This document shows, piece after piece, positions 1 through 64,000 of a stretch of DNA of 64,000 bases. The stretch is from Nocardioides mangrovicus. Its GTDB lineage: Bacteria > Actinomycetota > Actinomycetes > Propionibacteriales > Nocardioidaceae. The stretch lies in contig NZ_RDBE01000010.1 of the NCBI RefSeq assembly GCF_003674065.1, positions 930,809 through 994,808 on the forward strand, written 5' to 3'. The translations under genes and the position numbers were made by a program. Numbering within the stretch: position 1 is the stretch's first letter; each line of letters opens with the position of its first letter. The notes beneath the pieces are model-generated. The model was not told the DNA's origin. It searched no databases and worked only from the letters and a program-made list of their open reading frames with translations.

Positions 1-850
1 GCGCCGGCGCGAACCTCTCCGGGCCGAGCACCGCGAGCAGGCGCAGCTTCTCCGCGGAGGGTGATCCCGGGGTGGCGGTGAACACCAGCAGCGCCTGGGC
101 GAGGTTCTCGCTGCGCAGCTTCTGACAATCCACCTCCACCTCGCCGAGCTCGGGGTGCACCAGCGTCTTGCGGCTCTCGTGCCGGTAGGCGACCTGCTGC
201 TCGGCCCATGCCCGACGGAACTCGGCGCTGTGCTCGAGCAGGCCCTCGACGATGGCACGGCTGCGCTCGTCCTCGCCGCCGCTGCTGATCGCCGCCCGCA
301 GGTTGGCGGTCTGCATCGTCGTCTGGTGCGCGTGGTCGCGCTCGGGATAGCGAGCGCGCTCGGCCGGATCGGTGAACCAGCGGAAGAACGCACTGCGTCG
401 CGGGCCCTCGTGCTGCATCTGATCGCCGAGCAGGGCGACCCCGCCCCGGTTCTGGGCGAGTGTCTCGCCCAGATCGGAGATCACCACGGCGGGGGTGTCG
501 TCGAGCCGGTCGAGCACCCGCAGCAGCGCCGGCGCGACGTGATCGGTGCGGTGGGAGCGCGGGGCCGGCAGGTGTCCGGCCAGTCGGATCAGGTGGTCAC
601 GCTCGTCCAGGCTGAGCCGCAGCGTCCGCGCGACGGTGAGCAGCACCGACAGCGACGGCTGCGGTCCGCGCTGTTGCTCCAACCTGGCGTAGTAGTCGGT
701 CGACATACCGGCCAGCACCGCGACCTCCTCGCGGCGCAGTCCCGGCGTACGGCGTCGGGGCGAGGGGGTGAGCCCGACGTCCTCGGGCTGCAGGGCCTCG
801 CGGCGGGTACGCAGGAAGGCGGCGAGCGCGGCGCGGTCCACGGCCGCCAT
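1..850 (-). CDS. XRE-family HTH regulator with MmyB-like ligand-binding domain (3' end outside window)
   Basis: The ATG at 850 opens an unbroken frame to the window edge (283 codons seen). It follows GGAGG with a 10-base gap. Residues about 7-75 form an XRE helix-turn-helix with the family hallmarks 'PGLRREEVAVLAGMS' and 'YYARLEQQRGPQPS'. The rest (LLRVLDRLDDTPAVVISDLGE, then FRWFTDPAERARYP) matches the MmyB-type sensor domain that accompanies this HTH in many actinobacterial regulators. The gene is divergent from a short-chain dehydrogenase, and such pairs usually form a regulator/target unit. The ligand is unknown. The C-terminus is missing only because the window ends. Confidence 0.9.
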   Translation of the reverse strand, partial: MAAVDRAALAAFLRTRREALQPEDVGLTPSPRRRTPGLRREEVAVLAGMSTDYYARLEQQRGPQPSLSVLLTVARTLRLSLDERDHLIRLAGHLPAPRSHRTDHVAPALLRVLDRLDDTPAVVISDLGETLAQNRGGVALLGDQMQHEGPRRSAFFRWFTDPAERARYPERDHAHQTTMQTANLRAAISSGGEDERSRAIVEGLLEHSAEFRRAWAEQQVAYRHESRKTLVHPELGEVEVDCQKLRSENLAQALLVFTATPGSPSAEKLRLLAVLGPERFAPA

Positions 851-885
851 CTTGCGCCATCCTCCGGCGCGCATCCAGGGACCGC

Positions 886-899
886 CGATCCGTGGATCG
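886..899. promoter_or_regulatory. 14-bp palindrome between divergent XRE regulator and SDR genes
   Basis: CGATCC-GT-GGATCG is a perfect inverted repeat. It is the only obvious dyad in the 132-bp gap between the regulator (start 850) and the dehydrogenase (start 983). This is a plausible place for the regulator to act on both genes, but binding is inferred from position only. Confidence 0.35.
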
Positions 900-982
900 A
901 CCCGCTCTGCCGGCCGGCCCACGCCTCGCGCAGGCTGGACCCCTGGCCACTTCGGCCGTCTCAGCAAGCGAAGGGAACCCCC

Positions 983-1750
983 ATGGACACCTCCTCCCGC
1001 ACCGTCTTCATCGCCGGCGGCACCTCTGGTCTGGGCCTCGCACTGGCCGAGAGCCTGGCCGCCGCCGGAAGCACCGTCGTCGTGGGCGGTCGCCGTACCG
1101 AGGTGCTGGAGCAGATCGCCGCCGAGCACCCTGGCATCGATACCGTGGTGATCGACGTGTCCGACCCGGTGTCGATCACCGCGGCCCGCGACAGCGTCCT
1201 CCAGCGGCACCCGGACCTGGACACGGTGGTCACGATGTCGGGGATCATGCGGCCCGAGGACCTCCGCGACCCCTCGCACATCGACGATGCGGAGGCCACG
1301 ATCACCACCAACCTGCTCGGCACCATCCGGCTGGTCGATGCGTTCACGCCGGGCTTCCTCGAGCGCGGGTCGGGGACGCTCGTCACCGTCACCTCGGGCA
1401 TCGCGTTCGCTCCGTACCCGCTCACGCCCGCCTACGGCGCCACCAAGGCGGGGGTGCACTCCTACACCGTCTCGCTGCGGACACAGCTGGAGGGCACGGG
1501 CGTGGAGGTGGTCGAGCTGGTCCCGCCGCTGGTGGCCACCGAGCTGATGCCCGGGCAGTCCCAGGTGCCAGGGGCGCTCAGCGTCGAGGACTTCACCGCC
1601 GAGGTGATGAGCCTCCTCGGCACCGACCCGACGCCGGAGGAGATCCTGGTCGAGCGCGTGAAGCGGCTGCGATTCGCCGAGCGCGACGGCACCTCGGCCC
1701 AGCTGCTGGAGGAGCGCAAGGCGACGCTGAGCCAGCTCGGTCACCGCTGA
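983..1750 (+). CDS. Short-chain dehydrogenase/reductase (SDR)
   Basis: A 255-residue classical SDR. The cofactor motif GGTSGLG lies at residues 12-18, a 'TMSGIM' segment replaces the usual NNAG around 84-89, and the catalytic set is N110, S138, Y151 and K155 (YGATK). The arginine pair after beta-2 (GGRR, 35-38) favours NADP(H). The start is the ATG at 983, behind a purine stretch (AAGGGA). An in-frame opening extends upstream to 155, but it runs antisense to the regulator gene and is not credible. The overall look is that of DltE-like soluble oxidoreductases. The substrate cannot be read from the sequence. It is probably controlled by the divergent XRE regulator. Confidence 0.92.
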   Translation: MDTSSRTVFIAGGTSGLGLALAESLAAAGSTVVVGGRRTEVLEQIAAEHPGIDTVVIDVSDPVSITAARDSVLQRHPDLDTVVTMSGIMRPEDLRDPSHIDDAEATITTNLLGTIRLVDAFTPGFLERGSGTLVTVTSGIAFAPYPLTPAYGATKAGVHSYTVSLRTQLEGTGVEVVELVPPLVATELMPGQSQVPGALSVEDFTAEVMSLLGTDPTPEEILVERVKRLRFAERDGTSAQLLEERKATLSQLGHR

Positions 1751-1772
1751 GACCCGGCGCCCGGCGAGTACT

Positions 1773-1823
1773 CTCGGCGGACGCCTCGACATCGACGGAC
1801 CGGGTCCGTCCGCTCCCGCCGAG
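1773..1823 (+). terminator. Nested stem-loop after the SDR gene
   Basis: The outer arms CTCGGCGG and CCGCCGAG (1773-1780 and 1816-1823) enclose an inner hairpin GACGGAC-CGG-GTCCGTC (1794-1810). It lies 23 bp after the dehydrogenase stop. There is no T-tract, so intrinsic termination is plausible but not assured. Confidence 0.4.
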
Positions 1824-1855
1824 GGGTCCGACAACCCGGACAATTCTTTTGCGCA

Positions 1856-1872
1856 CTTGTGCAGTGCACAAG
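1856..1872. promoter_or_regulatory. 17-bp palindromic operator-like site upstream of the DTGW peptide gene
   Basis: CTTGTGCA-G-TGCACAAG is a perfect inverted repeat 91 bp upstream of the small secreted protein. It sits between a possible -35 (TTGCGC, 1850-1855) and a possible -10 (GAATGC, just after the dyad), a classic repressor position. The convergent LuxR-type gene at 2424-3416 is the nearest candidate binder. The left half GCGCACTTGTGCAG also resembles the core of the 81-bp repeat family seen at 42383 and 50637. Confidence 0.45.
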
Positions 1873-1962
1873 AATGCACCTCGGCGGAGATGACCGCCGG
1901 TCCCGCAGCCGGAAGGATGGTGCTCCCAGCCGATCTCGGGAGACGTAGAGGAGCATCCGCCC

Positions 1963-2217
1963 ATGAACGAGTCCCCTCGGCGGGTGCGCCCGATCGCGAC
2001 CCTGCTCGCCACCACGGTCGCCACCCTCGTCGCCTCAGGCGCCCTGCTGCTCTCGGGCACCGCGACGGCCGAGGCCGCCGCGCCCCATGCCGCCAGCCGC
2101 ACGGCCATCTCCGCCGCCAAGGACACCGGCTGGCGCACCGCCTCGCACACCCGGACGCACCGCCACCGTGTGGCCGACACCGGATGGCGGACATCCGGCA
2201 AGGACACCGGCTGGTGA
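1963..2217 (+). CDS. Small secreted protein with three DTGW motifs
   Basis: An 84-residue ORF with a good ribosome site (GAGGAG, 9 bases before the ATG). Residues 1-38 form a Sec signal peptide: MNESPRRVR, a hydrophobic core (IATLLATTVATLVASGALLL), then small residues with a likely cut after TAEAAA. The roughly 45-residue mature part is basic and repetitive, with KDTGWRT, ADTGWRT and a final KDTGW at the very C-terminus, separated by His/Arg/Thr-rich spacers. I know of no assigned function. A short exported peptide with repeated tetrapeptides beside a LuxR-type regulator could be a signalling or surface peptide. That is inference only. Confidence 0.75.
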   Translation: MNESPRRVRPIATLLATTVATLVASGALLLSGTATAEAAAPHAASRTAISAAKDTGWRTASHTRTHRHRVADTGWRTSGKDTGW

Positions 2218-2326
2218 GCCCCGATCTGCCGGCTCCCCCCGGCTGAGCCGAGACAGGGTCACCGCCGCCTCCCCCCGGCCGCGGTTCTCCTCGCGCCCCT
2301 CCCCCCAACGGGGGCCGTCTCGGTGA

Positions 2327-2369
2327 GGGGGCGGCGCCGCCGAGCAGCACGCTCCGCAGCGCCGCCCCC
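2327..2369. terminator. Bidirectional terminator hairpin between convergent genes
   Basis: GGGGGCGGCGC (2327-2337) pairs perfectly with GCGCCGCCCCC (2359-2369) around a 21-base loop. On the plus strand it is followed by a pyrimidine run containing TTT. It lies between the 3' ends of the DTGW gene and the LuxR-type gene and can serve both. Confidence 0.6.
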
Positions 2370-2423
2370 GCCCCTTTCTCCTCCGCGTCGGCTCTCCGCC
2401 GACCGCGCGCAGGTGGCGTGGGC

Positions 2424-3416
2424 TCAGGCGTCGTCCTGCCCGGCCTCGTGCAGCCCCATCGCGTGCCCGAGCTGGAACCGGGTCTGCACGCCGTACTCGT
2501 CCTTGAGCGCGGCGATGTAGCCGGCGTAGGTGCGGGTGCTGATGCCGATGCGCTTCGCGCTGGCCGGGTCGCTGTGGCCCTCCACCAGCATCCGCACGGT
2601 CATGTTGCGCACGTCCTCGGCGATGATGCGGGTCGTGGCCGCGGCGTGGTCGTCGTAGGGCCGGGCCCGCTCCCAGTAGCGCTCGAAGACGTCGGCCAGG
2701 TACGCCACCAGCGACGCCTCGTGGATCGCGATCGCCAGGTTGTTGCCCTCTACGCCGGGCACGATCGCGACGGCGCGGTCAATGACGATCATGCGGTTGA
2801 AGAACTCCTCCAGGGTGCGCACCTGGGCGCCGAAGGGGGCCGTCATCTCGACGTACTCCTTGATGGCCAGGCTGCGACGCGCCGAGTGCTGGTAGAGCGT
2901 GCGCATCACCACGCCGCGCTGGACCGCCCGCAGGTCGCGCTCGCTGGCCTTCTCCAGCGACGTCGAGGATCGCCCCCGCGTCGGCTGCGCCGTGAGCAGC
3001 TCCTCGCGCGCGTCCTCCACCGCGGTGGACAAGAAGCGGTTGATGTTGGCCAGGCCGCGGATGTGGGTGACCGGGTGCCGAGCTCCCGCCGAGCGCCGGT
3101 AGGTCTGTCCCAGCCCGCCGAAGAGCTCCGACCAGTGCCCGGACTCCTCCAGCAGGGCGACCGCGCGCTGGCCCATCGGCGCCACCACCCGGGACTGCAC
3201 CGCGCTGGGGTCCACCGGCAGGTACGCCTTCTCCTCGGGGTCGAGGGTGAGCAGCCCGAGGTCCACCAGCAGGTCGAACGCCGGCCGGGTGGGCGCACGC
3301 CGAGCCAGCCGGGGGTCGTCGGGAGCGACGCTGCCGGCGCGCACGGCATCCTCGTACAGCGCGGCTGCCTCGTTCTCGAGCAGCGCGCGATCCGCGGGCC
3401 CGAACTCCTCGGTCAC
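2424..3416 (-). CDS. LuxR/TrmB-like helix-turn-helix transcriptional regulator
   Basis: 330 residues with a GTG start. An N-terminal winged-helix-like region (residues about 1-60, 'PTRPAFDLLVDLGLLTLDPEEKAYLPV') is followed by a central alpha/beta domain. The C-terminal LuxR-type HTH (about 270-320) has the signature 'VEGHSDPASAKRIGISTRTYAGYIAALKDEYGVQTRFQLGHAMG' in shorter, interrupted form. No response-regulator receiver domain is present. TACCCT lies seven bases before the GTG, so a leaderless mRNA is likely. It converges with the DTGW peptide gene. Orphan LuxR-type regulators of this length are common in Streptomyces and relatives. The effector is unknown. Confidence 0.82.
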   Translation of the reverse strand: MTEEFGPADRALLENEAAALYEDAVRAGSVAPDDPRLARRAPTRPAFDLLVDLGLLTLDPEEKAYLPVDPSAVQSRVVAPMGQRAVALLEESGHWSELFGGLGQTYRRSAGARHPVTHIRGLANINRFLSTAVEDAREELLTAQPTRGRSSTSLEKASERDLRAVQRGVVMRTLYQHSARRSLAIKEYVEMTAPFGAQVRTLEEFFNRMIVIDRAVAIVPGVEGNNLAIAIHEASLVAYLADVFERYWERARPYDDHAAATTRIIAEDVRNMTVRMLVEGHSDPASAKRIGISTRTYAGYIAALKDEYGVQTRFQLGHAMGLHEAGQDDA

Positions 3417-3438
3417 CCAGGAGAGGGTACTGGTCTAC

Positions 3439-5274
3439 TCAGGCGTCGAGGCGTGCTTTGAGGCCGTCGAGCTCGGTCCACAGCACGGTGGGCAGCTGCT
3501 CGCCGAACTTCTCGAACCACTCGGTGATGCCGGGGATCTCGGCCTTCCACTCCTCGACGTCGACCGCGAGCGCCTGCGCGACCTGCTCGGGCGTCAGGTC
3601 CAAGCCCTCGATGTCGAGCGACTCGGGGGTGGGCACGTGTCCGATCGGGGTCTCCACCGCCTCGGCCTGGCCATCGATGCGCTCGATGACCCACTTCAGC
3701 ACGCGGGAGTTCTCCCCGAACCCCGGCCACAAGAAGCCGCCCTCGTCGTCGCGGCGGAACCAGTTGACGTAGAAGATCTTGGGCAGCTTGGCGGCGTCGT
3801 TGTCCTTGCCGACGGTGATCCAGTGGTTGAAGTAGTCGCCGGCGTTGTAGCCGATGAACGGCAGCATCGCCATCGGGTCGCGACGCACCACGCCGACGGC
3901 GCCGGTGGCGGCCGCGGTGGTCTCCGAGGAGAGCGTGGCGCCCATGAACGTGCCGTGTACCCAGTCGCGGGCCTCGGTGACCAGCGGGATCGTGGTCTTG
4001 CGGCGCCCGCCGAACAAGATGGCGTCGATCGGCACACCGCGCGGGTCGTCGTACTCGTCGGCCAGGATCGGGCACTGCTTGATCGGGGTGCAGTAGCGCG
4101 AGTTCGGGTGGCTGGAGAGCTCCTCGCTCTCCGGCGTCCACGGCTCGCCCTTCCACGACGTGGCGTGGGCCGGCGGGTTCTCCAGACCCTCCCACCACAC
4201 GTCGCCGTCCTCGGTGAGCGCGACGTTGGTGAAGACCGAGTTGCCGATGTTGATGGTCTTCATCGCGTTCGGGTTGGTGTGCTCGTTGGTGCCCGGCGCG
4301 ACGCCGAAGAAGCCGTACTCGGGGTTGACCGCCCACAGCCGGCCGTCCTCGCCGATGCGCATCCAGGCGATGTCGTCGCCGATCGACTCGACCTTCCAGC
4401 CCGGGATGGTCGGGGCGAGCATCGCCAGGTTGGTCTTGCCGCAGGCGCTGGGGAAGGCCGCGGCGACGTACTTGGTGACGCCCTGGGGGCTGGTGAGCTT
4501 GAGGATCAGCATGTGCTCGGCCAGCCAGCCCTCGTCACGGGCCATGACGCTGGCGATGCGCAGCGCGTAGCACTTCTTGCCCAGCAGCGCGTTGCCGCCG
4601 TAGCCGGAGCCGTAGCTCCAGATCATCCGCTCCTCGGGGAACTGGACGATGTACTTGGTGTCGTTGCACGGCCACTTCACGTCGGCCTGACCCTCGACCA
4701 GGGGCATGCCGACCGAGTGCAGCGCGGGCACCCAGGCGACCTCCTCGCCGGCGTCCTTGAGCTCCTCCATGCGCCGCAGCACGTGGGTCCCCATGCGCGC
4801 CATCACGCGCATCGAGGCGGTGACGTAGGCGGAGTCGGTGATCTCGACGCCGAACATCGGCTTCTCGGCCTCGAGGTGGCCCATCACGAAGGGGATGACA
4901 TACATCGTGCGCCCGGCCATGCAGCCGTCGTAGAGCTTGCGCATGATGGCCTTCATCTCGGCCGGCGCCATCCAGTTGTTGGTCGGGCCGCAGTCCTTCT
5001 CGTCCACCGAGCAGATGTAGGTACGGTCCTCGACCCGCGCCACGTCGGTGGGGTCGGAGGCGGCGTAGAAGGAGTTCGGCTTCTTGGCCTCGTCGAGCTT
5101 GACGAAGGTGCCGGTCGCGACGAGGGCGTCGGTGAGCTCGCTCCACTCCTCGTCCGAGCCGGTGCACCAGTGGATGTCGCGCGGCTTGGCGAGGGCGGCG
5201 ACCTCCTCGACCCAGGAGCGCAGCTCCGTCAGGGTGGTCGGGGCTGTGGGGGCGGTCGTCGCGTCGGCGGTCAT
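3439..5274 (-). CDS. pckG: Phosphoenolpyruvate carboxykinase (GTP)
   Basis: A 611-residue GTP-dependent PEPCK (oxaloacetate + GTP to PEP + GDP + CO2), the entry step of gluconeogenesis. The nucleotide loop '[13 protein letters not shown]' spans about 273-285 with the family's reactive Cys278. The metal and substrate segments 'SIGDDIAWM', '[12 protein letters not shown]' and '[13 protein letters not shown]' are intact, and the length is normal for the GTP class. The ATG at 5274 (AGGA, eight bases upstream) fits the family. A longer frame reaching 5370 has a basic, unconserved N-terminus. The 199-bp gap upstream (5275-5473) should hold the promoter. I see no clear operator there. Confidence 0.97.
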
Positions 5275-5473
5275 GCCTTCGGTCCTCTCGAACGTCGCGA
5301 CCCGGGTACGGGCCGGTCCGCCGGGCCGGTGCCCGGTCGGGGTGATCGGTTGGTCCCACCGGCGCGGCACTGCGACCGGTGGTGCTGGTCAAGGTACGCC
5401 CGTCCGATGGCCGGGCCCCACCGCTGGCGGCGCTTCATCTCGACCTCACAGCGATTTGCTGGTATTGGAACGA

Positions 5474-6082
5474 TCAACGCGCCGTTCTCGTGATCTGATT
5501 CACAATCTCGACCGCCGACGCGCGGCTGCCCGTGCCGGTGATCTGCAGCTTCCCGCCCCCGACCGGTGCCTGCACCTGGGCCGCGGTGATCACCGGGCCG
5601 CGGGTCGAGGGCATCAGCAGCACGAACTCGCGCGTGCGCGAGGCCGAGGTCGTCACCTGGCGCAGCGTGCGCGTCCCGGCCGCGTCGAGGTCCACCTCGA
5701 CCGTCCACTGGCCGCTCGCGCCCTGACCGGCGTCGGCCCGCACCACGGCGACCCGGCGCACCGCCCCGGGTTGGAACCGGTAGGCCGTGGTCTGGCGGCA
5801 GACCACGCCGGTCGGTCGGCTCGCCGGGCACCGGCCGAGCGTGTCGGCGGGCACCAGCACCAGATGTCCGGGGTGGGCGGCGCTGAGTCCGGAGGCCGAC
5901 GACGCGGGGCTGGAGCTCTGGGTGGAGCTCGGGCTCGGACTGCTGCTGGCCGAGGCTGTGCCGCCGGCGCTCGACGACGCGCGGTCGGGGGCGCTCGCCG
6001 CACCGCCGCAGCCCGCCGCGAGCAGCAGGGCGGCGGTGGTGATCGGCGCGGTGGTCAGCAGGGCCCGAGGTGCGTTCACCAT
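5474..6082 (-). CDS. Putative lipoprotein with SecDF-P1-head-like domain
   Basis: About 202 residues from the ATG at 6082. A lipoprotein signal ends in the lipobox LAAGC, followed by a long Ser/Ala/Pro-rich linker (residues about 25-65) typical of a wall-spanning tether. The C-terminal domain ('GQWTVEVDLDAAGTRTLRQVT', 'REFVLLMPSTRGPVITAAQVQ', 'KLQITGTGS') resembles the P1-head subdomain of SecD seen alone in actinobacterial lipoproteins. The start codon lies inside a 24-bp palindrome (6074-6097), so a second in-frame ATG a few codons upstream also exists. No partner gene is evident. The function is unassigned. Confidence 0.75.
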   Translation of the reverse strand: MVNAPRALLTTAPITTAALLLAAGCGGAASAPDRASSSAGGTASASSSPSPSSTQSSSPASSASGLSAAHPGHLVLVPADTLGRCPASRPTGVVCRQTTAYRFQPGAVRRVAVVRADAGQGASGQWTVEVDLDAAGTRTLRQVTTSASRTREFVLLMPSTRGPVITAAQVQAPVGGGKLQITGTGSRASAVEIVNQITRTAR

Positions 6083-6097
6083 GGCACCATGGTGAAC
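6074..6097. repeat. 24-bp palindrome over the lipoprotein start codon
   Basis: GTTCACCATGG-CA-CCATGGTGAAC is perfectly dyad-symmetric (11-bp arms, 2-base centre) and contains the lipoprotein start codon. It could be an operator or an mRNA hairpin that hides the start. Confidence 0.6.
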
Positions 6098-6101
6098 AGA
6101 C

Positions 6102-6131
6102 GCTTCCCACGATGAGCAACCCGTGGGAAGC
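6102..6131. repeat. Inverted repeat in the lipoprotein 5' region
   Basis: GCTTCCCACG (6102-6111) and CGTGGGAAGC (6122-6131) are perfect 10-bp arms around a 10-base loop. They lie immediately upstream of the start-codon palindrome. Two tandem dyads in a 60-bp leader suggest regulation of the lipoprotein gene. Confidence 0.5.
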
Positions 6132-6227
6132 GGCACTCCACCGTGGCAAGTGCGGCGTTCGACGGCCCGGGAAGGATCGGATTTCGGGTCCACGGGGCGT
6201 CCGCGATAAAGTGCTCAGGCTCCACCG

Positions 6228-6300
6228 GCGCTCGTAGCTCAACGGATAGAGCATCTGACTACGGATCAGAAGGTTGGGGGTTCGAATCCCTCCGAGCGCG
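6228..6300 (+). tRNA. tRNA-Arg (ACG anticodon)
   Basis: The 73-base cloverleaf has acceptor stem GCGCTCG/CGAGCGC and anticodon stem TCTGA/TCAGA with loop CTACGGA, which gives anticodon ACG. The T-loop is GGTTCGAATCC-like. CCA is not encoded. TAAAGT (6207-6212) is a plausible -10 box 15 bases upstream. Confidence 0.97.
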
Positions 6301-6309
6301 CAGACCGAT

Positions 6310-6344
6310 GAGCCCCTGACCGGTGATGACACCGTCAGGGGCTC
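6310..6344 (+). terminator. Terminator hairpin after tRNA-Arg
   Basis: GAGCCCCTGAC (6310-6320) and GTCAGGGGCTC (6334-6344) form a perfect 11-bp stem nine bases after the tRNA. Confidence 0.75.
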
Positions 6345-6407
6345 GTCTGCTCCGGTGGACTCGTCCTACGACGGTGAGGGGAGGGGCGCACACCCCGTGG
6401 GCCCGGG

Positions 6408-6977
6408 TCAGCGAGCCGCCGCAGGCAGCTCGGAGACGTCGGCCGCCGGCGCGGCCCAGGGCTCCTCGGGCAGTTCCCGCACCTGCTCGACGCACCACTG
6501 GCTCACCTCCCGGTCTCCTGCGAGCACCTCGGAGCGGAAGGACGCCCACGACACCCAGGCGACGTCGTCGACCTCCTCGGGATCCGGGTGGACGTCGCTC
6601 GCGGCGAGCGCCGTGAACACCGGGCACATCTCGTTCTCCACGACGCCGCCCATCTCGGCGCGGTAGCGGAACCGCGGGAGCAGCAGCCGCAGACCGCTCA
6701 GCTCCAGGCCGAGCTCCTGGCGGACCCGGCGACCCACGGCGTCCGGCATCGGCTCGCCGGGGGCGGGGTGGCCGCAGCAGGTGTTGGTCCACACGCCGGG
6801 GAAGGTGCGCTTGTGCAGCGCCCGGCGCGTGAGCAGCAGGCGGTGGTCGGCGTCGAAGACGTAGCAGGAGAAGGCCAGGTGCAGCGGGGTGTCGGCGTGG
6901 TGGACGCCGGCCTTGTCGGCGGTGCCGGCCGCGGTGCCGGACTCGTCCAGGAGCACGACCTGCTCGGTGCGGCTCAT
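6408..6977 (-). CDS. idi: Isopentenyl-diphosphate delta-isomerase, type I
   Basis: A 189-residue Nudix-fold isomerase that interconverts IPP and DMAPP. The active-site cysteine segment 'NTCCGHP' (about 65-71) and the metal/acid segment 'NEMCPVF' (E116) are present, with metal-ligand histidines near residues 26-33. The start ATG overlaps the stop of the upstream FAD oxidoreductase (ATGA, 6974-6977), so the two are translationally coupled. As the last gene of the polyketide/prenyltransferase operon, it most likely supplies allylic diphosphate for the UbiA-type enzyme encoded at the operon head, as well as for general isoprenoids. Confidence 0.95.
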   Translation of the reverse strand: MSRTEQVVLLDESGTAAGTADKAGVHHADTPLHLAFSCYVFDADHRLLLTRRALHKRTFPGVWTNTCCGHPAPGEPMPDAVGRRVRQELGLELSGLRLLLPRFRYRAEMGGVVENEMCPVFTALAASDVHPDPEEVDDVAWVSWASFRSEVLAGDREVSQWCVEQVRELPEEPWAAPAADVSELPAAAR

Positions 6978-7996
6978 GCCGGCCTCGCCAGCGCGTTGAC
7001 GACGCCGCCGAACACGGCCGGCAGCGCGGCGGCGGCGGGCACGATCCGGGAGCGTACGGCGGGGACGCCGCTGGCGGCGAGCAGGCCCCGGGTGAGCAGG
7101 TCGTGGCGCCGCCCGATCCGCCGCCAGGCGCGTTCGTAGCGGGCGGGGTCGTCGTGGCGGCAGGCCTCGACGGCCGCGCGGGCCTGGGCCAGCCCCAGCG
7201 CGATGCCCTCGCCGGTGAGCGCGTCGACGTAGCCGGCGGCGTCGCCGACCAGCAGCACCCGGCCCGCCGTACGCCGTCGCGAGCGCTGGCGCAGCGGACC
7301 GGCGCCGCGCACGCGGCCCCGGTCGTGGCCGCGCAGCCGCTCGGCCAGCACCGGCAGGCCGGCGAGCACCTCGTCGAAGTCCGCGCCGGGCGCGGCCAGG
7401 ACGGCGACGCCGACCAGGTCGGGCGCCACCGGCGTCACGTACGCCTCGGCGCCGGGCGACCAGTGCACCTCGACGTAGGGCGTCCACGGCGCGAGGCCCA
7501 CGTGCGCGCGCAGCCCGAACCGGCGCCGGTGCGCGGCCCGGCCCTCCAGCCCGAGGCGGCGTCGCAGCGGGGAGTGCAGGCCGTCGGCGGCGATCAGGTG
7601 ACGGGCGACCACGCCGTCGACGACGACGTGGTCGGCGTGCTGGACGACCGAGGTGACCGGGCGGTGCTCGACCTCGATCCCGGCGGCGGCGACGGCCCGG
7701 CTCAGGGCGGCGTGCAGCGTCGTACGCCGTACCCCGCGTCCGGTGCTCGCGGTGAACGGCGCCTCGACGGCGTGGCCCGCGTCGAGGTAGCGGATGCCGC
7801 GGATGTCCTGACCCTCGGGATCGACGCCGAGGGCGAGCAGGTCGCGCACGGCGCCCGGCATGAGTCCCTCGCCGCAGGCCTTGTCGACCGGGCCCGTCCG
7901 CGGCTCGCGCACGACGACCTCCAGCCCGGCGCGCGCGGCGTAGAGGGCGGCGGCCAGGCCGACCGGACCGCCGCCGGCGACGACCAGGTCAGGCAA
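6974..7996 (-). CDS. FAD-dependent oxidoreductase/hydroxylase (geranylgeranyl-reductase-like, SrsC-like context)
   Basis: 340 residues with a TTG start. Domains: the N-terminal FAD Rossmann motif 'VVAGGGPVGLAAALYAARAGLEVVVRE' in two blocks (residues 4-30), a 'KACGEGLMPGAV' segment typical of the geranylgeranyl-reductase/hydroxylase group, 'LIAADGLHSPLRRRLG', and the second FAD motif 'GRVLLVGDAAGYVDALTGEG'. It overlaps the methyltransferase gene by eight bases and idi by four. In the Streptomyces srs operon the third gene is a flavoprotein hydroxylase that oxidises the phenolic lipid. The same order here suggests ring hydroxylation or quinone formation. Reduction of a prenyl chain is an alternative. 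Confidence 0.88.
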   Translation of the reverse strand: MPDLVVAGGGPVGLAAALYAARAGLEVVVREPRTGPVDKACGEGLMPGAVRDLLALGVDPEGQDIRGIRYLDAGHAVEAPFTASTGRGVRRTTLHAALSRAVAAAGIEVEHRPVTSVVQHADHVVVDGVVARHLIAADGLHSPLRRRLGLEGRAAHRRRFGLRAHVGLAPWTPYVEVHWSPGAEAYVTPVAPDLVGVAVLAAPGADFDEVLAGLPVLAERLRGHDRGRVRGAGPLRQRSRRRTAGRVLLVGDAAGYVDALTGEGIALGLAQARAAVEACRHDDPARYERAWRRIGRRHDLLTRGLLAASGVPAVRSRIVPAAAALPAVFGGVVNALARPA

Positions 7997-8504
7997 GGCC
8001 GAGGGCCCGGTTCTCGACGCCGATGCGGGCCCGCAGCAGGACCAGGTTCAGCACGGTGAACACCAGGGCGGTGATCCAGGCGGCGTGCACCAGCGGCAGG
8101 GCGGCGCCCTCGACCACGACCGCGACGTAGTTGGGGTGGCGAAGCAGCCGGTACGGCCCGGAGGTCACCGGGGCCAGGTCGGGCACGACGATCACCCGGG
8201 TGTTCCAGCGGGGTCCGAGGGTGGCGATGCACCACCACCGCAGCGCCTGGGTGGCCACCACGACCACGAGCATCGACCAGGCCAGCACGCCCGGCACCTG
8301 CGGTCGCCGGACGTAGGCCTCCACGAGCGCGCCCACCAGCAGCGCGGTGTGCAGCACCACCATCACCGGGTAGTGGCCCTGGCCGGTCTCCACGCCGCCG
8401 CGCTGCCGGCTCCAGGCCGCATTGCGCAGCGAGACGACCAACTCGGCCACGCGCTCGGCCGCGACCAGCGCGACGAGGACGGTGAAGGCGAGCAGGCTCG
8501 TCAC
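7989..8504 (-). CDS. ICMT-family membrane methyltransferase (SrsB-like)
   Basis: 171 residues with about four membrane helices (N-terminal '[21 protein letters not shown]', '[18 protein letters not shown]', '[19 protein letters not shown]', C-terminal '[15 protein letters not shown]'). The conserved ICMT signature is '[20 protein letters not shown]'. This membrane family methylates lipids and prenylated products with SAM. Its GTG start overlaps the polyketide synthase stop (GTGA). An ICMT-like enzyme directly after a type III polyketide synthase is the srsA-srsB arrangement, in which the alkylresorcinol is O-methylated. Confidence 0.9.
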
Positions 8505-9556
8505 GAGGCCGCCCGCAGCAGCACGAGCTCAGAGCAGAAGCCCGGCCCCATCGCCAGCAGGACGCCGTACGAGCCGGGCGCGGGCGGTCGCTCCCGCAGC
8601 GTGTCCTCGAGCACCTGCAGCACCGACACCGACGACAGGTTGCCCACCCGGGCCAGGGAGTCCCAGGTGAGCCCGACGTCCTCGCGGGTGAGGTCGAGGC
8701 TGCTCTGCAGCGACTCGATGACCTTCGGGCCGCCCGGGTGGCAGACCCACCAGTCGATGTCGTCGAGGCCGAGGCCCTGGTCGGCGAGGAAGGCGTCGAC
8801 GTCCTCGCGCAGGTAGCGCTCGACGAGCCGGGGCACCTCGGCGTCGAGCACGATCTTCAGCCCGTTGCCGGTGACGTCGAAGCCCATGGTGCGCTCGGAG
8901 TCGGGGTAGAGCCGGCTGCGGGTGGCCAGCACCGCCACCGGCCCCGGTTCGCGCGAGTCACCGCACGCGACCACGGCCGAGGCGCCGTCGCCGAACAGGC
9001 CGCTGGCCACGAGGTTGGGCACCGAGACGTCGTCGGGCTGCACGGTGAGCGAGCACAGCTCGACGGCCACCAGCACGGCGACGTCGTCGGGGTGTCCCAC
9101 CAGGTAGTCGTGCAGCCGCGCGATCCCGGCCGCGCCGGCCACACAGCCCAGCCCCACCAGCGGCATCCGCTTCACGTCGGGCCGCAGCCCCACCGACGCC
9201 GCGATGCGTGCCTCGAGCGTCGGCACGGCCAGGCCGGTGACGGTGGCGCAGACGATCAGGTCGACGTCGCTGGGGGTGAGCCCGGCGGCCTTGACCGCGT
9301 CGACCAGGGCGCGCGAGCCCAGCTCCACCGCGTGCTCGACGAACAGGTCGTTGGAGCGGCCGAAGTCGCCGACGTCGGCGTACTCCTCGACCGGCAGCGC
9401 CAGGTGACGCGACTCGACGCCGGCGTTGGCGTGGAAGCGGCGCAGCAGCGCCTCGTCGGTGCCGCCGCCGGTGATGACGCCGACGAAGGCGTCGGTGAGC
9501 TCGCGCTGGGTGTACCGGTGCGGCGGCAGAGCGCCCCGGACGGTCAGGATCGGCAT
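8501..9556 (-). CDS. Type III polyketide synthase (chalcone/stilbene synthase family)
   Basis: 351 residues, normal for the family. The Cys-His-Asn triad is visible: C138 in 'VGLGCVAGA', H273 in '[11 protein letters not shown]' and N306 in '[11 protein letters not shown]'. The GFGPG-loop equivalent is '[13 protein letters not shown]' near the end. Such homodimeric enzymes extend an acyl-CoA starter with malonyl-CoA and cyclise the product to a resorcinol, pyrone or naphthalene. The ATG at 9556 has GAGGAG six bases upstream. It is followed without gap by SrsB- and SrsC-like genes and preceded by a UbiA gene. A membrane phenolic lipid or prenylated quinone is the best guess. Confidence 0.94.
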
Positions 9557-9634
9557 GCTCGACTCCTCGCTCCGGGAGTGCCCACTGTGTCACCGGCCGC
9601 CCAGCGGTGTCATCGCCCGGTAGGGGTGGTCCCG

Positions 9635-10429
9635 CTACCGCACGAGCAGCAGGATCGCGACGTCGACGAGCGCGATGGCCACGGCGGCCGCGAACGGCAC
9701 CCGGCCGCGGCCGAGGAGCGCCGCCGCGGCCAGGCCGAGCGCCGCCGCCAGCGCGACGCCGCCGGCCACGGCGCCGGGCCGCGCGCCCAGCACCATCACC
9801 ACCGTCGCTGCGACGAGCACCGCCACCGCGCCGACCCGGCTCCCGCGCTCGCCGATGCGGTGGGGCAGACCACGGACCCCGGTGGCGGCGTCGTCGGCGA
9901 GGTCGGGCAGCACGTTGAGCAGGTGGGCGCCGATGCCCAGGAGCGCACCGGCGGCCAGGCTCCAGCCGCGCACCGGTGGGGCGTCGAGACCCACGAAGAG
10001 CGGCAGCCCGCCGAAGGCGACGGCGTAGGGCAGCCAGGACCACGCGGTCGCCTTCAGCCCGAGGTTGTAGGCCCAGCCGGCGGCCGTGTTCAGCAGGTGC
10101 ACGAGCCCGGCGAGGCCGCCGAGGGCGAAGCCCAGCGGCACGGTGAGGACGACGGCGAGCGCGCAAGCCGCCCGCACCGCGCCCAGCGGGAGCGCGCCGG
10201 TGGCCAGGGGCTTGTCGGCGCGGCCGACGGCGACGTCGCGCCGCAGGTCGATCAGGTCGTTGGACCAGCCGATGGAGAGCTGGCTGGTCAGCACGGCCGC
10301 CGCCACGAGGACCACTGTGACCAGCCCGGCTCCCCAAGCCAGGGCGAGCAGGCCGCCGAGCACCGTGACCGCCAGCGCCGGGCCGGGGTGCGCGGCACCG
10401 AGCAGCCGCAGCGGCGAGGTCGTGGCCAC
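9635..10429 (-). CDS. UbiA-family prenyltransferase
   Basis: 264 residues, almost entirely membrane helices. The two Asp-rich prenyl-diphosphate/Mg sites are clear: 'NDLIDLRRD' (57-65) and 'PDLADDAATG' (about 175-184). The GTG at 10429 is taken as start. The upstream ATG is out of frame. It lies 78 bp ahead of the polyketide synthase on the same strand and heads the operon, so the aromatic acceptor is probably the polyketide product and the donor a C5-C20 prenyl diphosphate. A role in general quinone synthesis cannot be excluded, but no other quinone genes are near. Confidence 0.9.
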   Translation of the reverse strand: MATTSPLRLLGAAHPGPALAVTVLGGLLALAWGAGLVTVVLVAAAVLTSQLSIGWSNDLIDLRRDVAVGRADKPLATGALPLGAVRAACALAVVLTVPLGFALGGLAGLVHLLNTAAGWAYNLGLKATAWSWLPYAVAFGGLPLFVGLDAPPVRGWSLAAGALLGIGAHLLNVLPDLADDAATGVRGLPHRIGERGSRVGAVAVLVAATVVMVLGARPGAVAGGVALAAALGLAAAALLGRGRVPFAAAVAIALVDVAILLLVR

Positions 10430-10464
10430 CGAGCGACCATATGCGCACCCCTATGCTCCGGCAG

Positions 10465-11388
10465 GTGGAGCTGATCGTGGCCGAGACCCTCGACTCACCC
10501 GCCCGCGTGGAGCCGCCGACCCGCCCGCCGTTGCGAGTGGGCCTGGTGCAGCACGCCTGGCGCGACGACCCGGCCGCGCTCGTGGGGGCGCTCGACGACG
10601 GCGTCGCGACCGCTGCCGGTGCGGGTGCCCGGGTGGTGTTCCTGCCCGAGCTCACGCTCTCGCGCTACCCGGCTTTCGAGCGGCCGAGCGTGGTGCCGGC
10701 GTCGCTCACCGAGGACCTCGCGAGCGGTCCGACGGTGAGCTTCGCGGCGTCGGCGGCCCGCGAGCACCGGGTGTTCGTGCACGCCTCGCTCTACGAGCGT
10801 GCCGACGAGGGCGACGGGCTCGGCTTCAACACCGCCGTGCTGGTCGGCCCCGACGGTGAGGTCGTGGCGCGCACCCGCAAGATGCACATCCCGGTGACCG
10901 AGGGCTACGTCGAGGACCTCTACTTCCGCCCCGGCCCGCCGGCCGACGCCTACCCGGTGCACCGCGTGCCCGGCCTGGACGCCGGCCTCGGGCTGCCGAC
11001 CTGCTGGGACGAGTGGTTCCCCGAAGCGGCCCGGCTCTACGCGCTCGGCGGCGCCGACCTGCTCGCCTACCCGACCGCGATCGGGTCCGAGCCCGACCAC
11101 CCCGACTTCGACACCGAGCCGCTGTGGCGCCAGGTCATCGTCGGCCACGCGATCGCCAACGGACTCTTCGTCGTGGTGCCCAACCGCACCGGCGACGAGG
11201 GCCGGATCACCTTCTACGGCTCCTCGTTCGTCGTCGACCCCTACGGCCGCGTGCTGGCCCAGGCACCCCGCGACGCGGAGGCGGTGCTGGTGGCCGACCT
11301 CGACCTCGACCAGCGGCGCGACTGGCTCACGCTCTTCCCGTTCCTGCGCACCCGGCGCCCGGACTCCTACGCGGGGCTGGTGCAGTGA
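10465..11388 (+). CDS. aguB: N-carbamoylputrescine amidase (nitrilase superfamily)
   Basis: 307 residues from the GTG at 10465. It hydrolyses N-carbamoylputrescine to putrescine, NH3 and CO2. The Glu-Lys-Cys triad is E62 ('FLPELTLSRYP'), K139 ('RKMHIPVTEG') and C180 ('PTCWDEWFPEAAR'), in the form typical of AguB rather than other nitrilases. Start choice: TATGCT (10452-10457) lies seven bases before this GTG, matching the leaderless pattern of neighbouring genes. ATGs at 10441 and 10453 would overlap that box. It is divergent from the prenyltransferase and overlaps agmatine deiminase by four bases. Confidence 0.93.
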   Translation: MELIVAETLDSPARVEPPTRPPLRVGLVQHAWRDDPAALVGALDDGVATAAGAGARVVFLPELTLSRYPAFERPSVVPASLTEDLASGPTVSFAASAAREHRVFVHASLYERADEGDGLGFNTAVLVGPDGEVVARTRKMHIPVTEGYVEDLYFRPGPPADAYPVHRVPGLDAGLGLPTCWDEWFPEAARLYALGGADLLAYPTAIGSEPDHPDFDTEPLWRQVIVGHAIANGLFVVVPNRTGDEGRITFYGSSFVVDPYGRVLAQAPRDAEAVLVADLDLDQRRDWLTLFPFLRTRRPDSYAGLVQ

Positions 11389-12401
11389 GCTGGCGGATGC
11401 CGGCCGAGACCGAGCCGCACGCCTGTACCTGGATGGCCTGGCCGTCCTCGGGCTACACGCTGGGTGAGACCGACGCCGACGCCGAGGAGGCCCGCGACAC
11501 CTGGGCGACGGTGGCGCGTGCCGTGGCGCACTTCGAGCCGGTGCGCATGGTGGTGGACCCGAGTGCCCTGGCCGTGGCCCGCGACCGGCTGGGCTCCGAC
11601 GTCGAGCTCCTCGAGGCGCCGCTCGACGACGCCTGGATGCGCGACATCGGCCCGACCTTCGTCGTCGGTCCCGACGATCTGGGTTCCGACCGACTGGGTG
11701 CGGTGGACTGGGTGTTCAACGGCTGGGGTGCGCAGGCCTGGGCGCGCTGGGAGCACGACGCGCTGGTCGGCCGGCTGGTGGCGCAGTGGGCTGGCGCGAC
11801 GCTGGTGCCCTCCGAGCTGGTGAACGAGGGCGGCGGCATCCACGTCGACGGCGCCGGCACGGTGCTGGTGACCAGCACCGTGCAGCTCGACCCCGGCCGC
11901 AACCCCGGCTGGACGCGCGAGCAGGTGGAGTCCGAGCTGCGGCGCACCCTGGGCGTCGGTGAGGTGGTGTGGCTCGAACGCGGCCTGACCCGCGACTACG
12001 AGGAGTTCGGCACCCGCGGCCACGTCGACATCGTCGCCACCATGCCGGCGCCCGGCACCGTGCTGGTGCACGAGCAGCCCGACGAGCGTCATCCCGACCA
12101 CGCGCTGCGCCACAGGTTCCCCGAGGGCTGGACGGTCATCGCCCTGCGGGCCCCCGAGCGGCTGGTCGACGAGCACGGCCCGGTGGACCACAGCTACGTC
12201 AACCACCTGGTCTGCAACGGCGGTGTGGTGGCCTGCACCTTCGACGATCCCCGCGACGCCGAGGCCCTGGAGGTACTCGCCGCCGCCTACCCCGGCCGCC
12301 GCGTCGTCGGCGTGGACGCCCGCCCGCTGTTCGCCCGCGGCGGCGGGATCCACTGCATCACCCAGCAGCAGCCGGCGGTGGCCTCCGGGGGCCGGAGCTA
12401 G
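11385..12401 (+). CDS. aguA: Agmatine deiminase
   Basis: 338 residues converting agmatine to N-carbamoylputrescine, the substrate of the preceding enzyme. The family opens with 'MPAETEPHACTWMAWP' and ends with the catalytic Cys324 in 'GGGIHCITQQQP'. 'DDAWMRDIGPTFVV' and 'NEGGGIHVDG' supply the guanidine-binding acids. The GTG at 11385 overlaps the amidase stop (GTGA). The ATG at 11397 is an equally good family start. The two genes form a short arginine/agmatine-to-putrescine pathway. No arginine decarboxylase is in the window. The stop shares the tetramer CTAG with the convergent immunity gene. Confidence 0.95.
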   Translation: MSWRMPAETEPHACTWMAWPSSGYTLGETDADAEEARDTWATVARAVAHFEPVRMVVDPSALAVARDRLGSDVELLEAPLDDAWMRDIGPTFVVGPDDLGSDRLGAVDWVFNGWGAQAWARWEHDALVGRLVAQWAGATLVPSELVNEGGGIHVDGAGTVLVTSTVQLDPGRNPGWTREQVESELRRTLGVGEVVWLERGLTRDYEEFGTRGHVDIVATMPAPGTVLVHEQPDERHPDHALRHRFPEGWTVIALRAPERLVDEHGPVDHSYVNHLVCNGGVVACTFDDPRDAEALEVLAAAYPGRRVVGVDARPLFARGGGIHCITQQQPAVASGGRS

Positions 12402-13459
12402 ATCTCGGGGTGCGGTTGGGTGCGCAGGTCGATGACCTCGGAATGGACCTGGTGGTGCTCGGCGTCGAACTCGAGGATCTCCAGCCAGGCTGCGCGGGAG
12501 CGGAAGGTGGGGCGTTTCTGCGCGGAGAAGTACTGCAGGATGCGGGTGGTGCCGCCGTGGTCGAAGGTGCCGTCCTGGGCGACGAACATGGGGTCGTCGG
12601 GCTGGTCGGCGGTGATGAGGTCGTAGATCTCGTCGTCGCGTGCGGCTGCGGCGTCGTAGCCGAGGTGCTCGCGCAGGGTGGCCTGGGCGGTGCGGATCTG
12701 CTCGAAGGAGGCGCCGTCGGGCCACAGTCGCACGTGCCAGCGGTCCTCGCCGAGGTCGGTGACCTCGCCGAGGGGCAGGGTGGCGAGGGCGTCGAGGTCG
12801 ACGTAGAGGCGGGCGCCGGGGCCGTACCAGTCGTCCTGGGCGGCCCACATCCGCCATCCGACGACGTTGCTGATGCGGCCGGGGTGGCCGGAGACGTCGA
12901 TGATCTCGCGGCCGTGCCGGTCGGTGGTGCGGGGCAGGTGCTGCCAGTCGTGGGGGTACCAGAACTCGAAGTGCTGGGGCTGGGTCTCGCCCTGCCAGGT
13001 GGCGTCCTGCTCGTCGCCGCGGGAGCCGCCGATCAGCCCGGGCGCCTCGAGCAGCGCGGCGAGCAGCTCGGGGTTGGCCTCGACGTGTGAGAGCAGTACT
13101 TCGTGCACGACGCGGGCCACGGTGACCTGGAGGACGGCGACGACGCGCTCGTCGTCGCGGCCGGCGTTCTCCACCTGCTCCAGTCGCACACTCGTCGCCC
13201 CCTCGAGGGTGCTCGACCGGTGCCAGGTGTCGTCGTCGAACCCGATGTCGGGGACGTCCTCGCCGGGGACCCGCACACGCACCCGGGTGGGGGTGAAGCT
13301 CAGCGGCAGTCGGCGCAGGACGTCGACCCACACGCTCAGCGGGCGCGAGCCGGGCACGAAGGAGAACAGGTTCCACAGCCGCGCGGGGTCGATGGGACCG
13401 CTCGGCGCCTCGGCGAGGTCGGTGGGACCGACGCTCGGTCGGTCAGTAAGGCTTGACAT
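12398..13459 (-). CDS. Probable immunity protein of the adjacent polymorphic toxin
   Basis: 353 residues, no recognised family. It is soluble, acidic and Trp-rich (e.g. 'ISNVVGWRMWAAQDDWYGPGARL', 'EFWYPHDWQHLPRT' in separate blocks), without signal peptide or membrane segment. It starts inside the last codons of the toxin gene (17-base overlap, different frame), so it is co-translated with it. In polymorphic toxin loci the gene directly after the toxin normally encodes the cognate immunity protein. The assignment rests on that position. 353 residues is long for an immunity protein, so an accessory function is possible. Confidence 0.6.
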   Translation of the reverse strand: MSSLTDRPSVGPTDLAEAPSGPIDPARLWNLFSFVPGSRPLSVWVDVLRRLPLSFTPTRVRVRVPGEDVPDIGFDDDTWHRSSTLEGATSVRLEQVENAGRDDERVVAVLQVTVARVVHEVLLSHVEANPELLAALLEAPGLIGGSRGDEQDATWQGETQPQHFEFWYPHDWQHLPRTTDRHGREIIDVSGHPGRISNVVGWRMWAAQDDWYGPGARLYVDLDALATLPLGEVTDLGEDRWHVRLWPDGASFEQIRTAQATLREHLGYDAAAARDDEIYDLITADQPDDPMFVAQDGTFDHGGTTRILQYFSAQKRPTFRSRAAWLEILEFDAEHHQVHSEVIDLRTQPHPEI

Positions 13460-15536
13460 TGAGGGTGACTCCTGCGTCCTCTGCGTACGTGCGCAGTTCT
13501 CTCAGTGATTCGGCGTTCTCCTGGCCCATCCGCACCCGCAGGTCGACCGACACGTCATGGATTCGCCGCCCGTCCCCGGTGCGGCCGGCCTCTTTCATGG
13601 CCGCCAGGTCGTCGATGTTCTTCCTGATCCTCGCAGCATTGCGTGCCGTGGGTGGGTCCAGGGTCTTCAGGCTGACGCCCTCGCCCTTGTCGTAGAAGTC
13701 GATGCCCTTGTAGAAGCCGTTGTTCTCCTTGCCGACGTGCTCCCAGGACTTGTACTCGGTCTTGGCCAGCGCGGTCTCGATCACCTCGCCGCGGGTGAGC
13801 CCGACCAGGTCCCACGGGCTGTCGCCGGCCTTGTACTTGGCCAGCTTCAGCCCGAGGTTCGAGCTGTCGACCGGCACCCAGGCGCCGTCGACGTAGACCT
13901 TCAGCTGGGTGACCTTGCCGGCCTCGTCGGTGACGAAGGCCAGGCCCTGCGAGCGCAGCTCGAGGTTGGCCGCCTTGCCGTCGCGCAGCAGCGCACTGAG
14001 CGCCTTCATGTCGTTGAGCTGGTAGACGCCGTCCTCGATCTTGGCGCTCTTGACCAGCGCCCGACCCACCGCGGAGTCCAGGTCGAGGTTGCGCCCGAGC
14101 CGGTCGACCAGCGCGAGGGTCTCGGCCAGCTTGGTGCCGCGCGCGAACAGCTTGCCGGCGCCGGCGATGTCGCCGGCGAAGGGGATCAGCGACGCCGCCG
14201 AGAGCCCGGCGTTGACCCAGTCGCCCTCGGCGCCGTACCAGGCGGTGCTGACGACGTCGGCCGGGATGCCGACGAAGGGGATCAGCCCGATGAGGTCGAG
14301 GACCGTGTGGCCCCACTTGGCGTACCACGGCTTCTCGTCCCAGACCTCCTTCTGCTGCTGCATCGACTTCTGCAGGTTCTGGGCGGAGTCGATGATGCTC
14401 TGGTCGCGCTTCCAGGTCATGGCCGCGCGCAGCGCGAGCATCACCGTGTTGGGTCCCGAGCTGTCGTCGTCGCCGAAGCGGTGCTCGTGCAGCAGGTTGT
14501 AGAGGAAGGTCTGGACCTCGCCGTGGGCGTCCTCGCCGTCCTTGGGGAACGGGACCTGGGTCGTGCCGCCCTGCGTGAAGGCCCAGTGGGCGGCCTGCGG
14601 GTTGTTCACCAAGGCGCCCATCAGCGCCACCATGGGGTCGGTGAACCGCTTCCCGTCGGGTGTGATCGCGATGTAGAGGCTGCCCGGCGGCGGGATGCCG
14701 GGCAGCAGCCCGCGGGCGTCCTCGGCGGCGAAGGTCTTGGTGGTCTGCTGGAGGAACGAGGTGGACCAGTGACCGCGCGAGAGCAGCAGCCACAGCGCGC
14801 CCCGGTGGGCGAAGTCATCGTCGTTGCGACGGTAGGCCTCGGGATCGTCGGGGTCGCCGTCGAACTTCGGCATCGTCATCTTGTCGACCCAGTCGGCCGT
14901 CCACGACGACGGCATCGCCAGGTCGCCGGTGCCCCGCGAGGCGAGCCCCATCGTGCCGGCCAGGCCGTCGAGCAGCTGGCTGTAGTCCTCCTTCGACACC
15001 CCGCCGACCAGCCGCTCTCCCGGCGTCATGTTGGCGATGTAGGTGGCGATCTCGCGCGGCGGCACGGCCTTGGCCAGCGCGTTGGCGAAGTACGGGTCGT
15101 CGCCGTAGGTGTGCAGCAGGGCGTTGAGCTGGCCCACCTGGTCGGGGTCCGGCCACCCGGACTTGAGGATCTTGGCCGCCTTCGCGGCGTACGCGCGTGA
15201 CTGGGCGGGGGTCAGGTCGAGCAGCGCGCTCTCGTCGATGGAGACGCTGTCGGGCAGCCCGGGGCTGCTGCCGGAGATCTCCTCCGCCATGGCCAGCCGG
15301 CGCTTGAGCCCCGGGATCTCGTGCTGGATCCAGGTGGCGACCGCGGTCCCCTTCTCGAACCCGTCGGTGCCCAGCCACAGCCGTCCCAGCGAGGTCTTCG
15401 CGGAGCCGATGGTGCCGGTGATCGTCGACTCGGCGGACTCCAGCTCGGTGACCATCGAGCGGAAGGCCGTGATGTTGATCTGGCTCAGCCGGCCGCCTCC
15501 GCCACCCCCACCGCCGTCGGGTACCGGGTAGTTCAC
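13443..15536 (-). CDS. Polymorphic toxin with pre-toxin TG-like domain and C-terminal nuclease-like domain
   Basis: 697 residues from the GTG at 15536. A Gly-rich start and a helical WXG100/LXG-like region (residues about 15-90, with 'LWLGTDGFEKG') suggest type VII-style export. A long alpha-helical middle follows. About residues 430-490 resemble the PT-TG pre-toxin domain ('HTVLDLIGLIPFVGIPADV', 'AEGDWVNAGLSAASLIPFAG'). The last ~100 residues ('GFYKGIDFYDKGEGVSLKT', 'GRRIHDVSVDLRVRM') look like the D-x(n)-SLKT pattern of CdiA-type endonuclease toxins. The toxic activity is inferred from this pattern. The gene is sandwiched between a small partner and a probable immunity gene with overlaps on both sides. 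Confidence 0.75.
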   Translation of the reverse strand: MNYPVPDGGGGGGGGRLSQINITAFRSMVTELESAESTITGTIGSAKTSLGRLWLGTDGFEKGTAVATWIQHEIPGLKRRLAMAEEISGSSPGLPDSVSIDESALLDLTPAQSRAYAAKAAKILKSGWPDPDQVGQLNALLHTYGDDPYFANALAKAVPPREIATYIANMTPGERLVGGVSKEDYSQLLDGLAGTMGLASRGTGDLAMPSSWTADWVDKMTMPKFDGDPDDPEAYRRNDDDFAHRGALWLLLSRGHWSTSFLQQTTKTFAAEDARGLLPGIPPPGSLYIAITPDGKRFTDPMVALMGALVNNPQAAHWAFTQGGTTQVPFPKDGEDAHGEVQTFLYNLLHEHRFGDDDSSGPNTVMLALRAAMTWKRDQSIIDSAQNLQKSMQQQKEVWDEKPWYAKWGHTVLDLIGLIPFVGIPADVVSTAWYGAEGDWVNAGLSAASLIPFAGDIAGAGKLFARGTKLAETLALVDRLGRNLDLDSAVGRALVKSAKIEDGVYQLNDMKALSALLRDGKAANLELRSQGLAFVTDEAGKVTQLKVYVDGAWVPVDSSNLGLKLAKYKAGDSPWDLVGLTRGEVIETALAKTEYKSWEHVGKENNGFYKGIDFYDKGEGVSLKTLDPPTARNAARIRKNIDDLAAMKEAGRTGDGRRIHDVSVDLRVRMGQENAESLRELRTYAEDAGVTLNVKPY

Positions 15537-15865
15537 GACGGCCCCAGGTGGTGGGCGTAGTAGCTGAACTTCGCGCGGTAGTCGTCGGGGGGCACCGTCG
15601 GCTCCTTGGCCTGGATCTGGACCTCCGCGTCGATCAGGTCCCGCTCGCGGTCGCCGACCGGCTGCAGCGCGGAGCGCTGGTCGCCGAGCGTCGCGCCGAA
15701 CTGCGTGGCGGTCGTGGAGAGCCACGCGCCGGACTCGAGGGCGACGCTGGCCTTGTTGAGCGCCGAGCGCAGGGTCGCGCCACGGTCGTCGGCCTGGGGC
15801 CGGGCGCTCTTGAGCACCGCGAGGTACTGGTTGGGCACCTTGTCAGCGTCCGAGTCGCCGCTCAT
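15533..15865 (-). CDS. Small WXG100-like partner of the toxin
   Basis: About 110 residues, helical, with 'LESGAWLSTTATQFGATLGDQRSAL' split by a W-containing turn, as in small ESX-like secretion partners and chaperones. The ATG at 15865 is preferred. Another ATG at 15877 lies only a base or two from the GAGGGGG ribosome site. Its stop overlaps the toxin GTG (GTGA, 15533-15536), making a three-gene transcription and translation unit with the toxin and immunity genes. No secretion-system core genes (EccC etc.) are in the window. Confidence 0.65.
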   Translation of the reverse strand: MSGDSDADKVPNQYLAVLKSARPQADDRGATLRSALNKASVALESGAWLSTTATQFGATLGDQRSALQPVGDRERDLIDAEVQIQAKEPTVPPDDYRAKFSYYAHHLGPS

Positions 15866-15941
15866 GGCCAGGGTCATACCCCCTCGCGCGCGGATTAGTC
15901 CTCGCCGCGACGATGCTCAGGATCCCTGTACGTTCGCCCTC

Positions 15942-17435
15942 GTGACCGAGGTGAGCACGCGCGCTGGTCGGGTCCGGGGGAGCGACGAGGGCGAGGTGGC
16001 GGTCTTCCGCGGCATCCCGTTCGCCCGGAGGCCCACCGGAGAGCTCCGCTTCCAGCGCCCGGTGCCCTGCGAGCCGTGGGACGACGTGCTCGACACGACG
16101 AGCTTCGGCCCGCCGCCCCCGCAGTCGCAGCAGATGGGGCCGGCCCCCGACGACGACGCCGACCGCAGCTGGCTCACCGCGAACGTCTGGACCACCGACG
16201 TCACCGGTCGGCGGCCGGTGCTGGTCTACGTCTACGGCGGCGCCTACCGGTCCGGCCACGCGGGCGACCCGGCCTATGACGGCACGCTGCTGGCCACCGA
16301 GGGCGAGGTCGTGGTGGTCACGTTCAACCACCGCGTCGGCGCCGAGGGCTACGCGCAGATCGAGGGTGCGCCGGCCAACCGCGGGCTGCTGGACTGCCTC
16401 GCCGCGCTGGCGTGGGTGCGCGACAACATCGAGTCCTTCGGCGGCGACCCGGCGCAGGTGAGCGTGTTCGGCGAGTCCGCCGGAGCCGGTGCCATCGCCT
16501 CGCTGCTGGCGATGCCGCAGGCGCACGGTCTGTTCGGTCGGGCCGTGCTGCAGAGCATCCCCGGCACCTTCTTCTCGGCCGAGCTGGCCGCCGACATCGC
16601 GACCACCGTCGCCGGTTCGATGGGCCGAACGGCCACGGCCGAGGACCTGGCCGAGGTGGCGCCGGCCGACCTGGTGGCCGCCTTCGACGCGCTGGTGATG
16701 CCGCCGCACGCCGCCCGGTGGGGCAACATCGCGTTCACTCCCACCCCGTTCTCACCCGTGGTCGACGGCGAGGTGCTGCCGGTGACGCCGTGGCAGGCGG
16801 TGCGCGACGGCTCGGCCCGCGACGTGGAGATCCTCGTCGGCCACAACCGCGACGAGTTCCGGCTCTTCGTGATGCTCGGCGGCCTGCTGGGCAACGTCAC
16901 GCCCGAGCTGGAGGCGCAGACCCTCGCGCTCTTCTCACCCGACCCCGCGGGCTTCGCCTCCGTCGAGCCGGACGCGCTGACGGGCCGGCTCTTCGAGCTG
17001 GTGCAGTCCGACTGGCTGTTCCGGATGCCGTCGCTCCGGCTCGCCCAGGAGCAGAGCCGGGCAGGCGGCCGCGTGCACCTTTACGAGCTCACCTGGGCCG
17101 CCCCGGCCGCACCGCTGGGCGCCTGCCACGCCCTCGACGTGCCGCTGGTGTGGGGCTCGCTGAGCTCCGGCTTCGCGACGATGCTCATCGGCGACCCGGT
17201 GCCCGACGAGGCGGTGGAGCTCTCCCGTGAGCTGCGGGGCCGCTGGACCGCCTTCGCCCGCACCGGCGATCCCGGCTGGCCGGTCTACGACGACGACGCG
17301 CAGCAGTGCCTGGTCATCGACGTCGAGAGCAGCGTCGAGCGATACCCCGAGCAGGCGAGCGCGGCGTACTGGGCCGGTCACGAGTTCGCGGCGCTGCCCT
17401 TGCTGAACGACTCCACATCCGAGCGGCCGGGCTGA
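15942..17435 (+). CDS. Carboxylesterase, type B
   Basis: 497 residues, alpha/beta-hydrolase of the carboxylesterase/lipase type B family. The nucleophile is S179 in GESAGA, the oxyanion-hole segment is 'YVYGGAYRSG' (about 96-105), and the catalytic His396 lies in 'GACHALDVPLVWG'. No signal peptide is present, so it is cytosolic. The GTG at 15942 is seven bases downstream of TACGTT (15929-15934), which fits a leaderless transcript. It is divergent from the toxin operon. The natural ester is unknown. Members include p-nitrobenzyl esterase and carbamate hydrolases. Confidence 0.93.
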   Translation: MTEVSTRAGRVRGSDEGEVAVFRGIPFARRPTGELRFQRPVPCEPWDDVLDTTSFGPPPPQSQQMGPAPDDDADRSWLTANVWTTDVTGRRPVLVYVYGGAYRSGHAGDPAYDGTLLATEGEVVVVTFNHRVGAEGYAQIEGAPANRGLLDCLAALAWVRDNIESFGGDPAQVSVFGESAGAGAIASLLAMPQAHGLFGRAVLQSIPGTFFSAELAADIATTVAGSMGRTATAEDLAEVAPADLVAAFDALVMPPHAARWGNIAFTPTPFSPVVDGEVLPVTPWQAVRDGSARDVEILVGHNRDEFRLFVMLGGLLGNVTPELEAQTLALFSPDPAGFASVEPDALTGRLFELVQSDWLFRMPSLRLAQEQSRAGGRVHLYELTWAAPAAPLGACHALDVPLVWGSLSSGFATMLIGDPVPDEAVELSRELRGRWTAFARTGDPGWPVYDDDAQQCLVIDVESSVERYPEQASAAYWAGHEFAALPLLNDSTSERPG

Positions 17436-17444
17436 CCTCGAGCG

Positions 17445-18263
17445 TCACATCTCCTCGTGGGTGTCGGGGTCGCCGCCGAAGAGCCGGCCCTCGGTGCGTC
17501 CCAGGGCGGTGATGGCGGCGACCTCGTCGTCGCTGAGCTCGAAGCCGTCGAGGTCGAGGTTCTGCCGCTGCCGCTCGGGGGTGGCCGACTTCGGGATGGG
17601 CAGGCTGCCCAGCTGCAGGTGCCAGCGCAGGATCACCTGGCCCGGCGTGACGTCGTGCGACCGGGCGGCGTCGGCCACGGGCGGCTCGTCGAAGGGGGCC
17701 TGCCGCTTGCCCAGCGGGCTCCAGGCCTCGGTCCGGATGCCCAGCTCGGCGTGGGCTGCGCGCAGCTCGACCTGGGGGAAGTAGGGGTGCATCTCGATCT
17801 GGTTGACCGCCGGCGTGACCCCGCTGGCCTCGATGATGCGCGCCAGGTGGGCGGCGGTGAAGTTCGAGACGCCGATGGAGCGCACCTCGCCCGCCGCCTG
17901 GGCGTCGACCAGCGCCTGCCAGGCCTCGACGTACCGGCCGACGCTCGGGTTGGGCCAGTGGATGAGGTGCAGGTCGGTCCGCTCGACGCCGAGCCGCTCG
18001 AGCGAGCCGCGGATCGAGGCGCGGGCGTCGTCGTAGGCGTGGTGGCGCCCGGGGATCTTGGTGGTCACCAGGATCTCCTCGCGCGGCACGCCGCTGGCCC
18101 GCATCGCCTCGCCGACGACCTCCTCGTTCTCGTAGTTGACCGCGGAGTCCAGCAGCCGGTAGCCCACCTGCAGCGCGGAGACGATCTCGTCGGCGCTCTT
18201 CAGCGGGTACGTGCCGAAGCCGACGTCGGGAAGGGAGGTGCCGTCGTTGAGGGAGTAGGTCAC
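17445..18263 (-). CDS. Aldo/keto reductase
   Basis: 272 residues, an NADPH-dependent TIM-barrel reductase. The tetrad is D39, Y44 ('DSAVNYENEE'), K69 ('VTTKIPG') and H102 ('LIHWPNP'). The C-terminal cofactor loop is 'PIPKSATPERQRQNLDL'. It resembles the 2,5-diketo-D-gluconate reductase group. The GTG at 18263 follows TACGTT by six bases, so it is probably leaderless. It converges with the esterase gene, with nine bases between stops. Confidence 0.94.
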   Translation of the reverse strand: MTYSLNDGTSLPDVGFGTYPLKSADEIVSALQVGYRLLDSAVNYENEEVVGEAMRASGVPREEILVTTKIPGRHHAYDDARASIRGSLERLGVERTDLHLIHWPNPSVGRYVEAWQALVDAQAAGEVRSIGVSNFTAAHLARIIEASGVTPAVNQIEMHPYFPQVELRAAHAELGIRTEAWSPLGKRQAPFDEPPVADAARSHDVTPGQVILRWHLQLGSLPIPKSATPERQRQNLDLDGFELSDDEVAAITALGRTEGRLFGGDPDTHEEM

Positions 18264-18339
18264 CGGGCCAACGTAGCGATGAGTTCGCAGGCGAGCCGAG
18301 GTCGGTCGAGGTGAGAGCACCCGATGCGAAGGAGCGACG

Positions 18340-18888
18340 ATGCGACCCCTCGTGGTCACGCAGAACATGTCCCTGGACGGCTCGATCGAGTTCCTGGGGG
18401 ACTGGTTCGACCCCAGCGACTCCGATGAGCAGCTGGCGGCGCAGATGCGTGAGTTCACCGCGCGCGAGGAGGCGATGCTGTTGGGCCGGCAGACCTTCGA
18501 GGACTTCCGCGGCTACTGGCCGCAGCAGACCGACGACACCACCGGCACCGCCGAGGCCCTCGACCGGGTGCAGAAGTACGTCGTGTCGGCGACGCTGGGC
18601 GACCCGGAGTGGCAGAACTCGACGGTCCTCGGCGCCGACTGGCTCGAACGGGTGCGCGAGCTCAAGGCCGGCGGTGACGGTGAGATCTGCCTGACCGGGA
18701 GCATCCGGCTGTGTCACGCGGTGCTCGAGGCCGGTCTGGTCGACGAGATCCGGCTGGTGATCTACCCGGTCGTGCAGGGTCGCGGCCGCCGGCTGTTCCC
18801 CGACGGCTACGAGACCTCAGCCCTGCGACCGCTGGAGTCGCGCGTCTTCGACAACGGGGTCGTCCTGCTGCGCCACGCGGTCGGCTGA
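18340..18888 (+). CDS. RibD C-terminal/dihydrofolate-reductase-fold protein
   Basis: 182 residues with the DHFR-fold RibD-C pattern: an N-terminal 'VVTQNMSLDGSIEF', 'LLGRQTFEDFRGYWP', then 'ICLTGSIRLCHAVLEAGLVDEIRLVIYPVVQGRGRRLFP' in parts. A good ribosome site (AAGGAG) precedes the ATG. Such stand-alone proteins are NADPH-binding reductases of unknown substrate, distinct from true DHFR and from riboflavin RibD. Its last 72 bases are antisense to the 3' end of the next gene. Confidence 0.9.
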   Translation: MRPLVVTQNMSLDGSIEFLGDWFDPSDSDEQLAAQMREFTAREEAMLLGRQTFEDFRGYWPQQTDDTTGTAEALDRVQKYVVSATLGDPEWQNSTVLGADWLERVRELKAGGDGEICLTGSIRLCHAVLEAGLVDEIRLVIYPVVQGRGRRLFPDGYETSALRPLESRVFDNGVVLLRHAVG

Positions 18889-20217
18889 CCGCGCCGGCCA
18901 GGCCGCCGCCGCGGCCATCGGCACGAAGGGCAGCAGCGGCAGGCTGTAGCGCCAGATGAACTCCAGGCTGAGGATCGGCAGCAGCGTGAGACCCACGCCG
19001 AGCGCCAGCGTCAGCAGCACCAGCGGCACGTTGCGGCGCCGGCGCACCAGGCCGGCCAGGGCGGTCAGCACCAAGGCGCCGACCAGCGGGCCCCACAGGT
19101 AGACCACGTGCTGGTAGCCGGCCATGACGTCGGCGACGGGCTGGCGCGGTCGCAGTTGTGGCGCCCCGTGGTCGGTGTAGGCCTGGCGGGAGCGGGCGCT
19201 GAGGTCGTGATGGGCGTAGGTCGAGAGCAGCCACTTGTGGGCGGTGTCGTACTCGTAGGCGTCGCCGCGCGTCGGTGAGAGGAGCAGTGCGGCGTCGCGC
19301 AGCACGGTGCGGGCGTAGTCGCCGGGCTGGGCGCGGATGGCTCGCAGCGCGAAGTCGCGGAACACCTGGTCGCGCGTCATGCCCGCCGGCACCTCGATCC
19401 CGGCGTAGGCGTCGGGGCTGTGCCATCCGTAGTCGGTCGGGTCGAGCCGCTGGCCCAGCGGCTCGTCGGGGCACAGGGTGCGCTCGTAGGTGGGCAGGTC
19501 CGTGAGCTGTCTGCAGTCCACGAACGTCGTGGTGCGCATGTAGAGCGAGCGACCCGAGACCTCCGAGATCGCCCACCGGTCGTGGTAGGCGTGGAACCAC
19601 GTCGCGTACCCGGCCAGCGGCGCCACGAACGCCACCACCAGCACCGCCGAGGTGAGCAGTCGGCGCCGCCAGCCCGCGGCGGCCAATAGGCAGAAGAGCA
19701 CGGCCGCGAGCACGGTCGGCTCGCCGGCCACGCGCACCACCGTCGCCAGCCCCAGCAGCAGCCCCGCGGCGGCCGCCGCGCCCGGCCCCGGTCGTCGCCG
19801 ACGTGCGAGCACCGCCACCGCGAGCACCAGCACGAAGACGAAGACGGTGTCGCTGAGCACCGACTGCTCCAGGGCCAGCTGCATGCCGTCGAGGAGAACC
19901 GGTAGGGCGGCCAGCGTCGCCGTGCGCGCGCTGACCTCCCATCGCCGCAGCACCGCGTAGACCAGGACGCCCTCGATCAGGCCCAGTACGTGCTGCAGCA
20001 GCACCACCAGCACGATCGGCGAGGCCAACCGGGAGAGCGCCTCGAGCACGGCGCTGTAGCCCACGGGCCGCGCGAGCCACGGCAGGCCGTAGTCGAGCCA
20101 GCCCAGGTAGGTCGGGCCGTCGCTGAAGACCAGGCCGGGCCAGAAGCCGATCGTCACGAGCACTCGCACGAGCGCCCCGACCAGCAGGGCCACGAGGAAG
20201 AGCCGGTGCCGGCGCAC
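18817..20217 (-). CDS. Polytopic membrane protein, putative GT-C-type glycosyltransferase (paralogue 1)
   Basis: 466 residues with about ten membrane helices. The first external loop 'FSDGPTYLGWLDYG' resembles the acidic first-loop motif of lipid-sugar-dependent GT-C enzymes. A large external domain has 'MRTTTFVDC', 'YERTLCPDEP' and 'YGWHSPDAY'. It is clearly paralogous to the gene at 21444-22871. The GTG at 20217 lies six bases after TACGGT, so it is probably leaderless. The frame overlaps the RibD-C gene by 72 bases tail to tail, and that C-terminal stretch is hydrophilic and may be unimportant. Context (GtrA, GT2, methyltransferase, epimerases) suggests surface glycan assembly. The function is inferred. 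Confidence 0.75.
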   Translation of the reverse strand: MRRHRLFLVALLVGALVRVLVTIGFWPGLVFSDGPTYLGWLDYGLPWLARPVGYSAVLEALSRLASPIVLVVLLQHVLGLIEGVLVYAVLRRWEVSARTATLAALPVLLDGMQLALEQSVLSDTVFVFVLVLAVAVLARRRRPGPGAAAAAGLLLGLATVVRVAGEPTVLAAVLFCLLAAAGWRRRLLTSAVLVVAFVAPLAGYATWFHAYHDRWAISEVSGRSLYMRTTTFVDCRQLTDLPTYERTLCPDEPLGQRLDPTDYGWHSPDAYAGIEVPAGMTRDQVFRDFALRAIRAQPGDYARTVLRDAALLLSPTRGDAYEYDTAHKWLLSTYAHHDLSARSRQAYTDHGAPQLRPRQPVADVMAGYQHVVYLWGPLVGALVLTALAGLVRRRRNVPLVLLTLALGVGLTLLPILSLEFIWRYSLPLLPFVPMAAAAAWPARSADRVAQQDDPVVEDARLQRSQG

Positions 20218-20223
20218 GTCTGC

Positions 20224-20246
20224 ACCGTAACCGGCTTCCCTAGGCT
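20224..20246. promoter_or_regulatory. Divergent leaderless promoters
   Basis: In the 36-bp gap between the membrane protein (GTG 20217, minus) and GtrA (GTG 20254, plus) lie TACGGT on the minus strand (20224-20229) and TAGGCT on the plus strand (20241-20246). They are six and seven bases before the respective starts. This leaves no room for leaders or ribosome sites. Confidence 0.5.
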
Positions 20247-20253
20247 GGGCCTC

Positions 20254-20685
20254 GTGCTGCGCAAGCTCCTCACCTACGCGGGCGGCTCCCTGGTCGCCAC
20301 CGGGTGCAGCGCGCTCGCGCTGGCGCTGTTCTACGGCGTGCTGCACCTCTCACCGGGATTCTCCTCGGTGCTGGCCTGGCTGGCCGGCGCGGTGCCCAAC
20401 TACTGGCTCAACCGCGCCTGGACCTGGCAGCGGCGCGACCGCCCCGACGTCCGGCGCGAGGTGGTGCCCTACGTCGTCATCGTGCTGCTCACGCTCGCTC
20501 TCTCGGCGCTGTGCACCCACGTTGCCGACTCCTGGCTGCGGGCGCACGGCACATCGGCCGCCGCGCGGGTGGGGCTGGTCGACGTCGTGTTCGTGGCGGT
20601 GTTCGTCGTGATGTCGCTGCTGCGCTTCGTGCTGCTGGACCGGCTGTTCTCCCGCTTGCCCGGGCAGGAGAAGGTGTCGGCATGA
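20254..20685 (+). CDS. GtrA family membrane protein
   Basis: 143 residues, four membrane helices, with the GtrA signature 'VPNYWLNRAWTWQRRDRPDVRREVVPYVV' seen in two adjoining blocks (residues about 48-75). GtrA-type proteins are thought to flip or present polyprenyl-phosphate sugars made by GT2 enzymes, and one is encoded at 22874-24019. The GTG start is leaderless-like (TAGGCT seven bases before). The stop overlaps the methyltransferase start (ATGA). Confidence 0.9.
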   Translation: MLRKLLTYAGGSLVATGCSALALALFYGVLHLSPGFSSVLAWLAGAVPNYWLNRAWTWQRRDRPDVRREVVPYVVIVLLTLALSALCTHVADSWLRAHGTSAAARVGLVDVVFVAVFVVMSLLRFVLLDRLFSRLPGQEKVSA

Positions 20686-21395
20686 GCGCGTTCGAGCAGG
20701 CCACCGGCCGGTCGCTGGAGGACCCCTCCGGCGCCAACCAGGTGCGCTACCGCGCCTTCCAGCTCTCGCTCATCGCGCCGCACGTGGGGTCCTCGCTGCT
20801 CGAGGTCGGCTCGGGGCTCGGCGAGTTCGCCTCCCAGTTCGCGGGCCGCGGGCTGGAGCGCCACGTCGTCACCGACGTCGACGCCGGTGCCGTCGCCTCG
20901 ATGGCCGACCGGTTCGCCGAGCGCCCCGAGGTCACCGCGCGCGTGCTCGACCTCGCCGCCGCGCTGCCCGAGGACCTGACCGTGAGCACCGCCCTGGCCA
21001 TCAACGTCCTCGAGCACATCGAGGACGACGCCGGCGCCCTGCGGCGACTGGCCACCCTGGTCGAGCCCGGCGGGACGGTGGTGATGTGGGTGCCCGGCTA
21101 CGAGCGGCTCTACGGCGACTTCGACCGCGCCGTCGGTCACGTGCGCCGCTACACCCCCACCACCCTGCGCGCCGCCTTCGTCGGCGCGGGCCTCGACCCG
21201 GTCGACGTCCGCCCGGTCAACTTCCTCGGCGCCTTCGCCTGGTACGCCGCCGTCCGCCGCGGCGGCGTCGGCGCCCCCAACCCCCGCCTGGTGCGGATCT
21301 ACGACCGGTTCGTGGTGCCGGTGACCCGCGGCATCGAGCGGGTCGTCACCCCGCCGTTCGGGCAGTCGGTGCTCGGGGTGGCGCGGGTGCCGTGA
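20682..21395 (+). CDS. Class I SAM-dependent methyltransferase
   Basis: 237 residues. Motif I is 'LLEVGSGLGEFASQFA' (about 40-55), the acidic post-I segment is 'HVVTDVDAGAV', and motif IV is 'ALAINVLEHIEDD'. The C-terminal third ('FLGAFAWYAAVRRGGV', 'RIYDRFVVPVTRGIERV') matches methyltransferases found beside GtrA and GT2 genes. It is coupled to gtrA by a four-base overlap. It probably modifies a lipid-linked sugar or lipid intermediate. The substrate is not readable. Confidence 0.88.
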   Translation: MSAFEQATGRSLEDPSGANQVRYRAFQLSLIAPHVGSSLLEVGSGLGEFASQFAGRGLERHVVTDVDAGAVASMADRFAERPEVTARVLDLAAALPEDLTVSTALAINVLEHIEDDAGALRRLATLVEPGGTVVMWVPGYERLYGDFDRAVGHVRRYTPTTLRAAFVGAGLDPVDVRPVNFLGAFAWYAAVRRGGVGAPNPRLVRIYDRFVVPVTRGIERVVTPPFGQSVLGVARVP

Positions 21396-21401
21396 GCGGC
21401 G

Positions 21402-21431
21402 GGGGTTTTGCCGGGCACCCGGCAAAACCCC
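21402..21431. terminator. Strong palindrome between convergent genes
   Basis: GGGGTTTTGCCGGG and CCCGGCAAAACCCC are perfect 14-bp arms with a 2-base centre. They lie between the 3' ends of the methyltransferase (21395) and the second membrane protein (21444). It is probably a two-way terminator, though without a T-run. Confidence 0.6.
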
Positions 21432-21443
21432 GGGAAATCGGCC

Positions 21444-22871
21444 TCAGAAACGGTCGCTGGGACGAGTTTCGGTAGCTCGCCGTCCGATTCGCCGGGCCTC
21501 GTCCGGTCGTGGGCGACCCGCCAGCCGGGCCCAGGCCAGCGCCGCGGCCATGGGGACCAGCACGAAGGCGGGGAGCACGTAGCGCCAGGTGAACTGGGCC
21601 GTCACGTCGGGGATCACCACCAGGCCCATCCCGAGGGCGGCGAGGACGAAGCCCAGCGAGCGGCCCACGCCGGGGTTGCGCGACCACCGGCTCGGCCACA
21701 GCGTCGCGATCGCGACCAGCGCCAGCAGGGCCAGCAGCACCGGGCCGGGCAGGTAGACCCAGCCGCCGTAGGTCCACAAGAAGCCCGACCACGGCTGCTT
21801 CGCCGTCAGCAGTCGGCCGCCGTGCTCGCGGTAGGCGGGGCCGGTGTAGTCGGTGGGCAGCCACGCCCGGTAGCCGTCGAACATCCACTTGCGCGAGGTG
21901 GAGTACTCGTAGTCGTCCCACCGGTGCCAGGCAAACGTCATCTTCACGTCGCGCCACACGATGGCCCGGTACGTCTGCGGCTGAGCGGCGATCGCGCGGC
22001 GGGCGAAGTCACCGAACACCTGGTTCAGCGTCATGCCCTTCGGCGGCTCCAGGCCGTGGGTGTTGTCGGGGTCGTGCCAGCCGTAGAAGGTCGGGTCGTA
22101 GCGCTGCCCGACCGGGGTCGTCGGGCACAGTCGCTGCTCGTACTCGGGCACCACGAACCGCGAGCAGTCGACGAACCCGGTCGTGCGCATGTACTTCGCC
22201 CGGCCGCCGGACTCCGAGAGCGCGTAGACGCCGTGAACCGAGTGGTACCAGGCGGCGTAGCCCAGCAGCGGCACCACGAAGGCCACGCACACCGCGAGCG
22301 TGGTCAACAGCTTCATCCGCCAGCCGGCCGCCAGCACGAGGCACAGCACGACCGCACCGAGGATCACCGGACCGCCGGCGATCTTCGTCAGCGCCGCGGC
22401 GCCCAGCGCCAGCCCGGCCAGCGCCGCGGCCGGTACACGTGGCGAGCGGCGCCAGGCCAGGATGGCGACGGCCACGAGCAGCAGCAGGTCGAAGACCACG
22501 TCGGCCAGCACCGAGTGCTCGAGCACCAGCTGCATCCCGTCGAAGAGCACCGGCAGCACGCCGAGGGTCGCCACGACCGGCCCGACGCCCCACCGGCGCA
22601 GCAACGCGTAGCCGATCACGGCGGTCAGCAGGCCCAGCACGTGCTGGACGACGGCGACGAACCACACCTGGTCGGTGACCCACAGCAGCACCTTGAGCAC
22701 CACGGCGTAGCCCACCACCCGCTCCTGGGAGGGTGCCAGATGCTCGGAGAGGTCCAGGTACGTCGGTCCGTCGCTGTAGACGAAGGCCGGGAAGAACCCC
22801 AGCATCACCACCACGCGGACGGCGATCCCCAGCAGCACCGCGACGCCGAACACCCCATGACGCCGGACCAC
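21444..22871 (-). CDS. Polytopic membrane protein, putative GT-C-type glycosyltransferase (paralogue 2)
   Basis: 475 residues, paralogue of the 18817-20217 protein. It has the same 'YSDGPTYLDL' first loop, 'KYMRTTGFVDC', 'YEQRLCPTTP', 'YGWHDPDN' and 'YEYSTSRKWMFDGY' segments, and a matching order of about ten membrane helices. The GTG at 22871 follows two bases after the stop of the GT2 gene, so it is the last gene of a four-gene unit (sqdB-like, epimerase, GT2, this). The same frame stays open upstream through the GT2 gene, but that is a shadow. Its likely role is transfer of a lipid-linked sugar outside the membrane. Confidence 0.78.
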   Translation of the reverse strand: MVRRHGVFGVAVLLGIAVRVVVMLGFFPAFVYSDGPTYLDLSEHLAPSQERVVGYAVVLKVLLWVTDQVWFVAVVQHVLGLLTAVIGYALLRRWGVGPVVATLGVLPVLFDGMQLVLEHSVLADVVFDLLLLVAVAILAWRRSPRVPAAALAGLALGAAALTKIAGGPVILGAVVLCLVLAAGWRMKLLTTLAVCVAFVVPLLGYAAWYHSVHGVYALSESGGRAKYMRTTGFVDCSRFVVPEYEQRLCPTTPVGQRYDPTFYGWHDPDNTHGLEPPKGMTLNQVFGDFARRAIAAQPQTYRAIVWRDVKMTFAWHRWDDYEYSTSRKWMFDGYRAWLPTDYTGPAYREHGGRLLTAKQPWSGFLWTYGGWVYLPGPVLLALLALVAIATLWPSRWSRNPGVGRSLGFVLAALGMGLVVIPDVTAQFTWRYVLPAFVLVPMAAALAWARLAGRPRPDEARRIGRRATETRPSDRF

Positions 22872-22873
22872 GG

Positions 22874-24019
22874 TCAGGACTCTCCCACGGGACGCGGGCA
22901 GCCCTCCCGCCACCAGGTGCCCAGCACGACCCCGGCGTAGCGACGCCCGTAGACCAGGTTGCGGCCCTTCTTCGTGGTGCCGGCGCTGCGCGCGTGCATC
23001 GTGCCGGGCACCTCCAGCACCCGGAAGCCGTGGGAGATGGTGCCGATCAAGAGCTCCGAGGACTGGTATTGCGGCTGGTTCAGCGTCACGGCCGCGGTCA
23101 CCTCGGCCCGCATCGCCCGCAGCCCGAAGGAGGTGTCGGTGAGCCAGCGCCCGGTGAGCAGGCTGACGATGCCGGCGAAGACGTAGACGCCGAGCCGGCG
23201 GAGCCGGTCCTGCACCGGCTGGTGGCCCAGCCGCCGCGAGCCGGTGACGAAGTCGGCCCGGTCGTCCAGGATCGGCTGCAGCACGGCCGGCATGTCGGCC
23301 ACGTCGTACTGGCCGTCGGCGTCGGTGGTGATGACGTAGGACGCGCCGTGCTCGCGCGCCACCCGGTAGCCCAGTCGCAGCGCGGCGCCCTGACCGCGGT
23401 TGGTGCCGCAGCGGACGACGTGCACGCCGGCGTCCTCGGCCACCTCCGCGGTGCGGTCGGGGCTGCCGTCGTCGACCACGACCACGCTGGTGGCCAGTCC
23501 GCAGACCTCCCGCGGCAGCACCGGCAGCACCCCCGGCAGTCCGTGCTCCTCCGCGTAGGCGGCGATCACGATGGCCACCGGCGCCAGCGCCGGGGTCTCG
23601 TAGCGCGCGTCGAACTCCGCCAGCGCCGCGCGGTCGACGTCGTCCTCCTGGAGCCGCAGCGTGGCTCGACCACGGCGACCGCGCAGCAACGCGGTGAGCC
23701 CGAAGGCGCCGGCAACGGGCCACCAGAGCACCGCGAGAGGGAGGTCGAGCGCGGCGCCGGCGATGCCCGCCAGCACGAGGACCCCGCCCAGGTTGTGAAG
23801 CGCGGCGGCCTGTCTGGCTCGCCCCACTCTCGCCGCCGCCAGAACGGCCAGAGCCACGGCCGCCCACTCCCACGTCGGCTCCCGGTCGGCCAGCGCCGGC
23901 ACCAGGAGCACGAGCACGCTGGGCACGGCGCTGAGCACGACCAGCCATCGCCACACGCCGAGACGGAGGCCGAGGTACACGGCACCGATCGCCGTCACCG
24001 CCGCCAGCGCCTGCGTCAC
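22874..24019 (-). CDS. Glycosyltransferase family 2 with N-terminal membrane segments
   Basis: 381 residues with a GTG start. The first ~110 residues carry four hydrophobic segments. The GT2 (GT-A fold) domain begins near 145: 'VAIVIAAYAEEHGLPGVLP', 'SVVVVDDGSPDRTAEVAED', 'TNRGQGAALRLGY' and 'ITTDADGQYDVADM' (DxD), as in dolichyl/polyprenyl-phosphate sugar synthases. The C-terminal 'TMHARSAGTTKKGRNLVYG' is also typical. It overlaps the epimerase gene by four bases. Together with GtrA and the GT-C-like proteins this suggests polyprenyl-phosphate-sugar-dependent glycosylation. Confidence 0.92.
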   Translation of the reverse strand: MTQALAAVTAIGAVYLGLRLGVWRWLVVLSAVPSVLVLLVPALADREPTWEWAAVALAVLAAARVGRARQAAALHNLGGVLVLAGIAGAALDLPLAVLWWPVAGAFGLTALLRGRRGRATLRLQEDDVDRAALAEFDARYETPALAPVAIVIAAYAEEHGLPGVLPVLPREVCGLATSVVVVDDGSPDRTAEVAEDAGVHVVRCGTNRGQGAALRLGYRVAREHGASYVITTDADGQYDVADMPAVLQPILDDRADFVTGSRRLGHQPVQDRLRRLGVYVFAGIVSLLTGRWLTDTSFGLRAMRAEVTAAVTLNQPQYQSSELLIGTISHGFRVLEVPGTMHARSAGTTKKGRNLVYGRRYAGVVLGTWWREGCPRPVGES

Positions 24020-24882
24020 GGGGCGAAGTCCGCCCAGGCCTCCCGCATGCCCTCGTCGAGGTCCACCTGCGCGGTCCAGCCCCGCGAGGCCGCCAGCGAG
24101 GCGTCGACGACGACCGCGGGCATCTCACCCGGCTTGGGCGGGACGTGCGTGGCGGGGATCTCGCGACCCGACGCGCGGCGGGCGGCGTCGGCGATGTCGA
24201 GCACCGAGTACGACGCGCCGCTGCCGACGATCACCGGGCCGCTGGGCCAGCCGGTGACGGCCAGTGTCATCGCGCGGGCGATGTCGCGCACGTGCACGAG
24301 GTCGCGCACCTGGGTGCCGTCGCCGTAGATCTCGACACCACTGCCGGCCGCCGCCGCCTTGAGCAGCCGCGGCACGAAGGAGTCCTTGTGCTGCATGCCG
24401 GGACCGTAGACGTTGGAGAAGCGCAGCGCCGGCGTGCGCAGGCCGTAGGCGCCCGAGTAGCCCGCCATCAGCATCTCGCCGGCGGCCTTCGTCGCGCCGT
24501 ACGGCGTGAGCGGCGCGAGTGGCAGGTCCTCGGTGATGACGCCGCTCACCGCGCCGACGACGGCGTTGGTGGAGGCCAGGGCGAACGTGCCGACGCCGCG
24601 CTCACGGCACAGCTCGAGCAGTGCGGCGGTGAGGTCGACGTTGGTGCGGTGCACGAACGCCGGTCGCTCCATCGACCCCAGCACCGACGTCTCGGCCGCG
24701 AGGTGCACGACGCCGTCGAGGTCGGGCGTGACCGCCGCCTCGCGCACCGCGGGCTCGAGCAGGTCACCGGTGATGTCGGACGGCTCGAGGTCGGCGACGA
24801 CCACCTCGTGGCCGTCCGCGCGCAACGTCGCCACCACGTGGTGCCCGACGAAGCCGGCACCACCCGTGACCAGCAGCCTCAC
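24016..24882 (-). CDS. NAD-dependent sugar epimerase/dehydratase (extended SDR)
   Basis: 288 residues. The cofactor motif 'LLVTGGAGFVGHHVV' is at residues 3-17. The catalytic Tyr/Lys lie in 'PYGATKAAGE', with 'ALASTNAVVGAVSG' before them, and 'LRFSNVYGPGM' and 'VRDLVHVRDIARA' follow the UDP-glucose epimerase pattern. The GTG start overlaps the SqdB-like stop (GTGA, 24879-24882). It probably makes a nucleotide sugar for the glycosyltransferase encoded next. The exact sugar is uncertain. Confidence 0.9.
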   Translation of the reverse strand: MRLLVTGGAGFVGHHVVATLRADGHEVVVADLEPSDITGDLLEPAVREAAVTPDLDGVVHLAAETSVLGSMERPAFVHRTNVDLTAALLELCRERGVGTFALASTNAVVGAVSGVITEDLPLAPLTPYGATKAAGEMLMAGYSGAYGLRTPALRFSNVYGPGMQHKDSFVPRLLKAAAAGSGVEIYGDGTQVRDLVHVRDIARAMTLAVTGWPSGPVIVGSGASYSVLDIADAARRASGREIPATHVPPKPGEMPAVVVDASLAASRGWTAQVDLDEGMREAWADFAP

Positions 24883-26045
24883 CGGGGCGCGGCGTTGGCC
24901 GAGGTGCGCCAGTTGATGCCGGAGGCGGCGAGCAGGTCGGTGTTCACCCGGCCCCGGTGCTGCTCGATGACGCCGTACATCTGCTCCAGCAGCGTGTCGC
25001 CGAGGTAGTGGGGCTGCAGGCCCAGCGACTCCAGCGCGGTGTGGACGAACTTGTAGTAGTGGTCCTCGATCTCCACCCGCGGGTTGTCCACGTGCTCGAT
25101 CTCGGCGCCACCGGGGAAGGAGTTGGCCACCAGCTTGGCCAGCTCGTCGAGGCTGAACTGCTCGGTGGCCTGGTTGAAGACCCGGAACTCCCCGGCGTCG
25201 GCCGGGTTCTCGCACGCGATCTCGATGCAGCGCACGGTGTCGCGGATGTCGAGGTAGGCGCGGGTCTGGGTGCCGTTGCCGTAGACCGAGAGCGGCAGCC
25301 CGAGCACGGCCTGGATGGCGAACCGGTTGAGCACGGTGCCGAACACAGCGTCGTAGTCCAGCCGGGTGGCCAGTCGCGGGTCGAGGACGGTCTGCTCGGT
25401 TTCCTGGCCGTAGACGACGCCCTGGTTCAGGTCGGTGACGCGCAGCCCCCAGATCCGGCAGCCGAACTCCAGGTTGTGGGAGTCGTGGACCTTGGAGAGG
25501 TGGTAGAAGGAGCCGGGCTTCTTCGGGAACAGCACCCGGTCCTTGCGGCCCTTGTGCTCGACCTCGAGCCAGCCCTCCTCGATGTCGATGTTGGGCTGGC
25601 CGTACTCGCCCATTGTGCCGAGCTTGACGATGTGGATGTCGCGGTCGACCTCGCCGACGGCGTACATCAGGTTCAGCGTGCCCACGACGTTGTTGGTCTG
25701 GGTGTAGACCGCGTGCTTGCGGTCGATCATCGAGTAGGGGGCGGCCCGCTGCTCGGCGAAGTGCACCACCGCGTCGGGGCGGAAGCCGCTCACCGCGGCA
25801 TAGCAGAAGTCGGCGTCGCACAGGTCGCCGAACCACAGCTCGATCTCCCGGCCGCTGACCTCGCGCCACGCGCGGACCCGTTCGTGCAGCGACACGATCG
25901 GCACCAGGCTGCCCGAGCCCAGTTCCTCGTCGTACTGCCGGCGTACCGCGTTGTCGAGCACGGCCACGTCGTGACCTTGCGCCGAGAGGTACATGGCGGT
26001 GGGCCACCCCAGGTAGCCGTCCCCGCCCAGCACCATGATCCGCAT
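24879..26045 (-). CDS. SqdB/SQD1-like UDP-sugar synthase
   Basis: 388 residues. It begins 'MRIMVLGGDGYLGWPTAMYLS', the variant GxxGxxG found in UDP-sulfoquinovose synthases rather than ordinary epimerases. Other SqdB-specific blocks are 'EQRAAPYSMIDRKHAVYTQ', 'VKLGTMGEYGQPNIDIEEGW', 'YHLSKVHDSHN' and 'FNQATEQFSLDELA'. The family enzyme makes UDP-sulfoquinovose from UDP-glucose and sulfite. No sulfolipid glycosyltransferase (SqdX-like) is obvious here, so the product may enter a surface glycan through the local GT2/GT-C proteins. It is the first gene of its operon. Confidence 0.85.
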   Translation of the reverse strand: MRIMVLGGDGYLGWPTAMYLSAQGHDVAVLDNAVRRQYDEELGSGSLVPIVSLHERVRAWREVSGREIELWFGDLCDADFCYAAVSGFRPDAVVHFAEQRAAPYSMIDRKHAVYTQTNNVVGTLNLMYAVGEVDRDIHIVKLGTMGEYGQPNIDIEEGWLEVEHKGRKDRVLFPKKPGSFYHLSKVHDSHNLEFGCRIWGLRVTDLNQGVVYGQETEQTVLDPRLATRLDYDAVFGTVLNRFAIQAVLGLPLSVYGNGTQTRAYLDIRDTVRCIEIACENPADAGEFRVFNQATEQFSLDELAKLVANSFPGGAEIEHVDNPRVEIEDHYYKFVHTALESLGLQPHYLGDTLLEQMYGVIEQHRGRVNTDLLAASGINWRTSANAAPR

Positions 26046-26099
26046 GTCGCACCCTTCGTCGCTCGTCTAGTGCCCGACGCTGCGGAGCATAGCCAGGAC

Positions 26100-26113
26100 G
26101 GTTGTCAACAACC
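26100..26113. promoter_or_regulatory. 14-bp palindrome between sqdB-like and acyl-CoA synthetase genes
   Basis: GGTTGT-CA-ACAACC is a perfect dyad in the 94-bp divergent gap, 27 bases before the acyl-CoA synthetase start. This is a typical repressor position. No regulator gene is adjacent. Confidence 0.4.
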
Positions 26114-26139
26114 TGAACAGCGGGTGTGGAGGGCCGTCG

Positions 26140-27729
26140 TTGACAGTGGTGCTGTCACGAACGACGATCGGCGACGTGTACCCCGGTGCGCAGCTGCCCG
26201 AACTCGCCGACAAGCCTGCGATCGTCATGGCCGACACCGGGCGGACGGTCAGCTACGCCGAGCTCGAGGACAGGTCGGTCCGGCTCGCTCACGTGCTCCG
26301 CGACGCGGGCCTGCGCCCCGGCGACGGGGTCGCGCTGCTCTCGCCCAACGACCCGCTCTACTACGACTGCTACTGGGCGGCCCTGCGCAGCGGCCTCTAC
26401 CTCACCGCGGTCAGCACCTATCTCGCGGTCGAGGAGCAGCTCTACATCCTCGGCGACTGCGAGGCGCGGGTGCTGGTGGTGCACGCCGACCTGGCCGAGC
26501 GCGCCCAGGAGATCCGTGCGGCGGTCGCCGAGCAGGCGCCCCACCTGGAGCTGTTCTTGTCCTACGGGGGCCGCGTCGAGGGCTTCGACGACCTCGACGA
26601 CGCGCTCGCGGCGGCGTCGGCAGAACCGCTCGCCGACCAGCCGGCCGGCACCGACATGCTCTACTCCTCGGGCACCACCGGCCGGCCGAAGGCGATCCGC
26701 GCACCGCTGCCGGCGCGGCAGATCTCCGAGCCCGGCGACCTGCTGCTCGCGGTGTTCGCCCCGACGTACGGCTTCGACGCCGACACGGTCTACCTCTCCC
26801 CGGCGCCGCTCTACCACGCCGCACCGCTGCGGTTCTGCGGCCTCGTGCACATGGTCGGCGGCACCGTGGTGATCATGCCGCGCTTCGAGCCCGAGCAGGG
26901 GCTGGCCGCGATCGAGCGGCACCGGGCCACGCACAGCCAGTGGGTGCCGACGATGTTCGTGCGGATGCTCAAGCTGCCCGACGACGTCCGCGGCCGCTAC
27001 GACGTCTCCTCGCTGCGGGTGGCGATCCACGCCGCCGCCCCGTGCCCGGTGGAGGTCAAGCAGCAGATGATCGAGTGGTGGGGGCCGATCCTGCACGAGT
27101 ACTACTCCGCCACCGAGGCTGCCGGCGTCACCCTCATCGGGCCCGAGGACTGGCTGGGGCACCCGGGCTCGGTCGGCCGGGCCGGGCTGGGGGTGATCCA
27201 CGTGTGCGACGAGGCCGATCCCGACCAGCCCGACCTGCCGGTCGGCGAGGACGGGCTGGTCTACTTCGAGCGCGACGCCATGCCGTTCGAGTACCTCCAC
27301 GACCCGGCGAAGACGGCCTCCGCCCAGCACCCGCACCACGACAACTGGGCCACCACCGGCGACATCGGTCACGTCGACGACGAGGGCTACCTCTACCTCA
27401 CCGACCGGCGGGCCTTCATGATCATCAGCGGCGGGGTGAACATCTACCCCCAGGAGATCGAGAACGCCCTCGCCCTGCATCCGAAGGTGCTCGACGTGGC
27501 CGTCATCGGCGTGCCGGACGCCGAGATGGGCGAGCAGGTGAAGGCCGTGGTGCAGCCGGCGCCCGGGCACGAGCCGGGTCCCGCGCTGGCCGCCGAGCTC
27601 ACCGAGTTCGTGCGCGGGCGGATCGCGCACTACAAGGCGCCGCGCTCGGTCGACTTCGTCGAGGAGCTGCCGCGCACGCCCACCGGCAAGCTGCTCAAGC
27701 GAGAGGTGAGGGCGAGGTACCCCAGATGA
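26140..27729 (+). CDS. Acyl-CoA synthetase (AMP-forming)
   Basis: 529 residues of the ANL adenylating superfamily. The P-loop-like A3 is 'MLYSSGTTGRPKAIRAPLP', A5 is 'YYSATEAAGVTLIG', and A7/A8 are 'WATTGDIGHVDDEGYLYLTDRRAFMIISGG'. A10 is 'PRTPTGKLLKREV', with the catalytic lysine. It activates a carboxylic acid to its CoA thioester. The 'RAFMIISGGVNIYPQEIE' form is common in actinobacterial FadD-like enzymes for bulky or short acids. Start: TTG at 26140, six bases after GGAGGG. GTG at 26146 is an alternative. It is coupled to a lipase-like gene. Confidence 0.92.
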   Translation: MTVVLSRTTIGDVYPGAQLPELADKPAIVMADTGRTVSYAELEDRSVRLAHVLRDAGLRPGDGVALLSPNDPLYYDCYWAALRSGLYLTAVSTYLAVEEQLYILGDCEARVLVVHADLAERAQEIRAAVAEQAPHLELFLSYGGRVEGFDDLDDALAAASAEPLADQPAGTDMLYSSGTTGRPKAIRAPLPARQISEPGDLLLAVFAPTYGFDADTVYLSPAPLYHAAPLRFCGLVHMVGGTVVIMPRFEPEQGLAAIERHRATHSQWVPTMFVRMLKLPDDVRGRYDVSSLRVAIHAAAPCPVEVKQQMIEWWGPILHEYYSATEAAGVTLIGPEDWLGHPGSVGRAGLGVIHVCDEADPDQPDLPVGEDGLVYFERDAMPFEYLHDPAKTASAQHPHHDNWATTGDIGHVDDEGYLYLTDRRAFMIISGGVNIYPQEIENALALHPKVLDVAVIGVPDAEMGEQVKAVVQPAPGHEPGPALAAELTEFVRGRIAHYKAPRSVDFVEELPRTPTGKLLKREVRARYPR

Positions 27730-28598
27730 GCGGACCGAGGAGGGTGGACGTCGACAGCGTCGGCGGCACGCGGATCGCGGCCTACCGCTGGGACCCCGAC
27801 GGCGACCCCGTCGCCGCCGTGCAGGTCTCCCACGGCATGGGCGAGCACGCGCAGCGGTACGCCCCGCTGGCCGAGGTGCTCACCCGCCACGGCTACGTGG
27901 TCTACGCCCAGGACCACCGCGGGCACGGCGCGAGCATCGTCGACGGCGTGGAGGCGGGTGTCATCGGAGCCGACGGCTGGACCGAGCTGGTGCGCGACAT
28001 CGACCGGTTGCGCGACCGCATCGAGGACGCCCACCCGGGACTGCCCGTGGCGCACCTGGGCCACAGCATGGGCTCGTTCGCCGCCCAGCAGGACGTCCTC
28101 GACCACAGCCGCGACCTCAGCGCGCTGCTGCTCACCGGCACCGCTGCCATCGACCTGCTCGAACCGGCCCTCGACCTCGACCAGCCGCTGGACCTCACCG
28201 CGTTCAACGCCCCCTTCGCCCCCGCCCGCACCGACTACGACTGGCTCAGCCGCGACGAGCACCAGGTCGACCTCTACGTCGAGGACCCGCTGTGCGGCTT
28301 CGGGCTCGACACCGACGCCGGGAGGCAGATGTTCACCGCAGCCCGCGAGGTGGCGGACCCGGCGAGGCTCGCCGAGATCCGCGGCGATCTGCCGGTCTAC
28401 ATCGCCGTCGGCGAGCTGGACCCGGTCAACGCCCAGCTGACGGTGGTACGCCCGCTGGTCGAGCGGCTGGAGGCGGCCGGGTTGGAGGACGTCACCTTCG
28501 TGACCTACCCCGAGGCCCGTCACGAGATCTTCAACGAGACCAACCGGTCCGAGGTGGTCGCCGGCATCGTGGCCTGGCTCGGCGACCGGCTGACCTGA
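27726..28598 (+). CDS. Alpha/beta hydrolase, monoacylglycerol-lipase-like
   Basis: 290 residues. The oxyanion region is 'VQVSHGMGEHAQRYAPLAEVL', followed by 'VVYAQDHRGHGAS', the nucleophile elbow GHSMGS (Ser about 117), the acid in 'AVGELDPVN' and the catalytic His in 'YPEARHEIFNE'. This is the serine-aminopeptidase S33/monoglyceride lipase pattern. The ATG overlaps the acyl-CoA synthetase stop (ATGA). It could release a fatty or bulky acid that the synthetase then activates. GATCGG-TTGAG-CCGATC (28597-28613) at the stop may be a weak terminator. Confidence 0.92.
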   Translation: MSGPRRVDVDSVGGTRIAAYRWDPDGDPVAAVQVSHGMGEHAQRYAPLAEVLTRHGYVVYAQDHRGHGASIVDGVEAGVIGADGWTELVRDIDRLRDRIEDAHPGLPVAHLGHSMGSFAAQQDVLDHSRDLSALLLTGTAAIDLLEPALDLDQPLDLTAFNAPFAPARTDYDWLSRDEHQVDLYVEDPLCGFGLDTDAGRQMFTAAREVADPARLAEIRGDLPVYIAVGELDPVNAQLTVVRPLVERLEAAGLEDVTFVTYPEARHEIFNETNRSEVVAGIVAWLGDRLT

Positions 28599-28669
28599 TC
28601 GGTTGAGCCGATCGGTTGGGCTGGCCGGCCGCTGATCGGGCGGTAGCGCCGGGCCGACATACTCACCCC

Positions 28670-29080
28670 ATGTCCGACGTCTCGACCGACCAGGTCCCCG
28701 AGCCCGGCCAGTTCGTCCGCTACCTCGGGCTCGAGCTCACCGAGGTCTCCGGCGACCAGGTGGTCGGCACCTGGCAGGCCGGCGCACCCCTCCACCAGCC
28801 GTACGGCATCGTGCACGGCGGCGCCCACTGCAGCGTCGTGGAGACGCTGGCCAGCTACGGCGCGGCGGTGTGGTTCGGCGACCGGGGCCAGGTCGTCGGC
28901 GTCAGCAACACCACCGACTTCTACCGGGCGGTGCGCGAGGGCACGCTGACGTCGCGGGCCACGCCGGTCCACCGCGGTCGCAGCCAGCAGGTGTGGATCG
29001 TCGAGACCCACGACGCCGAGGACCGGCTGGTCGCGCGAGGTCAGGTCAGGCTGCAGAACCTGCCCGCCGACACGATGTAG
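28670..29080 (+). CDS. PaaI-family hotdog thioesterase
   Basis: 136 residues of the hotdog fold. The active-site segment 'YGIVHGGAHCSVVETLASYGA' is the PaaI/YdiI-type HGG motif with an acidic residue on the helix. The strands 'VVGVSNTTDFYRAVREGTLTS' and 'VWIVETHDAEDRLVARGQVRLQ' complete the fold. The ATG at 28670 is six bases after CATACT (28658-28663), so a leaderless transcript is likely. An upstream in-frame start at 28616 is less likely. It probably hydrolyses acyl- or aryl-CoA products of this small lipid cluster. Confidence 0.92.
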   Translation: MSDVSTDQVPEPGQFVRYLGLELTEVSGDQVVGTWQAGAPLHQPYGIVHGGAHCSVVETLASYGAAVWFGDRGQVVGVSNTTDFYRAVREGTLTSRATPVHRGRSQQVWIVETHDAEDRLVARGQVRLQNLPADTM

Positions 29081-29089
29081 CCGACCCGG

Positions 29090-30334
29090 TCAGCCGACGC
29101 TGACGGTGAGGTCGTCCGAGGCGGTCGGGGCGTACTGCTCGGTGTAGCCGGTGAGCGCGCCGAACCGGTAGCTGCCGCTGATCGGCGGGACGTAGCTGAT
29201 GCTGGCCGAGCCCGTGGCGTCCAGCGGGCTGACGTCGACCGTCGTCCAGCTCATCCCGTTCCACAGCTGCAGCATCGCGTGGGCCCCGGCCAGTGCCGCG
29301 GGAGCGGCGATGGTGAAGGTGAGCGTGCTGCCGACGCCGGCCGAGCGCTGGTCGACGCTGAGCCGCACGTGCGCCTCGAGGTCGACGCGCACGGAGGACG
29401 AGGTCGTGCCACCGACGACGCCGGGCACGCCGTCGGTGGTGAGCTGGTAGCTGCCCGAGACCGTCGGCTGCAGCGTGGTGCTGAAGTGCCCGGCGGAGTC
29501 GGTGGTCGTGGTGGCGACGGGCACCCAGTCGCCGCCGGTCGAGTCCTGCCAGGTCACCGTGATCGTGGCGTTCGGCACGGGGGCGTAGTCCGAGGCCCGC
29601 TTGAACGTGCCGGCGCAGGGCAGCGGGGACCCCGGCTCGGCCGTGACGGCGTAGTCCATGGAGACGCCGTCGATGGTGAACGAGCCGGTGGGCTGCACGG
29701 AGAGGGCGAAGCTCTGCTGGGTGCGGCTGGTGCCGCCCTCGACGGTGGCCCAGTAGACCAGGGTGTGGTCGCCGGTGGTGGCCGGTGCGGTCCAGGTGCC
29801 GGAGACCCACTGGTCGGGCTTCCCGGTGACGGTGGGGTCGTCGAGGATGCTCACGCCGTCGACGGTCAGGTCGTAGCCGGTGACGCCGGCGTGCGCGAGC
29901 CGGGTGTGGGCGGTGGCGTGGAAGCGGATGGTCGCGGACTGGGAGACGTAGAGGTGGGTGCCGTCGGCCACGTCCTGCTCGGCGGGGAGGTAGGCGGTCA
30001 GCGTGCCCAGGTCGGCGCCGTCGGTGACGGTGCCGTCGGTGCGTGCCGTCGCGATGGTCGAGCCGTCGGCGGCCAGCGCGGTGAGCACCACGGCGACGTC
30101 GTCGTTCTTGGTCAGCCCCGCCGTGCCCCCGGCCACGGTGATGGTGCCGCTGGCCGCGCCGTCGGCGACGTCGGCGACGGTCGTGCCGTCGAAGGTCAGC
30201 ACCAGGTGGGCGGTGCTGGTGCCCGACGGGTAGGTCAGCGCGTAGGGGAGCGCGACGCCGTCGGCGACGCTGCCCAGCACGGGGTGGCCCGAGGGCAGCC
30301 CGACGGCGGGGTCGACGCTCAGGCCGCCGCTCAC
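29090..30334 (-). CDS. Ig-like/beta-sandwich repeat protein of the DUF1501-DUF1800 operon
   Basis: 414 residues of Ser/Thr/Gly/Val-rich beta-sandwich sequence. At least three repeats resemble bacterial Ig or carboxypeptidase-regulatory-like domains ('GVTGYDLTVDGVSI', 'PNATITVTWQD', 'TTTDSAGHFSTTLQPTVSGSYQ', 'PISGSYRFGALTGYTEQYAP'). No classic signal peptide is visible after the GTG at 30334, which overlaps the DUF1501 stop (GTGA). Either export is by another route or it rides with its operon partners. It is probably a surface protein. The function is unknown. Confidence 0.75.
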   Translation of the reverse strand: MSGGLSVDPAVGLPSGHPVLGSVADGVALPYALTYPSGTSTAHLVLTFDGTTVADVADGAASGTITVAGGTAGLTKNDDVAVVLTALAADGSTIATARTDGTVTDGADLGTLTAYLPAEQDVADGTHLYVSQSATIRFHATAHTRLAHAGVTGYDLTVDGVSILDDPTVTGKPDQWVSGTWTAPATTGDHTLVYWATVEGGTSRTQQSFALSVQPTGSFTIDGVSMDYAVTAEPGSPLPCAGTFKRASDYAPVPNATITVTWQDSTGGDWVPVATTTTDSAGHFSTTLQPTVSGSYQLTTDGVPGVVGGTTSSSVRVDLEAHVRLSVDQRSAGVGSTLTFTIAAPAALAGAHAMLQLWNGMSWTTVDVSPLDATGSASISYVPPISGSYRFGALTGYTEQYAPTASDDLTVSVG

Positions 30335-31599
30335 CGGATCATCCCGGTGGCTTGGCGCGCGAGGTTCGGGAAGACCTGGCTGATGGAGACCTCCGGCACG
30401 CGCTTGGCCACGACGTCGGCCAGCAGCTGGCGGTACTCGGTGGTGACCTGCAGGTCGCCCGCGGCGAGGTTGCCGGTGTCCAGGCCCGGCCACGACGCGT
30501 GGTAACCGCCGCTGACGTCGGCTCCCACCGCCATCATCACGTTGCCCCAGCCGTGGTCGAGCCCGGAGGAGGAGTTCTGCTCCAACCGGCGACCGAACTC
30601 GCTGGTGGTGACCAGGGTGACGTTGTCGGCCTTGCTCCCCAGGTCGGTGAAGAAGGCAGCGACGCTGGCGGCCACGTCGTGGAGCTGGGTGTAGAAGCTG
30701 CCCGAGGTCGCGCCGATGTCGACGTGGTGGTCGAAGGCGCCGTAGTCCACGGCCACGACCCGTACGCCGATCTGGCCCTTGATGACGCGGGCGGTGTCGG
30801 CCATCGTGCGGCCCAGGTCGGTGGCCGGGTAGCCGGCGCTGGTGGAGGTCAGGGTGTCGTCGGGCAGCGCGGTGAGGATGCCCGCCCCGTTGACGGCGTC
30901 GCGCACGGAGGTCGGGAAGGCGTCGGTCGAGCTGCCCCACATGGTCTGGATCTGGGCCATGCGGCGCTGGGTGCCGTCGGAGTCCGACGTGGACACCCCG
31001 GGCACGGCCACGTCGTTGAGACCGGAGATCGTGGTGATCGGGAGGTCGCCGGCCAGCGACTCCGGCAGGTCGCCGGAGATGCCGATGGCGGCGAACTGGT
31101 CGGAGATGCCCGTCAGCCCGATCATCCGGTTGACCCAGCCGCGGCGCACGCTGCTGCCGGGGTCGGCGTCGCCGACCGCCTCGGCGGCGTCGAAGTGCGA
31201 GCGGTTGGGGGTGCCGAGGCCGGCGGCGTGCAGCATGCCGACCTTGCCCTTGTTCCACAGGCTCATCAAGGGCGCCATGGCGGGGTTGAGCCCGAAGTGA
31301 CCGTCGGTGGCCAGCAGCGCGCCCTGCGGCACGGCGATGCCCGGCCGAGCCTCGTAGTACTGCGGGTCGGCGTAGGGAACGACCCACGACATGCCGTCGA
31401 TGCCCCCGCCGAGGTTGAGGATGACGACGGTGTCGCCGGGCGTCGCGTCGGCGGCGTAGGCCATCTCGCGGAACGCGCCACCGAAGACCGAGGTCGCGAC
31501 GATGCCGCCGACGGCCGCCGTCGAGCCGGCCAGGAAGCCCCGCCGGCTGGCGCGGTAGCGCGCGCCCTCGGCGCAGCAGGAGTCCTCGAACTGGTCCAT
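30331..31599 (-). CDS. DUF1501 family exported protein (Tat signal)
   Basis: 422 residues. The N-terminus has the twin-arginine motif 'SRRGFLAGS' (R19-R20) and a hydrophobic run ending near 'AYAADA', so it is exported folded. The body fits DUF1501 (alkaline-phosphatase-like fold): 'VVILNLGGGIDGMSWVVPYAD', 'RSHFDAAEAV', 'VRVVAVDYGAFDHHVDIG', 'TLVTTSEFGRRLEQNSSSGLDHGWGNVMMAVG'. DUF1501 and DUF1800 genes are paired across many phyla, but the role is unestablished. It lies between those partners, six bases after the DUF1800 stop. Confidence 0.9.
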   Translation of the reverse strand: MDQFEDSCCAEGARYRASRRGFLAGSTAAVGGIVATSVFGGAFREMAYAADATPGDTVVILNLGGGIDGMSWVVPYADPQYYEARPGIAVPQGALLATDGHFGLNPAMAPLMSLWNKGKVGMLHAAGLGTPNRSHFDAAEAVGDADPGSSVRRGWVNRMIGLTGISDQFAAIGISGDLPESLAGDLPITTISGLNDVAVPGVSTSDSDGTQRRMAQIQTMWGSSTDAFPTSVRDAVNGAGILTALPDDTLTSTSAGYPATDLGRTMADTARVIKGQIGVRVVAVDYGAFDHHVDIGATSGSFYTQLHDVAASVAAFFTDLGSKADNVTLVTTSEFGRRLEQNSSSGLDHGWGNVMMAVGADVSGGYHASWPGLDTGNLAAGDLQVTTEYRQLLADVVAKRVPEVSISQVFPNLARQATGMIR

Positions 31600-31604
31600 C
31601 GGCG

Positions 31605-33323
31605 TCAGCGGTTCAGCAGGGTGGGAGTGTCGAGCAGGCTGACCAGCAGGCGCTGGAAGCCGGAGCCTGCCACGGTCGAGGAGGCCGTCACCGTGGTCGA
31701 GTTGGACAGGCCGGTCGCGGCGCACGCCGCGGCGACCTGGACGTCGTCGGCCGGCAGGCCGAGCAGGGTGCGGCACAGGTGGTCGACCCACTGGTCGAAG
31801 CGCATCGAGCTGCGCGGCAGCAGGCTGCTGACGCTCGGACGGTCGGAGTCGTCACCCACCAGCCCGGAGTCGGGGTCGGCGATCTGCCAGTGCCAGCGCA
31901 GCATGGCGGTGGCGCGCACCGAGGTGCTCCAGGCGGCGGCCACGTCGGGGAACCCGTCGGGCGTGGCGCGCGAGAACAGCGGCTGGCCGGCGGCGCGGGG
32001 CAGCGAGGCCAGGTTCAGGAACGAGGTGTGGCTGTCGACGCCGATCGCCGGCAGCGGCGGCACCGTGACGCCGGTGGCACGCAGCGTCGCCACGCAGTCC
32101 TCCGCGGGCGTGCGCAGCTTCTGGCCGGCCGCGCGCAGGAACTCGGGGCTGCGGGCCAGCGCGCGGAGCACCGGGGCGATCTGGGTGTCGTTGTTGAGGT
32201 AGGTCTGCGCCAGCTGCGCCACCAGTGAGTCCGAGGGCGAGTCGCTGACGAAGCGCACCGCGAGCTTGCGGCACACGTACGAGGCGGTGTTGGGGTGGTG
32301 CGCCAGGTAGGAGAGCAGCGAGCGGTACGCCGCGCGACCGTCGGGGTCGGAGTTGGGGTCGCTCCAGCCCATGGCGGAGACGGCACCGGTGGCGTGGTTG
32401 TCGGGCTCGTAGGAGACCGCCCACCGGTCGGTGGTCCAGCCGGTGAGCAGCTTGGACACGTCGTCGATGTCGTTCTCGGTGTAGCCGTTGCGCAGCCCCA
32501 CCGTGTGCAGCTCGAACATCTCCCGGCCCTGGTTCTCGTTGGGGTGGGAGGCCTCGGAGTTGACCGTCGAGAGGTAGGTCAGCATCGCCGGGTGGGTCTC
32601 GGCCGCGATGAGCAGGTCCTCGAACCGGCCCAGGGCGTTCTGGCGCAGCGTGCGGCAGTAGTCGGCGTGGTAGTAGATCGTCGAGACGGTCGTGCACGGG
32701 ATGTAGAAGTGGTTGGTCCAGAAGTCCTCCATCACCGCCTCGAGCTGGCGGGTGGAGAACGCGCGCCGGGCCACGGTGGCGGCGAAGTGCTGGCGCTGGA
32801 CGTCGCTGGCGCTCTTGCGGTCGGTGTTGCCCGCGGCGGCCTGGTCCTGCGCCGGCAGGTAGAGGTCGGGCAGCGCGGCCAGCAGCTCGTCCATCACCGG
32901 GTCCGGGATGGTGTCGGGACGCAGCTGCTGCTCCAGCCAGCCCGAGGCGCCGTTACGGGCGCGCAGCCGGGTGAACTCGGCCTGGGTGAAGCCGAAGCTG
33001 AAGCGGCTGATGACGTGAAGCTCGGCCGCCGTGGGGACGGCGGTCGAGGCCCAGGAGAGCCGGCGGGCGGTGCTGGCGCTCGAGTCGGTGGTGCCGGTGT
33101 CGCCGGTCAGGGTCGTGACGATGCTGCTGGCGGGCGCGGAGACGACGTTGACGGTCTGGGCCGCGGCGGTGGCCAGCACGTGGCGCCGGTGCGGCTTCTT
33201 CTTCGTCGCGTGCTTCTTCTTGCCGCGACGTTCCTGGTCGGGCAGGCCTGCCGCGACGGCCGTCGCCGCCGGACGCTCGGCGGTGAGCGTGGCGCTGCGA
33301 GCGCGAACGATCATCGTGTCCAT
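31605..33323 (-). CDS. DUF1800 family protein
   Basis: 572 residues, first gene of the exported three-gene operon. The Lys/Arg-rich N-terminus (about residues 30-50, 'KKKHATKKKPHRRH') precedes a weak hydrophobic segment. The body has DUF1800 blocks: 'HVISRFSFGFTQAEF', 'EDFWTNHFYIPC', 'HPAMLTYLSTVNSEASHPNENQGREMFELHTVG', 'DIDDVSKLLTGWTTDRWAV' and 'VCRKLAVRFVSDSPSD'. In this family the conserved Asn/His/Glu cluster 'NENQGREMFELHT' is presumed functional, but no activity is established. It is preceded by a 314-bp gap that must contain the operon promoter. Confidence 0.9.
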   Translation of the reverse strand: MDTMIVRARSATLTAERPAATAVAAGLPDQERRGKKKHATKKKPHRRHVLATAAAQTVNVVSAPASSIVTTLTGDTGTTDSSASTARRLSWASTAVPTAAELHVISRFSFGFTQAEFTRLRARNGASGWLEQQLRPDTIPDPVMDELLAALPDLYLPAQDQAAAGNTDRKSASDVQRQHFAATVARRAFSTRQLEAVMEDFWTNHFYIPCTTVSTIYYHADYCRTLRQNALGRFEDLLIAAETHPAMLTYLSTVNSEASHPNENQGREMFELHTVGLRNGYTENDIDDVSKLLTGWTTDRWAVSYEPDNHATGAVSAMGWSDPNSDPDGRAAYRSLLSYLAHHPNTASYVCRKLAVRFVSDSPSDSLVAQLAQTYLNNDTQIAPVLRALARSPEFLRAAGQKLRTPAEDCVATLRATGVTVPPLPAIGVDSHTSFLNLASLPRAAGQPLFSRATPDGFPDVAAAWSTSVRATAMLRWHWQIADPDSGLVGDDSDRPSVSSLLPRSSMRFDQWVDHLCRTLLGLPADDVQVAAACAATGLSNSTTVTASSTVAGSGFQRLLVSLLDTPTLLNR

Positions 33324-33637
33324 CCCCCGTTATGTCCCCCGAGCCGCCGGCAGACCCACGTCCCCCGTGGTGTGCGGCCTGTGGCCCAGGTTCATCCCCG
33401 TTGAGCCGAAGACTCGCCCCGGCCCGCCGCCGCCTGTCCGATATGTCCAAACGGTGACGTAGAGAAATGTACGTCGCCGATCGCGGCTCGTCACCCGAAT
33501 CGGGCGGTTTTCCTCAAGTCGAGGCAAACCTTCGACAACGGGGCTCGTATCGGGGGTCGCCAGTGCACGCGTGGGACGAATGGGACGAAGAAACAAACAG
33601 GCTTGACTGTTTGTGACGGGGAGGCCAGGCTCGGCGG
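33324..33637. other. Intergenic region with divergent promoters
   Basis: 314 bp between the DUF1800 gene (minus) and the TetR gene (plus), lower in GC than its surroundings in 33440-33620. It contains the TetR-type operator at 33593-33614. I see no ORF with coding character, no RNA gene and no further clear dyad. The promoter for the DUF1800 operon is expected in its left half. Confidence 0.5.
33593..33614. promoter_or_regulatory. TetR-type operator overlapping the tetR promoter
   Basis: ACAAACAG-GCTTGA-CTGTTTGT is a perfect inverted repeat (8-bp arms, 6-base spacer). A -35-like TTGACT (33603-33608) lies within it, and CAGGCT (33626-33631) is a fitting -10 six bases before the tetR GTG. Binding would block the promoter, the expected autorepression layout. 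The downstream catabolic operon would be controlled too. Confidence 0.65.
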
Positions 33638-34234
33638 GTGACCACCACCCGCGTGCCCCAGGAGCAGCGCTCGCGGGCCACTCGGCGCCGGCTGCTGGAG
33701 GCCACCGTCGGTTGTCTGGTCGACCACGGCTATGCCGGCACCTCGACGACGCTGGTCTCCGAGCGGGCGGGGGTGAGCCGCGGCGCCCAGCTGCACCACT
33801 ACCCGAGCAAGGCCGACCTCGTGCTCGCCGCGGTGCGCCACGTCAGCGAGCAGCGTGGGCTCGAGCTGCGCGAGGCCGCGGCCTCGTTGCCACAGGGTGC
33901 GGGGCGCACCCGCGCGGTGCTGGGCATGCTCGGCGACCACTTCACCAGTCCGGTCTTCGCTGCGGCACTGGAGCTGTGGGTGGCCGCGCGCAGCGACGAG
34001 CCGCTGCGGGGCGAGGTGGCGGAGCTGGAGCAGCAGCTGGGCCGAGACACGCATCGGATGACGGTCGAGCTGCTCGGCGCCGACGAGTCCCGCCCCGGCG
34101 AGCGCGAGCTGGTGCAGGCCACCTTGGACCTGGTGCGCGGGTTGGGGCTGGCCAACACGATCGGTGACGACTCCGCGCGGCGGGCTCGGGTGCTCGACCG
34201 GTGGGCCGAGGTGCTGGAGGCCGGCGTTGGCTGA
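33638..34234 (+). CDS. TetR-family transcriptional regulator
   Basis: 198 residues. The N-terminal HTH (about 10-58) reads '[51 protein letters not shown]', split here over two helices and the recognition helix '[12 protein letters not shown]'. The C-terminal ligand domain contains '[21 protein letters not shown]', common in TetR regulators of acyl-CoA catabolism. It is the first gene of the 33638-42370 operon and overlaps the next by eight bases. By analogy with AtuR/LiuR-type control, an acyl-CoA or terpene acid is a likely inducer. Confidence 0.92.
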
Positions 34235-35006
34235 CCTGCTGGCGGCGGTCCTGCGCGACCTCGCCGCGGAAAGCGAGGTGCTCGACGCCCTGGTCGCGCC
34301 GCTGGACGTCGAGGCCTGGCGCAGTCCCACCCCGGCCGAGGGCTGGGACGTTGCGATGCAGATCGCCCACCTGGCCTGGACCGACACCGCGGCGATCGCG
34401 GCCGCCGGCGACGCCGACGCCTGGCAGGCGGTCGTGGCTGCCGCGCTGGCCGACCCGGACCAGGCCGTCGACACCGCGGCGCGCGCGGGGGCGGCCTCGC
34501 CGACGCTGCTGGCCGACTGGCGATCGGGCCGAGCCTCGCTGGCCGCGGCACTGCGAGCCGTGCCGCCCGGGCAGCGCATCTCGTGGTTCGGCCCGCCGAT
34601 GAGCGCGACCTCGATGGCCACCGCGCGGTTCATGGAGACCTGGGCCCACGGCCAGGACGTCGCCGACGCGCTCGGCGTCGTCCGCGCGCCCACCGACCGG
34701 CTGCGCCACGTCGCCCACCTGGGCGTGCGCACCCGCGACTTCGCCTTCGCCAACCGCGGGCTTACCCCGCCGACCGAGGAGTTCTCGGTGACGCTGGTCT
34801 CGCCCTCGGAGGAGGTGTGGACCTGGGGTCCGCCCGAGGCCGCGCAGACGGTGACCGGCTCGGCGCTCGACTTCTGCCTCCTGGTCACCCAGCGCCGGGC
34901 CCGGGGCGACCTCGACGTCGTCGCGGTGGGAGCCGACGCCGACCGGTGGCTCGACGTCGCGCAGGCCTTCGCCGGACCACCCGGGAAGGGCCGCCACGGT
35001 GGTTGA
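34227..35006 (+). CDS. TIGR03084-family (maleylpyruvate-isomerase-like fold) protein
   Basis: 259 residues with a TTG start overlapping tetR. The DinB/MDMPI metal-binding pattern is visible: '[19 protein letters not shown]' (His), '[18 protein letters not shown]' (His with 'ETWAHGQD') and the C-terminal '[38 protein letters not shown]', typical of TIGR03084. Members occur in actinobacterial terpene or branched-acid degradation operons. The reaction is unknown. The last codons and stop (HGG-stop) come from a dispersed repeat (34996-35036). Confidence 0.88.
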
Positions 35007-35036
35007 GCAGCGAGCGCCAGCGAGCGCGGCGAAACC
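34996..35036. repeat. Dispersed GGTTGAG...CGAAACC repeat, copy 1
   Basis: It begins ACGGTGGTTGAGCAGCGA, identical for 18 bases to copy 2 at 37674, and ends CGAAACC, with GCGAGCGCCAGCGAGCG in between. Elements of the form GGTTGAG-AGCGAGCG-CGAAACC recur in many actinobacterial genomes (general knowledge). Here the element contains the stop of the upstream gene (TGA 35004-35006) and the GTG start (34999) of the downstream one. Confidence 0.75.
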
Positions 35037-36282
35037 GATCCGCGTCGCGAACTGCTCGGGCTTCTACGGCGACCGGCTCTCGGCGATGCGCGAGATGCTC
35101 GACGGCGGCTCGCTCGACTACGTCACCGGCGACTACCTGGCCGAGCTGACGATGCTCATCCTCGGTCGCGACCGGCTCAAGGACCCCGCGCTGGGCTACG
35201 CCCGCACCTTCCTCACCCAGCTCGAGGACTGCCTGGTCGACGCCCTGGAGCGCCGCGTGCGGATCGTCAGCAACGCCGGCGGCCTCAACCCAATGGGCCT
35301 CGCCGCGCGCATCGCCGAGGTCGCCCGCCGTCTCGGCCTCTCGGCGCGGATCGCCTACGTCACGGGCGACGACGTCGTCGCGCACTTCCCCGACGCCCTC
35401 ACCGCCAACGCCTACCTCGGCGCCGCCGGCATCGCCTCCGCGCTGGGTCAGGGCGCCGACGTCGTCGTGACGGGGCGGGTCACCGACGCCTCCCTCCTGG
35501 TCGGGCCGGCGGTGGCGACCTACGGCTGGCAGGCCTCGCAGTACGACGCACTGGCCGGTGCGGTGGTGGCCGGCCACGTGATCGAGTGCGGGGCGCAGGC
35601 CTGTGGCGGCAACTTCTCCGGCTTCGCCGACCTGCCTCGCTCCCGCCCGATCGGCTTCCCGATCGCCGAGGTCGCCGAGGACGGCTCGTCGGTCATCACC
35701 AAGCACGAAGGGACCGGGGGAGCGGTCACCGTCGACACCGTCACCGCCCAGCTGCTGTACGAGATCCAGGGCCCGACCTACCTCAACCCCGACGTGGCCG
35801 TCGACCTGACCTCGGTCCGGCTCACCCAGGACGGCCCCGACCGGGTGCGCATCCACGGCGTCCGGGGCAGCGAGCCGCCCCAGCGGTTGAAGGTCTCGGT
35901 GAACCGGCTGGGTGGTCACCGCAACAGCGTCGAGTTCGTCCTCACCGGGCTCGACGTCGCGCGGAAGGCGGCCTGGGTGCGCGAGCAGCTGGAGGCGCTG
36001 CTCGACCCGCGGCCGGCGCTGGTCGAGTGGACCCTGGACCGGCTGCCCGGGCCCGACGCCGAGACCGAGGAGGCGGCCTCGTGCCGGCTGCGGCTCACGG
36101 TGCAGGACCCCTCGGCCGAGGTGGTCGGCCGGCAGGTCTCCAGCGCGGCCGTCGAGCTCGCGCTGGCCTCCTACCCCGGGTTGAGCCTGACTGCGCCGCC
36201 CGGCCGCGGCGCGCCGTTCGGGGTCTACGAGGCGGGCTGGGTCGACCGGGCGGACGTCGGTGAGGAGGTGGGCTTCGGATGA
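34999..36282 (+). CDS. AtuA-like acyclic terpene utilisation protein, N-terminal (DUF1446) part
   Basis: 427 residues. It begins with a repeat-derived leader (about 12 residues), then the conserved '[21 protein letters not shown]', '[16 protein letters not shown]', '[16 protein letters not shown]', '[20 protein letters not shown]' and '[17 protein letters not shown]'. These are hallmarks of AtuA/DUF1446. No other in-frame start precedes the conserved block, so the GTG inside the repeat must be used. AtuA is needed for citronellol/geraniol degradation in Pseudomonas, but its reaction is unclear. The C-terminal domain is encoded separately by the next gene (ATGA overlap). Confidence 0.9.
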
Positions 36283-36629
36283 GGGTTCCGCTGGGCACGT
36301 TCGTGCACGCCCGCAGCGGCGACAAGGGCGGCGACGCCAACGTCGGCCTGTGGGTGCGCCACGACGACGACCAGGGCGGGCAACGCGAGGAGCGGGTCGC
36401 CTGGCTGCTGCGGTTCGTGACCCCGGAGACGTTCCGGCTGCTGTGCCCGGAGGCGGCCGACCTCGAGGTCGAGGTGCACCCGCTGGCCAACCTCGGCGGC
36501 GTCAACGTCGTGGTCCACGGGCTGCTCGGCCTGGGCGTCGCGGCCTCCACCCGATTCGACCCGCAGGCCAAGGGACTGGGCGAGTGGCTGCGCTCGCGGC
36601 TGCTCGAGATCCCAGACGAGCTGCTGTGA
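36279..36629 (+). CDS. AtuA C-terminal-domain protein
   Basis: 116 residues. It matches the small C-terminal domain that follows DUF1446 in full-length AtuA: 'LGTFVHARSGDKGGDANVGLWVR', a middle acidic strand pair, and 'VVHGLLGLGVAASTRFDPQAKGLGEWLRSRLLEIP' in blocks. It probably forms a heteromer with the preceding protein. It overlaps its neighbours on both sides by four bases (ATGA, GTGA), so stoichiometric translation is likely. Confidence 0.85.
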   Translation: MRVPLGTFVHARSGDKGGDANVGLWVRHDDDQGGQREERVAWLLRFVTPETFRLLCPEAADLEVEVHPLANLGGVNVVVHGLLGLGVAASTRFDPQAKGLGEWLRSRLLEIPDELL

Positions 36630-37684
36630 ACCTCCACGACGTGGCCGCGGAGTTCACCCGGCGCGAGGTCGTCCCCCACCTGCAGCGGTGGGAGGACGCC
36701 GGCGAGGTGCCGCGCTCGCTCCACCTGGCCGCCGCGAAGCAGGGTCTGCTCGGCGTCGCCTTCCCGGAGTCCGTCGGCGGGGGCGGCGGCACGCTGCTCG
36801 ACGAGATCGACGTGCAGGAGGCGATGCTGTCCGCCGGCGCCTCGAGCGGGCTCCTGGCAGCGCTGTTCACCGGCGGCATCGCGCTGCCCCACATCGTCGC
36901 CTGCGGTGACGCGCACCTGGTCGACCGGTTCGTGCGGCCGGTGCTCGCCGGGGAGGCGATCGGCTCACTCGCGGTCACCGAGCCGGGCGGCGGCTCCGAC
37001 GTCTCCGCGCTGCGCACCACCGCTCGTCGAGACGACGACGCGTGGGTCGTCGACGGCACCAAGACCTTCATCACCTCGGGCGTGCGCGCCGACTTCGCCA
37101 CCACCGCCGTCCGCACCGGTGGCCCCGGTGCCGGCGGCATCTCGCTGCTGGTGGTGGAGAAGGGCGCGCCTGGGTTCACCGTCGATCGGGCGCTGACCAA
37201 GATGGGCTGGCACTGCTCCGACACCGCCGAGCTCGGCTACGCCGGCGTCCGGGTGCCGGTGGCGAACCTGGTGGGCGTCGAAGGCTCCGGGTTCGCGCAG
37301 ATCGCGCAGCAGTTCGTCGTGGAGCGGGTCGCGCTGGCGGTGCACGCCTACGGCATCGCCGCCCGCTCGCTGGAGCTCACCGCGCAGTGGTGCCGCGAGC
37401 GGTCGACGTTCGGCCGGCCGCTCGCGGCCCGACAGGTGGTGCGCCACGACCTGGTGGAGATGCACCGACAGGTCGAGGTGGCCCGCACCTACACGCGCTC
37501 GGTCGCGGCGCGGCACGTCGACGGCGAGGCCGTGGTGGCCGAGGCGTGCCTGGCCAAGCAGACCGCCTGCGAGGCGGCGGCGTACGTGTGCGACCGGGCC
37601 GTGCAGCTGTTCGGCGGTGCCGGCTACCTGCACGGCAGCGAGGTGGAGCGGCACTACCGCGACGCCCGGAACGACGGTGGTTGA
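36626..37684 (+). CDS. Acyl-CoA dehydrogenase, C-terminally truncated by a repeat
   Basis: 352 residues with a GTG start. The fold is recognisable: 'LAVTEPGGGSDVSALRTTA' (flavin/substrate), 'VDGTKTFITSG', 'GWHCSDTAELGYAGVRVP' and 'RSTFGRPLAARQVVRHDLVEM'. The last part, 'AVQLFGGAGYLHGSEVERHYRDA', should continue with the roughly 20-30 residue segment containing the G-G-T-x-E-I motif. Instead a dispersed repeat supplies RNDGG-stop. That segment contacts flavin and, in part of the family, holds the catalytic base. The enzyme may be inactive or altered. The intact dehydrogenase at 41207 may carry the flux. Confidence 0.88.
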   Translation: MNLHDVAAEFTRREVVPHLQRWEDAGEVPRSLHLAAAKQGLLGVAFPESVGGGGGTLLDEIDVQEAMLSAGASSGLLAALFTGGIALPHIVACGDAHLVDRFVRPVLAGEAIGSLAVTEPGGGSDVSALRTTARRDDDAWVVDGTKTFITSGVRADFATTAVRTGGPGAGGISLLVVEKGAPGFTVDRALTKMGWHCSDTAELGYAGVRVPVANLVGVEGSGFAQIAQQFVVERVALAVHAYGIAARSLELTAQWCRERSTFGRPLAARQVVRHDLVEMHRQVEVARTYTRSVAARHVDGEAVVAEACLAKQTACEAAAYVCDRAVQLFGGAGYLHGSEVERHYRDARNDGG

Positions 37685-37733
37685 GCAGCGACCACGACTG
37701 AGGAACGAAGTCGTGACGGAGCGTGTCGAAACC
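37674..37733. repeat. Dispersed GGTTGAG...CGAAACC repeat, copy 2
   Basis: It shares ACGGTGGTTGAGCAGCGA with copy 1, contains an internal hairpin (CACGACT and AGTCGTG arms) and ends GTGTCGAAACC. It supplies the last codons and stop of the truncated acyl-CoA dehydrogenase (TGA 37682-37684). It ends 25 bases before the carboxylase GTG. Confidence 0.78.
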
Positions 37734-37758
37734 CCTGAAGCGGAGAGGAGGCGGTGAG

Positions 37759-39333
37759 GTGACCAACCGTCTGGTCATGCTCGAGAAGCTCGAGTCGCTC
37801 GAGGCCGAGAACGCCAAGGCCGTCGCCGGCGGCGGGGAGCGCTACGTCGAGCGGCACCACGCCCGCGGCAAGCTCCTGCCGCGCGAGCGCATCGAGCTGC
37901 TCATCGACGAGGGGTCGGCGTTCCTGGAGCTCTCGCCGCTGGCCGGCTGGGGCACGGACTTCGTCGTCGGCGCCTCGCTGGTCACCGGCGTCGGCGTCGT
38001 CGAGGGCGTCCAGAGCGTGATCGTCGCCAACGACCCGACGGTCAAGGGCGGCGCGAGCAACCCCTGGACCGTGCGCAAGAGCTTCCGCGCCCACCAGATC
38101 GCCGCGGAGAACCGGCTGCCGGTGATCGCGCTGGTGGAGTCCGGTGGCGCCGACCTGCCCACCCAGAAGGAGATCTTCATCCCGGGTGGCAAGACGTTCC
38201 GCGACATCACGCGGCACAGCGCGGCCAAGATCCCCACCATCGCGCTGGTCTTCGGCAACTCCACCGCGGGCGGGGCCTACATCCCCGGGATGAGCGACTA
38301 CACCGTGATGGTCAAGGAGCAGGCCAAGGTGTTCCTCGGTGGCCCGCCGCTGGTGAGGATGGCCACCGGCGAGGAGTCCGACGACGAGTCCCTGGGCGGC
38401 GCCGAGATGCACGCCCGCACCTCCGGGCTGGCCGACTACCTCGCCGCCGACGAGCGCGACGCGATCCGCATCGGCCGCCGGATCGTGGCCCGGCTGACGT
38501 CATACGCCCCGGCGGTTCCGACGACCACCTCGTATGACGTTGCTGAGCCTGACGCCGACCCCGAGGAGCTGCTCGACCTCATCCCGGCCGACCTCAAGGA
38601 GCCGTTCGACCCGCGGGAGGTCGTCGCGCGCATCTGCGACGGAGTCAGCGCGTCGAACGGTGCCGTCTTCGACGAGTTCAAGCCGCTCTACGGTCCCTCG
38701 CTGGTCACCGGATGGGCACGGATCCACGGCCACCCGGTGGGGATCTTGGCCAACGCCCAGGGGGTGCTGTTCAGCCAGGAGGCCCAGAAGGCCACGCAGT
38801 TCATCCAGCTGGCCAACCAGGTCGACACCCCGCTGCTGTTCCTGCACAACACCACCGGCTACATGGTCGGCGCGGAGTACGAGCAGGGCGGGATCATCCG
38901 CCACGGCGCGCAGATGATCAACGCCGTCAGCAACTCCTCGGTGCCCCACCTGGCGGTGATCATGGGCGCCTCCTACGGCGCCGGCAACTACGGCATGAAC
39001 GGCCGCGCCTACGACCCGCGGTTCCTGTTCACCTGGCCCTCGGCCAAGTCCGCGGTGATGGGGCCGGCGCAGCTGGCCGGCGTCATGGAGATCGTGGCGC
39101 GCCAGTCCGCGGAGTCGAAGGGGCAGACCTTCGACGCGGCCGAGTTCGCCGGGATCAAGCAGCTGGTGGAGAGCCAGATCGAGGAGCAGAGCCTGCCCTA
39201 CTTCCTGTCCGGGATGCTCTACGACGACGGCGTCATCGACCCCCGCGACACCCGGACCGTGCTCGGCATCTGCCTCTCGGTGATCGCGCAGTCGTCGTGG
39301 ACAGGCGGCGCGGGCTACGGGGTGTTCAGATGA
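37759..39333 (+). CDS. Acyl-CoA carboxylase, carboxyltransferase (beta) subunit
   Basis: 524 residues from the GTG at 37759 (GAGGAGG, seven bases upstream). A longer frame from 37723 starts inside the repeat and is rejected. Both crotonase-like halves are present: the N-half 'RGKLLPRERIELLIDEGSAF' and 'SGGADLPTQKEIF', and the C-half 'HNTTGYMVGAEYEQGGIIRHGAQMINAV' and 'GASYGAGNYGMNGRAYDPRF'. The QEIF/GYMVG types are those of methylcrotonyl-/geranyl-CoA carboxylases (MccB/LiuB/AtuC). It transfers CO2 from biotin to a 3-methyl-branched enoyl-CoA. Residues about 247-261 (SYAPAVPTTTSYDV) come from an inserted 44-bp palindrome in the interdomain linker. Confidence 0.93.
   Translation: MTNRLVMLEKLESLEAENAKAVAGGGERYVERHHARGKLLPRERIELLIDEGSAFLELSPLAGWGTDFVVGASLVTGVGVVEGVQSVIVANDPTVKGGASNPWTVRKSFRAHQIAAENRLPVIALVESGGADLPTQKEIFIPGGKTFRDITRHSAAKIPTIALVFGNSTAGGAYIPGMSDYTVMVKEQAKVFLGGPPLVRMATGEESDDESLGGAEMHARTSGLADYLAADERDAIRIGRRIVARLTSYAPAVPTTTSYDVAEPDADPEELLDLIPADLKEPFDPREVVARICDGVSASNGAVFDEFKPLYGPSLVTGWARIHGHPVGILANAQGVLFSQEAQKATQFIQLANQVDTPLLFLHNTTGYMVGAEYEQGGIIRHGAQMINAVSNSSVPHLAVIMGASYGAGNYGMNGRAYDPRFLFTWPSAKSAVMGPAQLAGVMEIVARQSAESKGQTFDAAEFAGIKQLVESQIEEQSLPYFLSGMLYDDGVIDPRDTRTVLGICLSVIAQSSWTGGAGYGVFR
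38497..38540. repeat. 44-bp palindromic element inside carboxylase beta gene (copy 1)
   Basis: ACGTCATACG (38497-38506) and CGTATGACGT (38531-38540) are perfect arms around 24 bases. It is the same length as copy 2 at 40878. The last 20 bases of the two copies differ at one position. It is read in the same frame in both genes (TSY...TTTSYDV). Confidence 0.8.
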
Positions 39334-41210
39334 TTCGCCGGTTGCTGGTCGCCAACCGCGGCGAGATCGCCTCACGGGTCTTCCGCACCTGCCGCTCGCT
39401 CGGCATCTCGACCGTCGCCGTCCACTCCGACCCCGACGCCGCGCTGCCCTACGTCGCCGAGGCCGACCACGCCGTCCGGCTGCCGGGCGCCGCACCGGCC
39501 GAGACGTACCTGCGCGCCGACCTCCTCATCGACGCCGCGCGCCGTTCCGGCGCCGACGCGGTGCACCCCGGCTACGGGTTCCTCTCCGAGAGCGCTGAGT
39601 TCGCGCAGGCGGTGATCGACGCCGGGCTCACCTGGGTCGGGCCACCGCCGTCGGCCATCGAGGCCATGGGCTCGAAGGTGGGCGCCAAGGAGCTGATGCG
39701 GGCCGCCGGTGTGCCGGTGCTCGACGCCGTCGAGGGGGAGTTCCCGGTGCTGGTCAAGGCCTCGGCAGGCGGCGGCGGGCGTGGGATGCGGATCGTCCGC
39801 TCGGCCTCGTCGATGGAGGCGGAGCTGGCGGCGGCGCGGGCCGAGGCGGAGTCGGCCTTCGGCGACGGCACGGTCTTCGTGGAGCCCTACGTCGAGCGTG
39901 GGCGTCACGTGGAGGTGCAGGTCTGGGGCGACGCCGGCGGGAACCTCTCCGTGCTGGGCAGCCGGGACTGCTCGGTGCAGCGCCGGCACCAGAAGGTGAT
40001 CGAGGAGGCGCCGGCGCTCGACCTGTGGGGTGAGACCGAGCCGCAGATGTTCGGCGCGGCCCGCAGGGCCGCCGAGGCTATCGGCTACCGCGGCGTCGGC
40101 ACGGTGGAGTTCCTGTACGACGAGTCGGCCGACCGGTTCTGGTTCCTGGAGATGAACACCCGGCTTCAGGTGGAGCACCCCGTGACTGAGATGACCACCG
40201 GACTCGACCTGGTCGCGCTGCAGATCGAGTCCGCCGAGCCTTCCCGACGCGCCCTGGCGCTCGTGCCGAACCCACGCGGTCACGCCATCGAGGTCCGGCT
40301 CTACGCCGAGGACCCGGCCGAGGACTACCGGCCGCAGAGCGGTGTGCTGTCGGCGTTCGACATCCCGCTCGAGGACGGGGTGCGGGTCGACGCGGGGTAC
40401 GCGGCCGGCTGCGAGATCGCGACCTTCTACGACGCGATGCTGGCCAAGGTCGTCGCCCACGGGCCCGACCGCCGCTCGGCGGCGAGGAGGCTGGCCGGGG
40501 TCCTGGAGCGGGCGCGGATCCACGGGGTCCGCACCAACCGCGACCTGCTGGTGCGGGTGCTGCGCAGCGAGGAGTTCCTCGACCGGCCGCTCTCGACGGC
40601 GTTCCTCGACTCCTTCGACCTGGCCGCTCCCGCGCCCGATCCCCAGCCGTACGCGGTCGCGGCGGCGCTGGCGATCGCCTCGGCGCAGGCGGCGTCTCGC
40701 CCCACGCAGCGCGGCATCCCGGTGGGGTGGCGCAACGTGCCCAGCCAGCCGCAGCGCACCGAGTTCGAGGGCGTCGCGGTCGAGTGGTGGGGCACCCGCG
40801 ACGGCTTCGCGGTCGACGGCTACGACGTGGTCTCGGCCTCGCCGACCACGGTGACGCTGGAGCACGACGGCGTGCGGACGTCATACGAGGTGGCTGCGTC
40901 AACGACCACTTCGTATGACGTCGACGGACCCGAGGGCCACCTGCGCCTGGAGCGGAGCCCGAGGTTCGTCGACCCCGCCGATGTGGTGGCGCCCGGTTCG
41001 CTGCTGGCGCCGATGCCGGGCACCGTGGTGAGCGTGGCGGTGGCCGCCGGCGACAGCGTCGGCGCCGGGCAGCCGGTGCTGGTGCTCGAGGCGATGAAGA
41101 TGCAGCACACGGTGAGCGCGCCGGCCGACGGCGTCGTCGCACAGCTCGAGGTGGGGCCCGGGTCGCAGGTCGCGGCCGGGGAGGTACTAGCGGTGGTGGA
41201 GTCGCCATGA
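39330..41210 (+). CDS. Acyl-CoA carboxylase, biotin carboxylase/BCCP (alpha) subunit
   Basis: 626 residues. The biotin carboxylase domain (1-445) has 'LLVANRGEIASRVFRT', the Gly-rich ATP loop 'KASAGGGGRGMRIV', and 'FLEMNTRLQVEHPVTEMTTGLDLV'. A linker follows, and then the C-terminal biotinyl domain with biotin-accepting K590 in EAMKM. The architecture equals MccA/LiuD/AtuF. It overlaps the beta-subunit stop by four bases and the next dehydrogenase start likewise. Residues about 517-531 (TSYEVAASTTTSYDV) are encoded by the second 44-bp palindrome, just ahead of the biotinyl domain. It supplies carboxybiotin to the beta subunit. Confidence 0.95.
   Translation: MIRRLLVANRGEIASRVFRTCRSLGISTVAVHSDPDAALPYVAEADHAVRLPGAAPAETYLRADLLIDAARRSGADAVHPGYGFLSESAEFAQAVIDAGLTWVGPPPSAIEAMGSKVGAKELMRAAGVPVLDAVEGEFPVLVKASAGGGGRGMRIVRSASSMEAELAAARAEAESAFGDGTVFVEPYVERGRHVEVQVWGDAGGNLSVLGSRDCSVQRRHQKVIEEAPALDLWGETEPQMFGAARRAAEAIGYRGVGTVEFLYDESADRFWFLEMNTRLQVEHPVTEMTTGLDLVALQIESAEPSRRALALVPNPRGHAIEVRLYAEDPAEDYRPQSGVLSAFDIPLEDGVRVDAGYAAGCEIATFYDAMLAKVVAHGPDRRSAARRLAGVLERARIHGVRTNRDLLVRVLRSEEFLDRPLSTAFLDSFDLAAPAPDPQPYAVAAALAIASAQAASRPTQRGIPVGWRNVPSQPQRTEFEGVAVEWWGTRDGFAVDGYDVVSASPTTVTLEHDGVRTSYEVAASTTTSYDVDGPEGHLRLERSPRFVDPADVVAPGSLLAPMPGTVVSVAVAAGDSVGAGQPVLVLEAMKMQHTVSAPADGVVAQLEVGPGSQVAAGEVLAVVESP
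40878..40921. repeat. 44-bp palindromic element inside carboxylase alpha gene (copy 2)
   Basis: ACGTCATACGAGGTGG (40878-40893) and CCACTTCGTATGACGT (40906-40921) form 16-bp arms with one mismatch around a 12-base loop. The reading frame stays open and gives the same peptide motif as copy 1. Confidence 0.82.
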
Positions 41211-42370
41211 GCCTGGGTTACACGGAGTCCGACGAGCGTCAGGAGCTACGCAAGCAGGTCGCGAAGCTGGCCTCGACCTACGGGCGGGAGTACTTCGTCG
41301 AGAAGGCGCGGTCGGGGGAGAAGACCACCGAGCTGTGGCTGGCCATCGGCAAGGCCGGCTACCTCGGGGTCAACCTGCCGGAGGAGTACGGCGGCGGGGG
41401 CGGCGGCATCGGCGACGTCGCCGCGGTGTGCGAGGAGCTCGCGGCGCAGGGCTGCCCGCTGCTGATGATGGTCGTGTCCCCGGCGATCAACGGCACCGTG
41501 ATCGCGAAGTACGGCACGGACGAGCAGAAGCAGCGGTGGCTGCCCGGCATCGCCGACGGCACCGAGACGATGGCCTTCGCCATCACCGAGCCCGACGCCG
41601 GTACGAACTCCCACATGATCACCACGACCGCCCGCCGCGACGGCGATGAGTGGCTGCTCAAGGGCCAGAAGATCTACATCTCCGGGATCGACGAGGCGGC
41701 CAACGTGCTCGTCGTCGCCCGCACCGCCGACGAGCGCACCGGCAAGCTCAAGCCCTGTCTCTTCGTGGTCCCCACCGACGCGCCCGGACTGTCGTTCACG
41801 CCGATCCCGATGGAGATCGTCTCCCCCGAGCAGCAGTTCCAGGTGTTCATCGACGACGTCCGGCTGCCGGCCGACGCCCTGGTCGGCGACGAGAACGGGG
41901 GGCTGGCGCAGCTCTTCGCCGGGCTGAACCCCGAGCGCATCATGGCGGCGTCGTTCTCCACCGGCCTGGCGCGGTTCGCCCTCGACCGCGCGACGGCGTA
42001 CGTCAAGCAGCGCGAGGTCTGGGGCACCCCGATCGGCGCCCACCAGGGCCTGGCGCACCCGCTGGCGCAGTCGAAGATCGAGATCGAGCTGGCCCGGCTG
42101 ATGACCCAGAAGGCCGCCGCGCTCTACGACGCCGGCCAGGACAACGAGGCCGGCGAGGCGGCCAACATGGCCAAGTACGCCGCCGCCGAGGCCGCCTGCG
42201 ACGCCGCCGACCGCGCCGTCCAGTCCCACGGCGGCAACGGGATCACCCAGGAGTACGGCGTGGCCGGCCTCCTCGTCGCCGCCCGGGCCGGCCGGATCGC
42301 CCCGGTCAGCCGCGAGATGATCCTCAACTTCGTCGGGTCCCACTCGCTCGGGCTGCCGAAGTCGTACTGA
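41207..42370 (+). CDS. Acyl-CoA dehydrogenase (full length)
   Basis: 387 residues. N-terminal helices, then 'AFAITEPDAGTNSHMITTTA', 'LKGQKIYISGIDEAANVLVVAR', 'AHQGLAHPLAQSKIEIELARLM' and 'DRAVQSHGGNGITQEYGVAGLLVAARAGRIAPVSREMI'. The C-terminus is complete and family-like, unlike the truncated dehydrogenase upstream. Its ATG overlaps the carboxylase alpha stop (ATGA). By context it oxidises a branched or terpenoid acyl-CoA before carboxylation (isovaleryl- or citronellyl-CoA-type). The exact substrate is inferred. Confidence 0.92.
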   Translation: MSLGYTESDERQELRKQVAKLASTYGREYFVEKARSGEKTTELWLAIGKAGYLGVNLPEEYGGGGGGIGDVAAVCEELAAQGCPLLMMVVSPAINGTVIAKYGTDEQKQRWLPGIADGTETMAFAITEPDAGTNSHMITTTARRDGDEWLLKGQKIYISGIDEAANVLVVARTADERTGKLKPCLFVVPTDAPGLSFTPIPMEIVSPEQQFQVFIDDVRLPADALVGDENGGLAQLFAGLNPERIMAASFSTGLARFALDRATAYVKQREVWGTPIGAHQGLAHPLAQSKIEIELARLMTQKAAALYDAGQDNEAGEAANMAKYAAAEAACDAADRAVQSHGGNGITQEYGVAGLLVAARAGRIAPVSREMILNFVGSHSLGLPKSY

Positions 42371-42382
42371 GGGGTGCGATCG

Positions 42383-42463
42383 CCAAAGTCGCGCACTTGC
42401 GCAGTTGTGGCCCGGACAAATCGGGCTGACCGCTGGAATTGCTGCGCAAGTGTGGAGTTGTGG
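42383..42463. repeat. 81-bp inverted-repeat element, copy A
   Basis: It begins 13 bases after the dehydrogenase stop. The left arm holds CCAAAGTCGCGCACTTGCG and the right arm CTGCGCAAGTGTGG. The 11-bp core CACTTGCGCAG pairs perfectly. It has the same length as the element at 50637-50717, and the first ~40 bases are nearly identical (shared CCAAAGTCGCGCACTTGCG, TGTGG, CGGACAAA). Confidence 0.75.
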
Positions 42464-42480
42464 GGGTCGGGTCCCGACGG

Positions 42481-42564
42481 TGCGCCAACTGCACACTTGC
42501 GAAAGACGGCGCGCCGGTTGGGGCGCGTGTGACGTGCCAGGTGCGCAAGTGTGCAGTTGGCGCA
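42481..42564. repeat. 84-bp inverted-repeat element with perfect 21-bp arms, copy B
   Basis: The arms at 42481-42501 and 42544-42564 are perfect reverse complements (core CCAACTGCACACTTGCG). It is related to copies A and C through the CACTTGCG core. The right arm ends at the ribosome site of the enoyl-CoA hydratase gene, so a hairpin would sit in its leader. Confidence 0.78.
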
Positions 42565-42575
42565 AGGGAGGACAC

Positions 42576-43331
42576 ATGACCGAGCTCGTCCACTACGAGG
42601 TGACCGACGCCGTCGGCACCATCACGCTCGACTCGCCGCACAACCGCAACGCGCTGTCGCAGCAGCTGGTGCGCGAGCTGTTCGACCACCTCGACACGGC
42701 GGCCGCCGACGCGTCGGTGGTGGTCGTGATCCGCAGCGCCGACCGGGTGTTCTGCTCGGGCGCGGACCTCTCCGAGGCCGGTAGCCAGGGCATGGAGGAG
42801 GGGGCGCGCTCGATGGTGGAGATGCAGCGGCGCATCGTCGCCCACCCCAAGCCGGTCGTCACCCGGATCGCCGGCCCCGTGCGCGCGGGCGGCCTGGGCA
42901 TCGTCGCGGCCAGCGACGTCGCGATCTGCGCCGACGACGTCACCTTCGCCTTCACCGAGTCCCGGCTGGGGCTGGCGCCCGCGGTGATCAGTCTGACGGT
43001 GCTGCCGCGCCTGACCGCGCGCGCGGCGTCGGACACGTTCTTGTCCGGACGCACCTTCGACGCCGCCGAGGCCGCGGCGATGGGGCTGGTCACCCGCGCG
43101 GTGCCGGCCGGCGAGCTCGACGCCGTGGTGGCCGACATGTGCGACGAGCTCACCCAGGCCCATCCCCAGGGGCTGCGCGAGACCAAGGCGCTGCTCTCGG
43201 CCCCGCTGCTCGAGCGCATCGACGCCGGCGCGCAGGACATGGCCACCTTGTCGGCCCGGCTGTTCGGAAGCGAGGCGGCCAAGGAGGCGATGGCGGCGTT
43301 CCTCAGCCGGTCACGACGTCCCCGCGGTTGA
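42576..43331 (+). CDS. Enoyl-CoA hydratase/isomerase family protein
   Basis: 251 residues of the crotonase fold. The oxyanion-hole segments are '[12 protein letters not shown]' and '[20 protein letters not shown]', followed by '[21 protein letters not shown]'. A ribosome site GGGAGG precedes the ATG by about six bases. In an Atu/Liu-type pathway this enzyme would hydrate the carboxylated enoyl-CoA (isohexenylglutaconyl- or methylglutaconyl-CoA). It is separated from the operon by two palindromic elements, so it may be read through or separately transcribed. Its 3' end overlaps the next gene (opposite strand) by 29 bases. Confidence 0.92.
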
Positions 43332-43722
43332 CGTCGGCGCGGTCGACGCCGCGCAGCAGCAGCCCGACGTTGTCGCCGACACCCGCCTCGTCGAGCAGCT
43401 TGCGGAACGCCTCGATCCCGGTCACGGTCGTGGGCAACGGGCTGCCCCCGGTGAGCCTGCGCACCGCGACCTGTTGGCCCACGCGCACCGTGCCGAGGGC
43501 GACGGTCCCGGTGACCACGGTGCCGCGGCCGGTGATGGTGAAGACGTCCTCGATCGGCATCTCGAACCCCGACGGCGACCCGGCGGGGCTCGTACCGGGA
43601 GCGCTCGCAGCGTCACCGGTCGACGCCGGCGGCACGGGCGTCGGGTCGGCCATCCCCGCCTGCAGCCGCTCGAGGCTGACCTCGGCGTCGGACTTCTCGC
43701 TCCGCCAGAACTTCCATCCCAT
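43303..43722 (-). CDS. Stand-alone EF-Tu domain-II-like protein
   Basis: 139 residues. The first ~50 residues are a polar, Pro/Ala-rich tail beginning '[12 protein letters not shown]'. The rest ('[35 protein letters not shown]', then '[37 protein letters not shown]' in blocks) is a clean match to the beta-barrel domain II of EF-Tu, including the 'RGTVVTG' and 'AGDNVG'-like turns. There is no GTPase domain and no neighbouring tuf, so it is not a fragment of a local gene. The function is unknown. It may bind RNA or protein through the barrel. Confidence 0.8.
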
Positions 43723-43782
43723 GGTCGCAGTGTGCCCACGTGCCAGGCGGACGACCCAACCCGAGTTACGGCAGCCCCGGCC

Positions 43783-44286
43783 TCAGCTGTTCTCCGCGAT
43801 GTACTCCTCCGGGTCCTTGTCGGAGTCGTCCACCCCGGCGCCACCCCAGTGGACGGCGTAGAACTGCAGCCAGCGCATCCCCATGTCGTGGCGCTCCTCG
43901 AGCGAGACGTCGCGGATCACCCCGGTCATGCCCTCGCGCTCCTCCTCCTCGAGGTGCTCCCCGTTGGCCTCGCGGGCCTTCGTGACCGCCTTCCACCACT
44001 CCTCGCTGCCGACGCTCGCCGAGCGGGAGGCGCGTACGGCGTCGCGGATGTCGTTGTGGTCGCCGATGGCGTCGTCGGTCTCCTCCTCCGGGTCGCCGTG
44101 CTCGGCCTCCTGGAGCAGGGCGGGGTAGAAGATCTCCTCCTCGGCCTGGGCGTGCGCGTCGAGCCGGCTGGCGAGCGGCTCCCAGATCGCGGCCCGCTCC
44201 TCGTCGGTGCGCGCGGCGTCGAGGTAGAAGAAGTAGCGGCGGAACCACACGTGGTCCTCGTAGATCAGCTCGATGATGTCGACCAT
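43783..44286 (-). CDS. Hemerythrin-like (HHE) domain protein
   Basis: 167 residues forming a four-helix bundle. The iron-ligand pattern is visible: 'IYEDHVWFRRYF' (His), 'LDAHAQAEEEIFYPALL' (His/Glu), 'AIGDHNDIRDAV' (His) and 'ANGEHLEEEEREGM' (His/Glu). Such cytosolic proteins bind a di-iron centre and act in O2/NO sensing or oxidative defence. The tail is acidic. It is divergent from a polysaccharide deacetylase, with 92 bp between starts. Confidence 0.93.
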   Translation of the reverse strand: MVDIIELIYEDHVWFRRYFFYLDAARTDEERAAIWEPLASRLDAHAQAEEEIFYPALLQEAEHGDPEEETDDAIGDHNDIRDAVRASRSASVGSEEWWKAVTKAREANGEHLEEEEREGMTGVIRDVSLEERHDMGMRWLQFYAVHWGGAGVDDSDKDPEEYIAENS

Positions 44287-44378
44287 GTCCGCCGTCGTAC
44301 CCGTTACCAGGCAGGGATAACCGGGTCCGACGGCGAGCCTGCCGCATCGGCGGTGCCCACCGAGGCGATCATGCGGAC

Positions 44379-45425
44379 GTGCGTGCGTGGTTCAGGGGGA
44401 CTCTCGGCTCGACCGTGATGGCGATGGCGGCGACGTTCGTCCTCCAGCAGGGCACCGCGCCGGCTGCGGTACCCGCTCCGGCAGCGCCGGTCACCCAGGA
44501 GCACGGCCACAGCCGCGGTGCCTGCTCGAAGGGCCTGGTGGCCCTCACCTTCGACGACGGTCCGCGGCCGGGCACCACCAAGCCGCTGGTGCGCTCCTTG
44601 CGACGGCTCGGCGTGCCGGCCACCTTCTTCGAGATCGGCGAGCACGTGGCCGCCCACCCGGCGCTCTCGCGGTTCGTCGCCGCGCACGGGTTCGCCGTGG
44701 AGAACCACTCCTGGAGCCACCCCGACCTGGCGCGGCTGCGCAAACCCGGCATCCGGCGCCAGGTGGTGCTCACCCAGCGGGCGTTCCGGCGCGCCCACGT
44801 GCGGCCCGGGAACCTGCTGCGCCCGCCCTACGGCGCCGTCAGCGCGCGCGTCGACCAGGTCGTCGCGGCCCACGGCCTGGTGCCGGTGCTGTGGAACGTC
44901 GACTCCGGCGACTGGCGCGGCGGCGGCAGCGCGCGGATCACGGCCTCGGTGCTGGCCCAGCTGGTGCCGGGACGGTCCAACGTCGTGCTGCAGCACGACG
45001 GGGTCGACAACTCGCCGGCCTCCGTACGCGCGGTGCCCCGCATCGTCCGCGCCGCCCGCCACCGCGGGTACTGCTTCGCCGCGCTCGGCACCGACGGCAC
45101 CCCGCAGCCGCCGCAGCCGCTGCTGCGGGCCACCGTGCTCGACGGCCGTGAGGGGGCACGCCCGGTGGCGGTGGTGCTGCGGCTGGACAAGCCCACCACC
45201 GTGCCCACCAGCGTCCGCCTCGTCAGCGTCGACGGCACCGCCCGCGCCGGCGCGGCCTACACCCGCCTCGACACGGTGGTGCGCTTCGCCCGCGGCGTCA
45301 GCTACGCCATCGTGCGGGTGCCGGTGGCGGCCACCGGTCCCGGTGGCGCCTTCACCGTGCGGGTGGAGCACCCCACCGGGCTGCAGCCCACCGCGACGAC
45401 GCTGACGGCCACGATCACCGGCTGA
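44379..45425 (+). CDS. Secreted polysaccharide deacetylase with C-terminal Calx-beta-like domain
   Basis: 348 residues with a GTG start. A signal peptide (residues 1 to about 32, ending near TAPAAV) is followed by the NodB domain: 'LVALTFDDGPRPGTT' (D59, D60), metal-binding H110 and H114 in 'ENHSWSHPDL', and 'LRPPYGAVSAR'. The remaining ~100 residues ('VRLVSVDGTARAGAAYTRLDTVVRFARG') resemble a Calx-beta motif, probably for carbohydrate or Ca2+ binding. It likely removes N-acetyl groups from peptidoglycan or a surface glycan. Its last 11 bases overlap the convergent aminotransferase gene. Confidence 0.92.
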   Translation: MRAWFRGTLGSTVMAMAATFVLQQGTAPAAVPAPAAPVTQEHGHSRGACSKGLVALTFDDGPRPGTTKPLVRSLRRLGVPATFFEIGEHVAAHPALSRFVAAHGFAVENHSWSHPDLARLRKPGIRRQVVLTQRAFRRAHVRPGNLLRPPYGAVSARVDQVVAAHGLVPVLWNVDSGDWRGGGSARITASVLAQLVPGRSNVVLQHDGVDNSPASVRAVPRIVRAARHRGYCFAALGTDGTPQPPQPLLRATVLDGREGARPVAVVLRLDKPTTVPTSVRLVSVDGTARAGAAYTRLDTVVRFARGVSYAIVRVPVAATGPGGAFTVRVEHPTGLQPTATTLTATITG

Positions 45426-46614
45426 GCCACGACTCGAGACGGTCCAGCGCCCCGGTCATCTCCGCCGGCGTGCCGGCGAAGGAGAACCGGACGAACTCGT
45501 TCCCGCGGGCGGTGTCGAAGTCGACGCCGGGCGCGGTGGCGACCCCGGTCTCGGCCAGCAGCCGGTGGCACCAGGTGTGGGTGTCGTCGGTGAGGTGGCC
45601 GACGTCGGCGTAGACGTAGAACGCACCGTCGGCGGGCGCGAGCCGGTCGAGGCCGAGCCGGGGCAGTCCCTCGAGCAGGACGGCGCGGTTCTCGGCGTAC
45701 CGGGCGACATGGCCGTCGAGCTCGGCGTACGACGCGGGCTCGAAGGCCGCCAGCGCCGCGTGCTGGGCCAGCGCGGGCGGGCAGATGGTGAAGTTGCCGG
45801 TCAGCACGTCGACCGGGCGCCGCAGGTCCTGCGGCACGAGCATCCAGCCCAGTCGCCAGCCGGTCATCGAGAAGTACTTCGAGAACGACCCGAACACCAC
45901 CGCTGACCGACTACTCAGCCAGGCGCTGGACCGCAGCGGATCAGCGCCGTCCCCGGTGCTGTCCCCGGTGCCGTACTCGATGCCGTGGTAGATCTCGTCG
46001 CTGACCAGCCGGACCCCGTTCTCCTCGCACCACGTCGCGAGCGCCGCCAGCTCGGCCGGCAGCAGCATGGTGCCGGTGGGGTTCGCCGGCGAGGCCACCA
46101 CGAGCCCGTGCACCGGGCCCGACACGGCCGCGAGCTGCTCGACGGTGGGCTGGAACCGGGTCTGCGGCCCGCAGTCGATCTCCACCACCTCGACGCCGAG
46201 TGCGCGCAGCACGTTGCGGTAGCAGGCGTACCCGGGCCGGGCCATCACGACGCGGTCGCCGGCTTCGAAGGCGGCGAGGAAGGCCAGCAGGAAGCCGCCG
46301 GAGGAGCCGGTGGTGACGACCACGTCGTCGGCGCTGCAGTCCAGCCCGGAGAACCGGCGGTGGTGCTCGGCGATCGCGGCTCGCAGGGCCGGGATGCCGA
46401 CCGCCTCGGTGTAGCCGAGCGGACCGGCCCCGGGCTCCAGCAGCCGCCGGGCCGCGGCCAGCACGGGTTCGGGCGCGCCGGTCGAGGGCTGGCCCGCCAC
46501 CAGGTTGAGCAGGTCGCCGTGAGAGGCGGCGCGGGCGTTGGCCGCGGCGAGCAGGTCCATCACGTGGAAGGGCGGCACGTTCGCCCGGCTGGCCACCTGG
46601 AGTCGCTGGTCCAT
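45415..46614 (-). CDS. Class I/II aminotransferase (PLP)
   Basis: 399 residues, fold type I. 'LVAGQPSTGAPEPV' and 'LGYTEAVGIPALRAAIA' lie at the N-terminus, with 'VTTGSSGGFLLAF' (PLP phosphate) and 'ASPANPTGTMLLP'. 'VSDEIYHGIEY' carries D206/Y209, and the Schiff-base lysine K246 is in 'GSFSKYFSMTGWRLGW'. It is similar to aspartate/aromatic aminotransferases. A 20-residue polar insert (about 214-236) follows the DEIYHGIEY block. It is divergent from the antiporter gene. The amino donor and acceptor are not readable. Confidence 0.94.
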   Translation of the reverse strand: MDQRLQVASRANVPPFHVMDLLAAANARAASHGDLLNLVAGQPSTGAPEPVLAAARRLLEPGAGPLGYTEAVGIPALRAAIAEHHRRFSGLDCSADDVVVTTGSSGGFLLAFLAAFEAGDRVVMARPGYACYRNVLRALGVEVVEIDCGPQTRFQPTVEQLAAVSGPVHGLVVASPANPTGTMLLPAELAALATWCEENGVRLVSDEIYHGIEYGTGDSTGDGADPLRSSAWLSSRSAVVFGSFSKYFSMTGWRLGWMLVPQDLRRPVDVLTGNFTICPPALAQHAALAAFEPASYAELDGHVARYAENRAVLLEGLPRLGLDRLAPADGAFYVYADVGHLTDDTHTWCHRLLAETGVATAPGVDFDTARGNEFVRFSFAGTPAEMTGALDRLESWLSR

Positions 46615-46664
46615 CCGCCGACACTAGAATCAGCCTCACCGCCCACGACCGCCGAGGCCCTCCC

Positions 46665-48176
46665 GTGACACTCGACGTGCACCAGCTCGACCAGTTCCTC
46701 CTGGTCGGGGCGGCCGTGCTGCTGTTGGCCATCTTGGCCGTGCGGCTCTCGGTCGGAGTGGGTCTGCCGACGCTGCTGGTCTACCTGCTCATCGGCGTCG
46801 GACTGGGCGAGTCCGGGTTGGGGCTGCGCTTCGACGACGCCGAGCTCGCGCACGCACTGGGCTTCGCCGCTCTCGTCGTGATCCTGGCCGAGGGCGGTCT
46901 GACCACCCCCTGGCCCAAGCTGCGCCCGGTGATCCGGCTCGGTCTGTCGCTGGCCACCCTCGGCGTCGGGGTCAGCGTCGCCCTGGTGGCCCTGTTCGCC
47001 CACTACGTGCTCGGCCAGCCGTGGCAGGTGGCGGTGCTGCTCGGCGCGGTCACCTCGCCCACCGACGCCGCCGCGGTGTTCTCCGTGCTGCGCCGGGTGC
47101 CGCTGCCCAGCCGGCTCAGCGGTGCGCTGGAGGCCGAGTCGGGTCTCAACGACGCGCCCACGGTGGTGCTGGTCACCGTCATCAGCGCCGGGGTGCACCA
47201 CTCCGTCGGCGGATTCGCGGCCATCATCGTCAGCGAGCTCGTCGGGGGCGTCGCCATCGGGCTGGTCGTCGGCGGCGGCGGCGCGTGGCTGATGCGCCGC
47301 GTGGCGCTGCCCTCCTCGGGCCTCTACCCGTTGGCGGTCCTCGCGCTGGCGACGCTGGCCTACGCCGGCTCCGCGACTGTGCACGCGTCCGGGTTCGCCG
47401 CGGTCTACGTCGCCGCACTGGTGCTGGGCAACACCGAGCTGCCCCACCGCGGCGCCACCCGCTCGTTCGCCGAGGGACTGGCCTGGCTCGCCCAGATCGG
47501 GCTGTTCATCATGCTCGGGCTGCTGGTCTCACCGGGCCGCATCCACCTCGACACCGTCGGCATCGCGGTGGCCGCCGGCCTGGTGCTGACGCTGGTCGCG
47601 CGACCGGTCTCGGTCTGGGTCAGCGCCGTCGTGCAGCCACTGGGGTGGCGCGAGCTGTCGTTCATCAGCTGGGCCGGTTTGCGTGGCGCGGTGCCCATCG
47701 TGCTGGCCACGATCCCGCTCTCGGAGCAGGTGGCGGGCTCCAAGCAGCTCTTCGACATCGTCTTCGTGCTCGCCGTCGTCTACACGCTGCTCACTGGACC
47801 GACCCTGCCGCTGGCGGCCCGGTGGCTGGGGGTCGCCCTGCGCAACGAGCCGCGAGACCTCGACGTCGAGGCCGCGCCACTGGAGCGCATCGCGGCCGAC
47901 CTGCTGCAGCTGCGGATCTCACCGGTCTCGCGGCTGCACGGGGTCGAGATCGGCGAGCTGCGGCTGCCGGCGGGCGCTTCGGTGGCGCTGGTGGTGCGCG
48001 AGGGGCGCGCGTTGGCGCCCGAGCGACGCACGGTGCTGCGCCGTGACGACGACCTGCTGGTGGTGACCCCCCGGCGAGCCCGAGAGGCCACCGAGCGTCG
48101 GCTGCGCGAGGTCTCGCTGGGTGGGCGTCTGGCCCACTGGCTGGGCCGGGGCGTTCCCGACGACGAGCCCGGGTAG
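46665..48176 (+). CDS. K+(or Na+)/H+ antiporter, CPA1 family with TrkA-C domain
   Basis: 503 residues. About 12 membrane helices fill residues 8-400, with the CPA1 signature 'LGAVTSPTDAAAVFSVLRRV' (helix 5) and 'LEAESGLNDAPTVVLV' (helix 6, ND pair). A cytosolic TrkA-C (RCK-C) domain follows ('LLQLRISPVSRLHGVEIGELRLPAGASVALVVREGRAL' in blocks, then 'RRDDDLLVVTP'), as in CvrA/NhaP2 potassium/proton antiporters. The GTG at 46665 is used, and TAGAAT (46626-46631) is a likely -10. Confidence 0.93.
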   Translation: MTLDVHQLDQFLLVGAAVLLLAILAVRLSVGVGLPTLLVYLLIGVGLGESGLGLRFDDAELAHALGFAALVVILAEGGLTTPWPKLRPVIRLGLSLATLGVGVSVALVALFAHYVLGQPWQVAVLLGAVTSPTDAAAVFSVLRRVPLPSRLSGALEAESGLNDAPTVVLVTVISAGVHHSVGGFAAIIVSELVGGVAIGLVVGGGGAWLMRRVALPSSGLYPLAVLALATLAYAGSATVHASGFAAVYVAALVLGNTELPHRGATRSFAEGLAWLAQIGLFIMLGLLVSPGRIHLDTVGIAVAAGLVLTLVARPVSVWVSAVVQPLGWRELSFISWAGLRGAVPIVLATIPLSEQVAGSKQLFDIVFVLAVVYTLLTGPTLPLAARWLGVALRNEPRDLDVEAAPLERIAADLLQLRISPVSRLHGVEIGELRLPAGASVALVVREGRALAPERRTVLRRDDDLLVVTPRRAREATERRLREVSLGGRLAHWLGRGVPDDEPG

Positions 48177-48196
48177 CTCCGGAGGCGTCCTCAGGC

Positions 48197-48721
48197 CTAG
48201 TTCGTCGTCTTGTCCAGGCAGGTGACGACCGGCTTGGGCAGCTTGTAGACCTGCGGGGCGCCGCTGGCCGGCCGGGTCGACCCGCGGCCCATCACGACGT
48301 TGATCCCGGGGCCTTGCACCGTCTCGACCACCCGCACGGTGGCGGTCGGCTTGAACTGCCGGGCGACCAGCACGGCGCGCGGGTCGTCCTTGACCACGGT
48401 GAGCACCTGCACGCCGTCGCGCACCAGCGAGGCCGGCGCGTTGCCCAGGGCGCCGACCTTGAACCCGCGGTTCTCCAGCGCGCTCATGGTGGTGTTGGCG
48501 AACCCCTTGCGGTTCGTGCCGTTGTAGACGCTCACCGTCACCTGGGTGCGCAGGATTCGCTTGGTGACGCGCTTGTTGGTGCAGGTGTCGGCCTTGCTGG
48601 AGGAGCTGGCCCCGAGCGAGGGGAACGACGCGGTGGCGGAGTTCCAACCCACGACGAGCATGACGACGAGCACGACCGTGAGCACGGTCAGCGTGAGCGC
48701 GGTGCGCAGCTTGGCCGCCAC
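48197..48721 (-). CDS. LytR_C-domain membrane-anchored protein
   Basis: 174 residues with a GTG start. One N-terminal membrane anchor (about 8-28, 'ALTLTVLTVVLVVMLVVGW') and a Ser/Lys linker are followed by a LytR C-terminal domain ('VTVSVYNGTNRKGFANTTMSALENRGFKVGALGN', then 'VLVARQF' and 'INVVMGRG'). These domains also occur alone in actinobacteria, presumably at the cell wall. It is encoded just after, and probably with, the small gene at 48723-49019. Confidence 0.9.
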   Translation of the reverse strand: MAAKLRTALTLTVLTVVLVVMLVVGWNSATASFPSLGASSSSKADTCTNKRVTKRILRTQVTVSVYNGTNRKGFANTTMSALENRGFKVGALGNAPASLVRDGVQVLTVVKDDPRAVLVARQFKPTATVRVVETVQGPGINVVMGRGSTRPASGAPQVYKLPKPVVTCLDKTTN

Positions 48722-48722
48722 G

Positions 48723-49019
48723 TCAGCTCGCGATCACGTGGACGCGGGCGTGCAGGACGTTGCGCTGCTGGAGCGCGGCGCGCAGTGCGCGGTGCAGGCC
48801 GTCCTCGAGGTAGAGGTCGCCCTGCCAGTCCACGACGTGGGCGAACAGGTCGCCGTAGAAGGTCGAGTCCTCATCGAGCAGGGCCGCCAGCTGCAACGTG
48901 TCCTTCGTCGTGACCAGCTCGTCGAGTCGCACCGTCCGCGGCGGCAGCGCGGCCCACTCCTTCGCACCCAGCCGGTGCTCGGGATACGGCCGGTCGTCAC
49001 CGACGCGCTTGAAGATCAC
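48723..49019 (-). CDS. Small conserved actinobacterial protein (VapB-antitoxin-annotated/ParB-like motif)
   Basis: 98 residues from the GTG at 49019 ('VIFKRVGDDRPYPEH...'). TATCGT seven bases upstream indicates a leaderless start. Another GTG lies at 49028. The conserved C-terminal part 'DWQGDLYLEDGLHRALRAALQ' resembles the GxHR helix of ParB/sulfiredoxin-like folds. Homologues beside LytR_C genes are often labelled type II TA antitoxins (VapB), but no toxin gene is adjacent, so I doubt a toxin-antitoxin role. It is divergent from the HerA-like gene. Confidence 0.75.
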   Translation of the reverse strand: MIFKRVGDDRPYPEHRLGAKEWAALPPRTVRLDELVTTKDTLQLAALLDEDSTFYGDLFAHVVDWQGDLYLEDGLHRALRAALQQRNVLHARVHVIAS

Positions 49020-49026
49020 GGGGCAC

Positions 49027-49050
49027 ACGATAAAGGAGTCGGGCCATACT
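49027..49050. promoter_or_regulatory. Divergent leaderless promoters
   Basis: TATCGT on the minus strand (49027-49032) is seven bases before the GTG at 49019. CATACT on the plus strand (49045-49050) is seven bases before the ATG at 49058. The 38-bp gap leaves no space for leaders. Confidence 0.5.
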
Positions 49051-49057
49051 GCCGTCC

Positions 49058-50635
<1,578 letters not shown>

Positions 50636-50636
50636 A

Positions 50637-50717
50637 CCAAAGTCGCGCACTTGCGAAGATGTGGTGCGGACAAAACGGCCGCGGTGGTCTCACGCCTTCG
50701 CAAGTGTGGGACTTTGG
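50637..50717. repeat. 81-bp inverted-repeat element, copy C
   Basis: It begins one base after the HerA-like stop codon. The 22-bp arms (50637-50658 and 50696-50717) pair at 20 of 22 positions and share CCAAAGTC-CACTTGCGAAG. The length equals copy A at 42383-42463. It also lies 27 bases from the 3' end of the convergent 60-residue gene, so it may terminate both. Confidence 0.78.
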
Positions 50718-50743
50718 CGACCGCCCACCTCGAGGGTCGCGGC

Positions 50744-50926
50744 TCAGGCGCTCCAGCGGATGTTGTCGTCGGCGAGGTCGGCCGAGGCGAGCACGCCGCG
50801 CAGCTCGGGACGGGCGGCGAACAGCTTGGCGATGCCGCCGACGCTGCGCGTGGCCCGGTCACGGGCCTGGGAGGGGTCCGCGGCGAAGGCGGTGACGGTC
50901 TTCTCGGCGGGAACGGTGAGCGTCAT
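50744..50926 (-). CDS. Small hypothetical protein (60 residues)
   Basis: The ATG at 50926 has AGGAG seven bases upstream. The product begins 'MTLTVPAEKTVTAFAADPSQ', has an amphipathic Arg/Ala helix ('ARDRATRSVGGIAKLFA') and ends 'LADDNIRWSA'. No signal peptide or Cys is present. I do not recognise a family. An AT-rich patch at 50998-51045 in the 204-bp upstream gap probably contains its promoter. Confidence 0.6.
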   Translation of the reverse strand: MTLTVPAEKTVTAFAADPSQARDRATRSVGGIAKLFAARPELRGVLASADLADDNIRWSA

Positions 50927-51130
50927 GGTGGGCTCCTGTCGTGCGGGTGAATCCCGAGAGTGCACAAACCGTGTTTCGCCGATGTTGTGCCCGGTGAACG
51001 CGCTGTGAAACTCCTTCTAACGATCAAATTCCGTTTTCGACGTCCTCTGGCCGACGATCTTCGGCGCTGACCCCGGCCGTCACGTCCTCGGCGTCGCCTG
51101 CGTCGGGTCGGTATGGGGCAAGGTGAGGGC

Positions 51131-51997
51131 GTGGCCGACCAGGTGCTGCTCGCGGAGGCCTTCGAGGCCCACCGCGACCGGTTGCGAGTGGTGGCGCAGC
51201 GGCTGCTGGGGCCCTGCGGAGGGGCTGAGGACGCCGTGCAGGAGGCCTGGCTGCGGCTCTCGCGCAGCGACGAGCGGGGCGAGGTCATCGAGAGTCTCGG
51301 CGGCTGGCTGACCACGGTGGTCTCGCGCATCTGTCTGGACCAGCTGCGCCGCCGGGCCACGCGTCCCGAGCAGCCGACCGAGCAGGTGCCGGCGCTCGCG
51401 GTGGTGCCCGATCCGGCCGAGTCGGTCGAGCTGGCCGACTCCGTCGGGGCCGCGCTCGGAGTCGTGCTCGAGACGTTGAGTCCCCTCGAGCGGCTGGCCT
51501 TCGTCCTGCACGACCTGTTCGGCGTGCCCTTCGACCAGGTCGCGCAGATCCTCGGATCGAGTCCCGCCGCGGCGCGCCAGTACGCCAGCCGGGGCCGGCG
51601 CCGGGTGCGGGGCCAGGCCCCGACCGCCGGCGAGGCGCCCGACTCCCCGGCCCGGCGCGACGTCGTCGCCGCCTTCCTGGCCGCGGCGCGCGAGGGCGAG
51701 TTCGCCGACCTGCTGCAGCTGCTGGCCCCCGACGTGGAGCTGCGGGCCGACGCGACCATCGTCGCGATGGGCGGCGTGGCCCAGGTCAGCGGGCCCGAAC
51801 CGGTGGCGCGGATGTTCCACGGACGCGCCTACGCCGCCCGGATGGCGCTCATCGACGGCGTGCCCGGCGCCGCGTGGTGGCAGGGCGGCGTGCTGCGCGT
51901 GGCCTTCTGTTTCGAGGTCGCCGACGGGGTGGTGAGGGCCCTGGAGCAGGTGGGCGACTCCGAGCGGCTCGAGAGGATGGTCGTCGAACCGCTCTGA
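51131..51997 (+). CDS. ECF41-type RNA polymerase sigma factor with SnoaL-like domain
   Basis: 288 residues from the GTG at 51131 (AAGG seven bases before). An ATG at 51113 would add six residues. Sigma-70 region 2 ('FEAHRDRLRVVAQRLLGPCGGAEDAVQEAWLRLS' in blocks) and region 4 ('LSPLERLAFVLHDLFGVPFDQVAQILGSSPAAARQYASRGRRRV' in blocks) are followed by a C-terminal NTF2/SnoaL-like domain (about 175-288) that acts as a built-in control element in ECF41 factors. ECF41 factors usually sit beside a carboxymuconolactone-decarboxylase or oxidoreductase target gene. None is adjacent here. Confidence 0.92.
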   Translation: MADQVLLAEAFEAHRDRLRVVAQRLLGPCGGAEDAVQEAWLRLSRSDERGEVIESLGGWLTTVVSRICLDQLRRRATRPEQPTEQVPALAVVPDPAESVELADSVGAALGVVLETLSPLERLAFVLHDLFGVPFDQVAQILGSSPAAARQYASRGRRRVRGQAPTAGEAPDSPARRDVVAAFLAAAREGEFADLLQLLAPDVELRADATIVAMGGVAQVSGPEPVARMFHGRAYAARMALIDGVPGAAWWQGGVLRVAFCFEVADGVVRALEQVGDSERLERMVVEPL

Positions 51998-52017
51998 CCT
52001 GCACGTAGCCTCGACTC

Positions 52018-53109
52018 GTGGCCAGCTACGCCGACCGGATCGACGGCTTCCAGCGTCGGCACACCGTGGTCGGCTTCCCGCTCGGCGTCACCTACAAGTT
52101 CTTCGACGACCAGAGCAACTACCTGGCCGCCACCATCACCTACTACGCCTTCGCCTCGGTGGTGCCGCTGCTGCTGATCTCCTCCTCGGTGTTCGGGTTC
52201 TTGCTCCAGGGCAACCCCGAGCTGAAGCAGAAGGCCCTGGACTCGACGGTCAGCCAGTTCCCGATCGTGGGCCAGCAGCTCTCCTCCACCGAGGGCATCC
52301 AGGGCAACGCCTGGGTGGTGGTCGTCGGCTCGCTGGTGGCGCTCTACGGCATCCTCGGGCTCGGGAACGCCGCCCAGAACGCGGTGCACGTCGCCTGGGC
52401 GATCCCGCGCAACAGCCGCCCCAACCCGTTCTTGTCCCGGCTCTACTCCGCCGTGCTGCTCATGCTCGCCGGCCTGGTCGTGATCGTGGTCGCCACGCTG
52501 ACCAGCCTGGTCTCCGGTGCGGCCGAGATCTTCGGCGCACGGCTCGACACCGGACTGCGCTGGGGCATCGATCTGGTCTCGGTGCTGCTGACCGCGGTGG
52601 TGCTGACGACGCTGATGCGGCTGGCCATGCAGCGCAGCGAGAAGTGGCTGCATCTGTTCCCCGGCTCGCTGGTCACGGCGCTGCTGTGGCAGGTCCTGCA
52701 GCGAGCCGGTGGCGCCTACGTCAAGCACATCCTCAACCGGGCCGACGACCTGACCGCCGCCTTCGCGGTGCCGCTCGGGCTGCTTGCGCTGCTCTACATC
52801 GCCATCAACATGGCGATGGTCGGACTGCAGATCAACGTCGTGCTGACCCGCCGGCTGTGGCCGCGGGCGCTGCTGACGCCGTTCACCGACAACGTCAGCC
52901 TGACCGACGCCGACCGCCGCGCCTACGCGGCGTACGCCAAGGCGCAGCGGCACAAGGGCTTCGAGACCGTGCAGGTGACCTTCGACAAGGAGGTCGAGCG
53001 CCCCGGTGACGCGGCGACGCAGTCGGGCGAACAGCCGCAGGCCGAGCAGGGATCCGGCCTCGGGGGCGCGGCGGAGGAGCGCGAGGAGCCGTCGACGTCT
53101 AGGATCTGA
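52018..53109 (+). CDS. YihY/BrkB family membrane protein
   Basis: 363 residues with a GTG start. Six membrane helices carry the family segments 'LAATITYYAFASVVPLLLISSSVFGF', 'VALYGILGLGNAAQNAVHVAWAIPRNSRPNPFLSR' and 'HLFPGSLVTALLWQVLQRAGGAYVKHIL', each conserved in YihY/BrkB. A long hydrophilic tail follows residue 300. TAGCCT (52006-52011), six bases before the GTG, indicates a leaderless mRNA. The stop codon lies in the ArsR operator (53101-53126). The function of the family is unsettled (not an RNase BN). Confidence 0.92.
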   Translation: MASYADRIDGFQRRHTVVGFPLGVTYKFFDDQSNYLAATITYYAFASVVPLLLISSSVFGFLLQGNPELKQKALDSTVSQFPIVGQQLSSTEGIQGNAWVVVVGSLVALYGILGLGNAAQNAVHVAWAIPRNSRPNPFLSRLYSAVLLMLAGLVVIVVATLTSLVSGAAEIFGARLDTGLRWGIDLVSVLLTAVVLTTLMRLAMQRSEKWLHLFPGSLVTALLWQVLQRAGGAYVKHILNRADDLTAAFAVPLGLLALLYIAINMAMVGLQINVVLTRRLWPRALLTPFTDNVSLTDADRRAYAAYAKAQRHKGFETVQVTFDKEVERPGDAATQSGEQPQAEQGSGLGGAAEEREEPSTSRI

Positions 53110-53126
53110 ACACTTCTTCAGATCCT
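53101..53126. promoter_or_regulatory. ArsR-type operator upstream of arsR
   Basis: AGGATCTGAA-CACTTC-TTCAGATCCT has perfect 10-bp arms and lies 19 bases before the arsR GTG. It contains TGAA-N6-TTCA, also found at 53525-53538 before the monooxygenase operon. It overlaps the YihY stop codon. Confidence 0.65.
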
Positions 53127-53145
53127 GAACTGGAAAGGTCCACGC

Positions 53146-53475
53146 GTGGCGGTCCCGCTCTACCAGGCCAAGGCGGAGTTCTTCCGCACCCTCGGCCATC
53201 CCGCCCGGATCCGCATCCTGGAGCTGCTCAGCGAGCGCGACCATGCCGTGCACGAGCTGCTCGAGGAGATCACCATCGAGCCGAGCAACCTCTCCCAGCA
53301 GCTCGCGGTGCTGCGGCGCACCGGGCTGGTGGTCTCGCGTCGCCGCGAGGGCGAGGTGATCTACGCCGTCAGCGTGCCCGAGGTCGGTGAGCTGCTGCTG
53401 TCGGGACGCCGGATCCTGCGGGCGCTGGCCGCGCACCAGGCCGACATCGAGCCGTCGGCCGCCGCGCTGGACTGA
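53146..53475 (+). CDS. ArsR-family transcriptional regulator
   Basis: 109 residues of winged-helix ArsR/SmtB type: 'AEFFRTLGHPARIRILELLSER', 'AVHELLEEITIEPSNLSQQLAVLRRTGLVVSRRREGEVIYAV' in blocks. The alpha-3 metal motif ELCVCD is absent (the position reads 'AVHELLEEI'), so it is not a classical As/Zn sensor. Operator-like dyads with the same TGAA-N6-TTCA half-sites lie before this gene and before the downstream monooxygenases. Autoregulation and control of those genes are likely. Confidence 0.92.
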   Translation: MAVPLYQAKAEFFRTLGHPARIRILELLSERDHAVHELLEEITIEPSNLSQQLAVLRRTGLVVSRRREGEVIYAVSVPEVGELLLSGRRILRALAAHQADIEPSAAALD

Positions 53476-53524
53476 CCCGCCACTGCTCCTGCGAGACGCG
53501 ACGTTCCACATCAGTCCGCAAATA

Positions 53525-53538
53525 TGAAAATGTTTTCA
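53525..53538. promoter_or_regulatory. Second TGAA-N6-TTCA site
   Basis: TGAAAA-TG-TTTTCA is a perfect dyad 50 bases after the arsR stop and 182 bases before the first monooxygenase gene, in an AT-rich patch. The half-site spacing is identical to the dyad before arsR. Confidence 0.5.
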
Positions 53539-53615
53539 AGTTCTGTATCGTGGGACGTGAGCTGCCCGGACGGCCGACCTGACCGGTCATCGACCCTGGT
53601 GCCCAGGGGAGCTCA

Positions 53616-53649
53616 GCGCAGCCGTGCGGATCGCCCCGCACGGCTGCGC
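53616..53649. terminator. Strong hairpin in the arsR-monooxygenase gap
   Basis: GCGCAGCCGTGCGG (53616-53629) and CCGCACGGCTGCGC (53636-53649) form a perfect 14-bp stem with a 6-base loop. There is no T-run. It is probably the arsR terminator. A leader or attenuator function is possible because it lies 71 bases before the next start. Confidence 0.5.
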
Positions 53650-53719
53650 GCCCGTTCGGGATGACATCCGGCGCGTGGTCAGTAGTCACTAAAGTCTAGC
53701 GATCTACTACATTGAACGG

Positions 53720-54868
53720 GTGACCCCCTCCTCCCGCTCGCTCGTCCACCTCGCCGTGGCCCTCGACGGCGCCGGCTGGCACCCCGCCGCGTGGCGCGAA
53801 CCGACGGCCCGGCCGCGCGACCTGCTCGGCGCGGCGTACTGGACCGACCTGGTCCGCGAGGCTGAGGCAGGCCTGCTCGACCTGGTCACCATCGAGGACT
53901 CGCTGGCGATCCAGGCCGATGCCGAGGAGGACGAGCCGCGCACCGATCGGGTGCAAGGTCGCCTCGACGCCGTCCTGATCGCCGCGCGGGTCGCCCCGCT
54001 GACGCAGCACATCGGCCTGGTGCCGACGGTGGTGGCCACCCACACCGAGCCGTTCCACACCTCCAAGGCCGTCGCGACGCTGGACTACGTCAGCCACGGG
54101 CGTGCCGGGGTCCGGGTGCGGGTCTCCACCGACCCGGCGGAGGCGGCGCTGATCGGCCGCCGACAGGCACCCTCGACGGGCGAGGCGCTCGCCGAGGCCG
54201 ACGACTACGTCGAGGTGACCCGGCGCCTCTGGGACAGCTGGGAGGACGACGCGGAGATCCGCGACGCCGCCACCGGCCGCTTCGTCGACGTCGACAAGCT
54301 CCACTACGTCGACTTCGAGGGGGAGTGGTTCTCGGTCCGAGGACCTTCCATCACGCCGCGCCCGCCCCAGGGTCAGCCCGTGGTCGCCGCGCTCGCCCAC
54401 GGGCCCGCCGCCCAGCGGCTGGTGGCCACCAGCGCCGACCTCGGCTTCGTCACCCCGCGCAGCACCGCCGACGTGCTGCGAGCGCTCGAGGCCGTGCGAG
54501 ACGGCGTCGCCGGACGACGGGTGCGGCTGCTGGGCGACGTGCTCGTGGTGCTCGAGGAGAGCGAGACCCGGGCGCGCGAGCGGCTGCACCGCCTCGACCT
54601 CGCCGCCGGTGGTCAGCTCACCTCCGACGCCCACGTCTTCGCCGGCACCGCCGCCGACCTGGCCGACCTGGTGGAGCAGTGGCACGACGCCGGCCTCGAC
54701 GGCGTCCGGCTCCGCCCGGCCGTGCTGCCCCACGACCTCGAGGAGATCACCCGCTCGCTGGTGCCCGAGCTGCAGCGACGGGGCCGGTTCCGCACCGCCT
54801 ACCCCGAGGGCGCCTCGCTGGGCGAGCTGCTCGGCCTCCGCCGTCCCCGCAACCGCTACGCCGCGTAG
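53720..54868 (+). CDS. LLM-class (bacterial luciferase-like) flavin-dependent oxidoreductase 1
   Basis: 382 residues with a GTG start preceded six bases upstream by TACATT (leaderless-like). The TIM-barrel luciferase-like fold is seen in 'LVHLAVALDGAGWHPAAWRE', 'GLLDLVTIEDSL', 'IGLVPTVVATHTEPFHTSKAVATLDYVSHGRAGVRVRVS' in blocks, and 'DDYVEVTRRLWDSWEDDAE'. It resembles the NtaA/SnaA branch and uses FMNH2 from a separate reductase to oxidise an organic substrate. It is the first of three LLM genes under probable ArsR control. Confidence 0.9.
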   Translation: MTPSSRSLVHLAVALDGAGWHPAAWREPTARPRDLLGAAYWTDLVREAEAGLLDLVTIEDSLAIQADAEEDEPRTDRVQGRLDAVLIAARVAPLTQHIGLVPTVVATHTEPFHTSKAVATLDYVSHGRAGVRVRVSTDPAEAALIGRRQAPSTGEALAEADDYVEVTRRLWDSWEDDAEIRDAATGRFVDVDKLHYVDFEGEWFSVRGPSITPRPPQGQPVVAALAHGPAAQRLVATSADLGFVTPRSTADVLRALEAVRDGVAGRRVRLLGDVLVVLEESETRARERLHRLDLAAGGQLTSDAHVFAGTAADLADLVEQWHDAGLDGVRLRPAVLPHDLEEITRSLVPELQRRGRFRTAYPEGASLGELLGLRRPRNRYAA

Positions 54869-54877
54869 GAGCAGACG

Positions 54878-56239
54878 ATGACCCGCAAGCAGGTGCACCT
54901 GGCCGCCCACTTCCCGGGCGTCAACAACACCACGGTGTGGAGCGACCCGGAGTCGGGCAGCCACATCGAGTTCGGCTCGTTCGCGCAGCTGGCGCAGACC
55001 GCCGAGCGGGGCCTGTTCGACTTCCTCTTCCTGGCCGAAGGGCTGGGGCTGCGCGAGCAGGGCGGCCGGATCTACGACCTCGACGTCGTCGGGCGTCCCG
55101 ACACCTTCACCGTGCTCGCCGCGCTGGCCGCGGTCACCGAGCACCTCGGGCTCACCGGCACCATCAACTCCACCTACAACGAGCCCTACGAGGTGGCTCG
55201 GCAGTTCGCCTCGCTGGACCACCTCTCCGGTGGCCGCGCCGCGTGGAACGTGGTCACCAGCTGGGACGCCTTCACCGGCGAGAACTTCCGTCGCGGTGGG
55301 TACCTCGCGCAGGAGGACCGCTACGAGCGGGCCAAGACGTTCCTGCGGACGGCCTCGCAGATCTGGGACTCCTGGGCCGACGACGACGTCGTGGCCGACC
55401 GGGCGACCGGCCGCTTCCTGCGGCGACCGGACGCGGGCCGGTTCGCCCACCACGACCGCCACTTCGACATCGAGGGCCGGTTCTCGGTGCCCCGCAGCCC
55501 GCAGGGGCGGCCGGTCATCTTCCAGGCCGGCGACTCCGAGGAGGGCCGCGAGTTCGCGGCGTCCTCGGCCGACGCGATCTTCTCCCGCCACAGCCAGCTG
55601 GCCGAGGCGCAGGCCTTCTACGCCGACGTCAAGGGCCGCCTGGCCCGGCACGGCCGCAGCCGCGACGAGCTGCTGGTGCTGCCCGCGGCCACCTTCGTCA
55701 TCGGCGACACCGACGCCGAAGCGGCCGAGCTGGCTCAGGAGGTCCGGTTGGCGCAGGTCTCGCCGGCGACGGCCATTGCCTTCCTCGAGCAGCTGTGGAA
55801 CACCGACCTCTCCGACCACGACCCCGACGGACCGCTGCCGGCCATCGACCCGGTGGTGGGCGACGACCTGTTCTCCCAGGGGCGTGCCTCGGTACGCCGC
55901 CACCGCGACCCGGTCGAGATCGCGCGGGAGTGGCGCGAGAGGGCGCAGGCCCACGGCTGGTCCTCGCGCGAGCTGATCGTCGACGTCACCGGCCGGCAGT
56001 CCTTCGTCGGCTCCCCGGCGACCGTGGCCGCCACCATCGACGAGTTCGTGCAAGCCGACGCCAGCGACGGCTTCATCCTGGTCCCGCACATCACCCCGGG
56101 CGGGCTGAGCCGGTTCGTCGACGACGTCGTGCCGCTGCTGCAGGAGCGAGGGGTCCACCGCACCGCTTACGAGGGCACGACCTTGCGCGAGAACCTCAGG
56201 CTGCCGACGGGCCCGCAGCGGGGAGTGGCCGCGTCGTGA
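54878..56239 (+). CDS. NtaA/SnaA/DszA/SoxA-family FMN-dependent monooxygenase
   Basis: 453 residues, normal for this subfamily. 'QVHLAAHFPGVNNTTVWSDPESGSHIEFGSF' in blocks, 'GRPDTFTVLAALAAVTEHLGLTGTINSTYNEPYEVARQFASLDHLSGGRAAWNVVTS' in blocks, and 'HHDRHFDIEGRFSVPRSPQGRPVIFQAG'. These are the signatures of nitrilotriacetate, dibenzothiophene-sulfone and related monooxygenases. It starts nine bases after LLM 1 and overlaps LLM 2 by four (GTGA). The likely substrate is an organosulfur or chelator-type compound. No flavin reductase is encoded alongside. Confidence 0.93.
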   Translation: MTRKQVHLAAHFPGVNNTTVWSDPESGSHIEFGSFAQLAQTAERGLFDFLFLAEGLGLREQGGRIYDLDVVGRPDTFTVLAALAAVTEHLGLTGTINSTYNEPYEVARQFASLDHLSGGRAAWNVVTSWDAFTGENFRRGGYLAQEDRYERAKTFLRTASQIWDSWADDDVVADRATGRFLRRPDAGRFAHHDRHFDIEGRFSVPRSPQGRPVIFQAGDSEEGREFAASSADAIFSRHSQLAEAQAFYADVKGRLARHGRSRDELLVLPAATFVIGDTDAEAAELAQEVRLAQVSPATAIAFLEQLWNTDLSDHDPDGPLPAIDPVVGDDLFSQGRASVRRHRDPVEIAREWRERAQAHGWSSRELIVDVTGRQSFVGSPATVAATIDEFVQADASDGFILVPHITPGGLSRFVDDVVPLLQERGVHRTAYEGTTLRENLRLPTGPQRGVAAS

Positions 56240-57396
56240 GCGGTGTGTCCCGGGCTCCCCTCAGCGTCCTGGACCTGGTGCCGGTCGCCTCCGGCTCCGA
56301 CGCGCCGACCGCGCTGCGGCACAGCGTCGACCTCGCCCAGCAGGCCGAGCGGCTCGGCTACGCCCGCTACTGGGTGGCCGAGCACCACCTCAACGACGGC
56401 GTGGCCGGCACCGCCCCTGCGGTGGTCATCGCGCTGCTCGCCGGGGCCACGAGCACCATCCGCGTCGGTGCCGGGGCCGTGCAGATGGGCCACCGCACGG
56501 CGCTGTCGACCGTCGAGGAGTTCGGCCTGCTCGACGCCGCCTTCCCGGGCCGCATCGATCTGGGGCTGGGTCGCTCCGGGGGCCGACCGCCCGGCGGCGA
56601 GCAGCACGGCTCGCCCGTGCCCCTGGTCGACCGGCGTACCCCCGAGGGGCTGCTGGTGCCGGAGAAGGTCTCGCTCGCCGCCCTGGCCGGTTCGCCGCGG
56701 TTCGCCTTGCAGAGGGAGCTCCTGCAGCTCCCGGGTGCGCAGAGCGCCGACTACGGCGAGCAGGCCGACATCATCAGCGCCTTCATCGAGGGCAGCTACC
56801 GCTCGGACTCCGGGGTGCGGGCGCGTGTGGTGCCCGGCGAGCGGGCGGCGCTGCAGCTGTGGGTGCTCGGCAGCAGCGGCGGCGAGAGCGCCCAGGTGGC
56901 GGGCAAGCGCGGCCTGCGGTTCGCCGCGAACTACCACGTGAACCCCGCGGGAGTGCTCGAGGCGGTCCACGCCTACCGCGCGGCGTTCGAGCCGTCGGAG
57001 CAGCTGCCCGCGCCGCACGTGGCCGTCTCGGCCGACGTCGTCGTCGCCCCTACTGAGGCCGAGGCGCGAGAGCTCGCGACCGGCTACGGGCTCTGGGTGC
57101 GCAGCATCCGCACCGGCGAGGGCGCGATCGCGTTCCCCACCCCCGACGAGGCCCGCGCCTGGCGCTGGACCGAGGAGGACCGCGCGCTGGTGCAGGACCG
57201 CGTCGACACCCAGTTCGTCGGCACCCCCGGCCAGGTCGCCGACCGCCTCGAGGTGCTCCAGCGCGCCACCGCCGCCGACGAGCTCGTCGTCACCACCATC
57301 ACCCACGACCACGACGACCGGGTGCGCTCCTACGCGCTGCTGGCCGAGGAGTGGTCCTCCTCCCGCCGGCCCCGCCGCCTAGTCCAGACCAAGTGA
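56236..57396 (+). CDS. LLM-class flavin-dependent oxidoreductase 2
   Basis: 386 residues with a GTG start overlapping the NtaA-like stop. The N-terminus 'LSVLDLVPVASGSDAPTALRHSVDLAQQAERLGYARYWVAEHH' in blocks marks the luciferase-like 'MsnO8' group, with 'IRVGAGAVQMGHRTALSTVEEFGLLDAAFPGRIDLGLGRS' in blocks and 'FVGTPGQVADRL' near the end. Its last residues LVQTK lie inside a long palindrome (57377-57442) shared with the convergent DUF1684 gene. It is part of the three-gene oxidative catabolic unit. Confidence 0.92.
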   Translation: MSGVSRAPLSVLDLVPVASGSDAPTALRHSVDLAQQAERLGYARYWVAEHHLNDGVAGTAPAVVIALLAGATSTIRVGAGAVQMGHRTALSTVEEFGLLDAAFPGRIDLGLGRSGGRPPGGEQHGSPVPLVDRRTPEGLLVPEKVSLAALAGSPRFALQRELLQLPGAQSADYGEQADIISAFIEGSYRSDSGVRARVVPGERAALQLWVLGSSGGESAQVAGKRGLRFAANYHVNPAGVLEAVHAYRAAFEPSEQLPAPHVAVSADVVVAPTEAEARELATGYGLWVRSIRTGEGAIAFPTPDEARAWRWTEEDRALVQDRVDTQFVGTPGQVADRLEVLQRATAADELVVTTITHDHDDRVRSYALLAEEWSSSRRPRRLVQTK

Positions 57397-57442
57397 CACC
57401 ACGTAACCGGCGACGACTGGTGTCACTCGGTCTGGACTAGGC
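57377..57442. repeat. Long palindrome encoding both C-termini and stops of convergent genes
   Basis: The arms 57377-57401 and 57418-57442 (25 bp each, one mismatch) surround a 16-base loop. The left arm ends the LLM gene as ...LVQTK-stop. The right arm, read on the other strand, ends the DUF1684 gene as ...LVQTE-stop. It probably serves as a two-way terminator. Confidence 0.8.
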
Positions 57443-58220
57443 CCACCGGGAGGCGCTCGCCGGCCTCGATGGCCACCGTCAGGACGTTCTGGGCGGGGGG
57501 CAGCGGGCAGGTGGCGTACGGGGTGTAGGCGCAGGGCAGGTTGGTGGCGCGGTTGAAGTCGACGACCACCTCGTCGCCGGCTGCGGGGCGCTCGACGCGC
57601 AGGCTGCGCACGGCCGGGTACGTCGTGACGCCGGAGGTGGCGTCGCGGAAGAGCACCACCAGCGGGCCGTCGTCCTCGCCGAAGGCCAGCAGCCGCAACG
57701 GCGTGCCGGCCACGTCGACGGCGATCTCCCCGACGCTGTCGTAGACGTGCTCGAGCCCCTCGACCACCGAGCCCACCGGCGTCGGCACCGGCTGGTCGTA
57801 GCGCTCGAGTCGACCCGTGACCGCCCACGCCGGGTCGGGGTCGTAGGCGGGCGTGCCGGCGTAGGCGCGGCGCAACGCGGTGTCGGGGTGCCGCGGGCGC
57901 AGCACGTGGGCGTCGCCGCGGCGGGCGATCTCGACCACGGCGTCGCCGAAGCCGGCGGTCACCGAGTCGCGCTCGGGCAGGACGCCGAACAGGTGGCGGC
58001 CGGTCACCTCGCGTCCCTCGACCAGCAGCGACTCGACCTCGGCGAGCTCCACCACGACCCCGTGCCGGCCGTCGTGCCAGGTGCCGGGCGCGTCGGCGAA
58101 CCGGGTGGGCTCGGCGTCGAGCCAGCGGATGCTGGTGACGGCGAGGAAGCCGTGGGGCGAGGCGCGCCGCTCCTCGTGGGCGCGGTGCCAGGTCTGCCAG
58201 TCGAGGGTGAAGTCGGTCAT
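57423..58220 (-). CDS. DUF1684 family protein
   Basis: 265 residues from the ATG at 58220. DUF1684 blocks are visible: 'WHRAHEERRASPHGFLAVTSIRWLD', 'LLVFRDATSGVTTYPAVRSL'-type ('VVLFRDATSGVTTYPAVRSL'), and 'VVDFNRATNLPCAYTPYATCPLPPAQNVLTVAIEAGER' in blocks, including the conserved Asn/Pro/Cys stretch. No signal peptide is present. The family has no established activity. Its start overlaps the stop of a 24-codon ORF (TGATG), and its 3' end lies in the palindrome shared with the monooxygenase operon. Confidence 0.9.
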   Translation of the reverse strand: MTDFTLDWQTWHRAHEERRASPHGFLAVTSIRWLDAEPTRFADAPGTWHDGRHGVVVELAEVESLLVEGREVTGRHLFGVLPERDSVTAGFGDAVVEIARRGDAHVLRPRHPDTALRRAYAGTPAYDPDPAWAVTGRLERYDQPVPTPVGSVVEGLEHVYDSVGEIAVDVAGTPLRLLAFGEDDGPLVVLFRDATSGVTTYPAVRSLRVERPAAGDEVVVDFNRATNLPCAYTPYATCPLPPAQNVLTVAIEAGERLPVGLVQTE

Positions 58221-58294
58221 CAGAAGGCGGCCTTCGGGTCGGGCTTGGACTTCTCGGGGTCGGACGGGGCGGCGTAGTCGACGAAGACGGACAT
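58220..58294 (-). CDS. 24-residue leader ORF upstream of DUF1684
   Basis: The ATG at 58294 has GGGAG six bases upstream. The peptide begins 'MSVFVDYAAPSDPEK' and ends 'KPDPKAAF', acidic at first and Pro/Lys-rich later. Its stop overlaps the DUF1684 start (TGATG, one shared base), which implies coupled translation. An AT-rich stretch containing TATAAG (minus strand, near 58336-58341) is a likely promoter. It has no Cys or rare-codon run that would suggest an amino-acid attenuator. Confidence 0.55.
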   Translation of the reverse strand: MSVFVDYAAPSDPEKSKPDPKAAF

Positions 58295-58434
58295 GGACGG
58301 CTCCCGAGACCTCAAGGTCACCAACTCGATTGAACTTATAGATTTTGAGGGCGACCTGTCGACGCTCGGAACGAGGAGACGGCGCCGAGAGCCTGTGGCG
58401 GCCGGAGCGACCGGGCACTGTGGAACGGGACGAC

Positions 58435-58522
58435 TGGCGGAGGATGCGGGATTCGAACCCGCGAGGGCGTTAACCCAACCCGCTTTCCAAGCGAGCGCCA
58501 TAGGCCACTAGGCGAATCCTCC
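58435..58522 (-). tRNA. tRNA-Ser (GGA anticodon)
   Basis: 88 bases on the minus strand with encoded CCA (58435-58437). The acceptor is GGAGGAT/ATCCTCC, the anticodon loop TTGGAAA gives GGA, and a long variable arm typical of serine tRNAs lies before the GGGTTCGAATCCC T-arm. Confidence 0.97.
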
Positions 58523-58578
58523 GCCGCAGAGGCTACCGCCCGGGCTCCGACCTGCCGAAATCGTTGACTACAGTGGGG

Positions 58579-58670
58579 CCAACCCCTCGCGCGGCGACAC
58601 CTAGGCGAACTCCCCCAGGGCCGGAAGGCAGCAAGGGCAACCAAGCTCTGTTGGGTGCGCGAGGGGCCTT
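58579..58670 (+). ncRNA. ffs: Small bacterial SRP RNA (4.5S)
   Basis: The universal SRP tip is present (GGCGAACTCCCCCAGGGCCG, followed by GAAGGCAGCAAGGG). CCCCTCGCGC (58583-58592) pairs with GCGCGAGGGG (58657-58666) to close the hairpin. Its position before dnaX-recR is usual in actinobacteria. End positions are approximate. Confidence 0.95.
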
Positions 58671-58689
58671 TCCATGCCCGCAGGCGCGA

Positions 58690-58748
58690 TAGTCAGAGAC
58701 GACATGGTTGCTCTCGGGTCGGATCCCCAGCCATCTCGTCTCTGACTA
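58690..58748. repeat. 59-bp palindrome after the SRP RNA
   Basis: The 21-bp arms (58690-58710 and 58728-58748) match at 19 positions, with a perfect outer 13 bp (TAGTCAGAGACGA/TCGTCTCTGACTA). It lies 20 bases after the SRP RNA and 14 before the -10 of the antiporter gene. It may be a terminator or a dispersed element. Confidence 0.65.
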
Positions 58749-58773
58749 CCCCGCCGGCCCCTAGTCTCCGGAC

Positions 58774-59916
58774 GTGACCTTCGCCGAGCTCGCGGTGGTG
58801 TGCGGGGTGGGCATCGCGGGGCCGCTGCTGGCGCTGCCGCGACGCTGGCAGCTGCCGGTGGTGCTCGGCGAGCTGCTGGCCGGGATCGTGCTGGGGCGCA
58901 CCGGGTTCGGCTACCTCGACGCCGGCGACCCGACGTTCGCTTTTCTCGGCGACCTCGGGTTCGCGCTGGTGATGTTCGTGGCCGGCAGCCACGTGCCGGT
59001 GCGCGACCCCCGGCTGCGACCGGCGCTGCGCGTCGGGCTGGCCCGTGCGGTGGTCGTCGGGGTGGTGGCGGCCGGCGCCGGTGCGCTGCTCGCCGCGATC
59101 GCGGGCACCCACCACGCCCCGCTCTACGCCGTGCTGATGGCCTCCTCCTCGGCCGCGGTGATCCTGCCGGTCGTCGGCTCGCTCGGGCTCGGCGGTCCGC
59201 AGGTGCTGGCGCTGCTGCCGCAGGTGGCGGTGGCCGACGCCGCGTGCATCGTGGCCCTGCCGCTGGCCATCGACCCCGCCCACGCCCTGCGCGCGGCGGT
59301 CGGGGCGGTGGCCGTCGTGGCGGCCGGCGTCGTGGTGTTCGTGCTGCTGCGGTCCGCCGAGCGCAGCGGACGGCGTCACCAGGTGCACGAGGTGTCCGAG
59401 GTGCGCGAGTTCGCCCTGGAGCTGCGGGTGAGCCTGATGGTGCTGTTCGCCGTGGCCGCGCTGGCGGTCTGGCTGCACGTCTCGATCATGCTGGCGGGTT
59501 TCGCCTGCGGGATCGCGGTGGCCGGAGTGGGCGAGCCGCGCCGGGTGGCCAAGCAGCTGTTCGCGCTGACCGAGGGCTTCCTCGGCCCGCTGTTCTTCGT
59601 CTGGCTCGGAGCCGGCCTGCACGTGCGTGACCTCGCGAGCCACCCGTCGATGACGCTCCTCGGCCTCGCGCTGGGGCTCGGCGCCGTCGGCTGTCACCTC
59701 CTCACCTGTGCGCTGCGGGCGCCGGTGCCGCTCGCGTTGCTCTCCGCCGCCCAGCTCGGAGTGCCCGTGGCGGCGGTGGCCATCGGCAACCAGCAGGGTC
59801 TGTTCGAGCCCGGCGAGGGCACCGCCCTGGTGCTGGGCGCCCTGGTCTCGATCGCCGCGGCCGTGGTCGGCGCCAACCTCGCCGCACGGGCAGGGCTGCG
59901 CGAAGCGACGCCGTGA
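58774..59916 (+). CDS. CPA2-type cation/proton antiporter
   Basis: 380 residues, 11-12 membrane helices ('LPVVLGELLAGIVLGRTGFGYL', 'FLGDLGFALVMFVAGSHVPV', 'AVLMASSSAAVILPVVGSLGL', 'FLGPLFFVWLGAGLHVRDL'). It shows the Kef/NapA-like CPA2 organisation without a C-terminal TrkA domain. The ion-binding 'ASSSAAV' and 'VAVADAACIVALP' regions are present. TAGTCT (58762-58767) is six bases before the GTG, so a leaderless transcript is likely. It is probably a Na+ or K+/H+ exchanger. The specificity is unknown. Confidence 0.9.
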   Translation: MTFAELAVVCGVGIAGPLLALPRRWQLPVVLGELLAGIVLGRTGFGYLDAGDPTFAFLGDLGFALVMFVAGSHVPVRDPRLRPALRVGLARAVVVGVVAAGAGALLAAIAGTHHAPLYAVLMASSSAAVILPVVGSLGLGGPQVLALLPQVAVADAACIVALPLAIDPAHALRAAVGAVAVVAAGVVVFVLLRSAERSGRRHQVHEVSEVREFALELRVSLMVLFAVAALAVWLHVSIMLAGFACGIAVAGVGEPRRVAKQLFALTEGFLGPLFFVWLGAGLHVRDLASHPSMTLLGLALGLGAVGCHLLTCALRAPVPLALLSAAQLGVPVAAVAIGNQQGLFEPGEGTALVLGALVSIAAAVVGANLAARAGLREATP

Positions 59917-59985
59917 GCGAGGCTGGTCGGGACCGGTCGGGACTGGCCGGAGCCGGCTGTCGGCGGTGCTGGTTAGGGTCGTGCC

Positions 59986-61908
59986 GTGGAGCCCTCCCTC
60001 GCGCTGTACCGGCGCTACCGGCCGGAGACCTTCGCGGAGGTCATCGGCCAGGACCACGTCACCGCGCCGCTGCGCGCTGCCCTCGCTGCCGACCGGGCCA
60101 ACCACGCCTATCTCTTCTCCGGCCCGCGGGGCTGCGGCAAGACCACCAGCGCCCGGATCCTCGCGCGGGCGATGAACTGCGCCCGGGCGCCGGTCGCCGA
60201 GCCGTGCGGGGAGTGCGACTCCTGCCGCGATCTCGCCCGCGGCGGCCCCGGCTCGATCGACGTCATCGAGATCGACGCCGCCACCCACAACGGCGTCGAC
60301 GACGCCCGTGACCTGCGCGAACGCGCCTTCTTCGCCCCCGTGCGCGACCGCTACAAGATCTACGTGATCGACGAGGCGCACATGGTCACCACCGCCGCCT
60401 TCAACGCGCTGCTGAAGCTGGTGGAGGAGCCTCCCGAGCACCTGAAGTTCGTCTTCGCCACTACCGAGCCGGAGAAGGTCATCGCGACCATCCGCTCGCG
60501 CACCCACCACTACCCGTTCCGGCTCATCCCGCCGCGCACCCTCTCGGCCTACCTGGCCGAGCTGTGCGAGAAGGAGGGCGTGGCCATCGACCAGGCGGCA
60601 CTGCCGCTGGTGGTGCGCGCCGGCGGCGGGTCGGCCCGCGACACCTTGTCGGTGCTCGACCAGCTCATCGGCGGCGCCGGGCCCGACGGTGTCACCTACG
60701 ACGTCGCCGTCGCCCTGCTCGGCTACACCCCCGACACCCTGCTCGACGAGGTCGTCGACGCCTTCGCCGCCGCCGACGGCGCCACGGTCTTCTCGGTGGT
60801 CGACAAGGTGATCGAGACCGGGCAGGACCCGCGCCGCTTCACCGAGGACGTACTGCACCGGCTGCGCGACCTGGTCATCGTGGCCGCCGTGCCCGACGCC
60901 TCGGCCAGCGGGCTGGTCGACGTCGCCGACGACCAGGCCGAGCGGCTGGTCGCGCAGGCCGCCCGCTTCGGTCACGCCGAGCTGGTGCGCGCTGCCGACC
61001 TGGTCGCCGACGGGCTCACCGAGATGCGCGGCGCCACGGCCCCCCGGCTGCTGCTGGAGCTGATCTGCGCCCGCATCCTGCTGCCGAACGCCGACGACGG
61101 CACGCTGGGCCTGGCCGCCCGCCTCGACCGCCTCGAGCGTCGGCTCAACGCCGGTACCCCGGTCCCGCCGGTGGGTCAGGAGCCGGCTGCTGCGCCGCCG
61201 GTGGTCGAGCAGCGCGAGAGCACACCCTCGCCCGTCCCGACTCCCGCCGCCCCGGCCGTCGCGCCGGAACCGGCGGTCGAGCCGGTGTCGGCGAGCCAGC
61301 CCCAGCCGGAACCCGAGCCTGTGCCGGAACCCGAGCCTGTGCCGGAACCCGAGCCTGAGCCCGCACCCGAGCCCGGCGCGGGTCCGCCCGGCAGCCTCGG
61401 TGTCGCCGACGTGCGCCGACTCTGGCCCGACGTGTTGGAACGCATCAAGACCATGCGTCGTTTCACCTGGATGATGCTCAGCAACGAGGCACAGGTGATC
61501 GGGGTCGACGAGCACGCCCTGACGCTGGGCTTCCGCAACGCCGGCGCCCGCAGCAGCTTCGCCGAGGGCGGCAGCGAGGAGGTGCTGCGACAGGCGCTGA
61601 TCGACCTGGTCGGCGTCGAGTGGCGCATCGAGGCGGTCATGGACCCCTCCGCCCAGCCGGGGGCCACCCCGCCGCCGGTGGTCACCAAGGCCGCGGTCGA
61701 CCCCACCCCCTCCCCGGCGGCCGCCCGCGCCCGGGAGAGCATCGAGGAGACCCGGCCCCCGAACGTCCCGGCGCAGCCGACGGCGGCACCCGAGGACCAG
61801 CACGTCGACCGTGACGACCCCGACCTCGACGACTCCGGCCTGCGCGGCGCGGAGCTGCTCGAGCGCGAGCTCGGCGCCACGGTGATCGAGGACCTTCCGA
61901 ATGACTAG
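59986..61908 (+). CDS. dnaX: DNA polymerase III subunit gamma/tau
   Basis: 640 residues, clamp-loader ATPase. Walker A 'SGPRGCGKTTSAR' (45-57), zinc cysteines C65, C74, C77 and C80, Walker B with 'YVIDEAHM', 'ATTEPEKV' and the SRC-like 'TIRSRTHHYPF'. After residue 385 comes a Pro/Glu/Val-rich low-complexity linker with a perfect tandem repeat, then a conserved tau-like C-terminal domain ('RRLWPDVLERIKTMRRFTWMML', 'LGFRNAGARSSF'). TAGGGT lies six bases before the GTG. I see no slippery heptamer for a short gamma form. Confidence 0.97.
   Translation: MEPSLALYRRYRPETFAEVIGQDHVTAPLRAALAADRANHAYLFSGPRGCGKTTSARILARAMNCARAPVAEPCGECDSCRDLARGGPGSIDVIEIDAATHNGVDDARDLRERAFFAPVRDRYKIYVIDEAHMVTTAAFNALLKLVEEPPEHLKFVFATTEPEKVIATIRSRTHHYPFRLIPPRTLSAYLAELCEKEGVAIDQAALPLVVRAGGGSARDTLSVLDQLIGGAGPDGVTYDVAVALLGYTPDTLLDEVVDAFAAADGATVFSVVDKVIETGQDPRRFTEDVLHRLRDLVIVAAVPDASASGLVDVADDQAERLVAQAARFGHAELVRAADLVADGLTEMRGATAPRLLLELICARILLPNADDGTLGLAARLDRLERRLNAGTPVPPVGQEPAAAPPVVEQRESTPSPVPTPAAPAVAPEPAVEPVSASQPQPEPEPVPEPEPVPEPEPEPAPEPGAGPPGSLGVADVRRLWPDVLERIKTMRRFTWMMLSNEAQVIGVDEHALTLGFRNAGARSSFAEGGSEEVLRQALIDLVGVEWRIEAVMDPSAQPGATPPPVVTKAAVDPTPSPAAARARESIEETRPPNVPAQPTAAPEDQHVDRDDPDLDDSGLRGAELLERELGATVIEDLPND
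61306..61359 (+). repeat. 18-bp tandem repeat in dnaX
   Basis: CCGGAACCCGAGCCTGTG occurs twice in succession, and a third copy differs only near its end (GAG for GTG). It encodes (PEPEPV)n in the flexible linker of DnaX. Confidence 0.85.
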
Positions 61909-61931
61909 ACCCCACGAGTGAGGAGCACCAG

Positions 61932-62300
61932 GTGAGCGAGAACCCGTTCGGCGAGGGGTTCGACATGAACTCGCTGCTGCAGCAGGCCCAGCAGATGCAG
62001 GCCTCGCTGGTCGCGGCGCAGGAGGAGCTGGCGCAGGCGCGGGTCGAGGGCACGGCCGGCGGCCTGGTCTCGGTGACCGTCTCCGGCACCGGCGACCTGG
62101 TTGGCGTGGACATCAAGGCCGGCTCCTTCGACCCCGCGGACGCCGACAGCCTGGCCGACCTCGGTGACCTGGTGGTGGCCGCCTACCGCGATGCGAAGGC
62201 CAAGGCCGACGCGGAGGCCGCGGAGAAGATGGGCCCGCTCGCCGGCGGGCTCGGTGGCATGGGCGGCGGCGGCCTGCCCGGCGGACCCGCAGGGTTCTAG
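61932..62300 (+). CDS. YbaB/EbfC family nucleoid-associated protein
   Basis: 122 residues with a GTG start after GAGGAG. 'MNSLLQQAQQMQASLVAAQEELAQARVEGTAGGLVSVTVSGTGDLVGVDI' in blocks is the YbaB fold. A Gly-rich tail ('GGLGGMGGGGLPGG') follows. It sits between dnaX and recR, its standard position, and binds DNA as a dimer. Confidence 0.95.
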   Translation: MSENPFGEGFDMNSLLQQAQQMQASLVAAQEELAQARVEGTAGGLVSVTVSGTGDLVGVDIKAGSFDPADADSLADLGDLVVAAYRDAKAKADAEAAEKMGPLAGGLGGMGGGGLPGGPAGF

Positions 62301-62897
62301 ATGTACGAGGGCGCGCTGCAGGACCTCATCGACGAGCTGGGCCGACTGCCCGGCGTCGGTCCCAAGAGTGCGCAGCGCCTGGCCTTCCACCTGCTGGCCA
62401 GCGACCCCGCCGACGTCCGCCGGCTGGCCGACGCGCTGCTGGAGGTCAAGCTGCGGGCTCGGTTCTGCGTCGTGTGCGGCAACGTCTCGGAGGAGGAGCA
62501 GTGCCGGATCTGCCGCGACCCCCGGCGCGACGAGGCGCTGATCTGCGTGGTGGAGGAGCCGAAGGACGTCGTCGCGATCGAGCGGACGCGGGAGTTCAAG
62601 GGTCGCTACCACGTGCTCGGCGGCGCGATCTCGCCGCTGGACGGCATCGGACCCGAGCAGCTGCGGGTGCGCGAGCTGATCGCCCGGCTCAACGACGGCA
62701 CCGTCACCGAGATCATCTTGGCGATGGACCCCAACATCGAGGGCGATGCGACCGCGGCCTACCTGACGCGGATGCTGGTGCCCATGGGCCTCACGGTCAC
62801 CCGGCTGGCCAGCGGGCTGCCGGTGGGCGGCGACCTGGAGTACGCCGACGAGGTCACCTTGGGCCGCGCGTTCGCCGGACGTAGGAGTGCCCAATGA
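62301..62897 (+). CDS. recR: Recombination protein RecR
   Basis: 198 residues. HhH '[20 protein letters not shown]' (12-32), C4 zinc finger C56-C59-C68-C71, and Toprim domain ('[16 protein letters not shown]', '[17 protein letters not shown]'). It acts with RecO/RecF in gap repair. The ATG directly follows the ybaB stop. Confidence 0.97.
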
Positions 62898-62928
62898 TGG
62901 CCGAAACACAGGGGAAGGGAGCAGCTCG

Positions 62929-63510
62929 ATGAGCGACTTCGACGTCGAGGACTTCGCCCAGCAGATCGCCGACCAGGCCGAGAGCTTCCTGGTCGCGATC
63001 CAGGGCGTCTCGCGCGGCGAGGCCGGCGCGGCGGCGGTGCCGCTGCTGCTGCTGGAGGTCAGCCAGATCATGCTGGCCGGCGCGCGGCTGGGCGCGCAGC
63101 AGGACTTCGTGCCCGAGCAGGAGTTCCAGCCCGACGTCGGCCCCGACCCCGACCTGGACCGGATGCGGCTGCGACTGGCCGACATCCTCGGCGACGTCGA
63201 CCTCTACGGCGCCACCTTGGAGCCCTACGACCCCGAGACCACGCCGGCGCGGATCTCCGACGACCTGAGCAGCATCGCCACCGATGTCGCCAACGGACTG
63301 CGTCACTTCCGCGACGGCGACCACACCGAGGCGCTGTGGTGGTGGCAGTACTCCTACCTGTCCAGCTGGGGGACCAGCGGCTCGGGCGTGCTCTCCGCCC
63401 TGCACTCGGTGGTGGCCCACTCCCGACTGGACCGTGACCTGGACCCGATCGAGCTGGAGGAGGTCCAGGAGGCGTCCGCCATGCTGGACAGCGCCTCGGA
63501 CCGTGGGTAG
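62929..63510 (+). CDS. DUF5063 family protein
   Basis: 193 residues, helical and acidic ('[18 protein letters not shown]', '[49 protein letters not shown]' in blocks, '[19 protein letters not shown]'). It is a conserved actinobacterial protein located between recR and aspartate kinase, with no known function. The ATG at 62929 has GGGAAGGGAG upstream. Confidence 0.88.
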
Positions 63511-63532
63511 TGCGCGCCTAGAATCGTCTCCC

Positions 63533-64000
63533 GTGGGCAGAGTGGTGCAGAAGTACGGCGGGTCCTCCGTCGCGGACGCCGCCGCGATCAAGCGGGTGGC
63601 GCAGCGCATCGTCGACACCAAGCGCGCCGGCAACGAGGTCGTCGTGGTGGTCTCGGCGATGGGCGATTCCACCGACGAGCTGATCGACCTGGCCGAGCAG
63701 GTCTCGCCGCTGCCGGCGCCCCGCGAGCTCGACATGCTCCTCACCGCCGGCGAGCGGATCTCGATGGCGCTGCTGGCGATGGCCATCACCAGCCTGGGCC
63801 ACGACGCGCGCTCGTTCACCGGCAGCCAGGCCGGCGTCATCACCGACGGCACCCACGGCAAGGCCAAGATCATCGACGTCACGCCCGGGCGCATCGAGAA
63901 GGCGCTGGGCCAGGGCGCGATCGCGATCGTGGCGGGCTTCCAGGGCGTCAGCCAGAGCACCAAGGACATCACGACCTTGGGCCGCGGGGGCTCCGACACC
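63533..64000 (+). CDS. lysC: Aspartate kinase (N-terminal part; gene runs off the window)
   Basis: 156 codons seen. '[23 protein letters not shown]', '[18 protein letters not shown]', '[17 protein letters not shown]' and '[10 protein letters not shown]' are the amino-acid-kinase core of aspartokinase, the first step of lysine/threonine/methionine synthesis. TAGAAT (63519-63524) lies eight bases before the GTG, so the mRNA is probably nearly leaderless. In actinobacteria asd usually follows. Confidence 0.95.

Follow-up and report, generated by a model that had tools for sequence, protein, structure and literature searches.

A 44-bp REP-like palindrome family of Nocardioidaceae and a candidate partner nuclease of the AbiEi-like/DUF559 type

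Results

Two copies of a 44-bp palindrome lie within carboxylase genes

The window analyzed here is a 64-kb stretch (64,000 nucleotides) of the Nocardioides mangrovicus genome, in which an AccD-like and an AccA-like carboxylase gene each carry one 44-bp palindromic element (Table 1). The first-pass annotation had placed both elements exactly, and its descriptions of each as a 44-bp palindrome, of their last 20 bases as identical except for one, and of a common reading frame (TSY...TTTSYDV) were all borne out. Both lie in linkers: the AccD copy encodes residues 259–273, within the carboxyl-transferase domain (Pfam extent 45–524), and the AccA copy encodes residues 517–531, ahead of the biotinyl domain (559–622). 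What did not survive comparison with orthologues was the description of the elements as inserted, with a clean 15-residue insertion in each protein. The AccD linker has 14 residues here versus 11–54 in copy-free orthologues (n = 19; L240 was omitted as its sequence is incomplete), the AccA stretch has 15 versus 14–20 (n = 22), and a PhzE-like protein that carries a further copy is only about four residues longer than 3r74, its single close PDB homologue; on these lengths the clean-insertion reading was rejected. A structured RNA family was also considered and dropped, as an Rfam scan of positions 36000–43000 at gathering thresholds returned zero matches.

Table 1. Genes and palindromic repeats in the window
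Feature	Position	Strand	Remarks
Host gene, carboxyl transferase subunit (AccD-like)	37723..39333	+	Carboxyl_trans (PF01039), Pfam domain
44-bp palindromic element in AccD-like gene	38497..38540	.	read as TSYAPAVPTTTSYDV
Host gene, biotin carboxylase/biotinyl subunit (AccA-like)	39330..41210	+	methylcrotonyl-CoA carboxylase alpha-like
44-bp palindromic element in AccA-like gene	40878..40921	.	read as TSYEVAASTTTSYDV
Second palindromic repeat family	42377..42564	.	arm TGCGCAAGTGTGCAGTT; 3 of 32 genome matches here

The palindromes form a dispersed family of fixed length

A search of the 4.108-Mb genome for perfect 10-nt arms returned 23 copies, every one of them 44 bp long though gaps of 0–30 were permitted. 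With up to three arm mismatches the count rises to 33 copies genome-wide, again of 44 bp, and the reversed-pattern control gives none; the further copies that the first-pass annotation had anticipated do exist. Across the 33 copies, 88.3% of the stem cells are paired versus 18–49% with slid partners, and stem positions 11–14 show covariation. Copy number against the control, stem pairing and covariation exclude chance palindromes.

A simple coding score places 26 of the 33 copies outside genes and 7 inside. Intragenic copies are thus the minority of the family, and the earlier proposal of a mobile family that tolerates or is selected for open reading frames stands only for the dispersal and the tolerance. 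Six copies lie inside clear domain-bearing proteins of this genome (Pfam-supported) and three more were located in AccD linkers from other species; two frames are open through the element, and all nine copies use the same one. A short palindrome, many dispersed copies and a mostly extragenic location are what define REP elements, and the 44-bp family has all three.

The repeat is at home in soil actinobacteria: among 341 genomes of Nocardioidaceae the family was detected in 167, and the reversed pattern in 2. In the close genomes G002 and G009 the compared loci differ in array size or in copy, indicating array turnover, and none of them offers a clean empty site; 10 of the 15 G002 loci have no counterpart among the compared G009 loci. 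The intergenic part of another G002 site (L325), 76% identical to G007, is too diverged to read. These comparisons yielded no readable empty site, no duplicated target and no excision product; a MITE of an insertion sequence would be recognized by a target-site duplication and a transposase parent.

The palindromes bracket a nuclease gene and co-occur with it

In six of seven loci with palindromes 0.9–1.3 kb apart, a gene lies between them that encodes a protein of about 315 residues with an AbiEi-like N-terminus and a DUF559/Vsr-like C-terminus; the exception is L110, where the palindromes are 979 nt apart without the nuclease between. Four of these loci were inspected and contain one gene family at differing chromosomal places. 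Of the loci sampled at that stage, 12 of 12 nuclease homologues have a palindrome no more than about 225 nt away. A palindrome flanks the gene in every one of the best 30 loci by protein profile, and in 23 of them on both sides, the arrangement in which the enzyme gene of REP/RAYT systems is bracketed by its repeat; on removal of the four profile members the counts are 26/26 and 19/26. In 20 extra nuclease loci, seven lack a flanking palindrome even when five mismatches are allowed.

With nuclease presence defined as E ≤ 1e-60 (six candidates scored per genome), palindromes occur in 106 of 117 nuclease genomes versus 61 of 224 nuclease-free genomes (odds ratio 25.7, p = 5e-31, kinship ignored), and the association also holds inside each of the three genera tested. 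It has exceptions on both sides: 11 nuclease genomes are without palindromes by the family-survey pattern, and 35 genomes without a nuclease at that threshold carry at least 3 palindromes, 14 of them at least 10 and one 78. Palindrome and nuclease also change jointly, the ends reading ACGTCATCC.. in G025 and G071 and ACGTCATCAG.. in G251, and around distant relatives from other families the bracketing repeats are of another kind, scoring above 200 shuffles in 5 of 6 cases.

Such a gene might be a homing-type parasite, with the repeats spread by other means and the nuclease cutting palindromes and inserting its own gene beside or between them. We regard this as rather unlikely. It would suit a gene present once in most genomes (103 of 117) amid many palindromes and found, by flank similarity, in 22 contexts across 50 loci, and tandem palindromes would offer ready landing sites; against it, the gene is bracketed by full-length 44-mers and not by half copies, the median nuclease-free genome has 0 palindromes, and in relatives whose palindromes are quite different the nuclease has changed along with them.

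The nuclease combines an AbiEi-like half with a DUF559-like domain

At the Pfam cut-off of 20.6 bits for DUF559 (PF04480), L056 (26.0) and L115 (28.6) score above and L103 (16.7) and L138 (15.3) below, and profile–profile alignment shows the C-terminus to be homologous to a YcjD-like DUF559 set (hhalign 96.5%). Matches to DUF559, AbiEi, PvuRts1I-like and MTES_1575 models were obtained at E ≤ 0.1 in four proteins, with no Y1_Tnp among them, so the HUH enzyme that characterizes REP/RAYT systems was not recovered. A D, an E-x-D-G and an H-H are invariant across six sequences; Vsr-like EDxHD homing endonucleases are defined by a catalytic EDxHD motif and by homing. The model of the C-terminal domain (pLDDT 72.6) gave no significant match in a fold search, and neither of the two models matched a nuclease significantly.

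The N-terminal half resembles AbiEi 6y8q (Foldseek E = 1.3e-5), and in the two proteins scanned with PADLOC the AbiEi model matched at E = 6e-8 and 3e-9 and that of a methyl-directed restriction enzyme at E = 4e-3 and 2e-7. These PADLOC matches would suit an anti-phage or toxin–antitoxin component (AbiEi/DUF559) whose operators or self-recognition sites are the palindromes, a reading that we find hardly credible: the AbiEi_4 scores (16.1 and 18.4 bits in the two proteins with a match) fall under the curated cut-off of 25, leaving fold and PADLOC matches as the likeness to the antitoxin family, and an operator would leave dozens of distant copies, some within housekeeping genes, unexplained.

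We also think it very unlikely that the palindromes serve chromosome organization or gene control as binding sites, with the nuclease a bound regulator or repair factor under its own site and ordinary recombination and selection accounting for the spread of copies. In 51 of 56 unique pairs, neighboring copies are spaced at 52, 62–63, 72–73 and 83–85 nt, increments of about 10.5 bp such as proteins bound on one DNA face would show, and the N-terminal half is like a DNA-binding antitoxin; the patchy copy number (0 to 112 per genome in the family, 0 to 47 in the genus) and the copies in unrelated coding sequences are better suited to selfish spread than to a conserved role.

Some other DUF559 genes are flanked by other repeats

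The second palindromic repeat family in the window (Table 1) had been overlooked in the first-pass annotation, as had the partner nuclease gene. A second DUF559 gene of the genome (L280, G000:C19:218522) has repeats of the second-family type on both sides, as judged by similarity and by eye; for the other two, L279 and L281, a crude comparison with guessed gene ends revealed no flanks in common.

Of 17 loci with YcjD-like DUF559 genes from other phyla, 11 have repeats shared between the two flanks, measured from the conserved core and not from the ORF start, with some repeats inside over-long ORFs. In the control, 6 of 1968 windows from six same-replicon stretches reach the observed score, and simple core motifs of these repeats turned up once overall in six 50-kb stretches of such replicons. 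The flank match of L296 proved to be paralogous coding sequence and that of L292 is borderline; both were left uncounted. No shared flanking repeat was found for E. coli ycjD or for A. brasilense, Shinella and Methylobacterium. The E. coli repeat may be BoxC.

Discussion

We put at roughly 70% the probability that the palindromes are REP-like 44-bp repeats of Nocardioidaceae with a dedicated AbiEi-like/DUF559 partner nuclease, its gene bracketed by them, which work in the manner of REP/RAYT systems and spread by cutting and overwriting; the same figure covers, jointly with the whole, a nuclease C-terminus of PD-(D/E)XK type, unrelated to HUH transposases. The computations show a repeat family of constant length with a covarying stem, its bracketing of and co-occurrence with the nuclease gene, their joint change between lineages and the many contexts of the gene; mobilization by the nuclease is inferred. 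The enzyme would recognize its own palindrome, probably either in the form of an extruded hairpin or by binding the two ACGTCAT ends as a dimer, and would cut at the palindrome or at look-alike sites; repair from another copy would then write the palindrome into the new site. The nearly unchanged lengths of the AccD, AccA and PhzE-like proteins would follow from such overwriting, and copies within genes would persist only at sites that tolerate them, read in the frame TSY...SYDV, which does no harm.

REP/RAYT systems (TnpA-REP, REPtrons; PMC2817692, PMC8266576, PMC3733652) share with this family the short palindromes, many per genome, the bracketed enzyme gene, the tandem arrays and the mostly intergenic copies. 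They differ in an enzyme that is a Y1/HUH transposase, here a DUF559/Vsr-like nuclease with an AbiEi-like half, and in GTAG-tagged repeats, here a symmetric 44-mer without that tag and slightly longer than the 20–40 bp given for REPs (PMC3733652). CGTC-tagged REPs, which include Rickettsia RPE-4/-6 and Neisseria dRS3, are alike in the terminal CGTCAT, the palindrome and some intragenic copies; as described in the sections cited, they have an unpaired CGTC tag at one end, an 8–9 bp stem starting with AT and a 3-nt tail, and apparently no dedicated transposase, the survey naming a partner enzyme for GTAG-type repeats only (Di Nocera 2013, PMC3733652). The present family, in contrast, has CGTC at both ends and paired, a total length of 44 bp and a dedicated enzyme gene; CGTCAT is base-paired in 32–33 of 33 copies at each position, a structure that rules out membership of the CGTC-REP superfamily. 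The main text of that survey contains neither "Nocardioides" nor "Actinobacteria". Rickettsia palindromic elements resemble this family, in the same source, as in-frame repeats inside unrelated proteins, but their sequence is different and the copies here replace linkers and do not lengthen them (three proteins tested).

VsrA of Caulobacter, a relative through the YcjD-like DUF559 domain to which the nuclease C-terminus is homologous, has been proposed as a T:G mismatch repair enzyme, and the cited sections do not mention palindromic repeats with it (PMC12907096). Among the matches listed in literature searches, none linked DUF559 to REP, RAYT or palindromic repeats, and nothing relevant concerned ycjD with boxC.

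A nuclease bracketed by repeats points to a class of enzyme, so far unrecognized, through which repeats of this sort may be spread. More tentatively, and with the odds somewhat against it, DUF559/Vsr-like nucleases could constitute a second, HUH-independent class of REP-spreading enzymes across Actinomycetota, Pseudomonadota, Cyanobacteriota and Deinococcota, each specific to its palindrome, with look-alike cutting and repair overwriting keeping frames without net insertion; we set these odds lower because outside the actinobacteria the DUF559 evidence consists of bracketing by repeats. The spread of short palindromes in bacteria has long awaited an explanation, and for it the nuclease gene offers a concrete and easily tested candidate, and the second DUF559 gene and second repeat in the same genome add to its case. 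If the proposal is true, DUF559 genes would gain a biological context.

The palindrome and its copies

The two 44-bp palindromes that the first-pass annotation had reported within both carboxylase subunit genes are confirmed in place (see table), and the further genomic copies expected of a mobile family are also present. In the source genome (4,108,260 bases, 23 contigs), perfect 10-nt arms with a permitted gap of 0–30 were found in 23 copies, every one exactly 44 bp; allowing up to three arm mismatches gave 33 copies, against none for the reversed-pattern control. The consensus shape is ACGTCATACG-NNNN-GGTCGC-NNNN-GCGACC-NNNN-CGTATGACGT. Across the 33 copies the end bases GTCAT and ATGAC are invariant, and pairs 11–14 are variable with changes on both sides in 33 of 34 such cells. 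The pairing rate is 88.3% of cells, compared with 18–49% when the partners are slid. Together, these properties indicate that the whole palindrome is maintained, more than its two arms.

Palindromes occur in 12/24 genomes of the genus (≤2 mismatches) and, with a slightly degenerate pattern (≤1 mismatch), in 167 of 341 genomes of the family, at up to 112 copies per genome (reversed-pattern control, 2/341); the family is taken as Nocardioidaceae on the strength of the named carriers given next. An exact-arm scan of named contigs returned at least 109 stretches; among the 80 matches listed, nearly all belong to Nocardioides or Marmoricola, the other carriers being Mumia quercus, Aeromicrobium phragmitis and one further actinomycete. 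Adjoining palindromes are start-to-start 52 (19), 62–63 (24), 72–73 (5), 83–85 (3) or other distances (5) apart in 56 unique pairs, which are partly dependent owing to tandem duplication. The steps of ~10.5 bp suggest that proteins bound to adjoining copies would be presented on one face of the helix. Examples of this spacing, as if in helical phase, are seen at L198, L201, L226 and L311.

Repeat elements in the window
Element	Position	Location
44-bp palindrome	38497–38540	AccD-like gene
44-bp palindrome	40878–40921	AccA-like gene
Second palindromic repeat family	42377–42564	Between acyl-CoA dehydrogenase-like and enoyl-CoA hydratase-like genes (identities read from sequence only)
Repeat-like stretch (CGACCACGACTGAGGAACGAAGTCGTGACGGAGCGTGTCGAAACC)	about 37690–37750	

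Intragenic copies

A simple coding score places 7 of the 33 copies within genes. For six of these the host protein has clear Pfam domains: AccD, AccA, a PhzE-like enzyme, an FAD/Fe-S oxidoreductase, AllH and a 2-oxoacid dehydrogenase E2. The shared reading frame first proposed for the carboxylase copies extends to all six, which read TSY...SYDV; the alternatives are an open frame and one interrupted by a TGA of the right arm. The AccD linkers of N. soli (L157) and two further genomes (L233 in G008, L235 in G013) each hold a 44-mer of the type found in that species, read in the window copy's frame. As each of these four linkers bears its own species' kind of palindrome, the AccD linker is a recurrent, tolerated landing place.

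The clean 15-residue insertion predicted for the carboxylase subunits was not borne out, as both linker lengths fall within the orthologue range: the AccD linker is 14 residues in the window gene and 18, 25 and 25 in the three further AccD genes with a palindrome, versus 11–54 in 19 copy-free orthologues, and the AccA stretch is 15 versus 14–20 in 22 orthologues. The PhzE-like copy corresponds to about +4 residues relative to 3r74. The orthologue-like lengths imply that the copy occupies the place of native linker sequence, replaced either through a trimmed insertion or by an overwriting copying process; no empty site was readable at the sites compared. The carboxylase-gene copies are ordinary family members, tolerated in variable linkers. 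Separately, the AccD linker of L247 contains a stretch (GGTTTCGACAGGCTCAACCACC) similar to the repeat-like stretch of the window, and L241 holds another.

A predicted nuclease gene bracketed by palindromes

Two palindromes 0.9–1.3 kb apart recur in several genomes. Four such pairs, at different places, each enclose a gene of one family (314–353 residues). Pfam assigns the C-terminus to DUF559 (2/4 proteins above cut-off) and, weakly, the N-terminus to AbiEi_4 (2/4). Profile comparison of the four proteins with 12 YcjD-like DUF559 proteins gave 96.5% over 74 C-terminal columns; a separate C-terminal model had no significant match in the fold search. In the predicted structure (pLDDT 77.9, 6 sequences), the N-terminal half matches the AbiEi antitoxin 6y8q (E = 1.3e-5) and, weakly, Rv2827c.

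Among the loci first collected, the nuclease lies within six of seven palindrome pairs 0.9–1.3 kb apart (the exception, L110, has palindromes 979 nt apart), and 12/12 nuclease homologues adjoin a palindrome, a count biased by the choice of these loci by palindrome. A profile search scoring six candidates per genome (E ≤ 1e-60) found the nuclease in 117/341 genomes, with one copy in 103 and 2–3 in 14. All 30 best loci have at least one palindrome (≤5/20 arm mismatches, most 0–2), and 23 are flanked on each side; omitting L198, L199, L200 and L202, profile sources themselves chosen by palindrome, leaves 26/26 and 19/26. Twenty further loci, 11 of them chosen because the family-wide pattern found no palindrome in the genome, gave 13 with a palindrome (some at 4–5 mismatches) and seven with none. 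The palindromes of G025, G071 and G251 keep ACGTCAT...ATGACGT and have altered bases in the inner arms. A motif-free test for a repeat common to both flanks (above 100 shuffles; L210 omitted as truncated) was positive at 25/29 loci, or 21/25 without profile members.

Across the 341 genomes, 106 contain both nuclease and palindromes, 61 palindromes only, 11 nuclease only and 163 neither, with a median of 8 palindromes per genome with the nuclease versus 0 without. This count ignores kinship; the association also holds inside the three genera tested (g1, g2 and g18). Fourteen nuclease-negative genomes have ≥10 palindromes, of which some may be misses of the six-candidate search and others losses. 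The gene occupies 22 contexts among 50 loci by flank similarity, a number that divergence can inflate. At L150, L269, L273, L274, L276 and L277, the downstream palindrome overlaps the gene end and its right arm supplies the TGA stop codon. We place the probability that matched palindromes bracket this nuclease family in Nocardioidaceae at about 0.95.

Relatives with other repeats

Beyond the source genome, a phylum-wide sample of 396 genomes yielded six genes (E ≤ 1e-40) in three genomes of other families (G425 with one, G544 with two and G646 with three). At five of them the two flanks have a repeat in common that exceeds 200 shuffles (L336 is negative); these repeats are unlike the Nocardioidaceae palindrome and unlike one another, and four show a clear hairpin in both flanks. 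The source genome contains a second DUF559 gene (L280) that lies between repeats of the second family, an assignment made by eye and from their resemblance to the intergenic repeats of the window. A search with one arm of these repeats gave 32 genome-wide matches at ≤2 mismatches (control, 0), three inside the window. The other two DUF559 genes (L279 and L281) showed no common flank repeat in a crude test.

A tblastn search with E. coli YcjD found 43 records in a plasmid collection, of which 16, together with E. coli itself, formed a 17-locus test set. At 11 loci (including the close kin L290 and L298) the two sides of the gene have a repeat in common that outscores all 200 shuffles and the same-locus controls; most have hairpins and none is of the CGTC kind. 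L292 was borderline, E. coli, A. brasilense, Shinella and Methylobacterium had no common repeat by the same test, and L296 was rejected since its match is paralogous coding sequence. Six of 1968 control windows from six 50-kb stretches of the same replicons reached the observed score (five in Picosynechococcus, one in Pseudanabaena). Searches of these six stretches with simple core motifs from the YcjD-type repeats gave a single match overall (S. meliloti), and hence no sign of dispersal there. The DUF559 genes of L292, L294 and L296 are embedded in gene clusters; the settings are the sufB–sufC interval, a paa cluster and the space separating two carboxylase genes.

Comparison with known systems

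As in REP/RAYT, one bracketed enzyme gene accompanies many small copies; unlike RAYT, the Nocardioidaceae enzyme has no HUH domain by Pfam, which sets the system outside REP/RAYT. The palindrome shares the CGTCAT end of CGTC-tagged REPs (Di Nocera et al., PMC3733652); membership was rejected on structure. Among the papers listed in literature searches, none ties DUF559 to REP or palindromic repeats. The predicted nuclease is probably the spreader of the palindromes, and we advance only tentatively that repeat spreading could be a general role of DUF559.
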